Program-made: the position numbers and the translations under genes
Notes under the pieces: generated by a model
Databases searched by the model: none
The model's input: the letters and a program-made list of their open reading frames with translations, nothing else
What the model was told of the DNA's origin: nothing
Source: Pseudomonadota bacterium
GTDB lineage: Bacteria; Pseudomonadota; Alphaproteobacteria; SHVP01
Direction of reading: 5' to 3'
Assembly: GCA_027622715.1 (NCBI GenBank)
Contig: JAQBYN010000003.1
Span: forward strand, 62,001-126,000
Length of the DNA stretch: 64,000 nt
In this document: piece by piece, positions 1-64,000 of the stretch
Numbering within the stretch: position 1 is the first letter of the stretch
Layout: each line of letters begins with the position of its first letter

Positions 1-1265
1 TCGATGTTGTCAGGGCTGAGGGCGCGCTACTGAATGGCAATCATCAGGCGGCGTGCGAGGTGGTCGACCGCGTGCTCGCCGCTGGACGCCGTTCCCCCTA
101 CTGGGTGCGCCGCCTCAGTTTTTGCCGCGTTCTCGAGGGCGATGTCGAGCGCGCGCGGCTGACGGCAGCCATTTTGCGTGAGTTGCCGGGCGATGCTGAT
201 CCGTTGTTCGATCAATTGTTGGCCATTCTGGCCGACGGCGCGGACAGGTCGCTCGACGACGCAACGGCCCTCACGCCGCTACACTTCGCGATGATTCGGG
301 CGGCGCGACGCGCGATTCCCGACGGCGCTGCGAATTCCGATGATCCGGCAATTTTGCGGGCGCTGGCGACCTCCGCGAACGCGTCGATTGAGGCGCGGCT
401 GCGGGCCGGAGAAGCGGCGGAAATCGCGGGGGTCTTATCGGCGGAATCACTCGGTCAGATATACGCGAGCTTGGCGTTCAGTGACGACCAGCGCGCCAAT
501 GTGCTGTCGGCGGCACTTGAGATGCCCCGATCAATTGCCAATGCGCTGCTGTATCAAACGGCGGTCGGCGAGACGATTCCAGCGGTCCAGGCGGAGGCTT
601 TGCGCACAGCACTAAGATTGGCGAATGTGCGGACGCACGGGATGGTGGCACGGGTGAGCGCAGACCGTTTGGCAGCTCTAGCGCCCGACCCTGATCTGAT
701 GTGGTTTGCGGCCGATGCCGGTCTTGGCCTGCTTCATGCCGGCGCGATCGATGGTGCCCGTGCTTGGTTCGACCTTGCCCGGCAAGTTGTCTCGGAGTCC
801 CAGCCCGACGCCGCACTTGCTGTGCTGAAGCTTTGGGCCCCGCTGACGGTGAGCGGATCGTCCAGCCCCCTACCATGGGCGCCCGCGGCGCTTGCCGAAT
901 GGTGGCGCGGCGTCGTCGACCTCGACCGCGCGCAAGCGCAAAGCGTCGGTGGTATCGCGCTGACGATATTCGAAGATCTGGGTCTGACAGTGCCCGAGGA
1001 CGTCTGGGACGAATTCACCGGAATGGCCGAACCAGTACTGGTTCAACGCCCATCAGCGGGCTTGTTGCGCGGTCTGCAATCCGCGGCGCGCGCCGGCCGC
1101 GTCGGTGAGACCGTGTTGTTCGCCCTGGTTGTCCTGGGGGAACAACATCCGAGTGAGGTCGACACGATTGTTATTTCCGATGTCGTCATGGCGTTGGTCG
1201 GCGTTGGCCTGCTGGAGGATGCGCGCGCGTTGGCGCTTGAGGCGATCGTCGGTCGGAGTTTGTAG
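1..1265 (+). CDS. Uncharacterised helical protein, 5' truncated by window edge
   Basis: The frame is open from base 3 to the TAG at 1263-1265, giving about 420 visible residues. A GTG at 60 is the first start-like codon, but the frame continues to the edge without a stop, so the gene most likely begins upstream. The visible part is rich in Ala, Leu and Asp and looks all-helical, with short amphipathic repeats that faintly recall TPR/Sel1-type solenoids. I see no catalytic motif, Cys pair or membrane segment. Its stop overlaps the GTG start candidate of xerD, so the two are probably cotranscribed. Function is unknown and I assign none. Confidence 0.7.
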   Translation, partial: DVVRAEGALLNGNHQAACEVVDRVLAAGRRSPYWVRRLSFCRVLEGDVERARLTAAILRELPGDADPLFDQLLAILADGADRSLDDATALTPLHFAMIRAARRAIPDGAANSDDPAILRALATSANASIEARLRAGEAAEIAGVLSAESLGQIYASLAFSDDQRANVLSAALEMPRSIANALLYQTAVGETIPAVQAEALRTALRLANVRTHGMVARVSADRLAALAPDPDLMWFAADAGLGLLHAGAIDGARAWFDLARQVVSESQPDAALAVLKLWAPLTVSGSSSPLPWAPAALAEWWRGVVDLDRAQAQSVGGIALTIFEDLGLTVPEDVWDEFTGMAEPVLVQRPSAGLLRGLQSAARAGRVGETVLFALVVLGEQHPSEVDTIVISDVVMALVGVGLLEDARALALEAIVGRSL

Positions 1266-2185
1266 TGGCAGCCGGGGCCGCCACGATGGAGACACTTTTC
1301 GAGCGGTTTCTCGAAATGATTTCTGCCGAGCGCGGGGCATCGCCGAGGACGTTGGAAGCCTACGGCAATGATCTCGCCCACCTCGCCGAATTTTTGCGGC
1401 GCGACAAGGATCACGTCGTGTCCTGTGAAGGACAGCAACTTCGTCGTTATGTCGCACGTCTCGGCGGCGGTGGTTTAGCGCCGGCGACCGTGTCGCGAAA
1501 GATTTCGACGCTCCGCCAGTTTTTCAAGTTTCTGGTCGTCGATGGTGTTTGTCAGGACGATCCAAGCCATCTCCTCGAGGCGCCGCGGCGTGGCAGATCT
1601 CTGCCCCGCGTATTGGCCGCAAGCGACGTTGACGTGCTGTTGGATAAGGTCAGGGACATGGCCGGGCCGGAAGGCGCACGCGCAACGGCGTTGCTCGAAC
1701 TGCTTTACGCATCCGGTCTGCGGGTCAGCGAGCTCGTCGGGCTGCCGATCGCGAATCTCGATCTTGATGCCGGGCTGGTATTCGTTCGAGGAAAAGGGGG
1801 GCGTCAACGATATGTGCCTGTTGGCAGCTCGGCCCTTGCAGCGCTGCGCGCTTATCTTGTCGAGCGGGCGGTGTTTTTGCGCAACGGCGAGGAATCGCCG
1901 TGGCTGTTTCCGTCGCGCGGGCGGCTCGGACATCTTACGCGCCAGCGTTTTGCCCAGCTCTTGAGTAAGCTTGCGGCAGACGCCGATATCGATCCGCGGC
2001 GCGTATCGCCGCATGTCCTGCGCCATGCTTTTGCGTCACATCTGCTTGCCAATGGCGCCGATCTGCGGTCGGTTCAGCAGATGCTCGGCCATGCCGATAT
2101 TTCTACGACACAAATCTATACCCATGTCCTGGAGGAGCGGCTGCGCCAGACGGTGGTGGACCATCATCCGTTGTCCCAAACGTAG
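1265..2185 (+). CDS. xerD: Tyrosine recombinase XerD
   Basis: Site-specific tyrosine recombinase that with XerC resolves chromosome dimers at dif near the septum. The N-terminal SAM-like core-binding domain spans about residues 8-95 and the catalytic domain about 115-300. The full catalytic set is visible: R153 (GLRVSEL), K177 (GKGGR), H250 and R253 (HVLRHAF), H276 (LGHADIS) and the nucleophile Y285 (TQIYTHV). The length of 306 aa is usual. The GTG at 1265 overlaps the upstream stop; an ATG at 1286 starts just before the conserved LFERFLEMI and may be the true start. accA follows after 12 bp. XerD rather than XerC is favoured by the accA neighbour and LFERFL start, but the pair is hard to separate by eye. 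Confidence 0.9.
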   Translation: MAAGAATMETLFERFLEMISAERGASPRTLEAYGNDLAHLAEFLRRDKDHVVSCEGQQLRRYVARLGGGGLAPATVSRKISTLRQFFKFLVVDGVCQDDPSHLLEAPRRGRSLPRVLAASDVDVLLDKVRDMAGPEGARATALLELLYASGLRVSELVGLPIANLDLDAGLVFVRGKGGRQRYVPVGSSALAALRAYLVERAVFLRNGEESPWLFPSRGRLGHLTRQRFAQLLSKLAADADIDPRRVSPHVLRHAFASHLLANGADLRSVQQMLGHADISTTQIYTHVLEERLRQTVVDHHPLSQT

Positions 2186-2197
2186 AGACCTGAACCG

Positions 2198-3145
2198 ATG
2201 AGCACTTTCCTAGATTTCGAAAAACCAGTTGCCGAACTTGAAGGCAAGATTAAGGAGCTGCGTCATAGCGCTGACGGCGGCGATGTGAACATTTCCGATG
2301 AACTTGGAAAGCTCGAGGCCAAGGTCGACCAGGTTCTCAAGCAGATATATGGAAAACTCTCGCCGTGGCAGAAAATACAAGTTGCGCGGCATCCCGACCG
2401 CCCGCATTTCTCCAACTATATTGAGACCCTATTCGAGGATTTCGTCGAACTATGCGGCGACCGCGCGCACGGCAACGACACCGCGCTGGTTGGCGGAATC
2501 GCTCGGTTTCGCGGCCGCTCGGTTTTCGTTATTGGCCATGAAAAGGGCAGCGGGACCGATGGGCGGGTTCGTCATAATTTTGGCATGGCCCATCCCGAGG
2601 GGTATCGCAAAACCACCCGCCTGATGAATCTGGCCAACCACTACAATCTTCCGGTCCTCACGTTTGTCGACACCCCAGGCGCTTACCCCGGTGTTGAAGC
2701 CGAAGAGCGCGGTCAATCGGAGGCGATTGCGCGCTCAATCGAGGCGAGCCTGCGGCTCGAGGTTCCGTTTGTTGCCTCTATCGTCGGCGAGGGTGGGTCT
2801 GGGGGCGCCGTCGCCTTGGCAACGGCCGACCGGGTGCTCATGCTCGAGCACGCGGTCTATTCGGTGATCTCGCCTGAAGGCTGCGCGTCGATTCTTTGGC
2901 GCAGTGCGGCAAGGGCGCAAGACGCTGCTGATGCGCTCAAGTTGACGGCGGAAGACCTTCTTGCGCTCAAAGTGATCGACCAGGTGGTCGACGAACCGCT
3001 TGGCGCCGCACATCGGCATCCAACCACGGCGATTCGTGCGCTTGGGGACGAGATCGAGCGCACGCTGTTGCAGTTGATTTCGGAGCAATCCGGCTCGCGC
3101 CGTCTCCGGCGTCGGGAGAAGTTCCTAGCGATGGGACGGGCGTAG
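2198..3145 (+). CDS. accA: Acetyl-CoA carboxylase carboxyltransferase subunit alpha
   Basis: Alpha subunit of the carboxyltransferase half of acetyl-CoA carboxylase; with AccD it moves the carboxyl group from biotin on AccB to acetyl-CoA, giving malonyl-CoA for fatty acid synthesis. The 315 aa length is typical. An N-terminal helical arm (1-60) is followed by the crotonase-fold core with the oxyanion-type glycine motifs GHEKGSGT, TPGAYPG and GEGGSGGA and the conserved SPEGCASILWR stretch. The ATG lies 12 bp after xerD, so the two form a probable operon. The gene ends 11 bp from the 3' end of secA, which comes from the other strand. Confidence 0.97.
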   Translation: MSTFLDFEKPVAELEGKIKELRHSADGGDVNISDELGKLEAKVDQVLKQIYGKLSPWQKIQVARHPDRPHFSNYIETLFEDFVELCGDRAHGNDTALVGGIARFRGRSVFVIGHEKGSGTDGRVRHNFGMAHPEGYRKTTRLMNLANHYNLPVLTFVDTPGAYPGVEAEERGQSEAIARSIEASLRLEVPFVASIVGEGGSGGAVALATADRVLMLEHAVYSVISPEGCASILWRSAARAQDAADALKLTAEDLLALKVIDQVVDEPLGAAHRHPTTAIRALGDEIERTLLQLISEQSGSRRLRRREKFLAMGRA

Positions 3146-3156
3146 CGCGCCGAGGC

Positions 3157-5880
3157 TTACGTCAATCGACCGTGGCACTGTTTGAATTTCTTGCCGGATC
3201 CGCACGGACAGGCTTCGTTCCTGCCGACCTTGCCCCAGGTCGCGGCGTCGGTCGGGTTACGTTCAACCGCGCCTCGATGAGGGGGGGCCGCGCCAAAGCT
3301 CGCGCCGACCGTTTCCATCTCGTTTTTCCCGGTCGCGGGATCGGCGTGAATCTCTTTGGTTTGTTGCGTCGGTCGCGCCGCCGCAACTTGCGCTGCGGGC
3401 GCATCCATCTGCAGTTCGACATGCGAGAGGTAAATCGCAAGGTTTACGCGCAGCGACGAGAGCATCGTCTCGAACATGGTGAACGCTTCACCCTTATACT
3501 CGTTCAACGGATCGCGTTGGCCGTAGGCGCGTAGGCCGATGCCTTGCCGCAAATGATCCAACCCAAGCAAGTGGTCTTTCCAGTGTTGGTCAAGGACCTG
3601 CAGCATCAGGCTTTTCTCGACGACCCGCCAGACGTCGGGGCCGTAGCGGGTTGCCTTTTCAGCGAACCGCCGGTTTACGGCATCGTTGACGCGATGACGA
3701 ATCTCCTCGTCCGCGATGCCTTCTTCGGCGGCCCACTCCTCAACGGGTAAGTCCACCGCGAAGATACGCTTTGCCTCAAGACCCAGTTCCGCCGTTTTCC
3801 ATTGTTCGGCGTAGGCCCGCTCCGGGATATGGGTCGCGACGAGGTCGTCCATGACCTGATCGCGCATATCTTTGAAGGTTTCCGACACGTCGGTACTCTT
3901 CATCAATTCAATGCGCTGGTCGTAAATGACCTTTCGCTGATCGTTCATTACGTTGTCGAATTTCAGAAGGTTCTTGCGAATGTCGAAGTTGCGTGCCTCG
4001 ACCTTCTGCTGGGCCTTCTCTAGCGCCTTGTTGATCCACGGGTGAACAATCGCTTCGTCTTCCTTGAGCCCGAGACGGCGCAACATGCCGTCCATTCTCT
4101 CCGAGCCAAAAATGCGCATCAGGTCGTCTTCGAGAGAGAGAAAAAACTTTGATTGACCTGGATCGCCTTGGCGGCCCGACCGACCGCGCAGCTGGTTGTC
4201 GATGCGGCGACTCTCGTGACGTTCCGTGCCAATGACGTAAAGCCCGCCCGCGGCCATGACGGCTTGTCTTTCCGTTTCGACTTCTTCCGTGATTCTCTTG
4301 GTAGCGGCGTCACGTTCGGCCTCTGGCGCGCTCGAATCCACCTCATCGGCGCAGCGCATATCGACGTTGCCGCCGAGTTTGATGTCGGTGCCGCGGCCCG
4401 CCATGTTGGTCGCGATGGTCACTGCACCCAATCGACCGGCTTGCGCAATAATATGCGCTTCCTGTTCGTGGTAGCGCGCGTTGAGAACGCGGTGCGGGAC
4501 CCCTTTTGACTTGAGTGCCGCCGCAAGAACTTCGGATTTTTCGATGGAAACGGTGCCAACGAGACTGGGTTGTCCGCGTGCGACGCATTCGGCGACCAAC
4601 GAAATGATCGCGTTCATTTTCTCGGTGGCGTTGCGGTAGACCTCGTCGTCTTCATCCATGCGAACCATCGGTTGATGGGTCGGGACCTCTACGACTTCCA
4701 GTTTGTAGATGTCGTGGAATTCCTCGGACTCGGTGGCGGCGGTGCCCGTCATCCCTGAAAGCTTCGGATACATCCGGAAGTAGTTCTGGAAGGTGATCGA
4801 CGCGAGTGTCTGATTTTCTTGCTGGACGGAGACCCGCTCTTTCGCCTCGAGCGCCTGATGCAGACCCTCGGAATAGCGGCGGCCCTCGAGGGCTCGACCG
4901 GTGAATTCGTCGATGATGATGACCCGGTCGTCTTTGACGATGTAGTCCCGGTCTTTCAGGAATAGGCGGTGGGCGCGCAGGCCCTGGTTCGCGTGATGGA
5001 CCACCGTGACATTCTCGATGTCATAGAGGGTGGCGCCCTTCAATAATCCGGCGTCACGAAGCAATTGCTCCATGTGCTCGACGCCGGTGTCCGAAAGCAC
5101 GACCGTCCGGGTCTTCTCGTCGAGTTCGTAGTCTTCCGGCGCGAGCTTTGGGATGATTTCATCGAGCTGCAGGTAAAGGTCGGAGCTTTGCTCCGCCGGG
5201 CCTGAAATAATCAACGGGGTCCGCGCTTCGTCGACCAGGATAGAGTCGACTTCGTCGACGATCGCGAAGTTGAATGGGCGTTGGACCATCGCCGCCAACT
5301 CGAACTTCATGTTATCGCGCAGGTAGTCGAATCCGAATTCGTTGTTCGTGCCGTAGGTCACGTCGGCGCGATACTGCGCGCGACGCTCGTCATCGCTTAG
5401 GCCGTGGACGATGACCCCGACCGACAGGCCGAGGAACTTGTAAACTTGACCCATCCATTCGGCATCGCGGGCTGCGAGATAGTCGTTGACCGTGACGAGG
5501 TGAACGCCCTTTCCAGCCAAGGCATTCAAATAGACCGGTAACGTTGAGACCAGCGTCTTGCCTTCACCGGTACGCATCTCGGCGATCTTGCCCTGATGGA
5601 GCACCATGCCGCCGATAAGCTGGACATCGTAGTGACGTTCCCCGAGCGTTCTTTTTGCCGCCTCCCTGACGGTTGCGAAAGCCTCCGGTAGAAGGCTGCC
5701 GAGCGTCTCTCCATCGCTGTGACGCTGCCGAAATTCGCCGGTTCTGGCCGCAAGCTGTTCGTCGCTAAGGGCGCTAACTGAGGGTTCAAGACTGTTGATG
5801 TGATCAACGACGGTCTGAAGCTCGCGAACGACGCGATCATTTGCCGTGCCGAAAAGGCGTCTGGCAATCCCGCCGATCAT
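3157..5880 (-). CDS. secA: Preprotein translocase ATPase SecA
   Basis: Motor ATPase of the SecYEG translocon that drives unfolded preproteins across the inner membrane. About 907 aa, as expected. Visible features are Walker A MRTGEGKT near residue 103, the DEAD-like [13 protein letters not shown], the preprotein cross-linking region, the second nucleotide-binding fold with [10 protein letters not shown] and [13 protein letters not shown], and the C-terminal zinc-binding SecB/ribosome motif [14 protein letters not shown]. The ATG at 5880 has a GAGG ribosome binding site seven bases upstream; a TTG one codon earlier is less likely. It is transcribed away from ppiC, with about 220 bp between them. 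Confidence 0.98.
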
Positions 5881-6104
5881 CAAAAAACCTCACTATTGCT
5901 ATGATTGCAGCGTGGGCGCCGAAGGCGCGTTGGACGAGAAATAGGGACCGGCAATCGGTCTGTCAACGGACGGACGGGCCGCGTATGGCACGCCCCGGTC
6001 AATCGGACGTGAACGGTGGATCAGTCAAAAAAAGCCAAGTTTTGGCCGATTGCCATGATACAACCGCTCCACCCTGCTTTGAAACACGCCTAAATGAGGA
6101 TCTG

Positions 6105-6947
6105 ATGACGCTTTCCAATGTTGCCCGGCTTTCCGGTGCGCTCGCCGTGGTCACCTTTGTCGGGCTCGCGTCCGTCGCCGCCGCACAGGGGAGCGGCCCA
6201 GATCGGGTTCGCGCCATTATCGCCGGTGAAGAGATTCGCCAGTCCGATGTCGATGCGTTCATCGGCCAGTTGCCGGAACAAGTGCGGGCCGCGCCGCGGG
6301 AGCAAATCGATCCGCTGGTGGTCAACGAGTTGGTAAACACCCGCCTCGTTGTCAAACTCGCGCGGGCGGCGGGCACTGAGCAAGACGAGACATACAAACT
6401 GCAAGTCGAGACCGCGTCGCTCCGCATTCTCCAAAACGTCTATCTGAGCAGCCAGATCGAAGCCGGGGTAACTGATGAGCGGCTGCAGAAGCTCTACGAA
6501 GAGTTTGTTGCCGCCAATCCGCCTGCCGAGCAAATCCGCGCAAGCCACATTCTGGTGGAAGCGAAAGAGGCCGCTCAAGCGATTGCGGCGGAAGTCCGAG
6601 GCGGTGCTGATTTTGCCGAGGTGGCGCGACGCGAATCGACCGGACCTTCGGCGAGCGCCGGTGGCGACCTCGGTTTCTTCGAAAAGGGACAGATGGTTGC
6701 GACCTTCTCTGAGGTCGCGTTTGCCCTTGAGCTCAACGAGACTTCCGATCCTGTTCAGACTCAGTTCGGTTGGCACGTGATCAAATTGACTGACCGCCGT
6801 CAGGCGCCGCCGCCTGCGCTGGACGAAGTACGCGAGGAACTGACTCAGCAGCTGACCAACGATATTGTGCAGGAGGTTCTCGTTAGAGCGCGCGAAGGCG
6901 TCACCATCGAGACATTCGACGTAGACGGAAACCGGATCGAAAACTAA
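6105..6947 (+). CDS. Parvulin-type peptidyl-prolyl cis-trans isomerase, exported
   Basis: PpiC/PrsA/SurA-like foldase expected to act in the periplasm. The first 27 residues form a clean Sec signal peptide with a hydrophobic core (LSGALAVVTFVG) and cleavage near ASVAAAQ. A SurA-like helical N domain (about 35-135) is followed by one parvulin domain (about 144-232) carrying IRASHILVE, GGDLGFF and FGWHVIKL. The start is set at the ATG at 6105 because GAGGA lies four bases upstream and the signal peptide begins there; the frame stays open to 5841 but that extension has no export signal. Placement next to secA fits an envelope folding role. The gene is 280 aa. Confidence 0.9.
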   Translation: MTLSNVARLSGALAVVTFVGLASVAAAQGSGPDRVRAIIAGEEIRQSDVDAFIGQLPEQVRAAPREQIDPLVVNELVNTRLVVKLARAAGTEQDETYKLQVETASLRILQNVYLSSQIEAGVTDERLQKLYEEFVAANPPAEQIRASHILVEAKEAAQAIAAEVRGGADFAEVARRESTGPSASAGGDLGFFEKGQMVATFSEVAFALELNETSDPVQTQFGWHVIKLTDRRQAPPPALDEVREELTQQLTNDIVQEVLVRAREGVTIETFDVDGNRIEN

Positions 6948-6995
6948 AGGATCTGCTGTTCGGCGCCCAGGCGCCGCATTCAGCACGTAGGCGCC

Positions 6996-8234
6996 ATGGC
7001 GAAAGACCTCGCGATATCACCGCTCGCGCCGGATTCCTATCCGGACTTGCCGCCCATTGCAGGGGTGCGGCTGGCCACGACGACAGCCGGCATCAAGTAC
7101 AATCGAGCAGATGTATTGCTGGTGGACCTCGCCCCGGGCACTGCGGTAGCTGGCGTTTTAACCCGGTCGCGCACAGCGTCGGCGCCGGTTCTGTGGTGTC
7201 GCGACATACTTCGCAAAGGCGCGGCGCGCGGCCTAATTGTCAATTCTGGTAATGCCAACGCATTCACTGGGTACGAGGGCGTGCGGGCAGTGGCAGCCAC
7301 AACCGCCGCAGTTTCTAAGGCGCTGGGCTGTAAAGCCGACGAGGTGTTCGTCAGTTCGACTGGGGTAATTGGCGAAAAACTACCGACCGAGAAGGTGCTC
7401 GCGGTAATCGAAACGCTCAAACATGGTTTGAGTGCGGCGAAGTGGCGCGAGGCGGCAGAAACCATTCGGACTACCGATACATTTCCAAAACTTGCCACGC
7501 GTTTCTTCACGATTGGCGGTGAGCGATTCGCATTGAATGGGATTGCCAAGGGATCGGGGATGATTGCGCCTGACATGGCGACAATGCTTGCCTATGTATT
7601 CACGGACGCCAAAATCCCGACCGACGTTTTGCAAGCCGAGTTGTCGCGTGCCAATGAGCTGTCCTTCAATGCCATCACGGTCGACGGGGACACGTCAACC
7701 AGCGACACGGCGCTGCTGTTTGCGACCGGCGCCGGCACAACACATGAATGGATTCCGAGTGGCAAAAGCCCCCTCATTCGGAGTTTTCGAAAGGCGCTGC
7801 AAGACCTGATGACGGATCTTGCGCATCAAATTGTTCGCGACGGTGAGGGCGCTTCCAAGTTCGTCGAGATCGAAGTGGCTGGGGCAAAGTCTAAGCGTGC
7901 GGCCAAGCGGATCGGCATGGCCATCGCCAACTCGCCGCTGGTCAAGACCGCGATCGCCGGCGAAGACCCCAACTGGGGCAGGATTGTCATGGCCGTCGGC
8001 AAGGCCGGAGAAGACGCGGACCGTGACCGCCTCCGGATCGCCTTCGGCGATCACCTGGTCGCTGAGAATGGCGTCGCCGTCCCCGGATATCTCGAGAATG
8101 TCGTGGCGGCCTATATGAAGAATCCTCGGATTTCGATCAAGGTTGATGTCGGCGTTGGCCGGTCGGGCTTTACCGTTTGGACCTGCGATTTCACGGAAGC
8201 CTATACCCGGATTAACGCGGATTACCGATCCTGA
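6996..8234 (+). CDS. argJ: Bifunctional ornithine acetyltransferase / N-acetylglutamate synthase
   Basis: ArgJ transfers the acetyl group from N-acetylornithine to glutamate, recycling acetyl in arginine biosynthesis; many members also make N-acetylglutamate from acetyl-CoA. The 412 aa precursor self-cleaves before a Thr in the conserved KGSGMIAPDMATML; here the cleavage would fall between A195 and T196, the N-terminal nucleophile of the beta chain. The oxyanion-hole Thr-Gly (STGVIG, about 121-126) and the C-terminal EDPNWGRI are present. It starts 48 bp after ppiC and is followed at 22 bp by an acetyltransferase gene. Whether it is monofunctional or bifunctional cannot be told from sequence alone. 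Confidence 0.96.
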   Translation: MAKDLAISPLAPDSYPDLPPIAGVRLATTTAGIKYNRADVLLVDLAPGTAVAGVLTRSRTASAPVLWCRDILRKGAARGLIVNSGNANAFTGYEGVRAVAATTAAVSKALGCKADEVFVSSTGVIGEKLPTEKVLAVIETLKHGLSAAKWREAAETIRTTDTFPKLATRFFTIGGERFALNGIAKGSGMIAPDMATMLAYVFTDAKIPTDVLQAELSRANELSFNAITVDGDTSTSDTALLFATGAGTTHEWIPSGKSPLIRSFRKALQDLMTDLAHQIVRDGEGASKFVEIEVAGAKSKRAAKRIGMAIANSPLVKTAIAGEDPNWGRIVMAVGKAGEDADRDRLRIAFGDHLVAENGVAVPGYLENVVAAYMKNPRISIKVDVGVGRSGFTVWTCDFTEAYTRINADYRS

Positions 8235-8256
8235 TTGGATCGAGTGGCCCTGTGCG

Positions 8257-8799
8257 ATGAACGTCCGCAGCAAAATCTTTGCGCCGTTGGAAACGCCGCG
8301 GCTCCACCTCCGCTCTTTTGGGGTGGACGACAAAGACGCACTCGTCGCACAGCTGAAAGATCCGCTGATATCGAAGCAACTCGCCTTCGTTCCCCATCCA
8401 TATGATGCGAGCCACGCAGAGGCGTGGATCAAGGATTGCGCGCGCAACCCGCCGGGGAAGATCGTTGGTTGCCGGTTCGCGATAGAACGGCGCGAGGACG
8501 GCAGCTTTGTCGGTGGGTTGGGTCTGATGCCGCGGGAGCGTGCTTTCGAACTTGGATATTGGCTTGATCGGCGCTGTTGGCGGCAAGGCTACGCGACCGA
8601 GGCGGTCGGGGCTGCGCTGGCGTTTGGGCTCAGCGTGCTCGCGATGCAGCGCATCGTTGCGTTTGTCTTCATGGGAAACCCGGCGTCGACCCGGGTTCTG
8701 GCGCGCTTAGGATTCGCCTATCGGGGCCTGGAGGATTCGACGACGCAAAGCGACGCGAGCCGAAAAGTCTTGCGCTACGAATTCGTTCGTCCGGAATGA
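8257..8799 (+). CDS. GNAT family N-acetyltransferase (RimJ/RimL-like)
   Basis: A 180-residue single-domain GNAT enzyme of the RimJ/RimL subgroup, which acetylates N-terminal amines of proteins or small substrates with acetyl-CoA. The hallmarks are ETPRLHLRSF at the N-terminus, the central ELGYWLDRRCWRQGYATEA (acetyl-CoA pyrophosphate loop, motif A) and the C-terminal NPASTRVLARLGF. The substrate cannot be deduced. The ATG at 8257 follows argJ by 22 bp; the frame is open upstream into argJ without a better start. Its last four bases (ATGA) overlap the next gene, whose N-terminal domain is a paralogue, so this is a tandem duplication that is translationally coupled. Confidence 0.88.
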   Translation: MNVRSKIFAPLETPRLHLRSFGVDDKDALVAQLKDPLISKQLAFVPHPYDASHAEAWIKDCARNPPGKIVGCRFAIERREDGSFVGGLGLMPRERAFELGYWLDRRCWRQGYATEAVGAALAFGLSVLAMQRIVAFVFMGNPASTRVLARLGFAYRGLEDSTTQSDASRKVLRYEFVRPE

Positions 8800-9752
8800 C
8801 TCAAGTGCCCATTGGCAGCGATCGGCTCACGCTGAGGCTTCCGGCGCCGGGCGATGCTGCGTCGATTGCCCATCTACTGAACGACGAAGACGTGGTGAGG
8901 CACCTTTCGCATGTTCCGTTTCCATACAGCATCGAAGACGCCCATAGCTTTATAGATTCGTCCCTCGGACGAGGCCTTCTCAAAGTGGGACATGCCTTCC
9001 TGATTGAAGAGCGGTCGACCCATGCCGTGGTTGGTGCGATCGGCGTTCGCGCCAAAGACTTGCCCGACGGCCTGGCCGTCGGTGAGATCGGCTATTGGGT
9101 GGGCAAGGCGCACTGGGGCCAGGGTTTTGCGACGGAGGCCGTCGCCGCGCTGCTACCGCATTGTTTCGACGTGTGGGGAATGGACCGCGTTACCGCAAAC
9201 GTCAACGCGGAAAACGTTGCGTCCCGACGGGTTCTGGAAAAATGCGCGTTTAGTGCGGTCGGCATGGTCGATTTGTGGATGCCCGCCCGCGGCCACGCCA
9301 CGCCGTCGGTCGTCATGGTGCTCGGTGCCGACCAGCGGGCTTGCGATAACGCACTACCGATCCTTACCGTGGTAGCTGTTGCCCTTCTAGATGGCGACGA
9401 CCGCGTCCTCATCGCCCAACGGCCCGAGGGCAAGGCGATGGCCGGGCTATGGGAATTTCCGGGCGGCAAAATCGCACCCGGCGAATCGCCGGAGACCGCT
9501 TTGATTCGCGAACTAAACGAAGAGCTGGGGATCGATACGGAGCAAAGTTGCCTGGCGCCTTTTTGTTTTGCTTCGCACCGATACGACTCTTTTCACCTCT
9601 TGATGCCCCTCTACATTTGTCGCGTTTGGGCGGGACAGCCTCGCGGGCGCGAAGGCCAGAGCCTGCGCTGGGTGGCGGTGAATGATCTACGCGACATCGC
9701 GATGCCGGCGGCGGACGTTCCGCTGGTGGCAATGCTACGGGATTTTCTTTGA
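8796..9752 (+). CDS. Fused GNAT acetyltransferase - Nudix (MutT-like) hydrolase
   Basis: One 318-residue frame holds two enzymes. Residues 1-176 are a RimJ/RimL-type GNAT domain (SDRLTLRLP, then GEIGYWVGKAHWGQGFATEA, then NVASRRVLEKCAF). After a short linker, residues 188-318 form a MutT-type Nudix domain with an intact Nudix box at about 223-245 (GG-K-x-x-PGE-x7-REL-x-EELG) preceded by ALLDGDDRVLIAQRP. MutT enzymes remove 8-oxo-dGTP to prevent mutation. The start is the ATG that overlaps the previous stop (ATGA). The 3' end overlaps the convergent methyltransferase gene by 18 bp. The domains are usually separate; no stop or frameshift is seen between them. Confidence 0.88.
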   Translation: MTQVPIGSDRLTLRLPAPGDAASIAHLLNDEDVVRHLSHVPFPYSIEDAHSFIDSSLGRGLLKVGHAFLIEERSTHAVVGAIGVRAKDLPDGLAVGEIGYWVGKAHWGQGFATEAVAALLPHCFDVWGMDRVTANVNAENVASRRVLEKCAFSAVGMVDLWMPARGHATPSVVMVLGADQRACDNALPILTVVAVALLDGDDRVLIAQRPEGKAMAGLWEFPGGKIAPGESPETALIRELNEELGIDTEQSCLAPFCFASHRYDSFHLLMPLYICRVWAGQPRGREGQSLRWVAVNDLRDIAMPAADVPLVAMLRDFL

Positions 9753-10661
9753 GCCCATCGGCCCGGCTTTTTCTCCCGCGGATTGTTCGTCGGCGTCGAG
9801 CGCGGTCGCAAGCCGGGTCTTGGCGCTCCCCGGTCGCAGAGGTTTTTGCTGTGACGCGTGCGGCGCCCAGCCCGCCAAATAGGTGACATCGAATGTGGCC
9901 GGGATTCGGCCGTCGCGGCCGTACCGCTCGGCATAGAGTTCGCCCGCGCGGACAAACAGCGTACGCGCCGAGAAATGGCGGCGGCGCTGGACCAGCGCAT
10001 TGGTTTCCCCCATGGCGCGCAGGTCGCGCATGAGTGCGATCACCGACCTGTAGGTCGTGTCGATCCGATCTCGGTCGGCGACGGGCAACGAAAAACCGGC
10101 GCGCTGCAAAAGCCCGCCGGCATCTCGAATATCGACAAGCGGGATGACGCGCGGGCTGATACCGCCGGAGACCTCGATTTCGGCCGCGGCAAGGCATTCG
10201 CGTAGCTCGATCAACGTGTCGCCGCCGAGAAACGCCGCGAGGAACAATCCGTCGGGCCGCAGGGTCCGCCGAATCTGGGCCAACACACCTGGCAAGTCGT
10301 TGACCCAGTGCAGCGCCATCACGCTGACCGCGAGGTCGGCACAGGCGGCGGCGAAGGGAAGGATCTCCTGGCTCGACGCAACGAGCAACCCGCCGCGCGC
10401 CATCTCGGGCGCGTCCGCTGTTGCGACGATCATGTCCATTTTGCGGGCCTTGATCGCGCCGGATTTCGCCAACAACTTCGAGAAACCGGGTCGCCCGCTG
10501 AGGTCGAGCGTCACCGGAAACGGCCGCTGAACATCAAGCAGGCGATCCGCAAGCCGGTTACCAACTTCCTCGAAAAGGAACGATCCCGCCGGGCTTAGCC
10601 GCTGCGCGCGCATCCGGTTGCGGACGAGCGATGCGCGGTGGAAAAGATCGACGTCGGTCAT
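9735..10661 (-). CDS. SAM-dependent methyltransferase-like protein (BioC/NDUFAF5 type)
   Basis: A class I methyltransferase fold of about 308 aa. The N-terminus (VDLFHRASLVRNRMRAQ) and the SVMALHWVNDLPG and RPDGLFLAAFLGGDTL stretches resemble the alphaproteobacterial BioC-like proteins related to mitochondrial NDUFAF5, a complex I assembly factor. SAM motif I is degenerate: LDLSGRPG in place of the usual DxGxGxG, so activity as a methyltransferase is not assured; NDUFAF5 itself is reported to be an Arg hydroxylase. The start at 10661 is chosen because the protein family begins with this DLF-RAL-like segment. The last 45 residues are low-complexity and basic. It overlaps the Nudix fusion tail by 18 bp. 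Confidence 0.82.
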   Translation of the reverse strand: MTDVDLFHRASLVRNRMRAQRLSPAGSFLFEEVGNRLADRLLDVQRPFPVTLDLSGRPGFSKLLAKSGAIKARKMDMIVATADAPEMARGGLLVASSQEILPFAAACADLAVSVMALHWVNDLPGVLAQIRRTLRPDGLFLAAFLGGDTLIELRECLAAAEIEVSGGISPRVIPLVDIRDAGGLLQRAGFSLPVADRDRIDTTYRSVIALMRDLRAMGETNALVQRRRHFSARTLFVRAGELYAERYGRDGRIPATFDVTYLAGWAPHASQQKPLRPGSAKTRLATALDADEQSAGEKAGPMGSKKIP

Positions 10662-10764
10662 GGAATTGCCGGGCGGTCCAGGAATAATGATTCCCAGTGA
10701 TCCTACCCTACCTCGGCGCAATTGCTGCTAAAGTGCGCGCCTCACTATTGCAGGAGCGCCAAGG

Positions 10765-11808
10765 ATGAAAGCGGTCGTTATCCACGAATGTGGTCCATCG
10801 GATGTCTTGACCTATGAGGATATTGATCCGCCAAAGATCGGCCCCGGCGAAATCCTAATCAACCTGAAGACGGTCGGTCTGAATCACTTCGATCTGGATG
10901 TGCGCGGCGACATCTCGGGTTATCTCCAGCTCAAGTTGCCGCACATCTTAGGTGTGGAAGGCGCAGGTGTTGTTGCTGAGGTGGGATCTGGCGTGAGCGC
11001 ATTCAGCGTCGGTGACCGCGTGATGCCGCAACTTACGACGTCCTCGGGTCAGTGTCGGCGGCAGATCTGCAATTGCGCGTTGGGGATGGACAACATCTGT
11101 GAGGACTTCGACAAGCTTGGCGTCACCCGTTGGGGCACCTATGCGGAGTATGTGAAAGTTTCAGAGCCCAACGTCATTCGAATTCCCGACGGTCTATCCG
11201 ATCTTGACGCCGCGGCGACGCAGGTCGCGATGGCGACCGCCTGGGAACTTGTGGTGACCAAGGGCAAGGTCAAACAGGGCGAAGATGTGGTCGTTAACGC
11301 CGCGGGGTCGGGTGTCGGATCGGCTGCAATCCAGATTGCAGCGCTCGCCGGCGCGCGGGTCATCGCGACCGCCGGATCGGATGACAAGTTGGATCGCGCG
11401 CGCCAGCTCGGTGCGTCCGAAGTGATCAACTACACCAACCAAAGCATTGTCGATGAAGTCATGAAAATGACCGACGGCCGCGGTGCCGATGTGGTTATTG
11501 AATGCGTCGGCGGGAATATCTTGCAGCAGAGCCTCTCCGCCTTGTGCTTGAACGGTCGCTTGTCGACCGCCGGCGCGCACGCTGGTGAAAAAGTCGAAAT
11601 AGATATGATCGAGTTTTTTCGCAAACAACTCACGATGACATCGACACATTTTGCGCCGGTGTCGACGAATCAAATGGTTCTAAAGCTTGTCAAGGAAGGC
11701 AAGCTTCGACCGGTCATCGAAAAAATCCTTCCGCTCAAGGAAATGAAGGCCGCGCACGATTTGCTGGCGAGCCGGCGGTTCTTTGGCAAGGTCGTCCTAG
11801 AAGTATAG
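10765..11808 (+). CDS. Medium-chain dehydrogenase/quinone oxidoreductase family protein
   Basis: Zinc-type MDR enzyme of 347 aa. An N-terminal GroES-like domain (1-125) carries the GLNHFDLDVRGD motif typical of quinone-oxidoreductase-like members instead of the catalytic zinc Cys. The Rossmann domain has the nucleotide loop AAGSGVGSAAIQIA, then GADVVIECVGG. A Cys cluster at C97, C102, C104 and C112 lies where many MDR proteins bind structural zinc, but the spacing of the first two is shifted from the canonical C-x2-C-x2-C-x7-C. Substrate unknown; NAD(P)H-dependent reduction or alcohol oxidation are both possible. It starts from its own leader (103 bp) facing away from the methyltransferase gene. 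Confidence 0.88.
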   Translation: MKAVVIHECGPSDVLTYEDIDPPKIGPGEILINLKTVGLNHFDLDVRGDISGYLQLKLPHILGVEGAGVVAEVGSGVSAFSVGDRVMPQLTTSSGQCRRQICNCALGMDNICEDFDKLGVTRWGTYAEYVKVSEPNVIRIPDGLSDLDAAATQVAMATAWELVVTKGKVKQGEDVVVNAAGSGVGSAAIQIAALAGARVIATAGSDDKLDRARQLGASEVINYTNQSIVDEVMKMTDGRGADVVIECVGGNILQQSLSALCLNGRLSTAGAHAGEKVEIDMIEFFRKQLTMTSTHFAPVSTNQMVLKLVKEGKLRPVIEKILPLKEMKAAHDLLASRRFFGKVVLEV

Positions 11809-11842
11809 TGAAAGTGCGCCTGCGCCTTGCATAACGGCGACA

Positions 11843-12580
11843 ATGGTCAGCGCCGTGAGCAGGGTGGCTCGCACCTCAATTCGTGCGGCATTAGATTTCG
11901 TGGCGCCGGGCCGCTGCCCGACGTGCAATTTGCGCGTCCACGGGGTCGGGCTTTGCGGGATGTGCTGGTCGCAAGCCCAGTTCGTTACCGCACCATTTTG
12001 CGCGCGCTGCGGTCTGCCATTTGATTACGATGCCGGCGAAAATATTTGGTGCGGTCGCTGTATTGGCCAGCCGCCGCCTTTTGCCCGGGCGCGCGCCGCA
12101 CTGGTTTATGGCGATATCTCAAGAAATCTGATCCTTGCGTTCAAACATGGTGACCGCCTCGATCTAACCCCCCTGGTCCTCTCTTGGCTCCAAGCCGCCG
12201 GACGAGACTTGCTTGAAGAGGCGGATATCATTGTGCCGGTCCCGCTGCATCGTCGGCGGTTGCTTCGGCGGCGCTACAATCAATCCTCGGTTCTTGCCGT
12301 CGCTTTGGGGTCGGCAAGTGGCCTGCGCGTTAACGTTGGTGCCCTTCGACGAACGAGAAATACCCAGAGCCAAGGGAGTTTGGGCCGGCGGGCGCGGGAG
12401 ATAAATGTGCGGGGGTCGATACAAGTGAATGCATCGGCGCGACCCAGCCTAGCGGGCCGCCGGGTACTGTTGATCGACGATGTCTTGACGACGGGCGCAA
12501 CCGCCAACGCCTGTGCCCGATCGCTTCTGGCGGCGGGCGCTGCGTGGGTGGATGTCCTGACCCTCGCCCGGGTGATCTAG
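11843..12580 (+). CDS. comF: ComF family phosphoribosyltransferase-like protein
   Basis: ComF proteins have a PRTase fold and in naturally competent bacteria help handle incoming DNA; elsewhere the role is unclear. In this 245 aa protein, zinc-ribbon-like Cys pairs appear in the N-terminal third (CPTC, CGMC, CARC, CGRC). The PRPP-binding loop VLLIDDVLTTGATA lies near residues 208-221, preceded by the conserved VPVPLHRRRLLRRRYNQS. It lies 34 bp after the MDR gene and 102 bp before grxC, an order I associate with Rhodospirillales (comF, grxC, nitrilase, DUF1178, ubiG). Confidence 0.92.
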   Translation: MVSAVSRVARTSIRAALDFVAPGRCPTCNLRVHGVGLCGMCWSQAQFVTAPFCARCGLPFDYDAGENIWCGRCIGQPPPFARARAALVYGDISRNLILAFKHGDRLDLTPLVLSWLQAAGRDLLEEADIIVPVPLHRRRLLRRRYNQSSVLAVALGSASGLRVNVGALRRTRNTQSQGSLGRRAREINVRGSIQVNASARPSLAGRRVLLIDDVLTTGATANACARSLLAAGAAWVDVLTLARVI

Positions 12581-12682
12581 GTTCACCCGAATTTGTTGAT
12601 TTCGAAGGATTCCACCGGTTGCGGAGAGGACGCCGAGGCACCTAGTCTAAGGCATACACATTTCGACAACGGTGCTGGGCTC

Positions 12683-12949
12683 ATGGCCAACGTAGAAATC
12701 TATACGACGATGATGTGCGGATTTTGTGCCCGCGCAAAAAATCTTCTGAACAAAAAATCGATCGAATTCGATGAAATTGACGTGACGTTCAGCGACTCCA
12801 AACGCCAGGCAATGATGGCGCGGTCGGATGGCCGCCATACCGTGCCGCAGATATTCATTAACGGCAGTGGCATCGGTGGCTGCGACGAGCTTCTTTCGTT
12901 GGAGCGCGAGGGTCGTCTTGACGACCTACTGTCAGCGCGCGCGCCCTAG
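12683..12949 (+). CDS. grxC: Glutaredoxin 3
   Basis: A small (88 aa) dithiol glutaredoxin that reduces disulfides and glutathione mixed disulfides using GSH. The thioredoxin fold motifs are clear: the active site CGFC at residues 11-14 (the usual form is CPYC), the cis-Pro segment HTVPQIFING, and the glutathione-binding GGCDELLSLE. The ATG at 12683 is preceded by a stretch open to 12593 that looks unrelated to the family. It is followed by the nitrilase-family gene at 12 bp, suggesting an operon. Confidence 0.94.
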   Translation: MANVEIYTTMMCGFCARAKNLLNKKSIEFDEIDVTFSDSKRQAMMARSDGRHTVPQIFINGSGIGGCDELLSLEREGRLDDLLSARAP

Positions 12950-12961
12950 AGGGATCGTCCG

Positions 12962-13780
12962 GTGAAAGTCGCCTGCCTGCAGGTCTGCGCGGGCGACGAT
13001 ATGGATCACAACCTCGCGGCCGCTGCGGATGGCATTCGCGAGGCCGCGTCTGCCGGCGCGGACTTCATAACCACGCCTGAAAACGTGGCCCTCATGGCTA
13101 CGAATCGCGACCAGCTATTGTCGCACGCCGTCGATGAGCGCCAGCATCCTGCTGTCGCCCGATTTGCCGCGCTTGCAGCAGAGGTAAACAGGTGGATTCT
13201 TGCGGGGTCGATCGGTGTCGCGACCGGCGACGGTCGCATCTTCAATCGCTCTCTGCTATTTGGGCCGGACGGCAGAATCGCGGCGCGCTACGACAAGATC
13301 CACATGTTCGACGTCGATTTGCCGGGCGGCGAGGTCTATCACGAGTCGCGAAACTACCGACCCGGGTCGGCGGCCGTGGTGACGACGTTGCCGTGGACAA
13401 GACTTGGTATGACCGTCTGCTACGACGTGCGATTTCCCTCACTTTTTCGCGCACTTGGCCAACTCGATGCTCAGGTGATCACGGTTCCTTCTGCCTTCAC
13501 GAAGGTGACGGGCCGAGCGCACTGGTCGGTCTTGCTGCGGGCGCGGGCAATTGAAACCGGGGCTTTTGTCGTTGCGCCCGCGCAGGTTGGCCGCCATCCG
13601 GCAAAGCGCGAAACGTACGGCCACTCTATGGTGGTGGGGCCCTGGGGCGAGGTCCTGCTCGATGCTGGTGAGGCGCCGGGCGTATACTACGCCGACATCG
13701 ATCTCGCCAAGGTGGCCGCGGCGCGGGCCGCAATCCCGGCCTGGACGACGTCTTCCGGTTTTGCGCTGCCGGGGGCGTAG
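12962..13780 (+). CDS. Carbon-nitrogen hydrolase (Nit1-like amidase)
   Basis: Nitrilase-superfamily amidase of 272 aa with the catalytic triad E40 (TTPEN), K112 (YDKIHMFDVDL) and C153 (TVCYDVRFP). The IHMFDVDLPGG segment is typical of Nit1/YbeM-like deaminated glutathione amidases and related omega-amidases, so the likely role is metabolite repair of deaminated glutathione or of 2-oxoglutaramate-type by-products. The adjacent glutaredoxin gene fits a link to glutathione, but that is inference. The start is GTG at 12962, 12 bp after grxC; no closer ATG fits the family N-terminus (VKVACLQ). Confidence 0.9.
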   Translation: MKVACLQVCAGDDMDHNLAAAADGIREAASAGADFITTPENVALMATNRDQLLSHAVDERQHPAVARFAALAAEVNRWILAGSIGVATGDGRIFNRSLLFGPDGRIAARYDKIHMFDVDLPGGEVYHESRNYRPGSAAVVTTLPWTRLGMTVCYDVRFPSLFRALGQLDAQVITVPSAFTKVTGRAHWSVLLRARAIETGAFVVAPAQVGRHPAKRETYGHSMVVGPWGEVLLDAGEAPGVYYADIDLAKVAAARAAIPAWTTSSGFALPGA

Positions 13781-13884
13781 GGCCTGACCTCGCCAGTCCC
13801 TGGTCCGTGCGCACTGGGCCTCGGTCTTGAATTCAGTGATACCCTCCTATATCGAGAAGGACCGTAGCAGCACAGTGGTTGAGC

Positions 13885-14340
13885 ATGATTTCCTTCGACC
13901 TTCGTTGCGCCAACGCTCATGTCTTCGAGGCTTGGTTTTCGAATAGCGAAACCTATGCGCGGCAGGCCAAACACGGGGAGTTGGTTTGCCCGATTTGCGG
14001 TGACACGGATTTGAACAAATCGCTGATGGCGCCGAATGTCTCGCTTGGTGCCTCGCGCGGCGATTCAGATCGGCCCAGCGAAGTAGCGCTCCCGGTCGCC
14101 ACTGCTGCGACGGATCGTGCGGCAGAGCTCATGCGCATGGCGCGCGCGATTCGTGAAGAAGTGGAAAAGAACTTCGATCACGTTGGCACGGCCTTCGCAG
14201 AAGAGGCCAAGAAAATTCACTACGGCGAGACCGAGCACCGGAACATTTTCGGTGAGATGACTCCGGACGAGGCGACGGATCTCCACGAAGAAGGCGTCGA
14301 ATTCGGCGTCCTACCGTGGCCCGCGAAAGAAGATGCCTAG
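13885..14340 (+). CDS. DUF1178 family protein
   Basis: A conserved alphaproteobacterial/betaproteobacterial protein of unknown function, 151 aa. The N-terminus ISFDLRCANAHVFEAWF and the zinc-ribbon-like CPICGDTDLNKSLMAPNV (Cys at about 36 and 39) identify the family; C8 may be a third metal ligand. The C-terminal half is helical and charged and ends in the conserved DEATDLHEEGVEFGVLPWP. ATG 13885 is preferred over a TTG two codons upstream. Its stop shares the four bases CTAG with the convergent ubiG stop. Confidence 0.92.
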   Translation: MISFDLRCANAHVFEAWFSNSETYARQAKHGELVCPICGDTDLNKSLMAPNVSLGASRGDSDRPSEVALPVATAATDRAAELMRMARAIREEVEKNFDHVGTAFAEEAKKIHYGETEHRNIFGEMTPDEATDLHEEGVEFGVLPWPAKEDA

Positions 14341-15089
14341 GTTCGTGTGGCGAACGCCAAGTAGTTGACATCCAGATTGGCTGATAGCTGCCACTCGCGC
14401 GGCAGGGGCATATAAGTGATGCCCTTCAGATCTGTGATCTTCAAGCCGGCCTTTGCGAGGGTCGCCCGGAGTTCCGAAGGTCGGACGAAGCGGTTCCAGT
14501 CATGGGTACCCTTCGGGAGCCAACCTAGGACGTACTCTGCGCCGACGATGGCGAGGAAATAGGCCTTTAGCGTCCGGTTGAGTGTGGCAAGGAGCATGGC
14601 TGAATCGTCAGCGCGGAGGAGCGCGGCGCAGGCGGCAACAAAGCTCTGAACGTCCGACACGTGCTCGATCACCTCCATGTTGAGGACGGCGTCGAATTTC
14701 TCTCCCCATGCCGCGAGATCTTCTGCCGTTGCCTGAACGTAATCGATCTCCAACGCCGCTTCGGTCGCATGCTGGCGGGCGATCTCAACGTTCTCCTCGG
14801 ATGGATCGACGCCCACGACCTCGGCCCCCAATCGGCGCATGGGCTCACACAGCAAGCCGCCACCACACCCGATATCGGCAATCCGTAGGCCGCGCAGCGG
14901 CGCCGTGCTATTGGGGTCGCGCGCGAACTGCGCGCAAAGCCGGTCGCGAATGTAGCGCAGACGCACCGGGTTTATTTGGTGGAGCGGCCGAAATGGACCC
15001 TGCGTATCCCACCACATGGCAGACATTTTGCTAAATCGCCCGACTTCCACCGGATCGATTGATGTCGCGGGTTGTGCCTTTGCTGTCAC
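14337..15089 (-). CDS. ubiG: Ubiquinone biosynthesis O-methyltransferase UbiG
   Basis: UbiG carries out both O-methylations in ubiquinone synthesis, at the inner membrane face. Family marks: SIDPVEVGRFSKMSAMWWD near the N-terminus, the SAM loop IADIGCGGGLLCEP, VVGVDPSEENVEIA, and the C-terminal segment GITYMPLPREW. The start is set at GTG 15089 (VTAKAQP) because the conserved part begins about 10 residues later; the frame stays open to 15179 but that would overlap no known domain. 250 aa matches the family. It faces lysC, leaving 128 bp for two promoters. Confidence 0.93.
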   Translation of the reverse strand: MTAKAQPATSIDPVEVGRFSKMSAMWWDTQGPFRPLHQINPVRLRYIRDRLCAQFARDPNSTAPLRGLRIADIGCGGGLLCEPMRRLGAEVVGVDPSEENVEIARQHATEAALEIDYVQATAEDLAAWGEKFDAVLNMEVIEHVSDVQSFVAACAALLRADDSAMLLATLNRTLKAYFLAIVGAEYVLGWLPKGTHDWNRFVRPSELRATLAKAGLKITDLKGITYMPLPREWQLSANLDVNYLAFATRT

Positions 15090-15217
15090 GGATCGCGGCC
15101 TTGCTTGCCTGGCGGAAGAGTGGCCTATATGTATACGCGCCCCTGCCGGAACAAGAAAACCTTTCGGGCGTCGCAACAAGGTGGCCGTCGGCGGTCGCTG
15201 CCTCTATGCCGGGTGCT

Positions 15218-16438
15218 ATGTCGGTAATCGTTCAAAAATTCGGCGGTACGTCCGTAGCTGATCTCGAGCGCGTGCGGAATGCTGCATCGAGGGTCAAGAG
15301 CGAAGTTGATCGCGGGAACCACGTCGTTGTCGTCGTATCGGCGATGGCGGGGACGACCAATCAGCTGGTTCAGTGGGCCGGCGAGGCATCTTCGCTTCAC
15401 GATACCCGCGAATATGATGCTGTCGTTTCGACCGGCGAGCAGGTCACCGCGGGCCTACTCGCGATCGTTCTTCAGGACATGGGAATCTCGGCACGGTCAT
15501 GGTTGGGCTGGCAATTGCCGATCCGCACGGACTCGTCGCACGGCGGAGCCCGTATTCAAGACATCGACGTTGACGAAATCAGGAAGAGATTTGAGCAAGG
15601 TCAGGTCGCCGTCGTCGCCGGGTTCCAGGGACTTAGCGCTGAAAACCGGATCACGACCCTTGGACGCGGCGGCTCGGACACCAGTGCTGTTGCGTTGGCG
15701 GCCGCTCTGAACGCCGAACGATGCGACATCTACACCGACGTCGACGGCATCTATACGTCGGACCCGCGCATCGTGACTCGGGCAAGAAAGCTCGAGAAGA
15801 TCACCTATGAGGAGATGCTCGAGCTCGCGTCTCTCGGCGCAAAAGTACTACAGACGCGTTCGGTCGAACTGGCAATGAATCATCGCGTCAGGCTCCAGGT
15901 TCTTTCAAGTTTTAGCGATTCACCGGGTACACTCGTTGTTGACGAGGATGAGATAGTGGAAAAAGAGATAGTCAGTGGCATCGCGTATTCCCGTGATGAA
16001 GCAAAAATTACGTTGCGGCGCGTCGCCGACCGACCCGGTGTCGCCGCAGCGGTCTTTGGCCCGTTGGCCGAGGCGAATATCAATGTGGATATGATCGTTC
16101 AGAACATCTCACAGACCGATCAGCTGACAGACCTTACCTTCACGGTCACTCGTTCCCACCTCGACCGTGCTGTCGCCGTCCTCGAAAAGGCGCGGCCCGA
16201 GGTTGGGTACGAAGAACTGAAGGCAGACGAAGACGTAACGAAAGTGTCGGTCATTGGCGTCGGGATGCGGAGCCACGCCGGTGTTGCGCAACGCATGTTC
16301 GCGACCCTTGCTGAGCGTGGAATCAATATTCAGGTTATTTCCACGTCGGAGATCAAGGTCAGTGTGCTGATCGAAGAAGAATATACCGAGCTCGCGTTGC
16401 GGGCCCTACACACTGCCTATGGGCTGGACGATGAGTGA
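15218..16438 (+). CDS. lysC: Aspartate kinase
   Basis: Phosphorylates aspartate to open the pathway to lysine, threonine and methionine. 406 aa with the amino-acid-kinase domain (KFGGTSVAD at the N-terminus, VVVVSAMAGTTNQL, STGEQVTAGL, GRGGSDTSA) and two C-terminal ACT domains from about residue 265 that normally give feedback control by lysine and/or threonine. The start at ATG 15218 gives the canonical MSVIVQKFGGTS; an ATG four codons upstream is possible. The coding end overlaps the next start by 8 bp. Confidence 0.96.
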   Translation: MSVIVQKFGGTSVADLERVRNAASRVKSEVDRGNHVVVVVSAMAGTTNQLVQWAGEASSLHDTREYDAVVSTGEQVTAGLLAIVLQDMGISARSWLGWQLPIRTDSSHGGARIQDIDVDEIRKRFEQGQVAVVAGFQGLSAENRITTLGRGGSDTSAVALAAALNAERCDIYTDVDGIYTSDPRIVTRARKLEKITYEEMLELASLGAKVLQTRSVELAMNHRVRLQVLSSFSDSPGTLVVDEDEIVEKEIVSGIAYSRDEAKITLRRVADRPGVAAAVFGPLAEANINVDMIVQNISQTDQLTDLTFTVTRSHLDRAVAVLEKARPEVGYEELKADEDVTKVSVIGVGMRSHAGVAQRMFATLAERGINIQVISTSEIKVSVLIEEEYTELALRALHTAYGLDDE

Positions 16439-17504
16439 TGAGGCGCCGGTAGCCGCACTCGAACAACTCAACCGTCTTTGGGATAGAGGCCGCGCGTTTC
16501 TCGGCAGCGACTACGCCATTCTCGGCGGCGCCATGAGCTGGTTGTCCGATCGCCATCTTGTTTCGGCGATTTCGAATGCCGGCGGTTTTGGTGTCATCGC
16601 GTGTGGCTCGCTGAGCCCATCGCAACTCGATACCGAGATCGCCGCAACCTTTGATCTGACCGGCCGACCGTTCGGCGTCAATCTCATCACGATGCATCCC
16701 GATTTGCCGCAACTGATCAAGACTTGCGCCGACCGTGGCGTAAGCCACGTTGCCCTTGCCGGCGGCATCCCGCCGGCGTCGGCGATAGGCCAGTTGAAGG
16801 ATGCCGGCATTCGGGTTCTGGCGTTCACGCCGGCGCTCGCTCTTGCAAAGCGGCTGGTTCGGTCAGGTGTAGACGCGTTGGTGATTGAAGGCATGGAGGC
16901 CGGCGGTCACATAGGCCCAGTCTCGACAAGCGTCCTAGCGCAAGAAATTCTACCTGCGATCCGCGATGTCCCGGTATTTGTCGCCGGCGGAATTGGTCGT
17001 GGCGATGCGATCGCCATGTATCTCGGCGCGGGCGCGTCCGGTGTCCAGATGGGGACCCGGTTTGTGTGTGCGACAGAATGCGTTGCGCATCCGAAATTCA
17101 AGCAGGCGTTTGTGCGCGGACATGCTCGGGACGCCGTGCTGTCGGTCCAGTTGGATCCGCGCTTTCCAGTCATTCCGGTGCGGGCGTTGGCCAACAAAGG
17201 CACTCATCTGTTCGCTGAAAAGCAGCGCGAGGTGATTGCCAAGGTCGACGCCGGCACCCTATCTGCGCCCGAAGCGCAATTGGCAATCGAGCGATTCTGG
17301 GCAGGTGCGTTGAGGCGCGCGGCGATTGATGGCGACGTCGAGCTTGGCTCAATCATGGCAGGCCAGAGCGTTGGCCTGGTGACGAAGGAGGAGCCGGTCG
17401 CCGAGATCATTGCGCGGTTGATCGACGAAGCGGTGGCGGCGATTGCGTCGTCAACCAGGACCGTGACACCGTCGTCGCGCGAACAGGCCGCGTTCATGAG
17501 ATGA
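16431..17504 (+). CDS. Nitronate monooxygenase / 2-nitropropane dioxygenase-like flavoprotein
   Basis: A TIM-barrel FMN protein (357 aa) of the nitronate monooxygenase family, related also to FabK. Motifs seen: LGGAMSWLSDRHLVSAISNAGGFG near the N-terminus, EGMEAGGHIGPVST for substrate and phosphate contact, and VPVFVAGGIGRGDAIAMYLGAGASGVQMGTRF for FMN phosphate binding. Family members detoxify propionate 3-nitronate. The ATG at 16431 overlaps lysC by 8 bp and the stop overlaps ptsP by 4 bp, so lysC, this gene and ptsP are probably one transcript. Confidence 0.88.
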   Translation: MSDEAPVAALEQLNRLWDRGRAFLGSDYAILGGAMSWLSDRHLVSAISNAGGFGVIACGSLSPSQLDTEIAATFDLTGRPFGVNLITMHPDLPQLIKTCADRGVSHVALAGGIPPASAIGQLKDAGIRVLAFTPALALAKRLVRSGVDALVIEGMEAGGHIGPVSTSVLAQEILPAIRDVPVFVAGGIGRGDAIAMYLGAGASGVQMGTRFVCATECVAHPKFKQAFVRGHARDAVLSVQLDPRFPVIPVRALANKGTHLFAEKQREVIAKVDAGTLSAPEAQLAIERFWAGALRRAAIDGDVELGSIMAGQSVGLVTKEEPVAEIIARLIDEAVAAIASSTRTVTPSSREQAAFMR

Positions 17505-19765
17505 ACCCGGAGAAGGTAGCCGGCCCGCGCGTTCTATTGCGTCATTTGCGTGCGCTGATGGCGGGCGAAGGCGCACCCCAGGCGCGCCTGGACTCGGTTA
17601 CCACCATAATCGCGACCAACATGGCGGCCGATGTTTGCTCGCTCTACCTTCGGCGTGCCGGCGATGTGCTCGAACTTTTCTCGACCCATGGCCTGAAGCC
17701 CGAATCGGTTCACCGCACCCGGTTACGTGTCGGCGAAGGATTGATCGGCGACATCGTTGCTCAAGCAAAAACGCTCGCCCTTTCAGATGCCCAGGCCCAT
17801 CCCCAATTCGCCTATCGGCCGGAGACCGGCGAAGAGAGTTTTCATTCGCTCCTGGGTGTGCCGCTACAGCGCGGTGGTCGGGTGATTGGCGCGCTCTCGG
17901 TTCAGAACCGAAACAAACGCGATTACACCGCAGAGGAAGCTGAGGCCCTCCAGACCGTAGCGATGGTGCTATGCGAGCTCGTTCTTGCGTCGCACATGGT
18001 GGCCGATGACGAGATAGCGGAGATCGACGGCAATGCCACGTTGCCGCTGCGCTTCGAAGGCTTGCCCTTGGCAGACGGAGTCGGGCAGGGGCAGGTGTTC
18101 GTTCACCGGGCCCCGCTGCACGTCGAAAACCTTGTATCCGACGATCCAGATCGAGAGATCGCGCGATTGGATGAGGCCGTTAGTCGGTTTCTCGCGCGCA
18201 TTCATGACTTGATTGCCGAGAGCGCGTCTCGGATTGGCGATGCAGAGCGCGAAATTCTCGACACCTACAGAATGTTTGCGGAGGACCTGGGGTGGCGTCG
18301 GAGAATGACGGAGGCCGTTCTTGACGGGCTGACGGCAGAGGGCGCGGTGCGCAGAGTCCAAGAGGAAAATCGGCGGAGGTTGGTGTCATCACCCTACTTT
18401 CGGGACCGGATTGCCGATTTTGACGATCTCTCAAACCAACTGTTGTGGCAGCTGGTCGGTGCGGGGCGACCGCCGCCGACCGCACTGCCGGAAAACGCCG
18501 TGCTTATTGCGCGCAGCCTAGGGCCGGCCGAACTGCTCGAATACGACCACAGCCGTCTGCGTGCCATCGTCCTCGGTGAAGGCTCGCCGACGTCCCACAT
18601 GGTTCTGATTGCTAGGTCATTAAACATTCCGGTCGTCGGCCGGGTCGCTGGATCACTCGCGCGCCTGCGACCTGGCGATCCGGTCGTTGTCGATGGCTGG
18701 CGTGGTTTGGTGCATGTGCGGCCCGACGAGAATGTCTATGACGACCTCGTTGACGCCGTCGAAGATCAAGCCAAGCGCCGGGTTGGCTATGAGGCCATGC
18801 GGACGCTGCCGGCGCGCTCAGCGGACGGCGCACTTTTCGATCTGCAGCTCAACGTCGGTCTGCTCCACGAGTTGCCCCTCCTTGACGCGACCGGTGCGGG
18901 GGGCATCGGGCTTTTGCGGACCGAACTCCTGTTCCTGAGGCATCCATCTTTTCCATCCACCGAAGATCAAGAGGCCGCGTACCGCCAAGTATTCGACGCG
19001 GCGGCTGGGCGCCCGGTGGTGTTCAGGACGTTTGATATCGGGGGCGATAAGATTCTTCCGAACCTGGACCGCCCGCTCGAGCATGAAGAAAATCCCGCGA
19101 TGGGATGGCGGTCGTTGCGCGTGGGTCTGGATCGCCCATCGGTCTTGCGCAACCAGCTTCGGGCATTGATCGCGGCGGCGGCGGGCCAGCCGCTCACCGT
19201 GATGTTTCCGATGGCGGCGGAGGTCGCGGAATTCGACCAGGCGCGGCGCGTCCTAGACATTGAACTTGGCCGACAGCGTCAGCGGGGCCAGGTCCTGCCG
19301 AAAGAGCTACAGGTCGGGGTGATGATCGAGGTGCCGTCTTTGGCTTGGCAGATCGAGAAGGTGGCCGCGAAGGCTGACTTCGTGTCAGTCGGAACGAACG
19401 ATCTCCTCCAATACTTCTTTGCCAGCGACCGGACAAACCCCCGGTTGGCAAATCGGTACGATCCACTCTCGCCGAGTTTTCTTCGACTATTGAGCCGGAT
19501 CCGGGAAATCTGCAGCGACGCCGGGGTGCCGGTCGGGGTTTGTGGCGATATGGCGGCAAAACCGTTGGAGGCACTGTGCCTGGCGGGGCTCGGGTTTCGC
19601 ACCCTGTCTCTGCCTGCGCCGGCCCTTGGGGCAGTGAAAAAAGCCTTGCGTAGCCTCGATTGTGCCGCAATTGAGGCCTACCTTCAGAGTCGTATCATTG
19701 CGGCCGACGGTTCGCTCCGCGACGAAGTTAAGCACTTCGCCCAAGATCATGGGATTTTCCATTAA
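17501..19765 (+). CDS. ptsP: Phosphoenolpyruvate-protein phosphotransferase of the nitrogen PTS (Enzyme I-Ntr)
   Basis: First phosphotransferase of the PTS-Ntr regulatory chain (PEP to EI-Ntr to NPr to EIIA-Ntr). 754 aa: GAF sensory domain at about 18-165, PEP-utilising N domain at about 185-310, the mobile phosphohistidine domain with H366 (SPTSHMVLIARS), and the PEP-binding TIM barrel with RTELLF, VFRTFDIGGDK, SVGTNDLLQYFFASDR and the catalytic GVCGDM Cys. NPr and EIIA-Ntr genes are not in this window. The start ATG overlaps the previous TGA. Confidence 0.96.
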   Translation: MNPEKVAGPRVLLRHLRALMAGEGAPQARLDSVTTIIATNMAADVCSLYLRRAGDVLELFSTHGLKPESVHRTRLRVGEGLIGDIVAQAKTLALSDAQAHPQFAYRPETGEESFHSLLGVPLQRGGRVIGALSVQNRNKRDYTAEEAEALQTVAMVLCELVLASHMVADDEIAEIDGNATLPLRFEGLPLADGVGQGQVFVHRAPLHVENLVSDDPDREIARLDEAVSRFLARIHDLIAESASRIGDAEREILDTYRMFAEDLGWRRRMTEAVLDGLTAEGAVRRVQEENRRRLVSSPYFRDRIADFDDLSNQLLWQLVGAGRPPPTALPENAVLIARSLGPAELLEYDHSRLRAIVLGEGSPTSHMVLIARSLNIPVVGRVAGSLARLRPGDPVVVDGWRGLVHVRPDENVYDDLVDAVEDQAKRRVGYEAMRTLPARSADGALFDLQLNVGLLHELPLLDATGAGGIGLLRTELLFLRHPSFPSTEDQEAAYRQVFDAAAGRPVVFRTFDIGGDKILPNLDRPLEHEENPAMGWRSLRVGLDRPSVLRNQLRALIAAAAGQPLTVMFPMAAEVAEFDQARRVLDIELGRQRQRGQVLPKELQVGVMIEVPSLAWQIEKVAAKADFVSVGTNDLLQYFFASDRTNPRLANRYDPLSPSFLRLLSRIREICSDAGVPVGVCGDMAAKPLEALCLAGLGFRTLSLPAPALGAVKKALRSLDCAAIEAYLQSRIIAADGSLRDEVKHFAQDHGIFH

Positions 19766-19849
19766 CTTTTTGCAAACAAGCGATTTTCTGGTTTACTCAC
19801 ACCCTGTGTAAAGGGTGGAAAACTCCCCTCCGTATTTGGGGGATCGGAA

Positions 19850-19858
19850 TTATCCACA
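19850..19858 (+). promoter_or_regulatory. Perfect DnaA-box sequence in ptsP-rodZ intergenic region
   Basis: TTATCCACA, an exact match to the TTATNCACA DnaA box, sits in the 254 bp gap 19766-20019. A one-mismatch copy (TTACTCACA) lies about 50 bp upstream, ending at 19801. The gap also holds a CACCCT/AGGGTG hairpin near 19800-19818 and a 7 bp inverted repeat CCGCCCG (19933-19939) / CGGGCGG (19959-19965). The site may bind DnaA for regulation or titration; no AT-rich unwinding element or larger box cluster is evident. Confidence 0.45.
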
Positions 19859-20019
19859 GGTCGCTAGGATAGTGGTGTCGGCGAGATGCCAGGCATGTTG
19901 GGGGCGATACGCGTGATTTCAGATCGACATTACCGCCCGCGAGTCATGCTCTGGCCCACGGGCGGCACGAATCAGCCCACCGGCCCATTCCCGAACATCG
20001 CGATTGGGCGCGGCGCGTA

Positions 20020-21447
20020 ATGGCGGGCCAAGATCCACGGCGCGACGACTATCCCCCTCTTGAGTCAGCGCGCGGCCGGCTGCATTTGCGCGAGGTGCGC
20101 TCCGAAAGCGGAGAATACGACGGCATCGGTGTTGAACTGGGGGCGGCCCGAATCCGAGCAGGGGCCGAAGTCGCCGACATCGCCCAAAAACTGAGGATCA
20201 GCCCGGCCTATCTTGTGGCGATCGAAAAAGGGCGTTTCGACGACCTGCCTGGACACGCTTACGTTTTTGGATTCCTGAAATCCTACGCGCGCTTCCTGAA
20301 GCTTGACGAAGATATCGTCGTAGAACGCTTTCGCGCCGAAACGACAGGTCCCCGACGCGAGACACGATTGGCGTTTCCCTCGGCGATGGATCGGGGCCGT
20401 ATGCCGACCGGGCGCCTCTTGATGGGTGGGGCCCTTTTGGCGGTTTTGGCGTACGCCAGTTGGTTTGTTTTCACCAGCGACGAGCGGAGCACGGCTGAGC
20501 GGGTCGCGCCTATTCCCGAACGTTTGGTTAGTGCTCAGGGTTCCGCGGAAGCAAGGACCGCGGCAAGCGAACCTGTTGTGCCGTCCGTCCCGGTTCCGAG
20601 AGTCGATGTTGCGGCGGTCGCGCCGGCGGTAGTCGTGGCCGATCCGACCGAGGTAGCGCGGGCGGTTTCTGAGGTTCAGGCGGTTGACCCTGTGGGAGCG
20701 AACCCTGCCGCATCTGCGGCGCCGGTCGAACCTGCGATCGAGGTCCCCCAGGCCGCGCCAGAGCCAGCTGAGCCTGCTTTAGGAGAAACACCCATCGAGA
20801 CTGCCGCGCTCCGGCCGGCATTGGACGCCGAGCCACCGCGCCTAGACGCGCCGCCGCCAACGGCGACTGCCGTAGAGGAGAGCGTAGCCCCACCGGCGCC
20901 AGTCGCAGCGCGTACCCGCGCCGCTGATGACGTCGAAATTAGGCAGTTGGTCGACGCGTCATCCTCGCCCATTGCCGCCGATTTGCCGCCCCCCGTCGTC
21001 GCAACGAGCAATACCGACATCGCTGCGCCTTCCCCGGCTGCGCCGCAAGTGGCCCTCCAATCCGCAGATTCGTCGCCGCCGCCGCTCGCGACGCCGGTAG
21101 ACCAGGCGGGGTCTCTTTCAGACGGCAGCTATGTGCCGAGAGTTTTTGGCGCTGGGAACGAAAATGCCAGGGTGGTGCTTATCGCTGAAAGTGATAGCTG
21201 GGTTCAGGTCCGCGCCACCTCAGGTGAGTTGCTGCTAACGCGCGTTTTGCGATCCGGCGACCGCTACCTCGTGCCTGATCGGCCCGGCTTGGTCTTGATG
21301 ACTGGAAACCTCGGCGCGTTGCGGGTGACGGTCGATGGAAACCCGATTGCGCCGCTTGGATCCTTAGGGGTTATCGGTCGTGACATTCCGCTGGACGCAG
21401 ATCTGTTAGCTCGCGGACAAGTATCGGTGGATGCGGAGTCAGATTAG
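20020..21447 (+). CDS. RodZ-like helix-turn-helix membrane protein
   Basis: A bitopic inner-membrane protein of 475 aa. A cytoplasmic HTH_25/Xre-type domain at about 34-105 (GAEVADIAQKLRISPAYLVAIEKG, then YVFGFLKSYARFLKLD) is followed by one transmembrane helix at 132-152. Next come about 210 residues of Ala/Pro/Val-rich, low-complexity periplasmic linker (about 155-365). The C-terminal beta-rich DUF4115 domain has AESDSWVQVRATSGELLLTR and GNLGALRVTVDG. RodZ links MreB to the cell wall machinery and helps hold rod shape; DUF4115 proteins beside ispG are common in this class. ispG follows at 85 bp. Confidence 0.9.
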   Translation: MAGQDPRRDDYPPLESARGRLHLREVRSESGEYDGIGVELGAARIRAGAEVADIAQKLRISPAYLVAIEKGRFDDLPGHAYVFGFLKSYARFLKLDEDIVVERFRAETTGPRRETRLAFPSAMDRGRMPTGRLLMGGALLAVLAYASWFVFTSDERSTAERVAPIPERLVSAQGSAEARTAASEPVVPSVPVPRVDVAAVAPAVVVADPTEVARAVSEVQAVDPVGANPAASAAPVEPAIEVPQAAPEPAEPALGETPIETAALRPALDAEPPRLDAPPPTATAVEESVAPPAPVAARTRAADDVEIRQLVDASSSPIAADLPPPVVATSNTDIAAPSPAAPQVALQSADSSPPPLATPVDQAGSLSDGSYVPRVFGAGNENARVVLIAESDSWVQVRATSGELLLTRVLRSGDRYLVPDRPGLVLMTGNLGALRVTVDGNPIAPLGSLGVIGRDIPLDADLLARGQVSVDAESD

Positions 21448-21532
21448 CGTCCGGCGCCGCCCTTGATTCTGATGCTGATCGGGATGCATAGTCCCGCTCA
21501 CATCGCCCCTCAATGAGTCTTTGTCGAGCGCC

Positions 21533-22663
21533 ATGAGCGTCAGGCCCTATCGCGACATTCTGCGTCGCGCATCACGTCAAATAATGGTTGGCAACGTGCC
21601 TGTTGGCGGCGGTGCACCGATCACGGTGCAGTCGATGACCAATACGTTGACCCATGATGTCTCGGCGACGGTCGAGCAAGTCAGGCAATTGGAGGCGGCG
21701 GGGGCGGACATCGTCAGGGTTTCTTGCCCCGACGAAGAATCGACGAAGGCGCTGTCGTCGATCGTCAAGCAAGTAAACGTCCCGATCGTTGCGGACATAC
21801 ATTTTCACTATCGCCGGGCGATTGAAGCGGCGGTTTCGGGCGCCGCATGTTTGCGGATCAACCCTGGCAACATTGGCTCGCGCGCGCGCGTAAAAGAGGT
21901 TGTGCGGGCCGCGCGCGATCATGGTTGCTCGATGCGGATCGGCGTGAACGCAGGGTCCCTTGAGCATGAATTGCTCGAGAAGTACGGCGAGCCTTGCCCA
22001 GAGGCCATGGTCGAAAGTGCCCTGAACCATGCGAGGATCCTCGAGGACGAAGACTTTGTCGATTTTAAGATCAGCGTGAAAGCGTCTGATGTTTTTCTCG
22101 CGGTCGCCGCCTATCAACAGCTGGCCGAAGCGTGCGACTACCCGCTTCATCTCGGCATCACCGAAGCGGGCGGTCTTATTTCGGGGACCGTCAAATCGTC
22201 GGTCGGCATGGGTATGCTGCTTTGGTCGGGCATTGGCGACACCGTGAGGGTGTCGCTGTCGGCGGATCCGGTCGAGGAGGTGCGCGTTGGTTTTGACCTT
22301 CTCAAATCGTTGAACCTGCGGCACCGTGGCGTGAACATCATTTCTTGCCCGTCGTGCGCCAGGCAGGCGTTCCCGGTCATTAAGACCGTCGAGATATTAG
22401 AAAAGCGTTTAGCGCATATCACGACGCCGCTGACATTGTCGATCATTGGATGTGTCGTAAACGGCCCTGGCGAAGCGCGCGAGACCGATATCGGTTTAGC
22501 AGGCGGTGGGCGAGGCAACCATATGGTCTACGTCAACGGCATCGCGGATCACAAAATTGACGACGAACGGATCGTCAATCACGTCGTTGAATTGGTAGAG
22601 GCCCGCGTGCGGGAAATTGAAGCGGTCGGTTTGGTAGATTTGCCGACGGCTGCGGCTTCATAG
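21533..22663 (+). CDS. ispG: 4-hydroxy-3-methylbut-2-enyl diphosphate synthase
   Basis: Iron-sulfur enzyme of the non-mevalonate isoprenoid pathway that reductively opens methylerythritol cyclodiphosphate to HMBPP. 376 aa with a TIM-barrel N domain ([34 protein letters not shown]) and a C-terminal 4Fe-4S domain with ligands in IISCPSCAR and [15 protein letters not shown] 21533 is used; a TTG four codons upstream is in frame but less likely. hisS follows after 13 bp. The order rodZ-ispG-hisS-prfA-prmC looks like a single operon. Confidence 0.96.
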
Positions 22664-22676
22664 GCGGACATAGGCC

Positions 22677-23921
22677 GTGTCACTGCAACCCGTTCGCGGT
22701 ACGCGCGATATCTTGTCTGAGGATGCCGCCCAATTCAGAACGATAACCGAGATCGCCCGGGAGACATCGGGCCTCTTCGGTTACGACGAAATCGCGACAC
22801 CGATTTTCGAGTTTACTGGGGTGTTCTCGCGAACCCTCGGCGAGGCGACGGATGTTGTCACCAAGGAAATGTATACGTTCGCGGATCGCAATGGCGACAG
22901 TCTGACGTTACGCCCCGAGGGGACCGCCGGGATCGCGCGTGCCGTGATCTCCAACGGACTGGCTCAAGACGCGCCGCTGAAGTTCTACTACCAGGGGCCG
23001 ATGTTTCGTCACGAACGGCCCCAGAAAGGTCGCTACAGACAGCTCCACCAAGTTGGCGTCGAATTACTTGGGGTGCCGGGACCGCTGGGCGACGTTGAGG
23101 TCATCACGCTTGGCGCTCACATCCTAGAGCGACTGGGCTTGCACGGAAAAGTTCGATTGGAAGTGAATTCCTTGGGCGACCCGGAGAGCCGGGCAGTCTA
23201 CCGAGAGGCGCTGGTGGCCTATTTGAACGGACGCCTCGGCGACCTTTCCGAGGAGAGCAAATCTCGTGTCGAGCGTAACCCGTTGCGAGTCCTCGATTCG
23301 AAAGATGAAGGCGACAAGGCGATTGTTGCCGCAGGCCCGCTCTATAGCGACTTTCTCAACGAAACATCGGCGTCATTTTTCGGCGAAGTTCGCGCAAGGC
23401 TCGACGATCTCGGCGTCGCCTACACAGTCAATCCAACGCTCGTGCGTGGCTTTGACTATTATTGCCACACGGCATTTGAGTTCATCACCGAAGACCTGGG
23501 CGCCCAAGGCACGGTAATGGCCGGCGGCCGTTACGATGGCCTTGTCGAAGCGCTGGGCGGTCCGTCGCTGCCGGGCGTCGGCTGGGCCGCGGGCATCGAG
23601 CGTCTCGCTCTCCTGATGGGTCACCAGGTAAGTCCAGCGCGACCGATCGCACTGATCCCGATCGGTGATGCGGCGGGCATAATGGCTCTAAAGATTGCCG
23701 ATGCCTTGCGCCGGGAGGGTTTCCGGGTTGATTTGGGTTACAGCGGAAACATCGGAAAACGGATGAAGAGGGCTGGCAAACTGAACGCGTGTGCCGCTGT
23801 CTTGATGGGCGACGATGAGATCGCGGCCGGCGCGGTGACAATACGGGATATGGATACTGGCGAGCAGAGCGCTGCCGACTTGAATCGCTTGGCGGCGTGC
23901 TTGGAGAAATACAAAGCGTGA
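22677..23921 (+). CDS. hisS: Histidine-tRNA ligase
   Basis: Class II aminoacyl-tRNA synthetase (414 aa) that charges tRNA-His. Visible are motif 1 with LQPVRGTRD and the [20 protein letters not shown] segment, motif 2 [20 protein letters not shown], the histidine A loop [14 protein letters not shown], motif 3 [13 protein letters not shown], and the anticodon-binding C domain from about residue 320. Translation begins at GTG 22677, 13 bp after ispG; no upstream ATG fits. Its TGA overlaps the GTG of prfA (GTGA). Confidence 0.95.
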
Positions 23922-25009
23922 TCTCCAACGAACAGATCGACAATCTGCTTAGCAAGCATGCCGAATTGGAGACCGCGCTTTCCGCGGGGCACAGCAAAGA
24001 GGGTGATTTTGTTCGGCTGTCACGAGAGTACTCAGATATGGGCCCGGCTGTTGAAGTTGCGCAGCGGCTGCGGACACTAAGGGCCGAGGTCGCCGGCCTC
24101 GAAGAAATCCTTGCCGATAAGACCGTCGATGATGAAATGCGCGCGTTTGCCACGGATGATCGCGAAAAACAGCGTGAGGCTTCCAAAGAGTGCGAGCAAC
24201 AGCTGCGAGTCCTGCTCCTCCCGAAAGATGAAGCCGACGAGCGTAACGCAATTTTGGAGGTGCGCGCCGGCACCGGCGGAGACGAAGCCGCGATATTTGC
24301 GGCGGACCTGACGCGAATGTACCAACGGTACGCGGAAGGTCGCGGTTGGGGGTTTGAAATAATGTCCCTCTCCGAGAACGATGTTGGTGGGTACAAAGAA
24401 GCCTCCGCCACAATTACCGGTCGTGGCGTTTTCGAACGCATGAAATTCGAATCGGGCGTTCACCGCGTTCAGCGCGTGCCGGTGACGGAATCGAGCGGAC
24501 GGATTCATACCTCGACGGCGACGGTCGCGGTCCTGCCGGAGGCCGAAGAGGTCGATATCAAGATCGAGGAAAAGGACATCCGTGTCGATGTGTATCGGTC
24601 ATCCGGTCCTGGCGGGCAGTCGGTCAACACGACGGACAGTGCAGTGCGAATCACGCACTTAGAGACCGGAATCGTTGTGACCCAACAGGACGAGAAATCC
24701 CAACACAAGAATCGCGCCAAAGCGATGAAGATTCTGCGCGCGCGTCTGTATGACGCCGAGCGTTACGCACGCGATTCAGAGCGCGCCGCGGCCCGGCGCA
24801 ATCAAATCGGCAGCGGCGATCGGTCTGAGCGAATCCGGACTTACAACTTCCCGCAAAATCGCGTCACCGATCATCGGATAAACCTCACGCTTCACAAACT
24901 CGATCGAATACTTATTGGCGAGGGCCTTGACGAGATGATCGATGCGCTGAGTTCCGAAGATCAAGCGCAGAGGCTGAGCGATTTGGACGATGGGAATGTC
25001 CGTAGCTAG
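23918..25009 (+). CDS. prfA: Peptide chain release factor 1
   Basis: RF1 reads UAA and UAG stop codons and triggers peptide release. 363 aa, with the stop-codon-recognition PxT tripeptide as PVT at 188-190 and the catalytic GGQ at 232-234 ([11 protein letters not shown]), whose Gln is methylated by PrmC, encoded by the next gene. The GTG at 23918 overlaps the hisS stop and gives the expected N-terminus; an in-frame GTG seven codons upstream lies inside hisS. It overlaps prmC by 20 bp. Confidence 0.96.
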
Positions 25010-25865
25010 CGCTGGCACGGTCGAGAATTTATTGGTCTGGGGCGGCCAGGCCCTTTCCGAGCACGGTGTTGCGAACGCGCGCCGCGAAGCGCGTTTGATT
25101 TTTCGGCAAGCCAGCGATGTGTCGCTTGAGGATATGGTGTCCGGGCGCACCGTTGCCGTCTCGGATTCCGTCGTCCGAACTTTTAAGGACTACGTGCGGC
25201 GGCGCACCGCCGGCGAACCGCTATCGCGTATCCGGGGGTCGCGAGAATTCTGGAGCCTCGATTTCGATTTGTCGCCGGCGACGCTCGACCCGCGACCTGA
25301 CAGCGAGTGTCTGGTTGCAGCCGTTGTCGCCAATCTCCAGCGCCGCCGCATTGCCGCGCCCAGAATTCTCGACCTAGGAACCGGCAGTGGCTGTCTCCTT
25401 CTCGCACTGGTCTCCGAGGTGTCGGGCGCTAGCGGTATTGGGATTGATCTAAGTGGCGAGGCCGTCGTCACCGCGCGGCGCAATGCGACAAAATTGGGTT
25501 TAGCTGACCGGGCCAACTTTGCGGTCGGCGACTGGGGGGCCAGCATTGGGGAGCGTTTTGATGTGGTCGTCGTCAATCCCCCGTACATCGCAACCGCCGC
25601 GATTGCTGTACTTGCAGATGAAGTACGGGCCTTCGACCCGACGTTGGCGCTGGACGGTGGGGAGGACGGGTTGGCCTGTTATCGGACTATCGCCCCTCAA
25701 CTCGGCGCGCTTGTTGCGGAATCGGGGTTTGCCGCTCTGGAGATCGGGATGGGCCAATCTGCGGCGGTCTCGTCGATCCTTGCGTGCGAGGGCTTCGGTG
25801 CCATCAAAGTCTGGCCGGACTTGGCTGGCACGGCGCGATGCATTATTGCGGCGTCGGGAGGTTAG
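24990..25865 (+). CDS. prmC: Release factor glutamine methyltransferase PrmC
   Basis: N5-glutamine methyltransferase that modifies the GGQ motif of release factors. 291 aa with a helical N domain that grips the factor, SAM motif [16 protein letters not shown] at about 126-140, and the substrate-Gln motif NPPY at 196-199. It sits directly after its substrate gene prfA, as in many bacteria. ATG 24990 and ATG 24996 are both possible; either overlaps prfA. After the stop there are 180 bp before the DUF4167 gene in which I see no clear terminator. Confidence 0.95.
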
Positions 25866-26045
25866 AAAAAAAGGGTTGGATTTAGCGCCTCCGGCGGACT
25901 AGGTTCATCTCTGGATAACGCATCGATCACCGCGGTCAGGTGGACGTTATCTCAGCGCAATCCGGCAGAATATGAACGCGACGGGCAGCCTCAAGTCCGT
26001 TCGTGGTCGGGTCGCGCAGAGGGAAACAACAACGAGAATGTACAG

Positions 26046-26612
26046 ATGAGACAAGGATCCGGTTCGAGACGTTCGCGTGGGGGGCGACCAAATAATAATG
26101 GTGGTTCCAAGCGCTCCTTCGGTCAGGGCCCCAATCGAAGTTTCGAAAGTAATGGGCCCGGCGTAAAATTGCGCGGGACGGCCGCACAAGTGTTCGACAA
26201 ATACCTCGCGATGGCGCGCGATGCGTCGACCAGCGGGGACCGCGTAGCTGCCGAAAACTTCTATCAGCACGCCGAACATTATTATCGTTTGCACAGCACG
26301 TTTAATGCCGAGCTGAAGTTGCGTACCGAGAGTGAGCAAGCTGACGACGAGGATCAGCGATATCAGCAAGAGGAAGACCGCGGTCAAGCCGACGATCGGA
26401 ACCCTGCGAATGTCGTCGTCGCGCCCGCCGCGAGCAACGCCAATGTCGATGCCGACGCCAAAGCCAACGCCGACAGCGATACTCCCGCTCAGGCTGCCGC
26501 GCCGGATGCGCCGGCGGGCGATACCTCCGATGGGGAGGTAAAGTCTGCCAAGCCGCGCCGTCGGCGGCGTAGCGGTGCTGCGAAGGACAGCGAAGCCGAA
26601 ACCTCGGCCTAA
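26046..26612 (+). CDS. DUF4167 family protein
   Basis: A 188-residue alphaproteobacterial protein of unknown function. The N-terminal 45 residues are Arg/Gly/Asn/Ser-rich and strongly basic (RRSRGGRPNNN), like an RGG-type RNA-binding tail. The conserved core at about 47-90 (LRGTAAQVFDKYLAMARDAS, then AENFYQHAEHYYRLH) defines DUF4167. The rest is a low-complexity Ala/Asp/Glu stretch ending in a basic PRRRRRSG patch. The family is often beside prmC or clpB, as here. Nucleic-acid or ribosome association is a guess from composition. Confidence 0.9.
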   Translation: MRQGSGSRRSRGGRPNNNGGSKRSFGQGPNRSFESNGPGVKLRGTAAQVFDKYLAMARDASTSGDRVAAENFYQHAEHYYRLHSTFNAELKLRTESEQADDEDQRYQQEEDRGQADDRNPANVVVAPAASNANVDADAKANADSDTPAQAAAPDAPAGDTSDGEVKSAKPRRRRRSGAAKDSEAETSA

Positions 26613-26626
26613 AATAGTCCCTGACC

Positions 26627-26656
26627 CTTGTGTTGCCTTGGGGCAACACTATCTAC
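26627..26656 (+). promoter_or_regulatory. Putative sigma-32 (RpoH) promoter of clpB with internal palindrome
   Basis: CTTG at 26627-26630, an 18-base spacer, then CTATCTAC at 26649-26656. This fits the alphaproteobacterial heat-shock consensus CTTG-N17/18-CYTATNT. It lies about 65-90 bp upstream of clpB, a standard RpoH target. The spacer is almost wholly a perfect 8 bp palindrome, GTGTTGCC-TTGG-GGCAACAC (26630-26649). No T-run follows, so it is not an intrinsic terminator for the upstream gene; it could be an operator or an mRNA leader hairpin. Confidence 0.6.
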
Positions 26657-26719
26657 AAGGCGACTTGTACGCCGCCGGCGCCGCCGGTCGGCTTAACCTT
26701 CGTCGGGTAGGCTAATTCA

Positions 26720-29314
26720 ATGGACTTTGAGAAATACACGGATCGCTCCAAAGGGTTCGTTCAGGCTGCCCAAGACTTGGCTTTGCGGCGGAATCACCAA
26801 CGATTCACGCCAGAGCATCTCCTCTCCGTCCTCATCGACGACAAGGAGGGACTCGCCGCCAATCTTGTCGCGGCGGCCAGGGGGCGGGCCCAGGAAATCA
26901 AATCTGCGACCGACGCGGCGCTGGCAAAACTGCCCACAGTCGAGGGGAGCGGCGCTGGTCAGGTTTATTTGGCGCCCGAAACCGCACGCCTGTTCGAGGC
27001 GGCTGAACAGATCGCCGAGAAAGCGAGTGATCGATTCGTTACGGCCGAGCGATTGTTGCTGGCTTTGGCCATGGCCAAGGACTCGCCTGCCGCGAAGATC
27101 ATCGAGAACGCCGGCATCACACCGCAATCGCTCAACAGCGCAATCAACGACATCCGCAAAGGCCGAACGGCGGACAGCCCCGGTGCCGAGGCGCAGTACG
27201 ACGCGCTCAATCGCTATGCCCGCGACCTAACGGCCGCGGCAGCCGAGGGAAAACTCGATCCGGTCATTGGGCGGGACGAGGAAATAAGACGGACAATCCA
27301 AGTCCTTTCTCGGCGAACCAAGAACAACCCTGTCCTGATCGGCGAGCCCGGCGTTGGGAAAACGGCCATCGTCGAAGGGCTGGCGCTGAGAATCGTGAAC
27401 GGCGATGTCCCCGAGTCACTCAAGAACCGACGGCTAATGGCCCTCGATCTCGGCGCCATGGTGGCGGGCGCGAAGTACCGCGGCGAATTTGAAGAACGCC
27501 TCAAGGCCGTCTTGTCCGAAGTCGCTGCGGCGGCCGGCGAAATCGTCCTCTTCATCGATGAAATGCACACGTTGGTCGGCGCTGGCGCGGCTGAAGGCTC
27601 AATGGACGCGTCGAACCTGTTGAAGCCGGCGTTGGCTCGCGGCGAACTTCATTGCGTCGGGGCAACAACGCTCGACGAATATCGCAAGCATGTCGAAAAG
27701 GATGCGGCTCTTGCGCGGCGGTTCCAGGCGGTTTTTGTCAGCGAACCGACCGTCGAGGACACCATTTCGATTCTGCGCGGTCTAAAAGAGAAATACGAAC
27801 TCCATCACGGCGTTCGCATCACGGACAGCGCCATCGTCGCCGCGGCAACAATGTCGAACCGCTACATCAGCGACCGGTTCCTCCCGGACAAGGCGATCGA
27901 CCTGGTCGACGAGGCGGCAAGTCGTCTGCGGATGGAAGTTGATTCCAAGCCCGAAGAGCTCGACGAGCTCGATCGGCGCGTCATCCAGCTCAAGATCGAA
28001 CGGGAGGCGTTGAAGAAGGAAACCGATAAGGCGTCCAAGGACCGTCTTGGCGTCTTGCAAAAAGACCTCGCAGAGCTCGAGCAAAAGGCCGACGCGTTAA
28101 CCGCAAGCTGGGAGTCCGAAAAGCAGCACCTTGCGGGCTCGCAAAAACTAAAAGAGCAATTAGAGGTTGCCCGCAACGCGCTGGACATTGCGCAGCGAGA
28201 AGGCAACCTCGCCAAGGCGGGGGAACTGACCTACGGCGTCATCCCTGATCTTGAACGTCGCATCGGCGAATCGGAGACCAGCCAAAGCGGCGCGCTGTTA
28301 GATGAAGAGGTGCGCGAAGAGCACGTCGCGGCGGTCGTGTCGCGGTGGACCGGAATCCCGGTCGACAAGATGCTTGCCGGTGAACGAGAAAAACTGCTGG
28401 CGATGGAATCGGTGATCGGCGCCAGAGTCGTCGGCCAGGACCGTGCGATCGAAGTCGTATCGAATGCGGTTCGCCGTGCCCGCGCAGGGCTACAAGATCC
28501 GCACCGTCCTATCGGTTCGTTTTTGTTTCTTGGCCCCACCGGTGTGGGCAAGACCGAACTGACGAAGTCTCTTGCGGCATTCCTGTTTGACGATGAAACC
28601 GCCATGGTCCGATTGGATATGTCGGAATACATGGAGAAACATTCGGTGGCACGGCTTATCGGCGCGCCACCGGGCTACGTCGGATACGAGGAAGGTGGTG
28701 CCCTCACTGAAGCGGTACGTCGCCGGCCCTATCAGGTGATTTTGTTCGACGAGGTAGAAAAGGCTCACGGCGACGTCTTCAATGTTTTGCTTCAGGTGCT
28801 CGACGACGGCCGGCTCACCGATGGTCAGGGCCGGACGGTGGATTTTGCCAACACCCTGATCATTTTGACTTCGAACCTCGGTTCGGAATATCTCGCGGCC
28901 CTGCCCGATGGGGCCGATGCATCGGATGCCGAAGCCGACGTGATGGAGGTTGTGCGTAGTGCATTCCGGCCGGAGTTCTTGAACCGGTTGGACGACGTCA
29001 TCCTGTTCGGGCGCCTGAGTCGGCGCAACATGGATACGATTGTCGACATCCAGGTAAGCCGACTTGAATCGCTGTTGTCGGACCGCAAGATCACCCTTGA
29101 GCTTAACGAGTCCGCGCGTGCCTGGCTGGCAAATGCTGGCTACGACCCCGTCTACGGCGCGCGACCGCTGCGCCGGGTTATTCAGCGCAGTCTTCAGGAC
29201 GAATTGGCGACTCTGATACTCGCTGGGTCGGTCGGTGAAGGCGATGTGGTACGGGTCTCGGCTGGCGACTCGGCGCTCGTCCTTAGCCCGTCCAAAGCCG
29301 CCGCGCCCGATTAG
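26720..29314 (+). CDS. clpB: ATP-dependent disaggregase ClpB
   Basis: Hsp100 chaperone that with DnaK extracts proteins from aggregates. 864 aa: N-terminal Clp repeat domain (about 1-145), NBD1 with Walker A GEPGVGKT at 208-215 and [13 protein letters not shown], the coiled-coil middle domain (about 405-520) that marks ClpB rather than ClpA/C, NBD2 with Walker A GPTGVGKT and [11 protein letters not shown], and the C-terminal D2-small domain with [15 protein letters not shown]. Probable heat-shock control from the promoter at 26627-26656. Its stop shares TTAG with the stop of the convergent M23 gene. Confidence 0.98.
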
Positions 29315-30687
29315 TCGTTGGCGGCGGTCTGTAGCGGTCTAATCAGACCGGCAAATGTTGCTTCGAGTGCTGTGCGGTTGGACTGGAACGCGCGCAGCGC
29401 GTCGCCGGCCAGTTTCTGACCCGTTGGCAGCTTGAGACTAAGCGGGTTGATCTGGGCGGTGCCGCGGTGAATCTCGTAGTGCAGGTGGGGCCCGGTCGAC
29501 ATCCCCGTTGTGCCAACATACGCGACAATCTGACCCTGCTTGACGCGCGTGCCGACGCGCACACCCTTGGAAAAACCCTTCAAATGCGCGTACGCGGATT
29601 TGTATGACGCGTTGTGGCGTATTCTAAGGTATCTGCCATACGCGCCATTCGTACCGGCGAATTCGACGACACCGTCGCCTGCAGCCATAACCGGGGTCCC
29701 ACGGGGCGCCGAAAAATCGACACCGCGATGCATCCGCGTGTATCCCAATATCGGGTGTTTGCGTTTGCCGTACCGCGACGATAGGCGGGCGCCATCAACT
29801 GGCGTCCGCAACAATGCTTTGCGGACGCTTTCACCATTCTCGTTGAAGTAATCGACGTTGCCATCAGCGAGTTCGTGCCGAATAAGCCGCAGCTCCGTTC
29901 CACTCAGGGACAACGACGCCATCAGAATGTTGCCGGTTTTGACGCGGTTCCCGTCGGGATCGACATGCGTCTCAAACATGATCTCGAAGCGGTCATTGCG
30001 CTGAATGTCGCGTTGAAAGTCGACATCCCAGCTGTAGATGCGAATCAGGTCCATGATAAGCCGATCAGGGACGCCTTCGGCATTCATGGCCTGGAAAAGA
30101 CTGTCTTGGATCAATCCGTTCGTCGCGACCACGGCCAACGACAGCGGCTTCTCGATCGCTTCGGAGAAAAAGCGCTTTTCGTCGATTCGGTGCGCGACGA
30201 CCGTTCTCACCGCGTCCAGCGGTATGACGACCGAAACTAAGTGAAGATCGGATTCGGTATCCAGTGCGACTTGAATGCGTTGGCCGGCCCGCAGTGCGCG
30301 CGGGTCAAAGACATCTTGCAGTGCGACAATCGCCTGATGCGCTTCTGCACCTGGGACACCCGCCCGCAATAACGTCTCCATAAGATTCGAGCCGTTCTTG
30401 ACGGTCTCTTCTCGCGCTACCGCGAGGGGGCGTCGATTGTTTTGGAGAGAGATTTCGGAGAGTAAGAGGGCTTTATCGAGCGGCAACGCGCTCAGCCGAA
30501 GGTCATCGACCGTGTCGTACGGTGTTTGGTTGCGGGCTGAGAGAACGCCCGGCGCGAGCAACGGAAGCCCGACGGCCGCAAATACAGCTCCAACTAGAAC
30601 GCCCCAGGTAAACATGCGTTGATTGCCGCCAACGGTGGCGGGGGCCCGGCGTAACCGGCGGCGGATTCTGGTGATAAAGCTGACCAT
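29311..30687 (-). CDS. M23 family metallopeptidase, membrane-anchored murein hydrolase-like
   Basis: A 458 aa envelope protein. A basic N-terminus and one transmembrane helix (about 26-46, [20 protein letters not shown]) precede a long periplasmic region with an OapA/LysM-like segment ([11 protein letters not shown]) and the C-terminal LytM/M23 zinc peptidase domain. The zinc ligands are present: H320 and D324 in [10 protein letters not shown] and H403 of GPHLHYEIH, with H401 as catalytic partner. These enzymes cut peptidoglycan crosslinks (MepM/YebA type). ATG 30687 is used, with AGG six bases upstream; a TTG at 30765 would add 26 hydrophobic residues and cannot be excluded. Confidence 0.9.
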
Positions 30688-30837
30688 TGCGACCTGGATC
30701 AAGAATGCGGTCGCCACGATGCGAATCCGCGCGCCAGATGTCAACAAAAAAATCTTATAAATCAAGGCTCTCTAGCTCAAACTTAAGAGACTAGACAGGG
30801 TGCTTCGTTGGCCCTGACGCCGGGATTGAGCGAAGGT

Positions 30838-32238
30838 TCAGTTGGTGATGTGCCGCTCAAATGATTGCGTTTGGTAGGTCCAGAACTGCAGCTGCGCGCT
30901 CCAATGATCCGGCGGCAGACCTGCCTTTCGCAGCAAATGTTGAAAGAAGGTTCGGCGGTCAGGGAGCTGTTGCCATACCTGGGGCAGGAACGTCGCCCGC
31001 AGTTTGTCATCACGAAGGATGAGCCCGTCGACGCCGGGCCTAAGGCTGGCCAATAGGGCGTCCTCGGTTGGTGCCTTGAGCGGCGCCGGTTCGCTGAGCA
31101 CGGACACCTCGATCGACGTCAATTGCTGAAAGTCAGCCTCGTCGAGCGGCGCAAAGCGCGGATCGCGAAAACCTGCAGCAAACCCGTTTTCAGCAACGTC
31201 GACGATCAAGGGCCGATGCGCCGCCAATGATCCAATACACCCGCGCAACCGGTTGCCTTGTTTCACCGTGACGAAACTCGCCGCTTGGTTCGATAGGGCC
31301 GGCTCGTACGCCGAAGGGTTTAGCGCGAGCGGCTCGCCGGTTTCGAGACCGTGGCGCAGCGCGCGCTCGGCAACATGAAGCAATACCTCGCCGGCGCTGT
31401 CAGGCAATTTTCCCTGCGCAAAATTGTAGAAGCTCAGCGATGCATACCCGACGACGCGATCCTTCGAGCCCGCCGTGTCCCCCGAGTTTCGTCTGTCGAG
31501 AAGTTCAGCCCTTAATCCAGCGGATCTCGCAACGCCGAGCAGCCCTTTGATGGGTATCCGCCCACAGGCACCCGCGTCGGCAATCGCGGCATCATCAAAG
31601 CGTAGGATTGCATCCACGGTTCCTTCGTCGAGGCGTTGGGCACTTTCATAATCGAGGTAGTGACTGAGGTCGGAGCTGATCACAACAAGGGTACCGGGGG
31701 TGGCGGTCATAGCAGAGATGACATCCGAAACGAGCGCCGGCGGCACCGACCCCACGACCAACGGGATCAATGCGAAATCGTCGAGCGCGCGCTGGAGAAA
31801 TGGGAGTTGCACCTCAAGGCTATGTTCTTCGGCATGCGCATCGTCGCGAATAGCAACCTGGGTCATGCTGGACAAGGCCGCGATCGCGTCGACGTCGACC
31901 GGAATGGTGCCGAGCGGTGTACGAAAGGCTGCGACACTTGGTGCTGCCAGGCCCTGAAACGCCACGCGATGCGCCGGACCAAGCAGAAGGACGCGGTGAA
32001 TTCGCGACCGAAATCGCGCCAAGAGTTGGTAAGCGGGCGCCGCGATTGCGCCGGAATACACGTAGCCCGCGTGGGGCACGACGACAGCGTAGGGCGGCTG
32101 ATTGTGTGGCGGACCCTGTGAAGGTCGGGCAATCGAAAGAAATGCGTCGACGGTCTTGGCCAGTTCCGCCGGGTCTTGCGGGTAGAACAACCCGGCGACC
32201 GCGGGTTGGCGGACCGCTGATGGGTGCAGTTCGCTCAT
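30838..32238 (-). CDS. Fused AmmeMemoRadiSam proteins B and A (Memo domain + AMMECR1 domain)
   Basis: A 466 aa fusion. Residues 1-275 are the Memo domain (AmmeMemoRadiSam system B). All residues that line the metal site of human MEMO1 appear here: H56 (VVPHAGYVYSG), H90 (LLGPAHRV), H193 (SSDLSHYL) and C225 (ACGRIPI). Residues 285-466 are the AMMECR1 domain (system A) with its invariant LRGCIG at 331-336. The partner radical SAM gene starts 52 bp away on the other strand, so both probably share a regulatory region. The system's reaction is not established; MEMO1 is reported to bind iron or copper. Domain assignments are strong; function is open. Confidence 0.93.
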   Translation of the reverse strand: MSELHPSAVRQPAVAGLFYPQDPAELAKTVDAFLSIARPSQGPPHNQPPYAVVVPHAGYVYSGAIAAPAYQLLARFRSRIHRVLLLGPAHRVAFQGLAAPSVAAFRTPLGTIPVDVDAIAALSSMTQVAIRDDAHAEEHSLEVQLPFLQRALDDFALIPLVVGSVPPALVSDVISAMTATPGTLVVISSDLSHYLDYESAQRLDEGTVDAILRFDDAAIADAGACGRIPIKGLLGVARSAGLRAELLDRRNSGDTAGSKDRVVGYASLSFYNFAQGKLPDSAGEVLLHVAERALRHGLETGEPLALNPSAYEPALSNQAASFVTVKQGNRLRGCIGSLAAHRPLIVDVAENGFAAGFRDPRFAPLDEADFQQLTSIEVSVLSEPAPLKAPTEDALLASLRPGVDGLILRDDKLRATFLPQVWQQLPDRRTFFQHLLRKAGLPPDHWSAQLQFWTYQTQSFERHITN

Positions 32239-32290
32239 GTCACCCCAATCCTACTAAGATGGTGGCCCGATGATATCGTGTAATTAGGCT

Positions 32291-33478
32291 ATGTCCGAAC
32301 GTGTCACAGATGCCGTGCTTGCCGCGCCATCAACGCGCCCGGGCCGCTATTGGCACCGTCTCGACGATGGCCGCGTCCAGTGCGACCTGTGCCCTCGGTT
32401 CTGCCGTCTTCACGACGGCCAACGCGGCCTATGTTTTGTCCGCGCCGCCGGTCCCGAAGGGATGGTGCTGACGAGCTACGGTCGCTCCAGCGGCTTTTGT
32501 GTCGACCCCATCGAAAAGAAGCCGCTGAACCACTTTCTTCCCGGCACCCCGGTGCTCTCGTTCGGCACCGCCGGGTGCAACCTCACCTGCAAGTTCTGTC
32601 AGAACTGGGACATGAGCAAATCGCGCGAGATGGATACCTTGGCCGACGCGGCCTCGCCCGAAACATTGGCACGCGCGGCCGCCGAACTAGGCTGTCGCTC
32701 CGTTGCCTTCACCTATAACGATCCCGTCATATTCCTTGAGTATGCGGTTGATGTCGCCGCCGCCTGTCGCGAAACTGGCATCAAGCGCGTTGCCGTTTCC
32801 GCCGGCTACGTCACGCCGCCGGCGCGCGCGGAATTCTTTTCGGAAATAGACGCCGTGAATATTGATCTGAAGGCATTCACCGAGGACTTCTATCGCAAGA
32901 TATGTGGCGGCCACCTCCAGCCCGTTCTTGATACGTTGAAATATCTCGTTAACGAGACCACGGTATGGACCGAAATAACGACGCTTCTCATTCCCGATGA
33001 GAACGACTCTGACGGTGAACTGAGCGCGATGTGTGCCTGGATCGCGGAGAACCTGGGCGCCGATGTGCCGCTGCATTTCTCGGCGTTCCATCCGGACTGG
33101 AAAATGCAAAATCATGGACGCACGCCGCATGCAACGCTGTCTCGTGCGAGACAGATCGCGATGCAACATGGGCTGCGCTACGTCTATGTCGGTAACGTGC
33201 ATGACCCAGAAGGGTCGAGCACGTATTGCCACGGCTGCGGCACGCGCCTGATCGAGCGAGACTGGTATCAACTGGGCGGATGGGCGCTCGATGATCGCGG
33301 GCATTGCCTGGCGTGCGGTGAACTCATGGCTGGCGTGATCGATGGACCGCCGGGCGACTGGGGGCGGCAGCGCTTACCGGTTCGGCTCCATGACTTCGAG
33401 CCCGGCGGGCGCAAACACAATCAGCCGGTTGGTCTTGCTACCAACATTCGGCGTCGTCCGACACGGGGTGCGCCCTAA
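32291..33478 (+). CDS. AmmeMemoRadiSam system radical SAM enzyme
   Basis: A 395 aa radical SAM protein of the AmrS family. The 4Fe-4S cluster motif C-x3-C-x2-C is at C96, C100 and C103 (GCNLTCKFCQNWD). Upstream is a Cys motif CDLCPRFC-x8-GLC typical of this family and of pyruvate-formate-lyase activase-like enzymes. The C-terminal part has a second Cys set (YCHGCGTRLI and CLACGEL) that may bind zinc or a further cluster. Divergent from the fused Memo-AMMECR1 gene. The substrate is unknown. The stop shares CTAA with the convergent transglycosylase-like gene. Confidence 0.93.
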   Translation: MSERVTDAVLAAPSTRPGRYWHRLDDGRVQCDLCPRFCRLHDGQRGLCFVRAAGPEGMVLTSYGRSSGFCVDPIEKKPLNHFLPGTPVLSFGTAGCNLTCKFCQNWDMSKSREMDTLADAASPETLARAAAELGCRSVAFTYNDPVIFLEYAVDVAAACRETGIKRVAVSAGYVTPPARAEFFSEIDAVNIDLKAFTEDFYRKICGGHLQPVLDTLKYLVNETTVWTEITTLLIPDENDSDGELSAMCAWIAENLGADVPLHFSAFHPDWKMQNHGRTPHATLSRARQIAMQHGLRYVYVGNVHDPEGSSTYCHGCGTRLIERDWYQLGGWALDDRGHCLACGELMAGVIDGPPGDWGRQRLPVRLHDFEPGGRKHNQPVGLATNIRRRPTRGAP

Positions 33479-34149
33479 CTGTCGGTCGGTGCGGCAGTTT
33501 CAGCTCGTGCGGCGCGGAGCGCCTGCTGGCGCTGCCGATAGGCGGCTTTCACGGCTTCGCGGCGAAGCTGGGCGTTACGGACCCGCTCGTCGCGCCATAG
33601 TGTTTTGACCTTCAACAGGTAGCCTTGCGCGCGCACCGGTGTGGCAGAGTGATAGCGCCCGATTGCCCGGTCCCAGGACCGTGTTTCTTGAAAGAGGTCT
33701 CGCAGGAATCCGGCGGAGTAGTCCGCGTTCGCTGCTGGTTCGAAGGCTTCGGATAGATCGTCGAAGGCGTCGGGGTGGTACCGCAGGTTGACCTGCATGC
33801 AGCCGACGTCGATGTTGCGAACGCCTTGCGCTTGGAGCCGCCGAACGGCGGCGATCGCCGAGTCCTTGTCATCGAAATACATCGATTTTGACCCCGACGT
33901 GACTGTCCAAGGCCAGGGGTAGCTGGCGCGCTGACCGGGATGCCAACGTCCGCTCTCCGCCAGGGAAATAGCCGAGAGCACTAATTTTGGTAGTTGATGC
34001 CGCTGTTCGGCGGCGAGCGTATGCGCTCGGCAAATCTGTCCTACCGCCGGCGAGAAAGGGGTTCCCCCGGCGAAGGCGACCGTGCTCGTTGAGAACAGCA
34101 GGAATGCGCCTATAGCGAGCAATAGCGGGAAACGGTGTGTGGGCGTCAT
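33475..34149 (-). CDS. Lytic transglycosylase-like (SLT domain) exported protein
   Basis: A 224 aa protein with a Sec signal peptide (1-29, FPLLLAIGAFLLFSTSTVAFA) and a Slt-type lysozyme-fold domain. The probable catalytic Glu is in SAISLAESGRW (about residue 64); MQVNLRYHPDAF and the DYSAGFLRDLF segment are typical of transglycosylases that cleave the glycan strand of peptidoglycan. The C-terminal 40 residues are basic and helical. ATG 34149 has GGAGAA upstream at good spacing. The frame extends further upstream but without a signal. Related proteins are often found with flagellar or secretion systems; none is near here. Confidence 0.88.
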   Translation of the reverse strand: MTPTHRFPLLLAIGAFLLFSTSTVAFAGGTPFSPAVGQICRAHTLAAEQRHQLPKLVLSAISLAESGRWHPGQRASYPWPWTVTSGSKSMYFDDKDSAIAAVRRLQAQGVRNIDVGCMQVNLRYHPDAFDDLSEAFEPAANADYSAGFLRDLFQETRSWDRAIGRYHSATPVRAQGYLLKVKTLWRDERVRNAQLRREAVKAAYRQRQQALRAARAETAAPTDS

Positions 34150-34261
34150 CGGGTTCTCCGTGAGCGGCGTTACCGCACAGATGCGAACGCCATGCCAAAC
34201 ACGACCATGTTGCAAAAACGCAACTAGTGTCACAATTCTGCGCCAGTCTGGGATTATTCGT

Positions 34262-34291
34262 TTGGTCGATTTTAGCGAGACCCACTATATC
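34262..34291 (+). promoter_or_regulatory. Putative promoter of the small RNA at 34297
   Basis: TTGGTC (34262-34267) and TATATC (34286-34291) with an 18-base spacer resemble -35 and -10 boxes. The predicted start falls at or just before the first hairpin of the RNA. Match to consensus is partial. Confidence 0.4.
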
Positions 34292-34296
34292 TAGTG

Positions 34297-34396
34297 TTCG
34301 GTATCGTTAGTCTCATGCCAACGATACCGAATACCCTTTCTGGGTATTTCCTCCCTAAACTCGGGCCCTCCTGCATCGTAGGTGGGCCCCTTTTTC
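34297..34396 (+). ncRNA. Small regulatory RNA of the mmgR / alpha-r8 (suhB-like) type
   Basis: About 100 nt with three successive hairpins and no reading frame. Hairpin 1 is a perfect 12 bp stem, TTCGGTATCGTT (34297-34308) with AACGATACCGAA (34320-34331). Hairpin 2 pairs ATACCC (34331-34336) with GGGTAT (34342-34347). A single-stranded stretch follows with the ten bases TTTCCTCCCT at 34347-34356. This is the invariant core I recall for the alphaproteobacterial mmgR/alpha-r8 RNAs, and it is complementary to Shine-Dalgarno sequences. Hairpin 3 is an intrinsic terminator. In Sinorhizobium, MmgR limits polyhydroxybutyrate accumulation through phasin mRNAs. Family naming is from memory; the RNA structure is directly visible. 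Confidence 0.78.
34363..34395 (+). terminator. Intrinsic terminator of the small RNA
   Basis: GGGCCC-T-CCT, loop GCATCGT, AGG-T-GGGCCC, then C and five T. A strong stem with one T-T mismatch and a U-tract on the plus strand. It ends the RNA before the tail of the convergent amidohydrolase gene at 34406. Confidence 0.85.
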
Positions 34397-34405
34397 GTCG
34401 CGACG

Positions 34406-35317
34406 CTACTGTGCCGCGTCGGCAAAAACTTGCGGCGGTGCACGCAAAGCGCGCGGGTCAACGGTAGCCAGACTCGCGATCAATTTTCCCAGATCCTCGA
34501 CAAGCTTGGCCATCCCCGAGGCCCGCGTGATTGTGCTTTCGTCCATATAAAGAGCGCGATTGACCTCGACCTGAAGGGCATGAATCCCACTGTTGGGTCG
34601 GCCGTAGTTTTGGGTCACGAAACCGCCCGCATAAGGGTCGTTGCGCGCGACGGAGTAGCCCATCGCGGTGAGACAATTTTCGAACAAATCGACAATCGCC
34701 GGATCGCAGCTCGTTCCAAAGCGATCCCCCAGGACGAAGTCGCTACGCCGCCGGCCGGAGTCGCCCTCAATCGCCGTGCCGGTAGACGGCATCGAATGAC
34801 AGTCGACCAAAACAGCGGCGCCGAATTTCGCGCGCGTCGCAACAAGCAGTTGCTTGATCATCGCGTGATACGGAAAGTAGAGCCGGTCAATTCGGCGTTC
34901 GACCTCGGCAAAACTGAGTTTCTTTCGATATATCTCCGCCCCGTTGCTGACCACGCGCGCGATAGTGCCCAAGCCAACCGACACCCGCGCCGAGCGCGAA
35001 TTGACGAAGCTGGGCAGTGGGTCGGCGAACATTTTCGGGTCCAGCTCGTAAGGTTCGCGGTTGGGGTCGAGATAGGCACGAGGAAAGAGCGCGCAGATGA
35101 GCGGTCCGCCCAGCGCTGGGGCCCGGCCAAAGAGTTCGTGGACGAAACAGTCTTCTGATCGGCGAATGGCGATCGCATCCAGGCGGGATTGGGCGAGAAA
35201 TTCCTTCGAGTAATTGTCACCGGAATGCGGCGACGCGAACACAAATGGCAACATTTGTTCATGCGGCCGGATGAGCTCGTATGCCTCGTTTTGAAGGACG
35301 TCAAAGGGGCGATCCAT
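34406..35317 (-). CDS. N-formylglutamate amidohydrolase family protein (copy 1)
   Basis: A 303 aa member of the FGase (HutG-like) family of zinc amidohydrolases, which release formate from N-formylglutamate in one route of histidine breakdown. Marks are FVFASPHSGDNYSKEFL near the N-terminus (metal His), GTIARVVSNGAEIY, the central VDCHSMPS, and NDPYAGGFVTQNYG. No hut genes for histidine use lie nearby, so the true substrate may be a different formyl- or carboxy-amide. A second, more divergent copy is at 49233. ATG 35317 starts the protein (MDRPFDVLQ). Confidence 0.87.
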   Translation of the reverse strand: MDRPFDVLQNEAYELIRPHEQMLPFVFASPHSGDNYSKEFLAQSRLDAIAIRRSEDCFVHELFGRAPALGGPLICALFPRAYLDPNREPYELDPKMFADPLPSFVNSRSARVSVGLGTIARVVSNGAEIYRKKLSFAEVERRIDRLYFPYHAMIKQLLVATRAKFGAAVLVDCHSMPSTGTAIEGDSGRRRSDFVLGDRFGTSCDPAIVDLFENCLTAMGYSVARNDPYAGGFVTQNYGRPNSGIHALQVEVNRALYMDESTITRASGMAKLVEDLGKLIASLATVDPRALRAPPQVFADAAQ

Positions 35318-35424
35318 GGTCGTCAGACTACCCGGTTTGCGGGTTTCAAGGCAGGCGAAATGGATGTATCGGTCCCGCGGGACTTGAAACCACCGGATAA
35401 ATGCCGGTAAGAGTGGCGCCGCGC

Positions 35425-35499
35425 GGGCGCGTAGCTCAGTGGGAGAGCACTACGTTGACATCGTAGGGGTCGCTGGTTCAATCCCAGCCGCGCCCACCA
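35425..35499 (+). tRNA. tRNA-Val (anticodon GAC)
   Basis: Full cloverleaf by eye: acceptor GGGCGCG pairs with CGCGCCC, followed by discriminator A and encoded CCA. D arm GCTCAGTGGGAGAGC. Anticodon stem CTACG/CGTAG closes the loop TTGACAT with anticodon GAC. T arm GCTGG-TTCAATC-CCAGC. A weak promoter (TTGAAA at 35384-35389, TAAGAG 18 bases on) lies just upstream. Confidence 0.95.
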
Positions 35500-35581
35500 C
35501 GCTTCTTTTCCAAGTGTTTGATCTTGGTCTCTTCGGGCTCGGTTGCCGCAGGCCGTAAGCCGTTTCGTGCTAGGTTTTGCG

Positions 35582-37334
35582 ATGCGATTCGACCGTTTGT
35601 TGAACTGGGGGCTTGAAGGCGACGCCGACTTCGCCCGCGAAATTGGCTTACGCCAAGTTCAGGTTTTTCGAAGCCAGTTGCTATCGAACGCTGTTGCCAA
35701 TGTCGCGCTCTCGGCATTGGTGGCGCTGGCGATCTATCAAGAGACCAATCTCGGATTGCTCCTCGGATGGCTCGCGCTGATTTGGTTTGGCGCCGCGCGA
35801 AGCCTCCAGAGCTGGTTCCGGCACCGGGGTTCCTCGCGGGTGCCGCGGGACCTTGAAAGAACCCAAACCCGAATCGTCTTGACCACCATCGCAGCGGGGG
35901 GAATTTGGGGCGCCGCGGCCTGGGTATTTTTCCCGGAAGGGAACCTGATCCTACAGGTGGTCTTCACCTTCGTAATCGGCGGTATGGCGGCGGGCGTTTC
36001 GGGTGGTTTGGCGAGCATGCCATTGGTCTGGGTCGGCTGGATTGTGGCAACCGTTATCCCGATGTCGTTTCGCTTCGTGCTCGAGGGCAGCCAAGCCTCG
36101 TTGGTCATGGCGGCGATGCTCGTTACCTATGCCGTCGTCCTCTTCGCATTTTCCCGCAACGCTTTTCGGGCGTTTCAAACAAAGCGTTCGGGACCGGCTA
36201 ACCGCGGCCAGCGAGACGCAAGGTCGGGTTAGGGCTGAGGCCGAACTCGAGCGCTTCTTTGCCCAATCGAATGTTCTTTTGGCGGTGGCCGACTCGCATG
36301 GAATTTTTCGCAAGGTTAACCCGGTTTGGGAGAAAGTCCTCGGGTTTCCCGCCGAAGACCTTCTTTCCCGCCCGTTCATCGAGTTCGTCCATCCGTCGGA
36401 TTTTGCCCACACCCAGGTTGAGCTGGAAAAACTGCGAGAACCGGGACATCAGACGCAGAATCTTCTTAACCGATACCGGTGCAAGGACGGGAGCTATCGT
36501 TGGCTGCAATGGAACGCCGTCAACGACCCGCAAGGATCGCTCGCCTATGTTTCGGCCGTCGATGTGACCGATCAGCAGGAAATCGAGCGGCTCAAGGAGC
36601 AGTTCATTTCGACGGCGAGCCATGAACTGCGAACCCCAGTGACCGCCATCAATGCCTCGCTCAAGCTGCTGGCCTCCGGCCTTACCGGGACGATCCCGCT
36701 GGAAAGCGCACGCATGGTGCAGATTGCCGAGAGGAACAGTGAGCGGCTTATTCGGCTGGTTAACGACATGCTCGATATCGATCAGCTGCAAGCGGGAAGA
36801 ATGTCGTTTCGTGACGAGCGCGTGGACCAGTCATCAGCCGTCGAGGCGGCGATTGCCGAGGCCGCGCCGCTCTTTGATCAAGCCGACATTCATGTAGAAA
36901 CCCGGCTCCTGCCCGGCACGTTTGTTACCGCTGATCCAGATCGCTTGTCGCAGGTCATGACGAATCTTCTTTCCAATGCGGCCAAGTTTTCACCTATGTC
37001 GAGCCTGGTCGAGGTGTCGGTCGAGGAAGTCGGGGATTCCGCGCGGATCGTTGTGCGCGATCATGGGGCCGGCATTTCGCCTTCGTTTCGGAGCAAAGTA
37101 TTTGAGAAGTTCGCGCAGGCCGAACGTGGCCCCGGTCCGCATGCAGGCTCGGGATTGGGCCTTTCGATTTCGAAACAGTTCGTCCAGCAGATGGGCGGCG
37201 AGATCGGGTTCGAGACGCCGCGCGACGGCGGGACGCGGTTTTTCGTTTTGCTGCCCATCGTCGATCGACAGGCGGCCAATGCGGAGTCGGGAGCCGAGGC
37301 TACGCGCGGCCCGAAAACCGATTTGTCGCGCTGA
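35582..37334 (+). pseudogene. Membrane PAS sensor histidine kinase interrupted by a one-base frameshift
   Basis: Two frames make one protein. From ATG 35582 to about 36178 a multi-helix membrane domain reads through to the cytoplasmic edge (FSRNAFRAFQ). It then runs into unrelated residues and stops at 36232. A +1 shift within CAAACAAAG (36176-36184) joins it to QSVRDRLTAASETQGR, then a PAS domain, an H-box with ASHELRTP, the N-box NLLSNAAKFSP, and the G boxes DHGAGIS and GSGLGLSISK, ending at 37334. No response regulator gene is adjacent. Catalytic motifs are intact, so the break is recent, a sequencing error, or a recoding site. The tail overlaps the convergent pip gene by 35 bp. Confidence 0.8.
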
Positions 37335-38259
37335 CGAGCGCGTTGAGCGTGCCGGCTTCCGACGAGGCGTGACCGGCGTCGGTGATAACCAGCAGTTCAG
37401 CTTTCGGCCAAGCGCGGGAAATATCCCAAGCGGACTTGATAGGGCACACCATGTCGTACCGGCCTTGCACGATGATGGCTGGGATGTCCCGGTAGCGCGC
37501 GACCTCGTCCAGTAAGAAGCCATCGCTGGGAAAGAACCCGCGGTTCAGGAAGTAGTGGCACTCGATTCGGGCGAAGGCGTCCGCAAAAGTGTCGCCCGAC
37601 GCTTGTGCAATCTTGGCGTGGTCGAAAGCCAGCGTCGAGGTTGATGCCTCCCACACGCTCCACGCCTTCGCTGCGGCGCTGCGCACGGCGGTATCGGTGC
37701 TCGTGAGACGCTGGTAATAAGCGCCAACCATGTCGTGACGTTCTTCCGGCGAGATTGGCGCGATGTAGTCCTGCCACTCCTGAGGAAAGAACCGCCCCGC
37801 CCCATCCTGGTAAAACCAATCGATCTCCTCCTGCCTTAGCAAGAAGATGCCGCGCAACACCATTTGTGAGACGCGTTCAGCGTGGCGCACGGCATAGGCG
37901 AGGGACAACGTGCTCCCCCAAGAGCCGCCAAACAGCATCCATTTGTCGATCCCGAGATGGGCCCGCAACCGCTCCATGTCGGCCACGAGATCCCACGTCG
38001 TGTTCTCGCGTAGTTCCGCGTGCGGTGTGCTCCGGCCACACCCTCTTTGATCGAACAAGATGATCCGATACGCTGCGGGGTCGAATAGTTGCCGGTGCGC
38101 CGGTTCAACGCCGCCCCCAGGGCCACCATGAACGAACAGCGCGGGTTTTCCATTTGGGTTGCCGCACTCTTCAAAATAGATGCGATGGAGGTCCGAAACC
38201 TGAAGATGGTCGGAACGGTAAGGTTCGATCGGCGGAAAGACGACGGAGTTCTGGGTCAT
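37300..38259 (-). CDS. pip: Proline iminopeptidase
   Basis: Alpha/beta-hydrolase (319 aa) that removes N-terminal proline from peptides. Conserved parts: HGGPGGG oxyanion loop, FDQRGCGRSTPH, the nucleophile elbow GGSWGSTL, the acid in QGRYDMVCP and the His in DAGHASSE. The GGSWGS and GRYDMVCP signatures separate it from general hydrolases. The start is ATG 38259 (MTQNSVVFPPIEPY); the frame extends 30 codons further with no similarity to the family. Divergent from the DUF1491 gene. Confidence 0.94.
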   Translation of the reverse strand: MTQNSVVFPPIEPYRSDHLQVSDLHRIYFEECGNPNGKPALFVHGGPGGGVEPAHRQLFDPAAYRIILFDQRGCGRSTPHAELRENTTWDLVADMERLRAHLGIDKWMLFGGSWGSTLSLAYAVRHAERVSQMVLRGIFLLRQEEIDWFYQDGAGRFFPQEWQDYIAPISPEERHDMVGAYYQRLTSTDTAVRSAAAKAWSVWEASTSTLAFDHAKIAQASGDTFADAFARIECHYFLNRGFFPSDGFLLDEVARYRDIPAIIVQGRYDMVCPIKSAWDISRAWPKAELLVITDAGHASSEAGTLNALVSATNRFSGRA

Positions 38260-38342
38260 GGACGACCGGTATTGAGCCTTCGGGCCGCTGTCAATGGAAC
38301 CCCCCGTGGAATCCCCTGTGAAATCCACCATGGAGTCCGCTG

Positions 38343-38681
38343 GTGACACCGCGCCTCAAGACTTCACTATGGGTGCAAGCCCAGGTCCGGCTATGTGACA
38401 TTCGATTTCAGGGCGTTGCCGTGGCGCGTCGCGGCGATCCGGACGCTGGCGGCGTGTTGCTCAAACTGCTGCGACCCCAGGGCCAGTGCCTGCTGCTCCG
38501 CCGGATTGCTGCGGAAAACGGTGATCAGGCGTGGATGATTGTCGGCGGCACTGATGAAATCGCCGAAGATCAAGCGACTGCCTATGTCGAGCGCGAATTG
38601 AAATGGGATCGCGACCTTTGGCTCCTCGAAATCGAGGATTATGATGGCCGCTATGAACTCGACGGGCCGGTAACGGCTTAG
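38343..38681 (+). CDS. DUF1491 family protein
   Basis: A 112 aa alphaproteobacterial protein of unknown function. The N-terminal RLKTSLWVQAQVRLCD and the repeated ...VARRGDPDAGGVLLK and Y-x-x-REL-x-WDRDLWLLEIED segments are the family marks. It starts with GTG at 38343, in the space before the divergent pip gene. The DUF72 gene follows after 31 bp, which suggests cotranscription. Confidence 0.87.
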   Translation: MTPRLKTSLWVQAQVRLCDIRFQGVAVARRGDPDAGGVLLKLLRPQGQCLLLRRIAAENGDQAWMIVGGTDEIAEDQATAYVERELKWDRDLWLLEIEDYDGRYELDGPVTA

Positions 38682-38712
38682 TTCGAGACTCCGCTGCTAC
38701 GGGTGTCGGGCG

Positions 38713-39429
38713 ATGGCAAAGCAGAAATTGTTTGCGGGCACGAGCGGTTTCGACAAGCCGTGGAAGGGCACGTTTTATCCCGAAGACATCAAAAAGGCCG
38801 AGCTGCTCGCTTACTATTCGGCGCGCCTACCGGTCGTAGAAATCAACAACACATTTTATCGCCTGCCCAAACCGGAGGTCATGGACGGCTGGTTCGAGCA
38901 AACGCCGGATAGCTTCCGGTTTGCGATCAAGGCCTCCCGGCGTATCACCCATATCAAAAGACTGAACGATGTTGAGGAGCCGACGGCCTATTTGATGGCG
39001 TCGACTGAACACCTAAAACACAAACTCGGTCCGCTTCTTTTTCAGCTGCCGCCGAATGCGAAGAAAAACACAGAACGTCTGAAAGCATTCTTGGCGACAT
39101 TGCCACCTGATCGGCGCGTCACGTTCGAGTTTCGCCACCCGACCTGGTTCGAGGCCGACGCGATTGACGCGCTGCGCGATCACGGTGCGGCGCTGTGCAT
39201 TGCTGACGACGACAAAGACCTCGCGCCGTTCGAGGCGACAGTCGATTGGGGCTACATGCGGTTCAGGAAAGATGACTACACTGACGAAAGTCTCGAGACA
39301 TGGGTTGAGCGAATAGCGTCACAAGCCTGGAGCGAGACCTTCATTTTTTTTGAGGGCGCCGAGGGTGGGCGCGGCCCGAAGTGGGCCCGGCAGATGATGG
39401 ACTTGGCGGCGAAGGCCGGCGGAAAATAG
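38713..39429 (+). CDS. DUF72 family protein (YecE-like)
   Basis: A TIM-barrel protein of 238 aa. GTSGFDKPWKGTFYPEDI at the N-terminus, VEINNTFYRLP, and FEFRHPTWF in the middle are typical of the DUF72/YecE family, whose biochemical role is unresolved. Length is usual. ATG 38713 lies 31 bp after the DUF1491 gene. Confidence 0.93.
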   Translation: MAKQKLFAGTSGFDKPWKGTFYPEDIKKAELLAYYSARLPVVEINNTFYRLPKPEVMDGWFEQTPDSFRFAIKASRRITHIKRLNDVEEPTAYLMASTEHLKHKLGPLLFQLPPNAKKNTERLKAFLATLPPDRRVTFEFRHPTWFEADAIDALRDHGAALCIADDDKDLAPFEATVDWGYMRFRKDDYTDESLETWVERIASQAWSETFIFFEGAEGGRGPKWARQMMDLAAKAGGK

Positions 39430-39504
39430 CGGCCCTGGACCACGTAACCCGCACCGGCGGGGAGATTTGCCGTATTTCTCGCCTTTGGACCTCGGTTTGA
39501 CCAG

Positions 39505-39533
39505 TTGACTCGGGGCAGCCCTAACCATAGTTT
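39505..39533 (+). promoter_or_regulatory. Putative sigma-70 promoter of rpmJ
   Basis: TTGACT (39505-39510), a 17-base spacer, then TAGTTT (39528-39533), about 30 bases before the rpmJ ATG. The -35 box is good and the -10 is weak. Confidence 0.4.
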
Positions 39534-39562
39534 GCGCGCTCCCAAACCCGTGGACGGATGCT

Positions 39563-39688
39563 ATGAAGGTCCTAAGATCCTTGAAATCGGCCAAAACGCG
39601 CGACCGCGATAACCGCGTCGTTCGCCGCAAAGGCCGCGTCTACGTGATCAACAAACGCAAGCCGCGGTTCAAAGCACGGCAGGGCTGA
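39563..39688 (+). CDS. rpmJ: 50S ribosomal protein L36 (Cys-less, type B)
   Basis: A 41-residue protein, [20 protein letters not shown] followed by [21 protein letters not shown], matching the zinc-free C- form of bL36. The usual four zinc ligands (C-x2-C-x12-C-x4-H) are absent. Many alphaproteobacteria carry only this form, so it need not imply a zinc-starvation paralogue. It stands alone with its own promoter and an intrinsic terminator, and is too short to be found by length-limited gene callers. Confidence 0.93.
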
Positions 39689-39710
39689 CCTTTATCGCGG
39701 CCAGGCATTG

Positions 39711-39733
39711 GGGCGCCCTATGGCGCCCTTTTT
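39711..39733 (+). terminator. Intrinsic terminator after rpmJ
   Basis: Perfect 7 bp stem GGGCGCC / GGCGCCC with a four-base CTAT loop and five T, 22 bp after the rpmJ stop and 33 bp before glcD. Confidence 0.88.
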
Positions 39734-39766
39734 GTTTGTCCAAGGTCTAGCGCTGTATGATTTGTC

Positions 39767-41254
39767 ATGCGCATGCCGGAACCAGATCGGGCGATCATTG
39801 CCCGCAGAGCTGAGGTTGTTTCGGGCCTGGAAGCGCTGGTTGCACCGGGTAGCGTCATCTCCGATCGCACCGGCCTACGGGTCTACGAGACCGATGGGCT
39901 GACGGCGTACCGCCAGGTGCCAATGGCAGTGGTTTTGCCGGCCAACACCGACGAAGTATCGACCGTCCTGCGCTTTTGCCATGACCGCGGCATCAAGGTG
40001 GTGCCGCGCGGTGGTGGGACGTCGCTGTCCGGGGGCGCGCTGCCGCTCGCCGATGGGATCGTTTTGTCGGCGGCGAAGTTGAACCGCGTTCTTGAGATTG
40101 ACCTGGCCAACCAATGCGCCGTGGTTCAGCCGGGCGTTACCAATCTCGCCATAACCGACGCGGTTTCCGATGCTGGCTACTACTACGCGCCGGATCCGTC
40201 GAGCCAGATCGCCTGCACGATCGGCGGCAACGTCGCTGAGAACGCGGGCGGCGTGCACTGTCTCAAATACGGCCTGACGACCAACAATCTGCTGGGACTC
40301 GAAGCCGTCTTGATTACCGGCGAGGTGATTCGGATTGGCGGTAAACATTTCGATAGCGAGGCTTACGACCTTCTCGGGATCATCACCGGCTCAGAAGGAT
40401 TGCTATGCGTCGTTACCGAAGCGACCGTCCGGCTGTTGCGCAAGCCGCAAGCGGTTCAGGCCGTGCTCGCGGCCTTTCCGGACAATACGCAGGCGGGGGA
40501 CTGCGTTGCGCGGATCATCGGTGCGGGCTTGATCCCTGCGGGTATGGAAATGATGGATGGGCCGGCGATCGCCGCGGCAGAAGCATTTTGCCACGCCGGG
40601 TATCCACTGGATGCGGGCGCCCTCTTGATCGTCGAAGTTGATGGCAGCGCGCAAGACGTTCTTGTCGGGATCGCGCGCGTCAAAGAAATTGCCACGGCGT
40701 GCGGCGCTACCGAGGTGCGCGCGAGCCGCTCGGAAGACGAGCGATTGGTGTTCTGGTCGGGGCGCAAGAATGCGTTTCCGGCGATCGGCAGAATATCGCC
40801 TGACTACTACGTGATGGACGGCACCATCCCGCGCCGCCGCCTTTCGGAGATGCTGCGATTGATCAGCGAACTCTCGGCACAAAGTGGTTTGCGGATCGCG
40901 AACGTTTTCCACGCCGGTGACGGCAACCTGCACCCGATGATCATGTATGACAGCGCCGTCCCGGGTGAACTTGAGCGTACCGAGGCGCTGGGCGCCGAGA
41001 TCCTCAAGGCGTGTGTGCGGATGGGGGGGGTCCTGACCGGCGAGCACGGCGTCGGCATTGAGAAACGCGATTTGATGGACGTGATGTTTGACGCCGTGGA
41101 TCTCGACCATCAGCAGCGTTTGAAGTGCGCCTTCGACGCTGACGGTTTGCTCAATCCCGGCAAGGTGTTCCCCGTTCTTCATCGCTGCGCCGAATTGGGC
41201 CGGCTCCACGTCCATCACGGGCAGGTGCCGTTTCCGGACCTGCCGCGATTCTGA
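39767..41254 (+). CDS. glcD: Glycolate oxidase subunit GlcD (FAD-linked oxidase)
   Basis: Catalytic FAD subunit of membrane-associated glycolate dehydrogenase, which turns glycolate into glyoxylate and passes electrons to the respiratory chain. 495 aa with a VAO/PCMH FAD-binding domain (VPRGGGTSLSGGALPLADG; ADPSS-type YYAPDPSSQIACTIGGNVAENAGG) and the C-terminal FAD-oxidase domain (NVFHAGDGNLHP, then LTGEHGVGIEKR). Followed at 3 bp by glcE and then glcF, the standard three-subunit operon. Closely similar D-lactate dehydrogenases exist, but the three-gene set supports glycolate. Confidence 0.95.
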   Translation: MRMPEPDRAIIARRAEVVSGLEALVAPGSVISDRTGLRVYETDGLTAYRQVPMAVVLPANTDEVSTVLRFCHDRGIKVVPRGGGTSLSGGALPLADGIVLSAAKLNRVLEIDLANQCAVVQPGVTNLAITDAVSDAGYYYAPDPSSQIACTIGGNVAENAGGVHCLKYGLTTNNLLGLEAVLITGEVIRIGGKHFDSEAYDLLGIITGSEGLLCVVTEATVRLLRKPQAVQAVLAAFPDNTQAGDCVARIIGAGLIPAGMEMMDGPAIAAAEAFCHAGYPLDAGALLIVEVDGSAQDVLVGIARVKEIATACGATEVRASRSEDERLVFWSGRKNAFPAIGRISPDYYVMDGTIPRRRLSEMLRLISELSAQSGLRIANVFHAGDGNLHPMIMYDSAVPGELERTEALGAEILKACVRMGGVLTGEHGVGIEKRDLMDVMFDAVDLDHQQRLKCAFDADGLLNPGKVFPVLHRCAELGRLHVHHGQVPFPDLPRF

Positions 41255-41257
41255 CCG

Positions 41258-42451
41258 ATGCAACTGGCTGAGCCGACGACGGAAGAAGAGCTCTGCGACG
41301 TCGTGCGCGTTGCGGTCGCGCACGACGTCCCGCTCGACGTTCTTGGTGGCGGGACCAAGCGCGCGATTGGGCGACCGACCGTCGCAACGCAGGCAGTGAC
41401 GACCCGGCGCATGAGCGGGATTATCGATTACGACCCCACCGAGCTTGTGATGAGCGCGCACGCGGGGACGCCGCTTCACATCATCCAGACGGCGTTGGCC
41501 GAACGCGCGCAGCAATTCGCATTCGAGCCCCGCGGCCTGAACCGCCTGTTCAATGATGCTGGCGAGGAAACCGTCGGTGGTGTCGTTGCCACCAATTTGT
41601 CTGGCCCCCGCCGGTTCGCTGCCGGCGCGGTGCGCGATCACCTTCTCGGATTCCGCGCCGTTTCTGGACGCGGCGAACTATTCAAGTCCGGCGGGCGGGT
41701 GGTCAAGAACGTCACGGGATACGACTTGTCGAAGCTCGTGACCGGGTCTTTCGGCACGTTAGCTGTGCTGACGGAGGTCACCTTGCGGGTCGTGCCGCGC
41801 CCAGCCGAAACCGGCACGCTTGTTCTTGGTGGCGTCGGCGTCGACGCCACCGTGGCGGTGTTTGACGCGGCGTCGCAGGTTGGCGCGTTTACCGCAGGCG
41901 TCCTTCTGACATCGGCGAGCTTGTCGGCCTTGCCACGGCTGGCGACGATTGATCATTCGGCCGTCGCCTTGCGGTTTGAAGGCGACGCCGCCAGTGCGGC
42001 GGCCCGTGTTGCGGCGCAGGCCTTTGTCGGTCGCTACAGTACGACCATCCTTGAAACCGAAGAGAGCCTCGATCTGTGGGCCCAAATCCGCGATCTTCGC
42101 TATCTCGCAGGTGCCCCGGGCGCCGTGTGGCGGGTATCACTCGCGCGCGCGACGGTTGCTGCTTTTGTCGCCGGCTTGGGTCTTCCCGCTGATGCACCCC
42201 TGGGTGTCGATTGGGCAGGCGGGCAGGTGTGGTTCGCCGATACAGGCGGTATAGACGTGCGCAACGTGCTGAAGGCGGCGGCCGGACCCGATGGGCACGC
42301 GACGCTGATACGCGCAGGGTCCGATGGGCGGCCGGAGACTCCGGTCTTTCATCCTCAATCCGATGTCGTCGCGGCGTTATCGCGCCGGATCAAGCATCAC
42401 TTTGACCCAAAAGGGGTCCTGAACCCCGGCCGCATGTACGCGGACATCTAG
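41258..42451 (+). CDS. glcE: Glycolate oxidase subunit GlcE
   Basis: Second FAD-binding subunit of the glycolate dehydrogenase complex, 397 aa. It shares the PCMH-type fold with GlcD (VLGGGTKRAIGRP) but lacks its full C-terminal domain; GVVATNLSGPRRFAAGAVRDHLLGFRAV and GRVVKNVTGYDLSKL are GlcE marks. The C-terminus ends in HHFDPKGVLNPGRMY as in related oxidases. It begins 3 bp after glcD and its stop abuts the glcF start with no gap. Confidence 0.95.
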   Translation: MQLAEPTTEEELCDVVRVAVAHDVPLDVLGGGTKRAIGRPTVATQAVTTRRMSGIIDYDPTELVMSAHAGTPLHIIQTALAERAQQFAFEPRGLNRLFNDAGEETVGGVVATNLSGPRRFAAGAVRDHLLGFRAVSGRGELFKSGGRVVKNVTGYDLSKLVTGSFGTLAVLTEVTLRVVPRPAETGTLVLGGVGVDATVAVFDAASQVGAFTAGVLLTSASLSALPRLATIDHSAVALRFEGDAASAAARVAAQAFVGRYSTTILETEESLDLWAQIRDLRYLAGAPGAVWRVSLARATVAAFVAGLGLPADAPLGVDWAGGQVWFADTGGIDVRNVLKAAAGPDGHATLIRAGSDGRPETPVFHPQSDVVAALSRRIKHHFDPKGVLNPGRMYADI

Positions 42452-43750
42452 ATGCAAGTCTCGCTCCCGCTCGCCCGTCAACACGATCCCTTTTTTAGGG
42501 CGGCGGAATCGGCGTATCAGGCGTGCGTGCATTGCGGGTTTTGCAATGCGACCTGCCCGACGTATGTCCTGCTCGGTGATGAACGAGACGGTCCCCGCGG
42601 ACGGATCTACGCAATGAAGGAAATGTTGGAGAGCGGTGCCGTGCCGCCCACGTCACTCGTTCCGCATCTCGACCGGTGTCTCTCTTGTCTGGCCTGCCGG
42701 ACGACCTGTCCCTCTGGTGTCGACTACGCACGCCTGATTGACCTCGGTCGTGCCCAGGTCGCGCAAGACCGGCGCTGGTCGCTCAAAGGTCTGACCCGGC
42801 GCGTGCTCGCGACAGTTATGACGCAACCGGGGTTGCTCCGCGTCGCGGTAATTCTTGGCAAGGCGGTATCGGGTTGGCCGATTCCGGGCAGCATCGGTGC
42901 CGCAGTGCGGGTCGCCCACGGCGCAAACCCGACGCGTGGCCCGGTGGACGGCGCGCGCGTGTTCCCACCCCTGGGACCGCAACGCGCACGGGTCGCGCTT
43001 TTGGCGGGCTGTGCCCAACGGGCCGTTGCCCCCGAGATCAATGACGCAACCGTGCGCCTGCTGTGCCGCATGGGCTGCGAGGTGGTGGTCTTATCCGAAA
43101 TTCGCTGTTGCGGTTCGCTTGATCATCACCTCGGACACGCGGCGCGCGCCGCGAGCTTCGCCGCGCAAGCGGTGTCCGCGTGGCGGGCCGAACACGAAAG
43201 GCAGCGCTTGGATTTCATCGTGACCAACACGTCCGGGTGTGGCGCCCACCTCAAAGACGTTGAGTTTCATTTGCAAGACCGTAAAGAAGGCGCGTCGTCG
43301 GCCGCCGAAATGGCGTCGATCATGCGCGACGTGACAGAGGTCGTGGCGGCGCTGGGCCTGCCCCCGGCCGTGCCGGGTTCGGCGTTGGATGTGGCGTATC
43401 AGTCGGCCTGCACATTGCAACACGGACAGGGGATCCGGGATCTACCGAAGGAACTGCTGACGCAGGCTGGGTTTCGAGTCCACGGCATCAAGGAGGATCA
43501 TTTGTGCTGTGGCTCGGCGGGAACCTACAACATTGTCCAACCCGCATTGGCGGGCGCGCTGGGTGAACGCAAAGCCCACAACATCGGTTTGGTTGCCCCC
43601 GAAATCGTCGCCACCGGGAATGTCGGGTGCATGCTTCAGTTGCGCAATTTCGTCGACGTGCCGATCGTTCACACGGTGGAGCTGCTGGACTGGGCCACCG
43701 GCGGGCCGACGCCTCTAGCGCTTGATGCGGGGTACCCGCGCCACCCTTAG
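42452..43750 (+). CDS. glcF: Glycolate oxidase iron-sulfur subunit GlcF
   Basis: Electron-transfer subunit, 432 aa, with two 4Fe-4S motifs near the N-terminus (CVHCGFCNATCPT and CLSCLACRTTCPSG) and two CCG domains (IRCCGSLDHHLG and HLCCGSAGTYN) of the type that bind a non-cubane cluster in heterodisulfide-reductase-like proteins. It passes electrons from GlcD/E flavins to quinone. The last 36 bp overlap the 3' end of the pyruvate kinase gene on the other strand. Confidence 0.96.
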   Translation: MQVSLPLARQHDPFFRAAESAYQACVHCGFCNATCPTYVLLGDERDGPRGRIYAMKEMLESGAVPPTSLVPHLDRCLSCLACRTTCPSGVDYARLIDLGRAQVAQDRRWSLKGLTRRVLATVMTQPGLLRVAVILGKAVSGWPIPGSIGAAVRVAHGANPTRGPVDGARVFPPLGPQRARVALLAGCAQRAVAPEINDATVRLLCRMGCEVVVLSEIRCCGSLDHHLGHAARAASFAAQAVSAWRAEHERQRLDFIVTNTSGCGAHLKDVEFHLQDRKEGASSAAEMASIMRDVTEVVAALGLPPAVPGSALDVAYQSACTLQHGQGIRDLPKELLTQAGFRVHGIKEDHLCCGSAGTYNIVQPALAGALGERKAHNIGLVAPEIVATGNVGCMLQLRNFVDVPIVHTVELLDWATGGPTPLALDAGYPRHP

Positions 43751-45142
43751 GATGTTGGTCGCGCCCGGTGTTCCGAACGGCACCCCGGCGGTAATGACCA
43801 GTTGGTCGTTCTCGACGGCGATGCCGTCATGAACGGCGATGCGGCACGCCTTTTCCACCATGTCGTCAAAGTCGCGGGTATCGCTGGTGTGAACGCTGTG
43901 CGCACCCGACAATAACGCCAGGCGCCGTCCAGTGCCCCGGCGGGTCGTGATGACGATAAGGGGCACGGTTGGCCGTTGCCGCGCGGCCCTCAATGCCGTT
44001 GAACCGGTCGTCGTGTAGGTCACGATGGCCGCCGCGCCGATCGATTCGGCGACCTGTTTTGCGGCGGCGCTGATCGCGTCCGCGGTCGTATTCTCGACCT
44101 CGGGCCGCCAGGACGAGCGCAGCGCTCGGTAGGTTGGCTCGGTCTCTGCCTGGCGGATGATCCGATCCATCATCGCAACGGCTTCGCGCGGGAACTTGCC
44201 GACCGCGGACTCCGCCGAGAGCATTACGGCGTCGGCCCCGTCGTAAACCGCCGTCGCAACATCGGATACCTCGGCGCGGGTCGGCGTCGGCGACTCAATC
44301 ATCGATTCAAGCATTTGGGTTGCCACGACCACGGGTTTTCCCTGGTCGCGTGCCTCGGCGACGATCTTCTTTTGCAGGCCCGGAACAAGCTCAAGCGGCA
44401 GCTCGACGCCGAGGTCGCCGCGCGCGACCATGATCCCATCTGACAAACTGGTGATTTCTTCCAACCACTTGATAGCGGACGGTTTCTCGATCTTGGCCAA
44501 CAACCCGGCGCGCCCGGCAATAATCTTGCGTGCTTCGGCGACGTCTTCCGGGGTCTGGACAAACGACAAACCAATCCAATCGACCGCCGACGAAAGTGCG
44601 AAGTCGAGGTCGCGGCGATCCTTGTCGGTCATCGCCCGGATGGGCAGCACCGTGCCAGGGACGTTCACGCCTTTTGCCGCGCTCAATTCACCGCCGACAC
44701 GAACATCGCAGACGATGCGGCCAGGCGAGACTTCTTTTGCAACGAGCCGAACGCGGCCGTCGTTGAGTAGAATTTCATCGCCTACGTTGATTGCCCCGAA
44801 TAATTCCGGATGCGGTAGTTCAACTCTGTGTGAGTTTCCAGGCGAGTTCTGGTCGTCCAGAACGAACTCGCTGCCGGTCTCGACCAACACGGCGGCCTCG
44901 GAAAAAGATCCAATGCGGATCTTGGGGCCTTGCAAATCGGCGAGAATGCCGACCGGGCTTCCGCGTGAGGTTTCAACCTCACGGATCAGCGCAATCCGTT
45001 GCGCGTGGTCGTCTTTGGTCCCGTGACTCATGTTGACCCGGAACGCGTCGACGCCCTGATCGACCAATGCTTCGATCATGCGACGATCCGACGATGCGGG
45101 TCCGAGAGTCGCCAAAATCTTGGTATTTCGTCCTCGAAACAT
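43715..45142 (-). CDS. pyk: Pyruvate kinase
   Basis: Final glycolytic enzyme, PEP + ADP to pyruvate + ATP. 475 aa with the N-terminal RGRNTKILATLGPASSD, FRVNMSHG, the catalytic-loop IMVARGDLGVELPLE, TQMLESMIESPTPTRAE and MLSAESAVGKFP. A C-terminal regulatory domain is present from about residue 350. Divergent from the TPR gene with 90 bp between. The 3' end runs 36 bp into glcF. Confidence 0.97.
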   Translation of the reverse strand: MFRGRNTKILATLGPASSDRRMIEALVDQGVDAFRVNMSHGTKDDHAQRIALIREVETSRGSPVGILADLQGPKIRIGSFSEAAVLVETGSEFVLDDQNSPGNSHRVELPHPELFGAINVGDEILLNDGRVRLVAKEVSPGRIVCDVRVGGELSAAKGVNVPGTVLPIRAMTDKDRRDLDFALSSAVDWIGLSFVQTPEDVAEARKIIAGRAGLLAKIEKPSAIKWLEEITSLSDGIMVARGDLGVELPLELVPGLQKKIVAEARDQGKPVVVATQMLESMIESPTPTRAEVSDVATAVYDGADAVMLSAESAVGKFPREAVAMMDRIIRQAETEPTYRALRSSWRPEVENTTADAISAAAKQVAESIGAAAIVTYTTTGSTALRAARQRPTVPLIVITTRRGTGRRLALLSGAHSVHTSDTRDFDDMVEKACRIAVHDGIAVENDQLVITAGVPFGTPGATNILRVARVPRIKR

Positions 45143-45232
45143 AGAGTCATTCTAACTGCGGGCCGGCGGCCGCGACAGCCGTAGGGCGCGAAAACAGTTT
45201 GGCTCCCTGGGGACAGCCATTATCATCATCGA

Positions 45233-45790
45233 ATGAAACGATTCATTTTCGCCGTTCTCGCTGGTTTGCTACTGCTCGCGCAGCTCCAGTCCACCGCCTT
45301 CGCCCGACAAGACGATGCTCGTCTCACCGAATTGTTCTCCCGGCTACAGCAAACCGGGGATGAGCAAGAAGCGCGCTTGATTGAAGGGTTGATCTGGAGG
45401 CTTTGGTTTGAATCGGGAAGCCCCGACACCGATAGGCTAATTCAGGCAGGGAACGACGCCATGGGCGCGGGTCGCTTTGAGGAGGCGCTGAACCGCTTCT
45501 CGCGGGTGATTGAGGTTGATCCGTCCTTTGCCGAAGGATGGAACCGACGGGCGACACTCTACTACCTCATGGGTAACTATGAAGCGTCGGTGCGCGACAT
45601 CCAGGAGACCCTTCTGCGCGAGCCACGGCATTTCGGCGCCTTGTCCGGTTTGGGTCTAATCAACTCGACGCTGGAGCGCTGGGAGAGCGCTATGAAAGCC
45701 TACGAGGAGGCGCTGCGCGTGAATCCGCATCTGCCCGGCGCGAAAAAGAACGTCGAAGACATCAAGAAAAAGATGGAACAGGACATCTAA
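45233..45790 (+). CDS. Exported TPR-repeat protein
   Basis: A 185 aa protein with a signal peptide (1-24, RFIFAVLAGLLLLAQLQSTAFA) and at least three TPR-like helical pairs: AGNDAMGAGRFEEALNRFSR, AEGWNRRATLYYLMGNYEAS, and ESAMKAYEEALRVNPHLP. TPR units serve as protein-binding scaffolds, so this is probably a periplasmic assembly factor; partner unknown. ATG 45233 starts from its own leader facing pyk. The acyl-CoA dehydrogenase gene follows closely. Confidence 0.87.
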   Translation: MKRFIFAVLAGLLLLAQLQSTAFARQDDARLTELFSRLQQTGDEQEARLIEGLIWRLWFESGSPDTDRLIQAGNDAMGAGRFEEALNRFSRVIEVDPSFAEGWNRRATLYYLMGNYEASVRDIQETLLREPRHFGALSGLGLINSTLERWESAMKAYEEALRVNPHLPGAKKNVEDIKKKMEQDI

Positions 45791-45827
45791 CTTGACGACA
45801 CCTTCGCCCACGGCGAACGTGCTCTCG

Positions 45828-47012
45828 ATGACTGAAGTTTCCGCACCGAATTTTGACCTCAATGACGAGCACCGGTCTTTGCTTGAGCAAATGACGCGGA
45901 GTGCCCGGGCTCATTTCAGCCATGACGCCGCCCAGCGCGACCTTGAGGGAAAGTGGCCTGAGAACGGATTTCGCCGTCTTGCGGACATGGGTGTGCTGGG
46001 TGCAAGCGTGCCCGAACAATACGGTGGCGCCGGGTTCGATTTGTTCTCGGCGGGTCTCGTCGGCCAGGCGATCGGCCGCATTGACCCCGCGGTGTCGACG
46101 TCATGGCAAAGCCACGACAATCTGTGCGTCAACAACCTCTATCAGAATGGCAATGAGGTTCAGCGCCGCAAGTACTTGCCGGGGTTGACCGACGGGTCGC
46201 GCGTTGGCGCCATCGGCATGACCGAACCCGACGCCGGATCAGATGCGCTGGGCGGGATGGCCACCATGGCGGTGCGCGACGGCGATTCCTATGTCCTCAA
46301 TGGCGGCAAGACTTTCATCACCAATGGCCCCATCGCGGATGTCGTGTTGGTCTATGCCAAGACCGCGCCTGAGCGCGGCAAGAAAGGGATATCTGCCTTC
46401 ATCGTCGAAAAAAGCTTTGCCGGATTTTCGGCCAGCTCGCCGTTTGACAAGATGGGCATTCGGGCTAGTCCGACGGGCGCGCTGTATTTCGACGATTGTC
46501 GGGTACCGGCGGAGAACCTCGTTGGCGCGGAAAACAACGGCATCGCGGTGATGATGTCGGGGCTCGACATAGAGCGGGCGTTTTGCTCAATGATGGTGCT
46601 GGGCATGTCCGAGCGTGCGGTCGAGCTCTCGGTCGAGTACGCCAAAAGCCGTCATCAGTTTGGGCGGCGGATCGGCGATTTCCAAATGATCCAGTCCAAG
46701 CTCGCCGAAATGTATGTCGGGCTAGAGACGATGCGCGGGATCGTCTACCGCGCGCTGGCCATGGCTAATGCGGTTGGCGCCGGACAGGCCGGTCGCGGCG
46801 AGATCCACAAGCTCTCGGCAGCGGCATTTATGTACGCGGGGGAAACCTGCATGAGGATCTGTGACGAGGCTGTCCAGATTTTTGGCGGCAGTGGCTTCAT
46901 GCGCGACACCGAGGTAAACCAGCTCTACCGGTCGGCCAAAATTCAGGAGATCGGCGGGGGCACCAAGGAAATTCGCCGCCTGATCATCGCGCGCGAGATG
47001 TTGGCCGACTAG
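45828..47012 (+). CDS. Acyl-CoA dehydrogenase (isovaleryl/citronellyl-type active site)
   Basis: FAD enzyme of about 394 aa that forms the alpha-beta double bond in acyl-CoA thioesters. Marks: IGMTEPDAGSDALGG, NGGKTFITNG, and the C-terminal QIFGGSGFMRDTEVNQLYRSAKI. The usual catalytic Glu of the Y-E-G-T motif is Gly here (EIGGGTKEIRR). A Glu is instead at 249 in GLDIERAF, the base position used by isovaleryl-CoA and long-chain acyl-CoA dehydrogenases. ATG 45828 is used; a TTG at 45792 with AGGA upstream is possible. Its stop shares CTAG with the MFS gene. Confidence 0.9.
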   Translation: MTEVSAPNFDLNDEHRSLLEQMTRSARAHFSHDAAQRDLEGKWPENGFRRLADMGVLGASVPEQYGGAGFDLFSAGLVGQAIGRIDPAVSTSWQSHDNLCVNNLYQNGNEVQRRKYLPGLTDGSRVGAIGMTEPDAGSDALGGMATMAVRDGDSYVLNGGKTFITNGPIADVVLVYAKTAPERGKKGISAFIVEKSFAGFSASSPFDKMGIRASPTGALYFDDCRVPAENLVGAENNGIAVMMSGLDIERAFCSMMVLGMSERAVELSVEYAKSRHQFGRRIGDFQMIQSKLAEMYVGLETMRGIVYRALAMANAVGAGQAGRGEIHKLSAAAFMYAGETCMRICDEAVQIFGGSGFMRDTEVNQLYRSAKIQEIGGGTKEIRRLIIAREMLAD

Positions 47013-48265
47013 GAATCGCGCGCCAGGGGCCGGCAGAACGTCTCCCGCAACGTTAACGCGGCCACGAAACCGCACATCATCAGAACCGGAAAGATCGTAA
47101 ACGCGTTGCGATAGGCGACCGTGCCGTACACCCGCGCGCCCTCGATGATCGTCCCGTCCCAGCCCAGATCAAGCAGCCATCCGACCAGAGGAAGCGACGC
47201 GGCCGACGCAGTCATCCCTGCCATGTTGGTGAAGCCCATGGCGACACCGGTCGCGGTGGGGACATTGCTTTCTTTGGTGATTGCAAAGTTGATGATGACA
47301 GCGCCGCTGGCCAGGCCTTGCAGTAGGAGGAGGGCCTGGAAAATACCCAAGGGAACGGGCACGAGAAGAATGGCGAGCCAGGCAAGTACCAAAATTCCGG
47401 CGCCCGTGGCCATTACGGGTTTGCGCCGTTGTAGCCGGTCGGACAGCCAGCCCGCGACCGGGCCACCGACACCCCATCCGATCAAGATCAGCGACACGGT
47501 CGCGCCCGCTGTTGTCCGGCTGACGCCGTAGATCTCTTGCACATAGGGGACGCCGAACAGGCCAGCGAAGGCCGCCATCGGGGTCACGAGGGATCCTGTG
47601 AAAATCGCGACTTTCCACGTTTGGGCGTTGCGGAAAACCAGGGCCAGACCACCAAAGATCGATCCCGCTATGCGAGGCTCGTTGTGCATGGCCTTGTCGC
47701 GGATAATCGGAAACATCAAGACGGCGATTGCTGCCATCAGAATGCCCGACCACAGCATCGCTGGCCGCCACCCGACGCTGTCGACGAGCGCGGCCAGCGG
47801 CGCCTGCGCGAGTACAGCGCCGACCAGCCCGACGAGCAACGACAAACCCGTGACCGCGGCAAAACGGTTGGCGGGCAACCACATCACGGCGAGCGCGAGC
47901 GTGCCGACCCAGGCGACACCGCTCGCGGCGCCAACCAACAAGCGGCCGGTGGCGGCGAGACCGAGGGTCGGCGCAACGGCAAATAGGATGCTACCGACCG
48001 CGCATACGACACCTGAAACGAGCAATACCCGGCGGACGCCAAAACGGTCGATCAACATGCCGATCGGTATTTGGGCGAGCGCGTAGGGGTAAAAATAATA
48101 AGCCGAGAGATTGCCGAGGCCGGCGGCGCTCGTGCTGAAGTCGCGCATCAGTTCCGCGGTCATGACGCTGGGGGCGACCCGCTGGAAATAGGCATAGCCG
48201 TAAAATGCGGCGGCCAAACCCCAGATGAGCCAGGGCAGCGGCAGGCGGGAAAGTGACTGGTTCAT
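47009..48265 (-). CDS. MFS transporter
   Basis: A 12-helix major facilitator (418 aa). The N-terminus PWLIWGLAAAFYGYAYFQRVAPSV is the first helix, and the loop 2-3 motif FGVRRVLLVSG is of the usual MFS type; a second, weaker copy is LSDRLQRRKPVMATG. Substrate is not deducible; the overall look is of the anion:cation or sugar-phosphate-like branch. It starts within the stop of the upstream DMT gene (ATGA overlap), so the two transporters are one operon. Confidence 0.86.
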   Translation of the reverse strand: MNQSLSRLPLPWLIWGLAAAFYGYAYFQRVAPSVMTAELMRDFSTSAAGLGNLSAYYFYPYALAQIPIGMLIDRFGVRRVLLVSGVVCAVGSILFAVAPTLGLAATGRLLVGAASGVAWVGTLALAVMWLPANRFAAVTGLSLLVGLVGAVLAQAPLAALVDSVGWRPAMLWSGILMAAIAVLMFPIIRDKAMHNEPRIAGSIFGGLALVFRNAQTWKVAIFTGSLVTPMAAFAGLFGVPYVQEIYGVSRTTAGATVSLILIGWGVGGPVAGWLSDRLQRRKPVMATGAGILVLAWLAILLVPVPLGIFQALLLLQGLASGAVIINFAITKESNVPTATGVAMGFTNMAGMTASAASLPLVGWLLDLGWDGTIIEGARVYGTVAYRNAFTIFPVLMMCGFVAALTLRETFCRPLARDS

Positions 48266-49173
48266 AGCGGCGGGAGCGGCGCGCGCGGCCGCTCGCGGGC
48301 CAAGAGTATGCCTGCGAGGACGGCAACGCCGCCGATGGCTTGTTGCAGCTGCATGCCTTCATTCAGCAGGACCCACGCAAAAAAGGCGGCGGCCACCGGT
48401 TGGATGAGGAGGGTCAGGGATGAGTAAGAGGCCGCCAAATGCGCCATCGAGAAAGCGATGAGGGATTGACCGAACGTATGTGAAACGACGGCAAGGCCAA
48501 CGAGTATCAGCCAGCCCTGCCAGGTCACCGCGAGCAGCGATTCGCCCGATGCGAGCGAGACAACCAGAAGGATCGGTGTTGCGGCGAGGCCGGACAAAAC
48601 CATGATTTCGAGTGTTCCATTCGAGCGCCGGAGCATTTTCACGCAAATCAAATAGCCCGCATAAAACACCGCCGCGAGCAGCCCCAGCGCATCACCCAGG
48701 ACGCTACCGTGGCCACCGACGCTGGTGCCGACGACCATCACCGTTCCGAGGCCGGCGATGAGAAGGCCCAGCCAAAAGCGCGGCCCGAACCGCTCGCCGA
48801 GCAGTGCCCAGGCGGCGGCAGCGACGAAAATGGGCGCCGCGTTGCCCAACAAGGTCGCGTTGGCGACCGTCGTAAGCTTGATCGACCAGTGCCAAATCGC
48901 GAGGTCGCCCGCAAAAAATACGCCGGTCAACGCGAAGAGCGCGTAGTCGCGCCCAGATTTCTCAATTTTTCGTGCCCCTTCGGCGGGCCCCGGTCGGAAA
49001 TAGAGGGCGCCAAGGAGAAGCGGCAGCGCCAAAAACATGCGGTAGAATGCCGTCGCGCCGGGGCCAAGTTCGCTCGATTTGACAAATATCGGGGCGAACC
49101 CGATAGCGATCGCGCCGACCAGCAACGCAGCGAGTGCCAGACCGGGGCCGCTTAGAACAAAACGTGTCGCCAT
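48262..49173 (-). CDS. DMT superfamily transporter (EamA type)
   Basis: A 303 aa, ten-helix drug/metabolite transporter with two EamA repeats. Repeat 1 begins at LAALLVGAIAIGFAPIFVKSSE and repeat 2 at VLGDALGLLAAVFYAGYLICVK. Such proteins export small metabolites; specificity cannot be read. ATG 49173 is chosen since the membrane domain follows at once; the frame is open upstream to 49269. Overlaps the MFS gene start by 4 bp, so probably coupled. Confidence 0.88.
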   Translation of the reverse strand: MATRFVLSGPGLALAALLVGAIAIGFAPIFVKSSELGPGATAFYRMFLALPLLLGALYFRPGPAEGARKIEKSGRDYALFALTGVFFAGDLAIWHWSIKLTTVANATLLGNAAPIFVAAAAWALLGERFGPRFWLGLLIAGLGTVMVVGTSVGGHGSVLGDALGLLAAVFYAGYLICVKMLRRSNGTLEIMVLSGLAATPILLVVSLASGESLLAVTWQGWLILVGLAVVSHTFGQSLIAFSMAHLAASYSSLTLLIQPVAAAFFAWVLLNEGMQLQQAIGGVAVLAGILLARERPRAPLPPL

Positions 49174-49232
49174 CGCGGCTCGCAAATCAAGGGTGGGTCG
49201 ATCAGCACGAACGGTCCCAGTATAACAAGGCG

Positions 49233-50021
49233 ATGAACTACGATTCTGCGGCTGGTGCAATGGATGCATTCAATGTGGTGAACCCGTCCGGGGAATCCCG
49301 CCTTGTTTTGACCTGCGATCACGCCGGCAACCACATTCCCGAACAGTTTGGCGCGCTGGGCCTCTCGGCGGACCGGCTTGTCGAGCACGTCGCATGGGAT
49401 ATCGGTGCGGCGGACCTAACCTGCCAGCTCGCCGAACGCCTCGATGCGCAGGCGATACTGGCGACACATTCGCGCCTCTTCATTGACCCCAACCGGATGC
49501 TCGGGAGCGCAGACTCCATTCTGCGCGTCAGCGACGGGGTCGAAGTTCCAGGCAATCAGAATGTGACGCCGGACGAGGCTGGTCTGCGCGCCGAGCTGGC
49601 ATTTTGGCCCTACCATCACGAAATTGAGAAGGCGCTCCATCTGACCGAGCACCGGAAATCGGTGGTCGCGTATGTCGCCGTTCATTCGTTCACTCCGACG
49701 ATGGCCGGCGCACGCCGACCATGGGATATCGGCGTGCTCTACGGCCGGGACAGGCGCATGGCCGACCCGCTGCTCGCCGCGCTCGGTACGCAGGCGGACA
49801 TCTGTGTTGGTGACAACCAACCCTATTCCGCCGCGCACCCGCCGGGTTATGGGCTAGAGGCCTATGGCACGTCGGCCGGACGGCCCCACGTGATGGTCGA
49901 GATTCGGCAGGACTTGTTGCTGACCGACGCTGGGATCGATCGTTGGGCAACCATCCTGGCCGATGCGTTGGCCCCTCTCGCAGACAATCCCGCGCTGTTT
50001 ACTCGGCAGTATTACCGTTGA
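49233..50021 (+). CDS. N-formylglutamate amidohydrolase family protein (copy 2)
   Basis: A 262 aa protein of the FGase family. Key segments are LVLTCDHAGNHIPEQFG near residue 30 (metal-binding D-H), HSRLFIDPNRM, and AVHSFTPTMAGARRPWDIG. It is shorter and clearly different from the copy at 34406. ATG 49233 is used; an ATG nine codons on is an option. The TGA overlaps the TTG start of the YbdK-like ligase, so the two are translationally coupled; a joint role on glutamyl-type compounds is plausible but unproven. Confidence 0.86.
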   Translation: MNYDSAAGAMDAFNVVNPSGESRLVLTCDHAGNHIPEQFGALGLSADRLVEHVAWDIGAADLTCQLAERLDAQAILATHSRLFIDPNRMLGSADSILRVSDGVEVPGNQNVTPDEAGLRAELAFWPYHHEIEKALHLTEHRKSVVAYVAVHSFTPTMAGARRPWDIGVLYGRDRRMADPLLAALGTQADICVGDNQPYSAAHPPGYGLEAYGTSAGRPHVMVEIRQDLLLTDAGIDRWATILADALAPLADNPALFTRQYYR

Positions 50022-51148
50022 TCAAGCAACCGCCACTCACGATCGGGATCGAGGAGGAATACCTCCTGGTCGACATCGAGACTCGCGACCTCGCGTCGAA
50101 TCCGCCCAGCGAAATGATGGCCATTCTAGAGCGGCGAATTTCGGGGCGGGTCGCGCCGGAGTTCCTACGAGCACAGGTGGAGGTCGAGACTGGTGTTCAT
50201 GCCACCGTCGCGGAGGCCCGCGGCGATCTCGACAACCTTCGACAAACCGTTGCGGAAGTCGCCGCCGAGTTCGGCATTGCCCCCGTCGCCGCCGCGACTC
50301 ATCCGTTTGCCCGTTGGGGCGAACAGCAGCATGTTGACAAAGATCGGTACAACGCCCTTGCCCGCGATCTGCAAGCCGTGGCCAGACGGTTGCTCATTTG
50401 CGGGATGCACGTCCACATCGGCATCGACGACGACGATCTGCGCATCGATTTAATGAACCAAGCGGCGTATTTCCTGCCGCATTTGCTCGCGTTGAGCACG
50501 TCATCGCCGTTCTGGCAGGGACAGGAAACCGGTCTCATGTCCTACCGCACCTGCGTGTTTGACGGCTTGCCCAGGACCGGCCTGCCCGAGCAATTCTCGA
50601 GTCACAGTGATTACGCACGCCTCGTCGCGACCATGGTTGACGCCGGCGTTATCGAGGATGCGACACGTATCTGGTGGGATTTGCGGCCGAGCGCTCGGTT
50701 CCCGACCTTGGAAATGCGTTCGACGGACGTCTGCACGTCGCTGGACGATGCGATTGCCATCGCCGCGATGTTCCAATGTCTCATGAGCATGTTGGTGCGG
50801 TTGCGCAAGAGCAATCAGCGCTGGCGCGTTTATCCGGTGAGTTTGGTCAACGAGAATCGCTGGTTGGCTCAGCGTTACGGCACGACGAAAGGTCTAGTCG
50901 ACTTTGGTAAGGGTACCGTCATTCCCTACGCCGAATTGCTTGACGAGATCCTTGATCTTATTGCTGAAGATGCCGACCGATTGGGGTGTGTCCATGAGGT
51001 GAATCATGCCCGCACGATCATCGAGCGGGGCACGAGCGCCGCGTGGCAGGTCGAAACGTTTCGTTCTGCGGTCAACGACGGCGCCGACGTTGAGAATGCC
51101 TTGAAGGCTGTGGTTGACATGTTGATTGAGCGCACGGCAATCGCGTAA
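50018..51148 (+). CDS. Carboxylate-amine ligase, YbdK family (glutamate-cysteine ligase type 2)
   Basis: A 376 aa GCS2-fold protein. TIGIEEEYLLVD at the N-terminus holds the metal and ATP-binding Glu residues; ICGMHVHIGIDDDD and the WWDLRPSARFPTLEMRSTDVC segment complete the site. YbdK enzymes have weak glutamate-cysteine ligase activity in vitro and a real substrate that is unclear. Translation probably begins at TTG 50018, in the stop of the preceding gene (TTGA), since the conserved region starts six residues later. The DUF1244 gene follows after 32 bp. Confidence 0.88.
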   Translation: MIKQPPLTIGIEEEYLLVDIETRDLASNPPSEMMAILERRISGRVAPEFLRAQVEVETGVHATVAEARGDLDNLRQTVAEVAAEFGIAPVAAATHPFARWGEQQHVDKDRYNALARDLQAVARRLLICGMHVHIGIDDDDLRIDLMNQAAYFLPHLLALSTSSPFWQGQETGLMSYRTCVFDGLPRTGLPEQFSSHSDYARLVATMVDAGVIEDATRIWWDLRPSARFPTLEMRSTDVCTSLDDAIAIAAMFQCLMSMLVRLRKSNQRWRVYPVSLVNENRWLAQRYGTTKGLVDFGKGTVIPYAELLDEILDLIAEDADRLGCVHEVNHARTIIERGTSAAWQVETFRSAVNDGADVENALKAVVDMLIERTAIA

Positions 51149-51180
51149 AAACTGAGTACAAACCGGTAGGGGTGACCACG

Positions 51181-51498
51181 ATGAGCCAGACTGATGAAAA
51201 CGCAACGGCGATCGAGGCGGCGGCCTTCCGGCGTCTCTTGCAGCATCTCCGGGATCATCCGGAGGTGCAAAATATCGAGCTGATGGGTCTCGCCGATTTT
51301 TGCCGGAATTGCCTGGCGAAATGGTACACCGCCGCGGCGGAAGAGCGCGGTACCGAAATCAACTATGACGCGGCACGCGAGATCGTTTATGGAATGCCTT
51401 ATTCCGAATGGAAGGTTAAATACCAAACCGAAGCTACACCGGAACAGCTTGCCGCGCTGGCAGTACACAATGCCGCAGAGGCAGCTGAGAAACCTTGA
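51181..51498 (+). CDS. DUF1244 family protein
   Basis: A 105 aa conserved protein of unknown function. The core AAFRRLLQHLRDHPEVQNIELM, then LADFCRNCLAKWY with two Cys three apart, and YGMPYSEWKVKYQ is the DUF1244 pattern. The Cys pair may bind a metal. ATG 51181 is used; GTG 51172 is also in frame. It sits between the YbdK-like ligase and gapR. Confidence 0.88.
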   Translation: MSQTDENATAIEAAAFRRLLQHLRDHPEVQNIELMGLADFCRNCLAKWYTAAAEERGTEINYDAAREIVYGMPYSEWKVKYQTEATPEQLAALAVHNAAEAAEKP

Positions 51499-51535
51499 GT
51501 AGTTAAGTAAGCGTTGAGATCGGGGAGACGCGTTC

Positions 51536-51778
51536 ATGGCAGATGCAACTATTGCGGCCGATCAGCTTCGGTCGTTTATTGAGCGGATCGAGCGGCTGGA
51601 GGAAGAAAAGGCGGCGCTGTCGTCCGACACCCGTGAGGTCTATGCGGAGTTAAAGGGGACGGGGTTCGACCCCAAGATCGTTCGCCAAATTGTCCGACTG
51701 CGCAAACTCGATACGGCCGAACTTCAGGAGCAGGAAGCCCTCCTCGACACCTACAAAGCGGCGTTGGGAATGGCGTAG
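51536..51778 (+). CDS. gapR: Nucleoid-associated protein GapR (DUF2312)
   Basis: An 80 aa coiled-coil protein. [45 protein letters not shown] and the C-terminal [13 protein letters not shown] match the DUF2312/GapR family closely. In Caulobacter GapR tetramers clamp overtwisted, AT-rich DNA ahead of replication forks and stimulate type II topoisomerases. ATG 51536 has a GGGGAG box nine bases upstream. A small membrane protein gene starts 7 bp after. Confidence 0.95.
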
Positions 51779-51785
51779 GCGCTCA

Positions 51786-51989
51786 GTGCGGCTGTGGATC
51801 TATTTGCCGTGCACTGTCGTCGCGATGCTCTTGGCCATCGTCGGGGCTCTCTACTACGTCACTCACACATCGGAGACGCCCGTTAGCATCAACGGGCTTG
51901 TCGCCATGACACTTGGCATTGTGCTGACCTTCGCTCTCGGCGCCGGTCTTATGTTTCTGGTTTTCCTCAGCGCCCGGCGTGGTCGCTGA
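51786..51989 (+). CDS. Small two-helix membrane protein
   Basis: A 67-residue protein starting at GTG 51786, 7 bp after gapR. Two clear membrane helices, about 5-24 (IYLPCTVVAMLLAIVGALYY) and 38-61 (VAMTLGIVLTFALGAGLMFL), flank a short polar loop; the end is basic (SARRGR), so both termini are probably cytoplasmic. No family is recognised. Position and spacing make it a real gene of the gapR transcript. Confidence 0.68.
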   Translation: MRLWIYLPCTVVAMLLAIVGALYYVTHTSETPVSINGLVAMTLGIVLTFALGAGLMFLVFLSARRGR

Positions 51990-52020
51990 CGACGAAGGCT
52001 AGGCGGGCCGGAGCGTCCCG

Positions 52021-52734
52021 CTAGAACTTCTCCACCCAAGGGCGGATGTCGAGTTCCTGAGTCCACGCGCTTCGATGTTGATTGTGCAACTGGAAATATG
52101 TTTCGGCGATGGCCTCAGGGTCCAGCATCGCATCCGGCGGTCGGTCCGCCGCGAGATGGGCTTGGCGCGGTGTGTGAATCTGGCCATCGATATTGACGTA
52201 GGCGACATGAACCCCCTGGGGCCCAAGTTCGCGCGCCATACTTTGGGCAAGGGCCCTTAGACCGAATTTGCCAATTGCAAACCCGGCGAATTTCGCGCTG
52301 CCGCGCATGCCGGATGTCGCACCGGTAAAAATGATCGTGCCCTCGTTTCTCGGCACCATGCACTTTGCCGCTTCCCGGCCCAGCACCAATCCGCCCAGGC
52401 AAGAAATCCTCCACGCATCCGTTACGTCGCTGGTTTTCAAATCCAGGATGCTCCCCATGACGCGGCCGCTAGCGTTGTAGACGGCGACGGCAAGGGGTCC
52501 GAGGTCTTTTTCGGTCTTGCGCACAAGATCGATGACGGCGTCCTCATCGGTCGCGTCAGTGGGAATCGCGAGCGCCCGCCCGCCGGCCTTTTCGATATCG
52601 TGAACGACCGGCTCCAAGTGTTCGGCACGCCGCGCCGCAACGGCGACTGCGTAACCTTCACGCGCAAATCGGCGGGCCACAGATGCCCCGGTGCTTGGTC
52701 CAAGACCAAGGACGATGCAGCTTTTGTCAGTCAT
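52021..52734 (-). CDS. SDR-family protein lacking the catalytic tyrosine
   Basis: A 237 aa Rossmann-fold protein of the short-chain dehydrogenase family. The cofactor loop is GLGPSTGASVA at 10-20, and YNASG replaces the usual NNAG. The catalytic Y-x3-K is F-x3-K here: F152 and K156 in KFAGFAIGKFG, so the normal proton relay is missing. It is downstream of the indolepyruvate oxidoreductase gene by 20 bp on the same strand. It may bind NAD(P) without redox activity or use another residue. Confidence 0.85.
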   Translation of the reverse strand: MTDKSCIVLGLGPSTGASVARRFAREGYAVAVAARRAEHLEPVVHDIEKAGGRALAIPTDATDEDAVIDLVRKTEKDLGPLAVAVYNASGRVMGSILDLKTSDVTDAWRISCLGGLVLGREAAKCMVPRNEGTIIFTGATSGMRGSAKFAGFAIGKFGLRALAQSMARELGPQGVHVAYVNIDGQIHTPRQAHLAADRPPDAMLDPEAIAETYFQLHNQHRSAWTQELDIRPWVEKF

Positions 52735-52754
52735 CGATTCCTCACAAATAGCCT

Positions 52755-55700
52755 CTACTCCGCAGCATCGAGCTGGGGCAGCGGGCTATCCAGTTGTTGT
52801 AGCAGGTCAGTGCGTCGCTTGTTTGTTGCCTCGATGCTCTCGCGCTTGATCGGTCCGAATCCGCGAATGTCATTTGGCAGTTGTGCGAGTGCGACCGCGA
52901 CAGAATGATTCCCTTCAGAAAGTTTGCCGGCTATTTCGCCGACCATCGCTTCGAAATCCTTGATCAGTTGCCGCTCGAGGCGGCGCTCCTCGAGATAGCC
53001 GAAGGGATCGAAGCGGGTGCCGCGAAGGCCGCGAAACTTCGCGAGCAATCGGAAAAGCGAAAGCATCCAGGGTCCGAACGTTGCTTTCTGTGGCCGGCCA
53101 CTGGCCGGGTCGGGCCGGGCCAGGAATGGCGGTGCGAGATGGAATTTGACCCGGTAGGGCCCGACAAACTGCTTGGCGACATCGTGCAGAAAGGTGCTCT
53201 CGGCGAACAAGCGGGCGACCTCATACTCGTCTTTGTAAGCCATTAGTTTGAACGCGCCCTTCGCCACCGCAAGAGCGAAATCCTTGGTGTGCGGCGTCAC
53301 CGACTGTTCGGCGGATTCGGCGCCGGCCACGAGGCGGCGATAACGATCTGCATAGGCCGTGTTTTGATAGTCGGTCAAAAAGGCCGCGCGGCGCTCGACC
53401 ACCGCGTGAAGTGTGGTGTCGATTGGTTCGGGAGCTCCATTCTCTTCGGAATCGAATGCAGTTGGATCTGCGGCGGCGAGCCGGCCCGCGTCGAACACGC
53501 GCTTGTTCGTCTCCACCGACACCCCGTTCAGTTCGATGGCGCGGGTCAGTGAGTCCAGGGAGACCGGAATGCGGCCATGCTCGAAGGCATAACCCAAGAG
53601 AAAGATGTTGGTCGCGATGGAATCGCCAAAAAGCCGCGTCGCGATGGCGGTCGCATCGATAAATTTGGTATTCGCTTCACCGGCTGCGAGGACGATTTCC
53701 GACTTCAACTGACCGGCATTCAGTTCGAAATCCCGGTTGAGGGTGAAGTCCGCCGTCGGTGTCTCGTGGCTGTTGACGAGCGCCCAGGTCCGTCCATTTT
53801 CAATAGTGTTGATGACGTCGGGATTGGCGGCAACGACAAGATCGGCACCCAAGATCAGGTCGGCGCCGCCGGTATCGATGCGCACGGCGTTGAGGTCCTC
53901 GGGCTTGGGCGCGATGCGAATGTGACTGGTCACGGCGCCGCCCTTTTGCGCCAACCCGGTTTGATCCAGAACGGTGACGCCCTTGCCGTCGAGATGCGCG
54001 GCCATGCCGATCAACGCACCAATCGTGATGACCCCGGTGCCACCGACGCCGGTAACGACGATTCCAACCGGATTCGTCAGGGGTGTTGTTTTTGGTGCCG
54101 GTAGGGTGCCGACGGCGTCGAGTGCCGGTAGCGCACGTTCCTCTTTACGCAGGGTGCCGCCCTCGATCGTGACAAAACTGGGACAGAAGCCTTCGATGCA
54201 CGAATAGTCCTTGTTGCAGGACGATTGGTCGATCGCGCGTTTGCGGCCGAATTCGGTTTCGACCGGCACGACGGATAGGCAATTGGATTGCACCGAACAA
54301 TCGCCGCAGCCTTCGCAAACCAATTCGTTGATGAAAACGCGTTTCGCCGGATCCGGGTAAGTGCCGCGCTTCCGTCGCCGGCGCTTCTCGGCGGCGCAGG
54401 TTTGGTCGTAAATCATCACGGTGACACCCGGCGTCGCGCGCAATTCTCGCTGAACCGGATCGAGCGAATCGCGGTGATGAATGGTCGTGCCCGCCGGGAA
54501 GATGCTCGGGTTGGTGTATTTCTCGGGTTCATCCGAGACAACGGCAATACGATCGACGCCCTCGGCGCGGACGATCTGGGCGAAGCGTTCGACGCCGGGG
54601 TTGCCGTCCGGCGGTTGCCCACCCGTCATCGCGACCGCGTCGTTAAAGAGAATCTTGTAGGTAATGTTGACGCCAGCGGCGAGCGCTTGGCGGATGGCTA
54701 GGCTCCCGGAATGGATGAATGTGCCGTCGCCTAGGTTGGCGAACACGTGCTCGGTCCGGGTAAACGGCGCTTGCCCGACCCACGACGCGCCTTCACCACC
54801 CATCTGAGTAAAGGTGGCGGTGTTTCGGTCCATCGACAGCGCCATGTAGTGGCAGCCGATACCGGCCAGTGCCCGACTGCCGTCGGGCACCTTGGTCGAC
54901 CGGTTGTGCGGGCAGCCCGAGCAAAAATAGGGTGCACGGGCACTCACCGGCGCCTGATTCCGGCGCCGATCGTGGCGTGCAGCGAGATAGTCAAGACGGT
55001 CCCGGATCGTCGGGTCGTTTGCAAAACGCAGCAACCGATTCCCTACGAACTGTGCGACTTCACCAGGTGAGAGAATCCCCGCCGTGCACAGAACCCGTTG
55101 GCCTTCTTGGTCGTATTTGCCGATCACCCGCGGGCGGCGCGATTCAGGCAGATCGTAAAGCTGGGCTTTGACCTGATCCTCGAGTAGCGGGCGTTTCTCC
55201 TCGATAACTAAGATTTCCTCAAGACCGCGCGCAAACGACAGCAAGCCGACGCTATCCAAAGGCCAACTCATGCCGATCTTGAAGACGCGGATACCGAGCG
55301 CCGCTGCGCGTTGATCGTCGATGCCCAGTGTGTTGAGCGCCTGCCGCACGTCGAGATAAGCCTTGCCGGTCGTGATGATACCAAGGCGCGGGGTTGGCGA
55401 ATCCATTACGACTTTGTCGAAATTGTTGGCTCGGGCAAATGCTTTGACGGCAAACCGTTTGTGGTCGTGGAGGCGGGCCTCCTGCTCTAGGGGCGGGTCG
55501 GGCCAGCGAATGTTGAGCCCTCCCGGCGGCAACTCGTAGTCGGTGGGCGTCGCAATCTCCAGCCGGTGGGGGTCGATAAGGACGCTGGCCGAACTCTCGA
55601 CGGTGTCCGCGACTGCCGTGAATCCAACCCAGATACCGGTATAGCGGGACATCGCCCACCCGAGCAGTCCAAAGTCGATGTAATCCTGCACCCCGGCCGG

Positions 55701-56213
55701 ATTAATCACCGGCACCATGGCGCCGACCAGGGCATGATCGCTTTGATGCGCCAGGGTCGAAGACACGGCTCCGTGATCGTCGCCCGCTAAGACGAGGACG
55801 CCGCCATGCGCGGACGTGCCGGCGGCATTGCCGTGCTTGATCGCGTCCATCGCCCGGTCGAGGCCCGGGCCTTTGCCGTACCAAATCGAGAAGACGCCGT
55901 CATAGCGGGCGCCGTCGAACAGATTTGTTTGCTGCGATCCCCACACCGCCGTGGCCGCGAGTTCTTCGTTGATTCCGGGTTGAAAGCGAATGTGATTCGC
56001 GTCGAGGAATGGTTGGGCGCGCCACAGGTTGAGGTCATAGCCACCAAGGGGCGATCCGCGATATCCGGAAATGAATCCGGCTGTATTCAATCCGGCGCGC
56101 AAGTCGCGCTGGCGTTGCATCATGGGCAACCGGATGAGCGCTTGAGTGCCCGTTAAGTAGACACGCCCGGAATCGAGCGTGTACTTATCGTCAAGGCTGG
56201 CCGCGACCGTCAT
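52755..56213 (-). CDS. Fused indolepyruvate:ferredoxin oxidoreductase
   Basis: A 1152 aa 2-oxoacid:acceptor oxidoreductase with IorA- and IorB-like parts in one chain; it decarboxylates aryl or branched 2-oxo acids to acyl-CoA. Order seen: pyrimidine-binding domain (1-420; GYRGSPLGGYD), TPP-binding domain (to about 640; IGCHYMALSMDRN, FANLGDGTFIHSG), a Cys-rich ferredoxin-like region (CEGCGDCSVQSNC and CNKDYSCIEGFCP), the gamma Rossmann-like domain (VTGVGGTGVITIGALIG, then TGLAQKGGAVTSHIR), and a C-terminal DUF6537-like segment. It is typical of proteobacterial aromatic amino acid or phenylacetate-related catabolism. Confidence 0.93.
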   Translation of the reverse strand: MTVAASLDDKYTLDSGRVYLTGTQALIRLPMMQRQRDLRAGLNTAGFISGYRGSPLGGYDLNLWRAQPFLDANHIRFQPGINEELAATAVWGSQQTNLFDGARYDGVFSIWYGKGPGLDRAMDAIKHGNAAGTSAHGGVLVLAGDDHGAVSSTLAHQSDHALVGAMVPVINPAGVQDYIDFGLLGWAMSRYTGIWVGFTAVADTVESSASVLIDPHRLEIATPTDYELPPGGLNIRWPDPPLEQEARLHDHKRFAVKAFARANNFDKVVMDSPTPRLGIITTGKAYLDVRQALNTLGIDDQRAAALGIRVFKIGMSWPLDSVGLLSFARGLEEILVIEEKRPLLEDQVKAQLYDLPESRRPRVIGKYDQEGQRVLCTAGILSPGEVAQFVGNRLLRFANDPTIRDRLDYLAARHDRRRNQAPVSARAPYFCSGCPHNRSTKVPDGSRALAGIGCHYMALSMDRNTATFTQMGGEGASWVGQAPFTRTEHVFANLGDGTFIHSGSLAIRQALAAGVNITYKILFNDAVAMTGGQPPDGNPGVERFAQIVRAEGVDRIAVVSDEPEKYTNPSIFPAGTTIHHRDSLDPVQRELRATPGVTVMIYDQTCAAEKRRRRKRGTYPDPAKRVFINELVCEGCGDCSVQSNCLSVVPVETEFGRKRAIDQSSCNKDYSCIEGFCPSFVTIEGGTLRKEERALPALDAVGTLPAPKTTPLTNPVGIVVTGVGGTGVITIGALIGMAAHLDGKGVTVLDQTGLAQKGGAVTSHIRIAPKPEDLNAVRIDTGGADLILGADLVVAANPDVINTIENGRTWALVNSHETPTADFTLNRDFELNAGQLKSEIVLAAGEANTKFIDATAIATRLFGDSIATNIFLLGYAFEHGRIPVSLDSLTRAIELNGVSVETNKRVFDAGRLAAADPTAFDSEENGAPEPIDTTLHAVVERRAAFLTDYQNTAYADRYRRLVAGAESAEQSVTPHTKDFALAVAKGAFKLMAYKDEYEVARLFAESTFLHDVAKQFVGPYRVKFHLAPPFLARPDPASGRPQKATFGPWMLSLFRLLAKFRGLRGTRFDPFGYLEERRLERQLIKDFEAMVGEIAGKLSEGNHSVAVALAQLPNDIRGFGPIKRESIEATNKRRTDLLQQLDSPLPQLDAAE

Positions 56214-56377
56214 CGGATCTGCTCCACCGAATTTAGGTAAGAATTATCGACCGTTATTGCAATACGGCGTCCGGATTGGGATTGTAGCCCAGAGGTCCGG
56301 CTGATGCCCGATCCGGCGCGTGATTTTGGCAGTTCCAGGCGCTAAGGTGCCCGCGCCCAAAAAGTGAGCAGTTTTGT

Positions 56378-57349
56378 ATGGCGATCGTTGTGACCGGCGC
56401 TGCCGGATTCATCGGCTTTCACGTAAGCCGAGCTTTGTTGGACCGCGGCGAACGCGTCATCGGCGTGGATTCGATGAACACGTACTACGACCCCGAATTA
56501 AAGAAGGCTCGGCTCGCCCAGCTGACCTCGAACGATGCCTTTACATTCCTTAAGCACGACATTTCGACGCCAACTTGTTTTGAAGAACTCGCCAAGCACG
56601 ATGGTGTAACCGGCGTGGTGCACCTGGCGGCCCAGGCCGGCGTGCGGTATTCGATCGAGAATCCGTTCGCCTATGTCGAGGCGAACCTTGTCGGTCATGT
56701 TCGGATGCTCGAATACTGTCGCACCTTGCCCGATCTGGAACACCTCGTTTATGCTAGTTCGAGTTCAGTTTATGGCGGCAATACCAAGCTCCCGTTTTCC
56801 ATTGAGGACCGGGTTGATCAACCGATCTCGCTCTACGCCGCGACCAAACGGGCCGACGAATTACTGAGCTACAGCTACAGTCATCTTTTTGATATGCCAC
56901 AGACGGGTTTGCGCTTTTTTACGGTTTATGGCCCCTGGGGCCGTCCGGACATGGCGCTGTTCTCGTTTGCGAAAGCGATCCTAAGCGGCGAACCCATTCA
57001 CGTTTTCAACCGCGGCAACATGGTTCGCGATTTCACCTATATCGACGATATTGTCGCTGGGATTCTCGCGGCGCTGGATCGCCCGCCCGCGAAAAATGGC
57101 GGCGCGCCGCACCGCGTCTATAACCTCGGCAATAGCATGCCGGAGCCATTGCTCGGCGTTATCGAGGTCTTGGAAGAAGCTTTGGGGAAGAAGGCGGAGA
57201 AAATCTTCGAACCGATGCAGCCAGGCGATGTTAGGGAGACCTCCGCGGACATCACGGAGACTTGCCGGGACCTCGGCTATGAGCCGCTGACCCCCATTTC
57301 TGTGGGCGTGCCGCAGTTCGTCGCGTGGTATCTCGAGTATCATGCCTAA
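56378..57349 (+). CDS. NAD-dependent epimerase (UDP-glucuronate 4-epimerase-like)
   Basis: Extended SDR of 323 aa acting on nucleotide sugars. NAD loop VTGAAGFIGFHVS at 5-17, D-S-M-N-T-Y-Y-D as in UDP-glucuronate 4-epimerases, the active-site Ser in YASSSSVYG, Y-x3-K in SLYAATKRAD, and RFFTVYGPWGRPDMALF. The enzyme would supply UDP-galacturonate for surface polysaccharide. No other polysaccharide genes are in the window. Overlaps the next gene by 8 bp. Confidence 0.92.
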   Translation: MAIVVTGAAGFIGFHVSRALLDRGERVIGVDSMNTYYDPELKKARLAQLTSNDAFTFLKHDISTPTCFEELAKHDGVTGVVHLAAQAGVRYSIENPFAYVEANLVGHVRMLEYCRTLPDLEHLVYASSSSVYGGNTKLPFSIEDRVDQPISLYAATKRADELLSYSYSHLFDMPQTGLRFFTVYGPWGRPDMALFSFAKAILSGEPIHVFNRGNMVRDFTYIDDIVAGILAALDRPPAKNGGAPHRVYNLGNSMPEPLLGVIEVLEEALGKKAEKIFEPMQPGDVRETSADITETCRDLGYEPLTPISVGVPQFVAWYLEYHA

Positions 57350-57797
57350 TCCAGTCACTGCGGGTTCGCCCGAACCGGCGATCGCGCTGGATATCATCAA
57401 GCAGTTCGGCGGCGAGATCCCCTTTCTAAAAGCGCTCTCGACGACGGTCGATTTTCTCGATCGCGGCCGTTGTGGATTGTCGGTGCCTTGGGGCGAGAAC
57501 CTAGTGGGTGACGCGTCGACCGGGACTGTTCATGGCGGCGTCATCACCACATTGCTGGATTCGGCGTCAGGGATGGCCGTGTTTTCGGTTATTCCGAGAT
57601 TGATGCAGATCGCGACGCTGGACTTGCGGATCGACTATTTACGTCCCGGGGCGCCACATATCGATATCAAAGCCGAAGCTGACTGTTACCGCATAAGCAA
57701 GAACGTTGCCTTTGTCCGCGGTCGCGCATTCCAGGACGGGGACCGCGAAATAGCTAGCAGTCTGGCCACCTTTATGCTCGATTCTAGCTCGCTCTAG
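57342..57797 (+). CDS. PaaI-like hotdog thioesterase (first of tandem pair)
   Basis: A 151 aa hotdog-fold protein. HGGVITTLLDSASGMAV (H64-G65-G66 and D73) carries the PaaI-type catalytic loop with the Asp base. Acts on acyl- or aryl-CoA thioesters. ATG 57342 overlaps the epimerase stop by 8 bp, and its own stop lies 2 bp before the next ATG. Paired with the 144 aa paralogue that follows. Confidence 0.9.
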   Translation: MPNPVTAGSPEPAIALDIIKQFGGEIPFLKALSTTVDFLDRGRCGLSVPWGENLVGDASTGTVHGGVITTLLDSASGMAVFSVIPRLMQIATLDLRIDYLRPGAPHIDIKAEADCYRISKNVAFVRGRAFQDGDREIASSLATFMLDSSSL

Positions 57798-57799
57798 TG

Positions 57800-58234
57800 A
57801 TGCCTGATTATCTCGAACAGCTGCGAGACGCCAAGGCGCGGCGTGCCCCACAAGACATGATTCGTGCGATTCCCTATCTCGACTTCCTCGGGGTTACCGT
57901 TCGAGAAGAAGAGGGCGATCTTATTTGCGTTCTGCCCTTCCAAGACAAGCTCGTTGGTAATCTGACGTTGCCGGCGCTCCATGGCGGCGTCATAGGAAGC
58001 TTGTTGGAGAGCGTGGCGCTCCTTCAGCTCATATGGACGCTGGATAACGCGACCCTGCCGCGAACGATCAACACCTCCTTGGACTTCCTGCGGACCGGGC
58101 AGGCAAAAGAGACCTATGCGCGGGGTCGAATCACCAAGCAGGGACGCCGCGTAGCAAACGTGCGCGCTGAGGCTTGGCAAGACGGTCCGTCTCGCCCGAT
58201 CGCTGCTGCGCACGGTCATTTTCTCCTCGGCTGA
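57800..58234 (+). CDS. PaaI-like hotdog thioesterase (second of tandem pair)
   Basis: A 144 aa hotdog protein. The loop is LHGGVIGSLLESVALLQL, with H61 and Glu at position 70 in place of the Asp of its neighbour. It also has LDFLRTGQAKETYARGRI, as seen in PaaI proteins. It may form a homo- or hetero-oligomer with the preceding gene's product, one active and one altered half, though that is only an idea from the pairing. A GTG one codon earlier overlaps the previous stop. pepF begins 24 bp later. Confidence 0.9.
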   Translation: MPDYLEQLRDAKARRAPQDMIRAIPYLDFLGVTVREEEGDLICVLPFQDKLVGNLTLPALHGGVIGSLLESVALLQLIWTLDNATLPRTINTSLDFLRTGQAKETYARGRITKQGRRVANVRAEAWQDGPSRPIAAAHGHFLLG

Positions 58235-58258
58235 ACACAACGGAACGTCGTCGCGCTT

Positions 58259-60046
58259 ATGACAACTACTGAAATCCATGACGGCCTGCCAACGTGGGAT
58301 CTTTCTGATCTCTATTCATCGCCTGAGTCGCCCGAACTGCAGCGCGATCTAAACGCCCTGATTGGCGATGTTGAGCGCTTTGGGCTGACCTACGAAGGCA
58401 AAGTTGGCGCGCTCGATCCAGGTGCGTTCACCCAAGCCGTTGAGGTGTATGAAAGCATCCAAGAAGCGCTCGGAAAGATCGGGAGCTATGCGCAGCTCCT
58501 GCGCGCCGGCGACCTGAACGATCCGGCAACCTCAAAATTCGCACAAGACGTCGGCGAGCGGTTGAACGCTATTTCGTCCGACTTGATTTTCTTTACGCTC
58601 GAGATCAACCGGATCGACGACGCGCTGCTTTCCGACCTGTTGCAGGATGAGGCGGGCGGGAAGTACCGGTCGTGGATCGAAAATATCAGAGTCTATCGTC
58701 CGCACGAATTGTCGGACGACTTAGAAAAACTCTTCCACGAAAAAGCGGTGACCGGTGCCGATGGATGGGGTCGGCTTTTTGACGAGACACTTGCGGCATC
58801 GCGTTACCAAGTTGGCGACGAGGCGTTCACGCTGGAGCGAACGCTCAACCTTCTTGCCGATTCCGATCGTGACAAGCGCAAATGCGCAGCGGCGGCGCTC
58901 ACCGCGACGTTTGATGAAAAAGCACCGCTCTTCGCGCTTGTCACCAACGTTTTGGCCAAAGACAAGGAAATCGAGGACAGATGGCGGCATTTTTCATTGC
59001 CGGCCTCCTCGCGGCACCTTGCCAATCTGGTCGAGCCAGAAGTGGTCGACGCGCTGGAGGACGCGGTGGTCGCCGCTTTTTCACGAACCTCGCATCGCTA
59101 TTACGCGCTGAAGGCCCGCTGGCTGGGCATCGAGAAGCTCAAACACTTCGATCGTAACGCGCCATTACCCCAGTCCGACGACAGTCTGATTCCGTGGGAA
59201 AGCGCAAGCGATATCGTGTTGGGCGCCTATGGCCGTTTCTCGACGGAACTGGCGCAAATTGGACGCCAGTTCTTCGATGGTGCCTGGATCGACGCCGAGC
59301 CCCGGCCCGGCAAGTCACCCGGTGCGTTCGCCCACCCAACGGTGCCATCGGCACATCCCTACTTGTTGCTCAACTATCAGGGCAAAGTCAGGGACGTCAT
59401 GACGTTGGCGCATGAGCTTGGCCATGGGGTCCACCAGGTACTGGCCGGACCACAAGGGGCGCTGATGGCCGATACGCCGCTCACGCTGGCGGAAACTGCG
59501 TCGGTTTTCGGCGAACAACTGGTGTTTCGTGCGCTGCTTGATGCCCAAACCGATCCGGTGCGCCGCATGCACATGTTGGCCGCTAAGGTTGAAGACATGA
59601 TCAACACGGTCGTTCGGCAGATTGCCTTTTACCGCTTCGAAAAGGCCGTCCATGAGGAACGGCGAAACGGCGAAATCACCGCGGCGCGGCTGGGCGACAT
59701 TTGGCTGGCTGTCCAATCCGAGAGCCTGGGCCCTGCGTTCAATCTGGGCGGGGACTACCGCAACTACTGGTGCTACATCCCGCACTTCATCCACTCGCCG
59801 TTCTACGTTTACGCCTACGCATTCGGCGACTGCTTGGTGAATGCCCTCTATGCCGTCTTTCAGAAGGCCGAAACGGGATTTCAGGACCGCTACCTAGAAA
59901 TGTTGCGGGCAGGCGGGACGAAGCGGCACAAGGAGCTGCTCGAGCCATTCGGGTTGGATGCATCGGACCCGGCGTTTTGGCAGCAGGGCCTCGATCTTAT
60001 TGCCGGGTTTATTGACGAGTTGGAACGGATCGAAGGGCAAAGCTAA
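58259..60046 (+). CDS. pepF: Oligoendopeptidase F family metallopeptidase (M3)
   Basis: A 595 aa zinc peptidase of family M3B. The HEXXH motif is in MTLAHELGHGVHQ, followed by the downstream Glu in LAETASVFGEQL. The N-terminal domain runs from WDLSDLYSSPESPELQRD to about 200. These enzymes degrade oligopeptides in the cytoplasm. ATG 58259. Its stop TAA overlaps the next ATG by one base (TAATG). Confidence 0.95.
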   Translation: MTTTEIHDGLPTWDLSDLYSSPESPELQRDLNALIGDVERFGLTYEGKVGALDPGAFTQAVEVYESIQEALGKIGSYAQLLRAGDLNDPATSKFAQDVGERLNAISSDLIFFTLEINRIDDALLSDLLQDEAGGKYRSWIENIRVYRPHELSDDLEKLFHEKAVTGADGWGRLFDETLAASRYQVGDEAFTLERTLNLLADSDRDKRKCAAAALTATFDEKAPLFALVTNVLAKDKEIEDRWRHFSLPASSRHLANLVEPEVVDALEDAVVAAFSRTSHRYYALKARWLGIEKLKHFDRNAPLPQSDDSLIPWESASDIVLGAYGRFSTELAQIGRQFFDGAWIDAEPRPGKSPGAFAHPTVPSAHPYLLLNYQGKVRDVMTLAHELGHGVHQVLAGPQGALMADTPLTLAETASVFGEQLVFRALLDAQTDPVRRMHMLAAKVEDMINTVVRQIAFYRFEKAVHEERRNGEITAARLGDIWLAVQSESLGPAFNLGGDYRNYWCYIPHFIHSPFYVYAYAFGDCLVNALYAVFQKAETGFQDRYLEMLRAGGTKRHKELLEPFGLDASDPAFWQQGLDLIAGFIDELERIEGQS

Positions 60047-60291
60047 TGGCTGAAAAGGGTTCGACTGAGTATGAAATACTCGAAACACTCTGCAAAATGC
60101 CGCGCCCCGTAAGGGGAATGTCCGAATCGATGCTGCTCCGTAATTTCAAATCGCTTCGCGCGATCCAGTTGCTGGCCGCCGATGGACTAATCCGTTGTCG
60201 CGGCTGGAACGATGGGCCAGGCGGCGTCTGGGTGCCGACCAGCAAAGGCGAGGCGCTTATCGAGGGGTCGGGCGCGGCCGGCCGGGCATGA
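60046..60291 (+). CDS. Small winged-helix-like protein
   Basis: An 81 aa cytosolic protein coupled to pepF by a TAATG overlap. The sequence has three helices and a wing-like tail: STEYEILETLCKMPRPVRG, LLRNFKSLRAIQLLAADGLI, then RGWNDGPGGVWVPTSKGEAL, which resembles small MarR/PadR-like winged helices. No family is recognised with confidence; DNA binding is possible. Confidence 0.72.
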   Translation: MAEKGSTEYEILETLCKMPRPVRGMSESMLLRNFKSLRAIQLLAADGLIRCRGWNDGPGGVWVPTSKGEALIEGSGAAGRA

Positions 60292-60355
60292 AGGGAATGT
60301 TGATGCCTGGATGGGTCTGCTATAAGACCCCTGCCTAATTGCGAAGGAGCGGGCT

Positions 60356-60484
60356 ATGGCTGAGAACGAACAAATCGACTTACCCCAAAAGCAACAGATG
60401 TGGGCGGGATTCACGCGTTTGGTTCAGTGGGTCGGTGGGCTGACCATTCTGATTCTCGTTCTCATGGCGATTTTCCTCCTTTAA
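60356..60484 (+). CDS. aa3-type cytochrome c oxidase subunit IV
   Basis: A 42-residue mini-protein: soluble head (MAENEQIDLPQKQQMWAGF), then one membrane helix (GGLTILILVLMAIFLL) to the end. This is the small alphaproteobacterial subunit IV of aa3 oxidase. A perfect AAGGAG box lies six bases before ATG 60356. It precedes the transhydrogenase genes by 68 bp, a pairing that recurs in alphaproteobacteria. Not found by length-limited gene calling. Confidence 0.87.
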   Translation: MAENEQIDLPQKQQMWAGFTRLVQWVGGLTILILVLMAIFLL

Positions 60485-60552
60485 GTGGCAGCTGCTTCGC
60501 CCGATAGATCGCGGTTCGCCCGCCTGACCTGCCGCCGGTCCTCGCAGTCGGC

Positions 60553-61701
60553 ATGAAGGTTCTGGTTGTCAAAGAGACGCGGGCGCATGAAAAACGCGTC
60601 GCCGCCACCCCCGATACGGTCAAGAAGTTAGTAGCGCTCGGATGCGTTGTCGCGGTCGAAACCGGCGCTGGCGCCTCGGCCAATATTTCCGACGACTCTT
60701 ACCGTGAATCGGGTGCCGAAGTTGTGGCCGACATTGCCGCCGTTTCGAATGCCGATGTTCTGCTGAAAGTTCAAGCGCCTGATGATCGCGATGGCCGGAA
60801 CGAAAGTGCGTGCTTAAAGAAAGGCGGCCTCCTCATCGGCATGTTGGCGCCGAGCAGTGAACCGGATCGAGTTAAAGCGTATGCGGATCGTGGGATCGTC
60901 GCGATCTCGCTTGAACTGCTTCCGCGTATTACGCGGGCGCAAAGCATGGACGTGCTTTCGTCGCAATCGAATTTGGCCGGGTACAAAGCGGTTCTTGATG
61001 CCGCAAGTGTCTATGGTCGGGCGATGCCGATGATGATGACGGCAGCCGGCACCGTGGCGCCCGCAAAGGTATTCGTCCTCGGCGCCGGGGTTGCCGGCCT
61101 CCAAGCGATCGCAACGGCTCGTCGCCTGGGTGCCGTGGTATCGGCGACCGATGTGCGACCTGTGGCCAAGGAACAGGTCGAATCGCTGGGCGCGAAGTTT
61201 GTCATGGTCGAGTCGCCGGAGGCCGAGAACGCCGAGACCGAAGGGGGCTATGCGCGGGAAATGAGCGCTGAATATCAGCAGCGCCAGCAAGATTTAGTAC
61301 GGGCAACACTGGAAAAATCCGACATTGCGATCTGTACGGCGCTTATTCCAGGCCGTCGGGCGCCGACGTTGATTAACGCTGAAACCGTGCGTGGGATGAA
61401 GCCTGGCGCCGTGATCGTCGATCTGGCGGTCGAACAGGGGGGTAATTGCGAATTGTCGGTTCCAGGCGAGGTAGCTGACGTCGGTGGCGTCAAGATCGTT
61501 GGGTACTTCAACGTGCCCAGTCGCCTGGCAACCGATGCGTCGGCGCTGTACGCCAAGAACTTGCTCAATTTTCTGACGCCCCTGATCGATCAAGAGTCAA
61601 AATCGCTAAATATTGATTGGGACGATGAAATTCTTCAGGCAACGGTGCTGACCCGGGACGGCCAAGTCGTTCATCCCGCATTCTCAGGAAAGGCGTCGTA
61701 G
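60553..61701 (+). CDS. pntAA: Proton-translocating NAD(P) transhydrogenase, subunit alpha part 1
   Basis: NAD(H)-binding soluble domain I of the split transhydrogenase, 382 aa. Related to alanine dehydrogenase: [16 protein letters not shown] and [22 protein letters not shown] near the N-terminus, and the Rossmann loop [24 protein letters not shown]. With PntAB and PntB it couples hydride transfer between NADH and NADP to proton flow across the inner membrane, supplying NADPH. ATG 60553. The stop overlaps the pntAB GTG. Confidence 0.95.
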
Positions 61702-61997
61702 TGGAAGCGGTCGTAATTGACCCGTTTGTATTTCGCCTGGCGATTTTCGTCCTGGCGATCTTCGTTGGGTACTACGTCGTGTGGAGCGTCACGCCGGCGC
61801 TTCATACGCCACTGATGTCGGTCACGAATGCCATATCCAGCGTCATCATCGTGGGCGCGTTGATTGCCGCCGGGCCTGAGGACATGAGCTTGGCGAAGGT
61901 ATTTGGGTTCGTTGCGATCATCCTGGCGGCAGTGAACATATTCGGCGGATTCGTCGTGACCCAGCGCATGCTTCAAATGTTCAGAAGGAAGAAATAG
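61701..61997 (+). CDS. pntAB: Proton-translocating NAD(P) transhydrogenase, subunit alpha part 2
   Basis: A 98 aa membrane subunit with three or four helices, including [39 protein letters not shown] and [20 protein letters not shown]. This is the membrane segment that in E. coli is fused to the alpha chain. GTG 61701 overlaps the pntAA stop; pntB starts 3 bp after. Confidence 0.94.
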
Positions 61998-62000
61998 CGC

Positions 62001-63392
62001 GTGGGGGCCAACTTTTCTGCCATCGCGTACCTGATCGCTGGCGTCTTTTTCATTATGGCACTTCGCGGCCTCTCGTCGCCGGTAACGGCGCGGCGCGGCA
62101 ACTATTTTGGGATTGCCGGGATGGTCATCGCGATCGTCACGACAGTTCTCAACCCACAAATTCTGGGTTTTGATCTCATTATTCTCGGTCTCGGTATTGG
62201 CGCTGTGATCGGTACCGTGATTGCCCTGCGGATCCAGATGACGGCAATGCCGCAACTGGTGGCCGCGTTTCATAGTCTGGTCGGGCTGGCCGCCGTTCTT
62301 GTCGCGGCGGCTGCGTTCTACGCGCCGGAATCCTACGGCATCGGCATTTCAGGCCAAGTCAAAACCGCCAGCCTCATCGAGTTGTCGCTTGGTGCCGTCA
62401 TTGGCGCTATCACGTTCTCGGGGTCGATTGTCGCCTTTGCCAAACTTCAGGGGTTGGTCACCGGCAACCCCTTAGTCTTTCCCGGCCAGCATTGGCTGAA
62501 CCTGCTGATCGGAATTGTCATCGTGACGATCGGCGTCGTCTTCGTCGCGCAGGAATCTGTCCCGCTATTTTGGGTTCTGGTCGGTCTGTCGTTTGTCATC
62601 GGGTTCTTGATCATTCTGCCGATCGGCGGTGCCGACATGCCCGTCGTTGTATCGATGCTCAATTCCTATTCCGGATGGGCGGCGGCGGGCGTCGGCTTCA
62701 CGCTCGAAAATACCGCGCTAATTATTACCGGCGCGTTGGTGGGATCTTCCGGGGCGATCCTCAGCTACATCATGTGTCGCGCGATGAACCGGTCGTTCAT
62801 CAGTGTGATTTTGGGCGGGTTTGGCGGCGACGCTGGGGCGGGACCGGCCGCGGCGGGTCGCGGCGACAAATCTGCCAAGGCTGGAAGCGCCGAGGATGCC
62901 GCCTTCATCATGAAGAACGCCGGCTCGGTCATTATTGTGCCGGGATATGGCATGGCGGTGGCGCAGGCTCAACATGCCGTCCGCGAGATGGCGGATCGGC
63001 TCAAGGAAGAAGGTGTCAACGTCAGGTACGCCGTTCATCCAGTGGCCGGTCGGATGCCCGGTCATATGAACGTGTTGCTGGCCGAGGCAAACGTTCCCTA
63101 TGACGAAGTCTTCGAACTCGATGAAATCAACAGCGATTTTTCGACGGTGGATGTCGCGTTTGTAATCGGCGCCAACGATGTCACGAATCCGGCCGCCAAA
63201 ACCGATCCGCAAAGCCCGATTTTTGGGATGCCAATTCTCGACGTGGAGAACGCGCGTACCGTGCTGTTCGTGAAGCGGTCGTTATCGCCCGGTTATGCCG
63301 GTGTCGACAACGAAGTGTTTTACCGCGACAACACGATGATGCTTTTTGGCGATGCAAAGAAAATGGTCGAGGGCGTCATCAAGGCGCTTTGA
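62001..63392 (+). CDS. pntB: Proton-translocating NAD(P) transhydrogenase, subunit beta
   Basis: A 463 aa beta subunit with about eight or nine membrane helices (to about 260) and the C-terminal NADP(H)-binding domain III: VIIVPGYGMAVAQAQHAVREMA, VRYAVHPVAGRMPGHMNVLLAEANVPYD split across the fold, and FVIGANDVTNPAAKTDP. Starts at GTG 62001. Ends just before the bidirectional terminator that mainly serves rpsU. Confidence 0.96.
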   Translation: MGANFSAIAYLIAGVFFIMALRGLSSPVTARRGNYFGIAGMVIAIVTTVLNPQILGFDLIILGLGIGAVIGTVIALRIQMTAMPQLVAAFHSLVGLAAVLVAAAAFYAPESYGIGISGQVKTASLIELSLGAVIGAITFSGSIVAFAKLQGLVTGNPLVFPGQHWLNLLIGIVIVTIGVVFVAQESVPLFWVLVGLSFVIGFLIILPIGGADMPVVVSMLNSYSGWAAAGVGFTLENTALIITGALVGSSGAILSYIMCRAMNRSFISVILGGFGGDAGAGPAAAGRGDKSAKAGSAEDAAFIMKNAGSVIIVPGYGMAVAQAQHAVREMADRLKEEGVNVRYAVHPVAGRMPGHMNVLLAEANVPYDEVFELDEINSDFSTVDVAFVIGANDVTNPAAKTDPQSPIFGMPILDVENARTVLFVKRSLSPGYAGVDNEVFYRDNTMMLFGDAKKMVEGVIKAL

Positions 63393-63397
63393 GGCAC

Positions 63398-63420
63398 AAA
63401 AAAGCCGCCAAACGGCGGCT
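63398..63420 (-). terminator. Intrinsic terminator of rpsU (minus strand)
   Basis: On the minus strand: AGCCGCC-GTTT-GGCGGCT followed by six T (AAAAAA at 63398-63403 on plus). It lies 24 bp beyond the rpsU stop and just after pntB, which it may also end from the other side, though without a T-run there. Confidence 0.85.
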
Positions 63421-63444
63421 CTTAAGATCTATGTCTAACAACGC

Positions 63445-63645
63445 CTAGACTTCGCGCTGGGCTCTCTTGCGGGCCAGCTTACGGGCACGCCGAACAGCTT
63501 CGGCTTTTTCCCGGGCGCGTTTCTCAGACGGCTTCTCGTAAAAATTTCTCAGCTTCATCTCGCGGAAAATCCCCTCCCGCTGCATTTTCTTCTTCAGCGC
63601 GCGGAGGGCCTGATCGACGTTGTTGTCACGGACGTGGACTTGCAA
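63445..63645 (-). CDS. rpsU: 30S ribosomal protein S21 (TTG start)
   Basis: A 66 aa basic protein: [21 protein letters not shown], then [18 protein letters not shown] and a KRAQREV end, as in alphaproteobacterial S21. The normal MQV start is a TTG (plus-strand CAA at 63643-63645) preceded by GGGAG seven bases upstream; no ATG or GTG near fits. The frame remains open upstream but encodes unrelated residues. bS21 helps 30S subunits start translation. It faces the def gene. Confidence 0.94.
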
Positions 63646-63835
63646 ACGATTTCTCCCGAGAAGCTCATAAGTTGGCGCTGCGCCGACGCTCTTGCCGCAC
63701 GCACGAGGCGCGGTGAGTACCATATGGGTGTAGGGATGTACAGCCCGAAGGGATTCGCTCGGCATGGGATTTGTCCCCAAATTTGGCCGGTTACCGCGCT
63801 CTTTACCCCAGATGGACTCTGGACCATGATGGGTC

Positions 63836-64000
63836 ATGGCAATTCTCAAGATCGCAAAAATGGGTCATCCGGTGCTCCTTCAGCGGGCCGCCGAGATCGA
63901 CGACCCCACGGCCCCCGACGTCCAGGCCCTCATCGAGGACATGTTTGAGACGATGGAAGACGCACAAGGTCTGGGGCTCGCGGCACCGCAGGTTCACGTC
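63836..64000 (+). CDS. def: Peptide deformylase, 3' truncated by window edge
   Basis: The first 55 codons of a peptide deformylase, which removes the formyl group from nascent proteins. [14 protein letters not shown] at the N-terminus and motif 1 GLGLAAPQ at 46-53 identify the family; the EGCLS and HEXDH zinc motifs lie beyond the window. It faces away from rpsU. Confidence 0.9.

Follow-up and report, generated by a model that had tools for sequence, protein, structure and literature searches.

The αr8 (αR8) RNAs have been reported in all alphaproteobacterial orders except the Rickettsiales and are typically linked to a gene for N-formylglutamate amidohydrolase (FGase) (PMC12559287). MmgR from Sinorhizobium meliloti (αr8, SmelC689) is a 77-nt RNA with three stem-loops and an anti-Shine-Dalgarno core (PMC7143759). 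In Caulobacter, SisA pairs with a TonB-receptor mRNA 5' of its start codon and represses it directly; compensatory mutations of the seed and the leader were tested in cells producing Caulobacter Hfq, and the SisA target set is rich in transporters (PMC12559287). At high growth rate, SuhB of Sphingopyxis granuli TFA acts with Hfq to repress a catabolic regulator (PMC6563040). The known roles of αr8 depend on the host and relate to polyhydroxybutyrate (PHB) in rhizobia, TonB receptors in Caulobacter, and catabolite repression in Sphingopyxis.

The element described here is a genuine αr8 copy in an uncultured alphaproteobacterium. RF00519 (suhB = MmgR = αr8) matched positions 34326–34404 on the plus strand of the window, i.e., the whole 64-kb stretch of DNA that was analyzed, with 53.5 bits at an Rfam gathering cut-off of 41 (E = 3.4e-08 in the window search, 4e-10 genome-wide), and was the sole Rfam small-RNA family found there by cmscan. 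The genome comprises 3.15 Mb on 86 contigs; in all of it, one RF00519 copy lies above the cut-off and two weaker ones reach 34 bits. Features characteristic of αr8 are present, including the unpaired 10-mer UUUCCUCCCU 3' of a hairpin, a Rho-independent terminator, and an additional 5' stem-loop. The mmgR/alpha-r8 (suhB-like) identity proposed by a previous sequence-only reading has therefore passed the covariance-model check. Its remark that such RNAs are known mainly from Rhizobiales is out of date, as αr8 has been reported across the Alphaproteobacteria except Rickettsiales (PMC12559287). Finding such an RNA in this clade is no surprise, and the new part is the predicted target set only. The locus comprises the following features:

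33475–34233, minus strand: divergently oriented transglycosylase-like gene flanking the promoter, with an uncertain start codon (homologues at αr8 loci).
34262–34290, plus strand: promoter-like boxes TTGGTC and CTATAT, 17 nt apart (sequence; CTATAT conserved in the order).
34297–34331, plus strand: hairpin 1 (SL1), 12 perfect base pairs and an 11-nt loop (sequence, fold, relatives).
34331–34347, plus strand: hairpin 2 (SL2), UACCC-UUUCU-GGGUA (fold; first hairpin of the Rfam model).
34347–34356, plus strand: predicted single-stranded seed UUUCCUCCCU, a complement of ribosome binding sites (sequence, fold, conservation).
34363–34395, plus strand: Rho-independent terminator stem and T5 tract (fold, terminator evidence).
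34326–34404, plus strand: Rfam RF00519 (suhB/MmgR/αr8) match (53.5 bits, cut-off 41).
34406–35317, minus strand: FGase gene, tail-to-tail with the sRNA (Pfam PF05013, 2.1e-75).

Hairpin 1, with 12 perfect pairs between 34297–34308 and 34320–34331, and the core TTTCCTCCCT at 34347–34356 were read directly from the sequence. In hairpin 2, positions 34331/34332–34336 pair with 34342–34346/34347 (six pairs in the RNAfold model), and the terminator stem (34363–34389) is followed by a C and the T5 tract (34391–34395), which is short for Hfq binding. Folding of 34297–34396 with RNAfold yielded three consecutive stem-loops at −45.8 kcal/mol, with a z-score of −8.1 against 200 dinucleotide shuffles, none of which folded equally well. 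For an RNA starting at 34297, core bases 2–10 had probabilities of 0.76–1.00 of being unpaired in the predicted fold; the first core U, which has the option of pairing with hairpin 2, reached 0.26. If the start were moved to 34290, the CCC of the core would be paired. The three hairpins, the open core, the terminator, and the promoter boxes were all found where the sequence-only reading had placed them, and the amidohydrolase gene that it had named as one neighbor, opposite a transglycosylase-like gene, turned out to encode FGase. Its view that the boxes end flush at hairpin 1 did not hold, since TTGGTC (34262–34267) and CTATAT (34285–34290) are followed by a gap of 6 nt, where the start site would fall. 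A transcription start near 34296–34297 would put hairpin 1 at the extreme 5' end of the RNA. The boxes were not listed by a generic sigma-70 scan.

A strong αr8 copy with conserved core was identified in nine of the ten genomes of the host's order, and a wider search with strict filters revealed a match in 34 of 60 genomes. Within the order, the core is invariant apart from its first U, and UUCCUCCCUAAACU is invariant as well; the exact string of hairpin 2 and core also occurs in MAGs labelled Rhodospirillaceae, Alphaproteobacteria, or Proteobacteria bacterium. The CTATAT box is located 59–65 nt upstream of the core in 9/9 order members, and hairpin 1 lies directly behind it, with a stem of 7–12 bp, in 9/9 distinct order members. 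Ten pair positions of hairpin 1 are variable, each with two or three standard pair types (CG/TA/TG, GC/AT). For this comparison, the arms were aligned by script and by eye, outside the MAFFT alignment A1, which puts the 5' arm of AT-rich members wrongly. As the arms change in pairs, they point to a structure formed by the RNA and not to a palindrome bound by a protein. Hairpin 1 had seemed to be an addition because the Rfam model begins inside its 3' arm, at 34326, leaving most of the hairpin outside the model. However, of 20 αr8 loci in other families, 12 have an upstream region that folds at z < −1.5, often ending at hairpin 2, and MmgR has three stem-loops; hairpin 1 is therefore ordinary for αr8 and just long in this host. 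With covarying arms and similar hairpins in front of many αr8 RNAs, its interpretation as a new element or a DNA operator was rejected. The same applies to a conserved small ORF in its loop (ATGCC...), as the frame is broken in relatives.

The surroundings of the RNA are equally typical. The FGase gene and a homologue of the transglycosylase-like gene adjoin αr8 in all nine order members. Outside the order, FGase is a neighbor of the RNA at 12 of 20 loci in other families, and the transglycosylase-like homologue is beside it in several other orders, which makes this setting the standard αr8 locus. At the thresholds applied, the transglycosylase-like gene itself had no Pfam or NCBIfam match.

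Regarding further copies, the two weaker αr8-like siblings in the host genome (34 bits; L002 1501–1577 and L003 1501–1581) have the cores GCCUCCCU and GCCUCCCA. L002 and its orthologue L052 are both located behind the same LysR-type gene, and L003 and L050 resemble each other in core and terminator. Unannotated αr8 RNAs above the Rfam cut-off were detected in three phages, i.e., Bradyrhizobium phage ppBeUSDA76-1 (OP596613.1, L316 2997–3077, 62.8 bits), Microcystis phage Mwe-JY08 (PP395640.1, L317 2994–3077, 62.8 bits), and Microcystis phage vB_MweS-yong2 (OM681334.1, L315 3016–3096, 47 bits). In the two Microcystis phages, the RNA follows genes for lysis (lysozyme; L-alanyl-D-glutamate peptidase) at a distance of about 2 kb or less. 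A copy of a host regulator may be carried by phages, and Microcystis as the stated host of αr8-bearing phages may deserve a check. Five IMG/VR contigs also matched RF00519 with 45–62 bits (L039 7675–7756, L041 12511–12588, L044 1–51, L047 5570–5651, and L048 295–368); an FGase gene was not detected in their examined stretches, and L039 and L044 have endolysin-like genes about 3 kb or less from the match. Furthermore, αr8-like core stretches are present on 31 plasmid records, mostly from Methylobacterium, Bradyrhizobium, and Sinorhizobium (e.g., NZ_CP066357.1, NZ_CP088278.1, and NZ_AP014812.1). Searches with the window's own sequence gave no match among plasmids and chance-level matches only among phages.

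Targets were sought genome-wide by sequence-pattern and family searches, with start codons picked by script. The leaders of SBP_bac_5 and other substrate-binding protein (SBP) genes bear (A)GGGAGGA(A), to which the core is exactly complementary. The nine-base pattern AGGGAGGAA, followed by 2–11 nt and ATG, occurs at four sites in the genome, three of which precede SBP_bac_5 genes, an oligopeptide-type family with 22 genes above the cut-off in the host (hypergeometric p ~1.5e-6, assuming a gene number of ~2900). For the eight-base pattern GGGAGGAA (23 sites in the genome), 9 of the 21 genes scanned encode substrate-binding proteins, comprising five SBP_bac_5 and one each of DctP, NMT1, NMT1_3, and Peripla_BP_6. 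Across the order, nine-base sites were again found at SBP_bac_5, DctP, and other SBP families, and the site is kept in orthologous leaders (e.g., L078/L121, L091/L128, and L070/L125). The mean duplex energy with the core was −14.9 kcal/mol for the 22 SBP_bac_5 leaders compared to −8.6 kcal/mol for window genes (p 2e-8). GGAGG is present in 15 of the 22 SBP_bac_5 leaders, in 0 of 50 window genes, and in 9 of 87 neighbor genes. The base in front of GGAGG in the host SBP_bac_5 leaders is G in 13 cases and A in none; a G fits the CCC of the RNA, whereas an A is preferred by the ribosome. In sister genomes, the corresponding numbers were 18 G and 0 A (G001) and 20 G and 4 A (G006). The small AT-rich genome G005 keeps the RNA and has a weak SBP leader pattern. 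Three genomes lacking an αr8 match in the strictly filtered search have GGAGG in 0 of 16 SBP_bac_5 leaders, and GGGAG-type sites are present in one genome that was αr8-negative by the filtered search. The SBP_bac_5 and other SBP leaders represent the best-supported, and new, predicted target set, although these targets could be shared with the siblings L002 and L003 or belong to the siblings instead. As a separate observation, G006 (sister genus, 4 Mb) has 89 SBP_bac_5 matches compared to 34 in G001 and 22 above the cut-off in the host (G000), reflecting a large expansion of peptide-type uptake systems.

With moderate confidence, we interpret the element as a trans-acting αr8 sRNA whose seed blocks ribosome binding sites, mainly of SBP importer mRNAs. 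A ~100-nt member of the αr8 family (MmgR/SuhB/SisA) would be transcribed from its own promoter, starting just 5' of hairpin 1 and ending at the terminator at ~34395, and the two 5' hairpins would keep the 10-nt CU-rich seed single-stranded. Together with Hfq, for which the host genome contains a gene, the seed would stop translation by pairing with ribosome binding sites of the form (A)GGGAGGA(A), by analogy to the Caulobacter work on the same seed (PMC12559287). The main predicted targets are the SBP mRNAs of ABC (SBP_bac_5) and TRAP-type importers, along with some catabolic enzymes, and the RNA would curb the scavenging of peptides and organic acids while better food is available. We infer this role as an uptake brake in line with the transporter-rich targets of SisA and the catabolite repression by SuhB (PMC12559287, PMC6563040). 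A bolder and more tentative possibility is that αr8 and its siblings act as one post-transcriptional brake on many paralogous SBP_bac_5/TRAP genes, whose ribosome binding sites might have been drawn to the seed (GGGAGGA, not AGGAGG). If true, this would be the periplasmic counterpart of the Caulobacter TonB-receptor regulon, and uptake control, not PHB control, would be the ancestral αr8 role. In any case, a testable nutrient-import target set is added to the family.

The SBP signal could also arise if the RNA bound many strong ribosome binding sites in a diffuse regulon with no focus on uptake. As the seed is an anti-Shine-Dalgarno motif, the enrichment may in part stem from highly expressed SBP genes having strong ribosome binding sites, and the controls account for such Shine-Dalgarno usage only in part. 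Isochorismatase, MmgE/PrpD, TauD, amidohydrolase, and other enzymes are also among the predicted targets, and the preference for G over A before GGAGG extends beyond SBP genes (GGGAGGAA 23 sites, AGGAGGAA 8). Nevertheless, we consider this explanation rather unlikely: the advantage of the SBP_bac_5 leaders over window genes survives subtraction of the anti-Shine-Dalgarno energy (p 4e-5), and the ribosome-favored variants AGGAGGAA and AAGGAGGA are rarer and yielded zero SBP genes, a comparison of little power, since these control patterns gave few real genes. Even less can be said for a purely cis-acting structure, i.e., a structured terminator between FGase and its neighbor with no regulatory RNA. 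Its tail-to-tail position with the FGase gene would suit such a function; however, a terminator needs neither a core that is invariant while the stems vary, nor a conserved promoter box, nor siblings at unrelated loci, and we regard this reading as highly improbable.

An MmgR-like function as in Sinorhizobium, i.e., an RNA controlled by N and C that limits PHB granules via phasin levels, would be suggested by the shared family, and MmgR affects PhaP1/PhaP2 and is repressed by AniA/PhaR (PMC7143759). The sequence-only reading was correct in that the window holds no phasin gene; elsewhere in the genome, our search revealed one phasin and one PhaR homologue. The phasin leader is taagaggactgcaATG, with a similar leader in two sister species, and the phasin leaders of G000, G001, and G002 (aagaggac, aagagggc) share about 5 nt with the complement of the seed. 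With −9.7 kcal/mol, the duplex between the host's own phasin leader and the core is near background, and phasin is not supported as a target, its leader showing no special complementarity; the convincing predicted targets are the SBP leaders. In addition, G003, G005, and G009 (the latter only 64% complete) keep the RNA, and neither phasin nor PhaR was detected in them. Given both observations, PHB control is unlikely to be the core job, or the main role, of αr8 in this host, and relatives with the RNA but without detectable phasin or PhaR argue that it is a side role. Moreover, the PhaR-like TGC motif of αr8 promoters in other orders is absent in the host's order. Altogether, an MmgR-like function appears improbable here. 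TGCA/GCrGCA-like motifs occur around the start site of αr8 at seven loci in other orders (L004, L005, L006, L008, L011, L012, and L019), which we take to resemble PhaR/AniA sites. Similar TGC motifs are found upstream of the host's own phasin gene.

Compared to the described systems, the host RNA resembles MmgR in its RF00519 match, three stem-loops, and anti-Shine-Dalgarno core, but differs in its predicted length of ~100 nt (77 nt for MmgR) with a long hairpin 1, a promoter without PhaR-like motif, and phasin not being a likely target. With SuhB of S. granuli TFA it shares the Rfam family name; SuhB has 61 nt, and its known target thnR belongs to the tetralin pathway of TFA (PMC6563040). With SisA-D (αR8) of Caulobacter crescentus, the host has in common the UUUCCUCCCU seed, the FGase linkage, sibling copies, and hfq in the genome. 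The targets of SisA include TonB-dependent receptors, among other transporters, whereas periplasmic SBP genes are predicted for the host RNA. Unlike in Caulobacter, no CrfA-like sponge was identified in the host among the AGGGAGGAA hits; those without a long gene lie mostly inside coding sequence, and none is sponge-like. AbcR1 and AbcR2 (αr15) of rhizobia belong to a different RNA family, RF00519 being the only Rfam sRNA family in the host window. They rewire metabolism and target ABC-transporter mRNAs, similar to the role predicted for the host RNA (PMC8844928).
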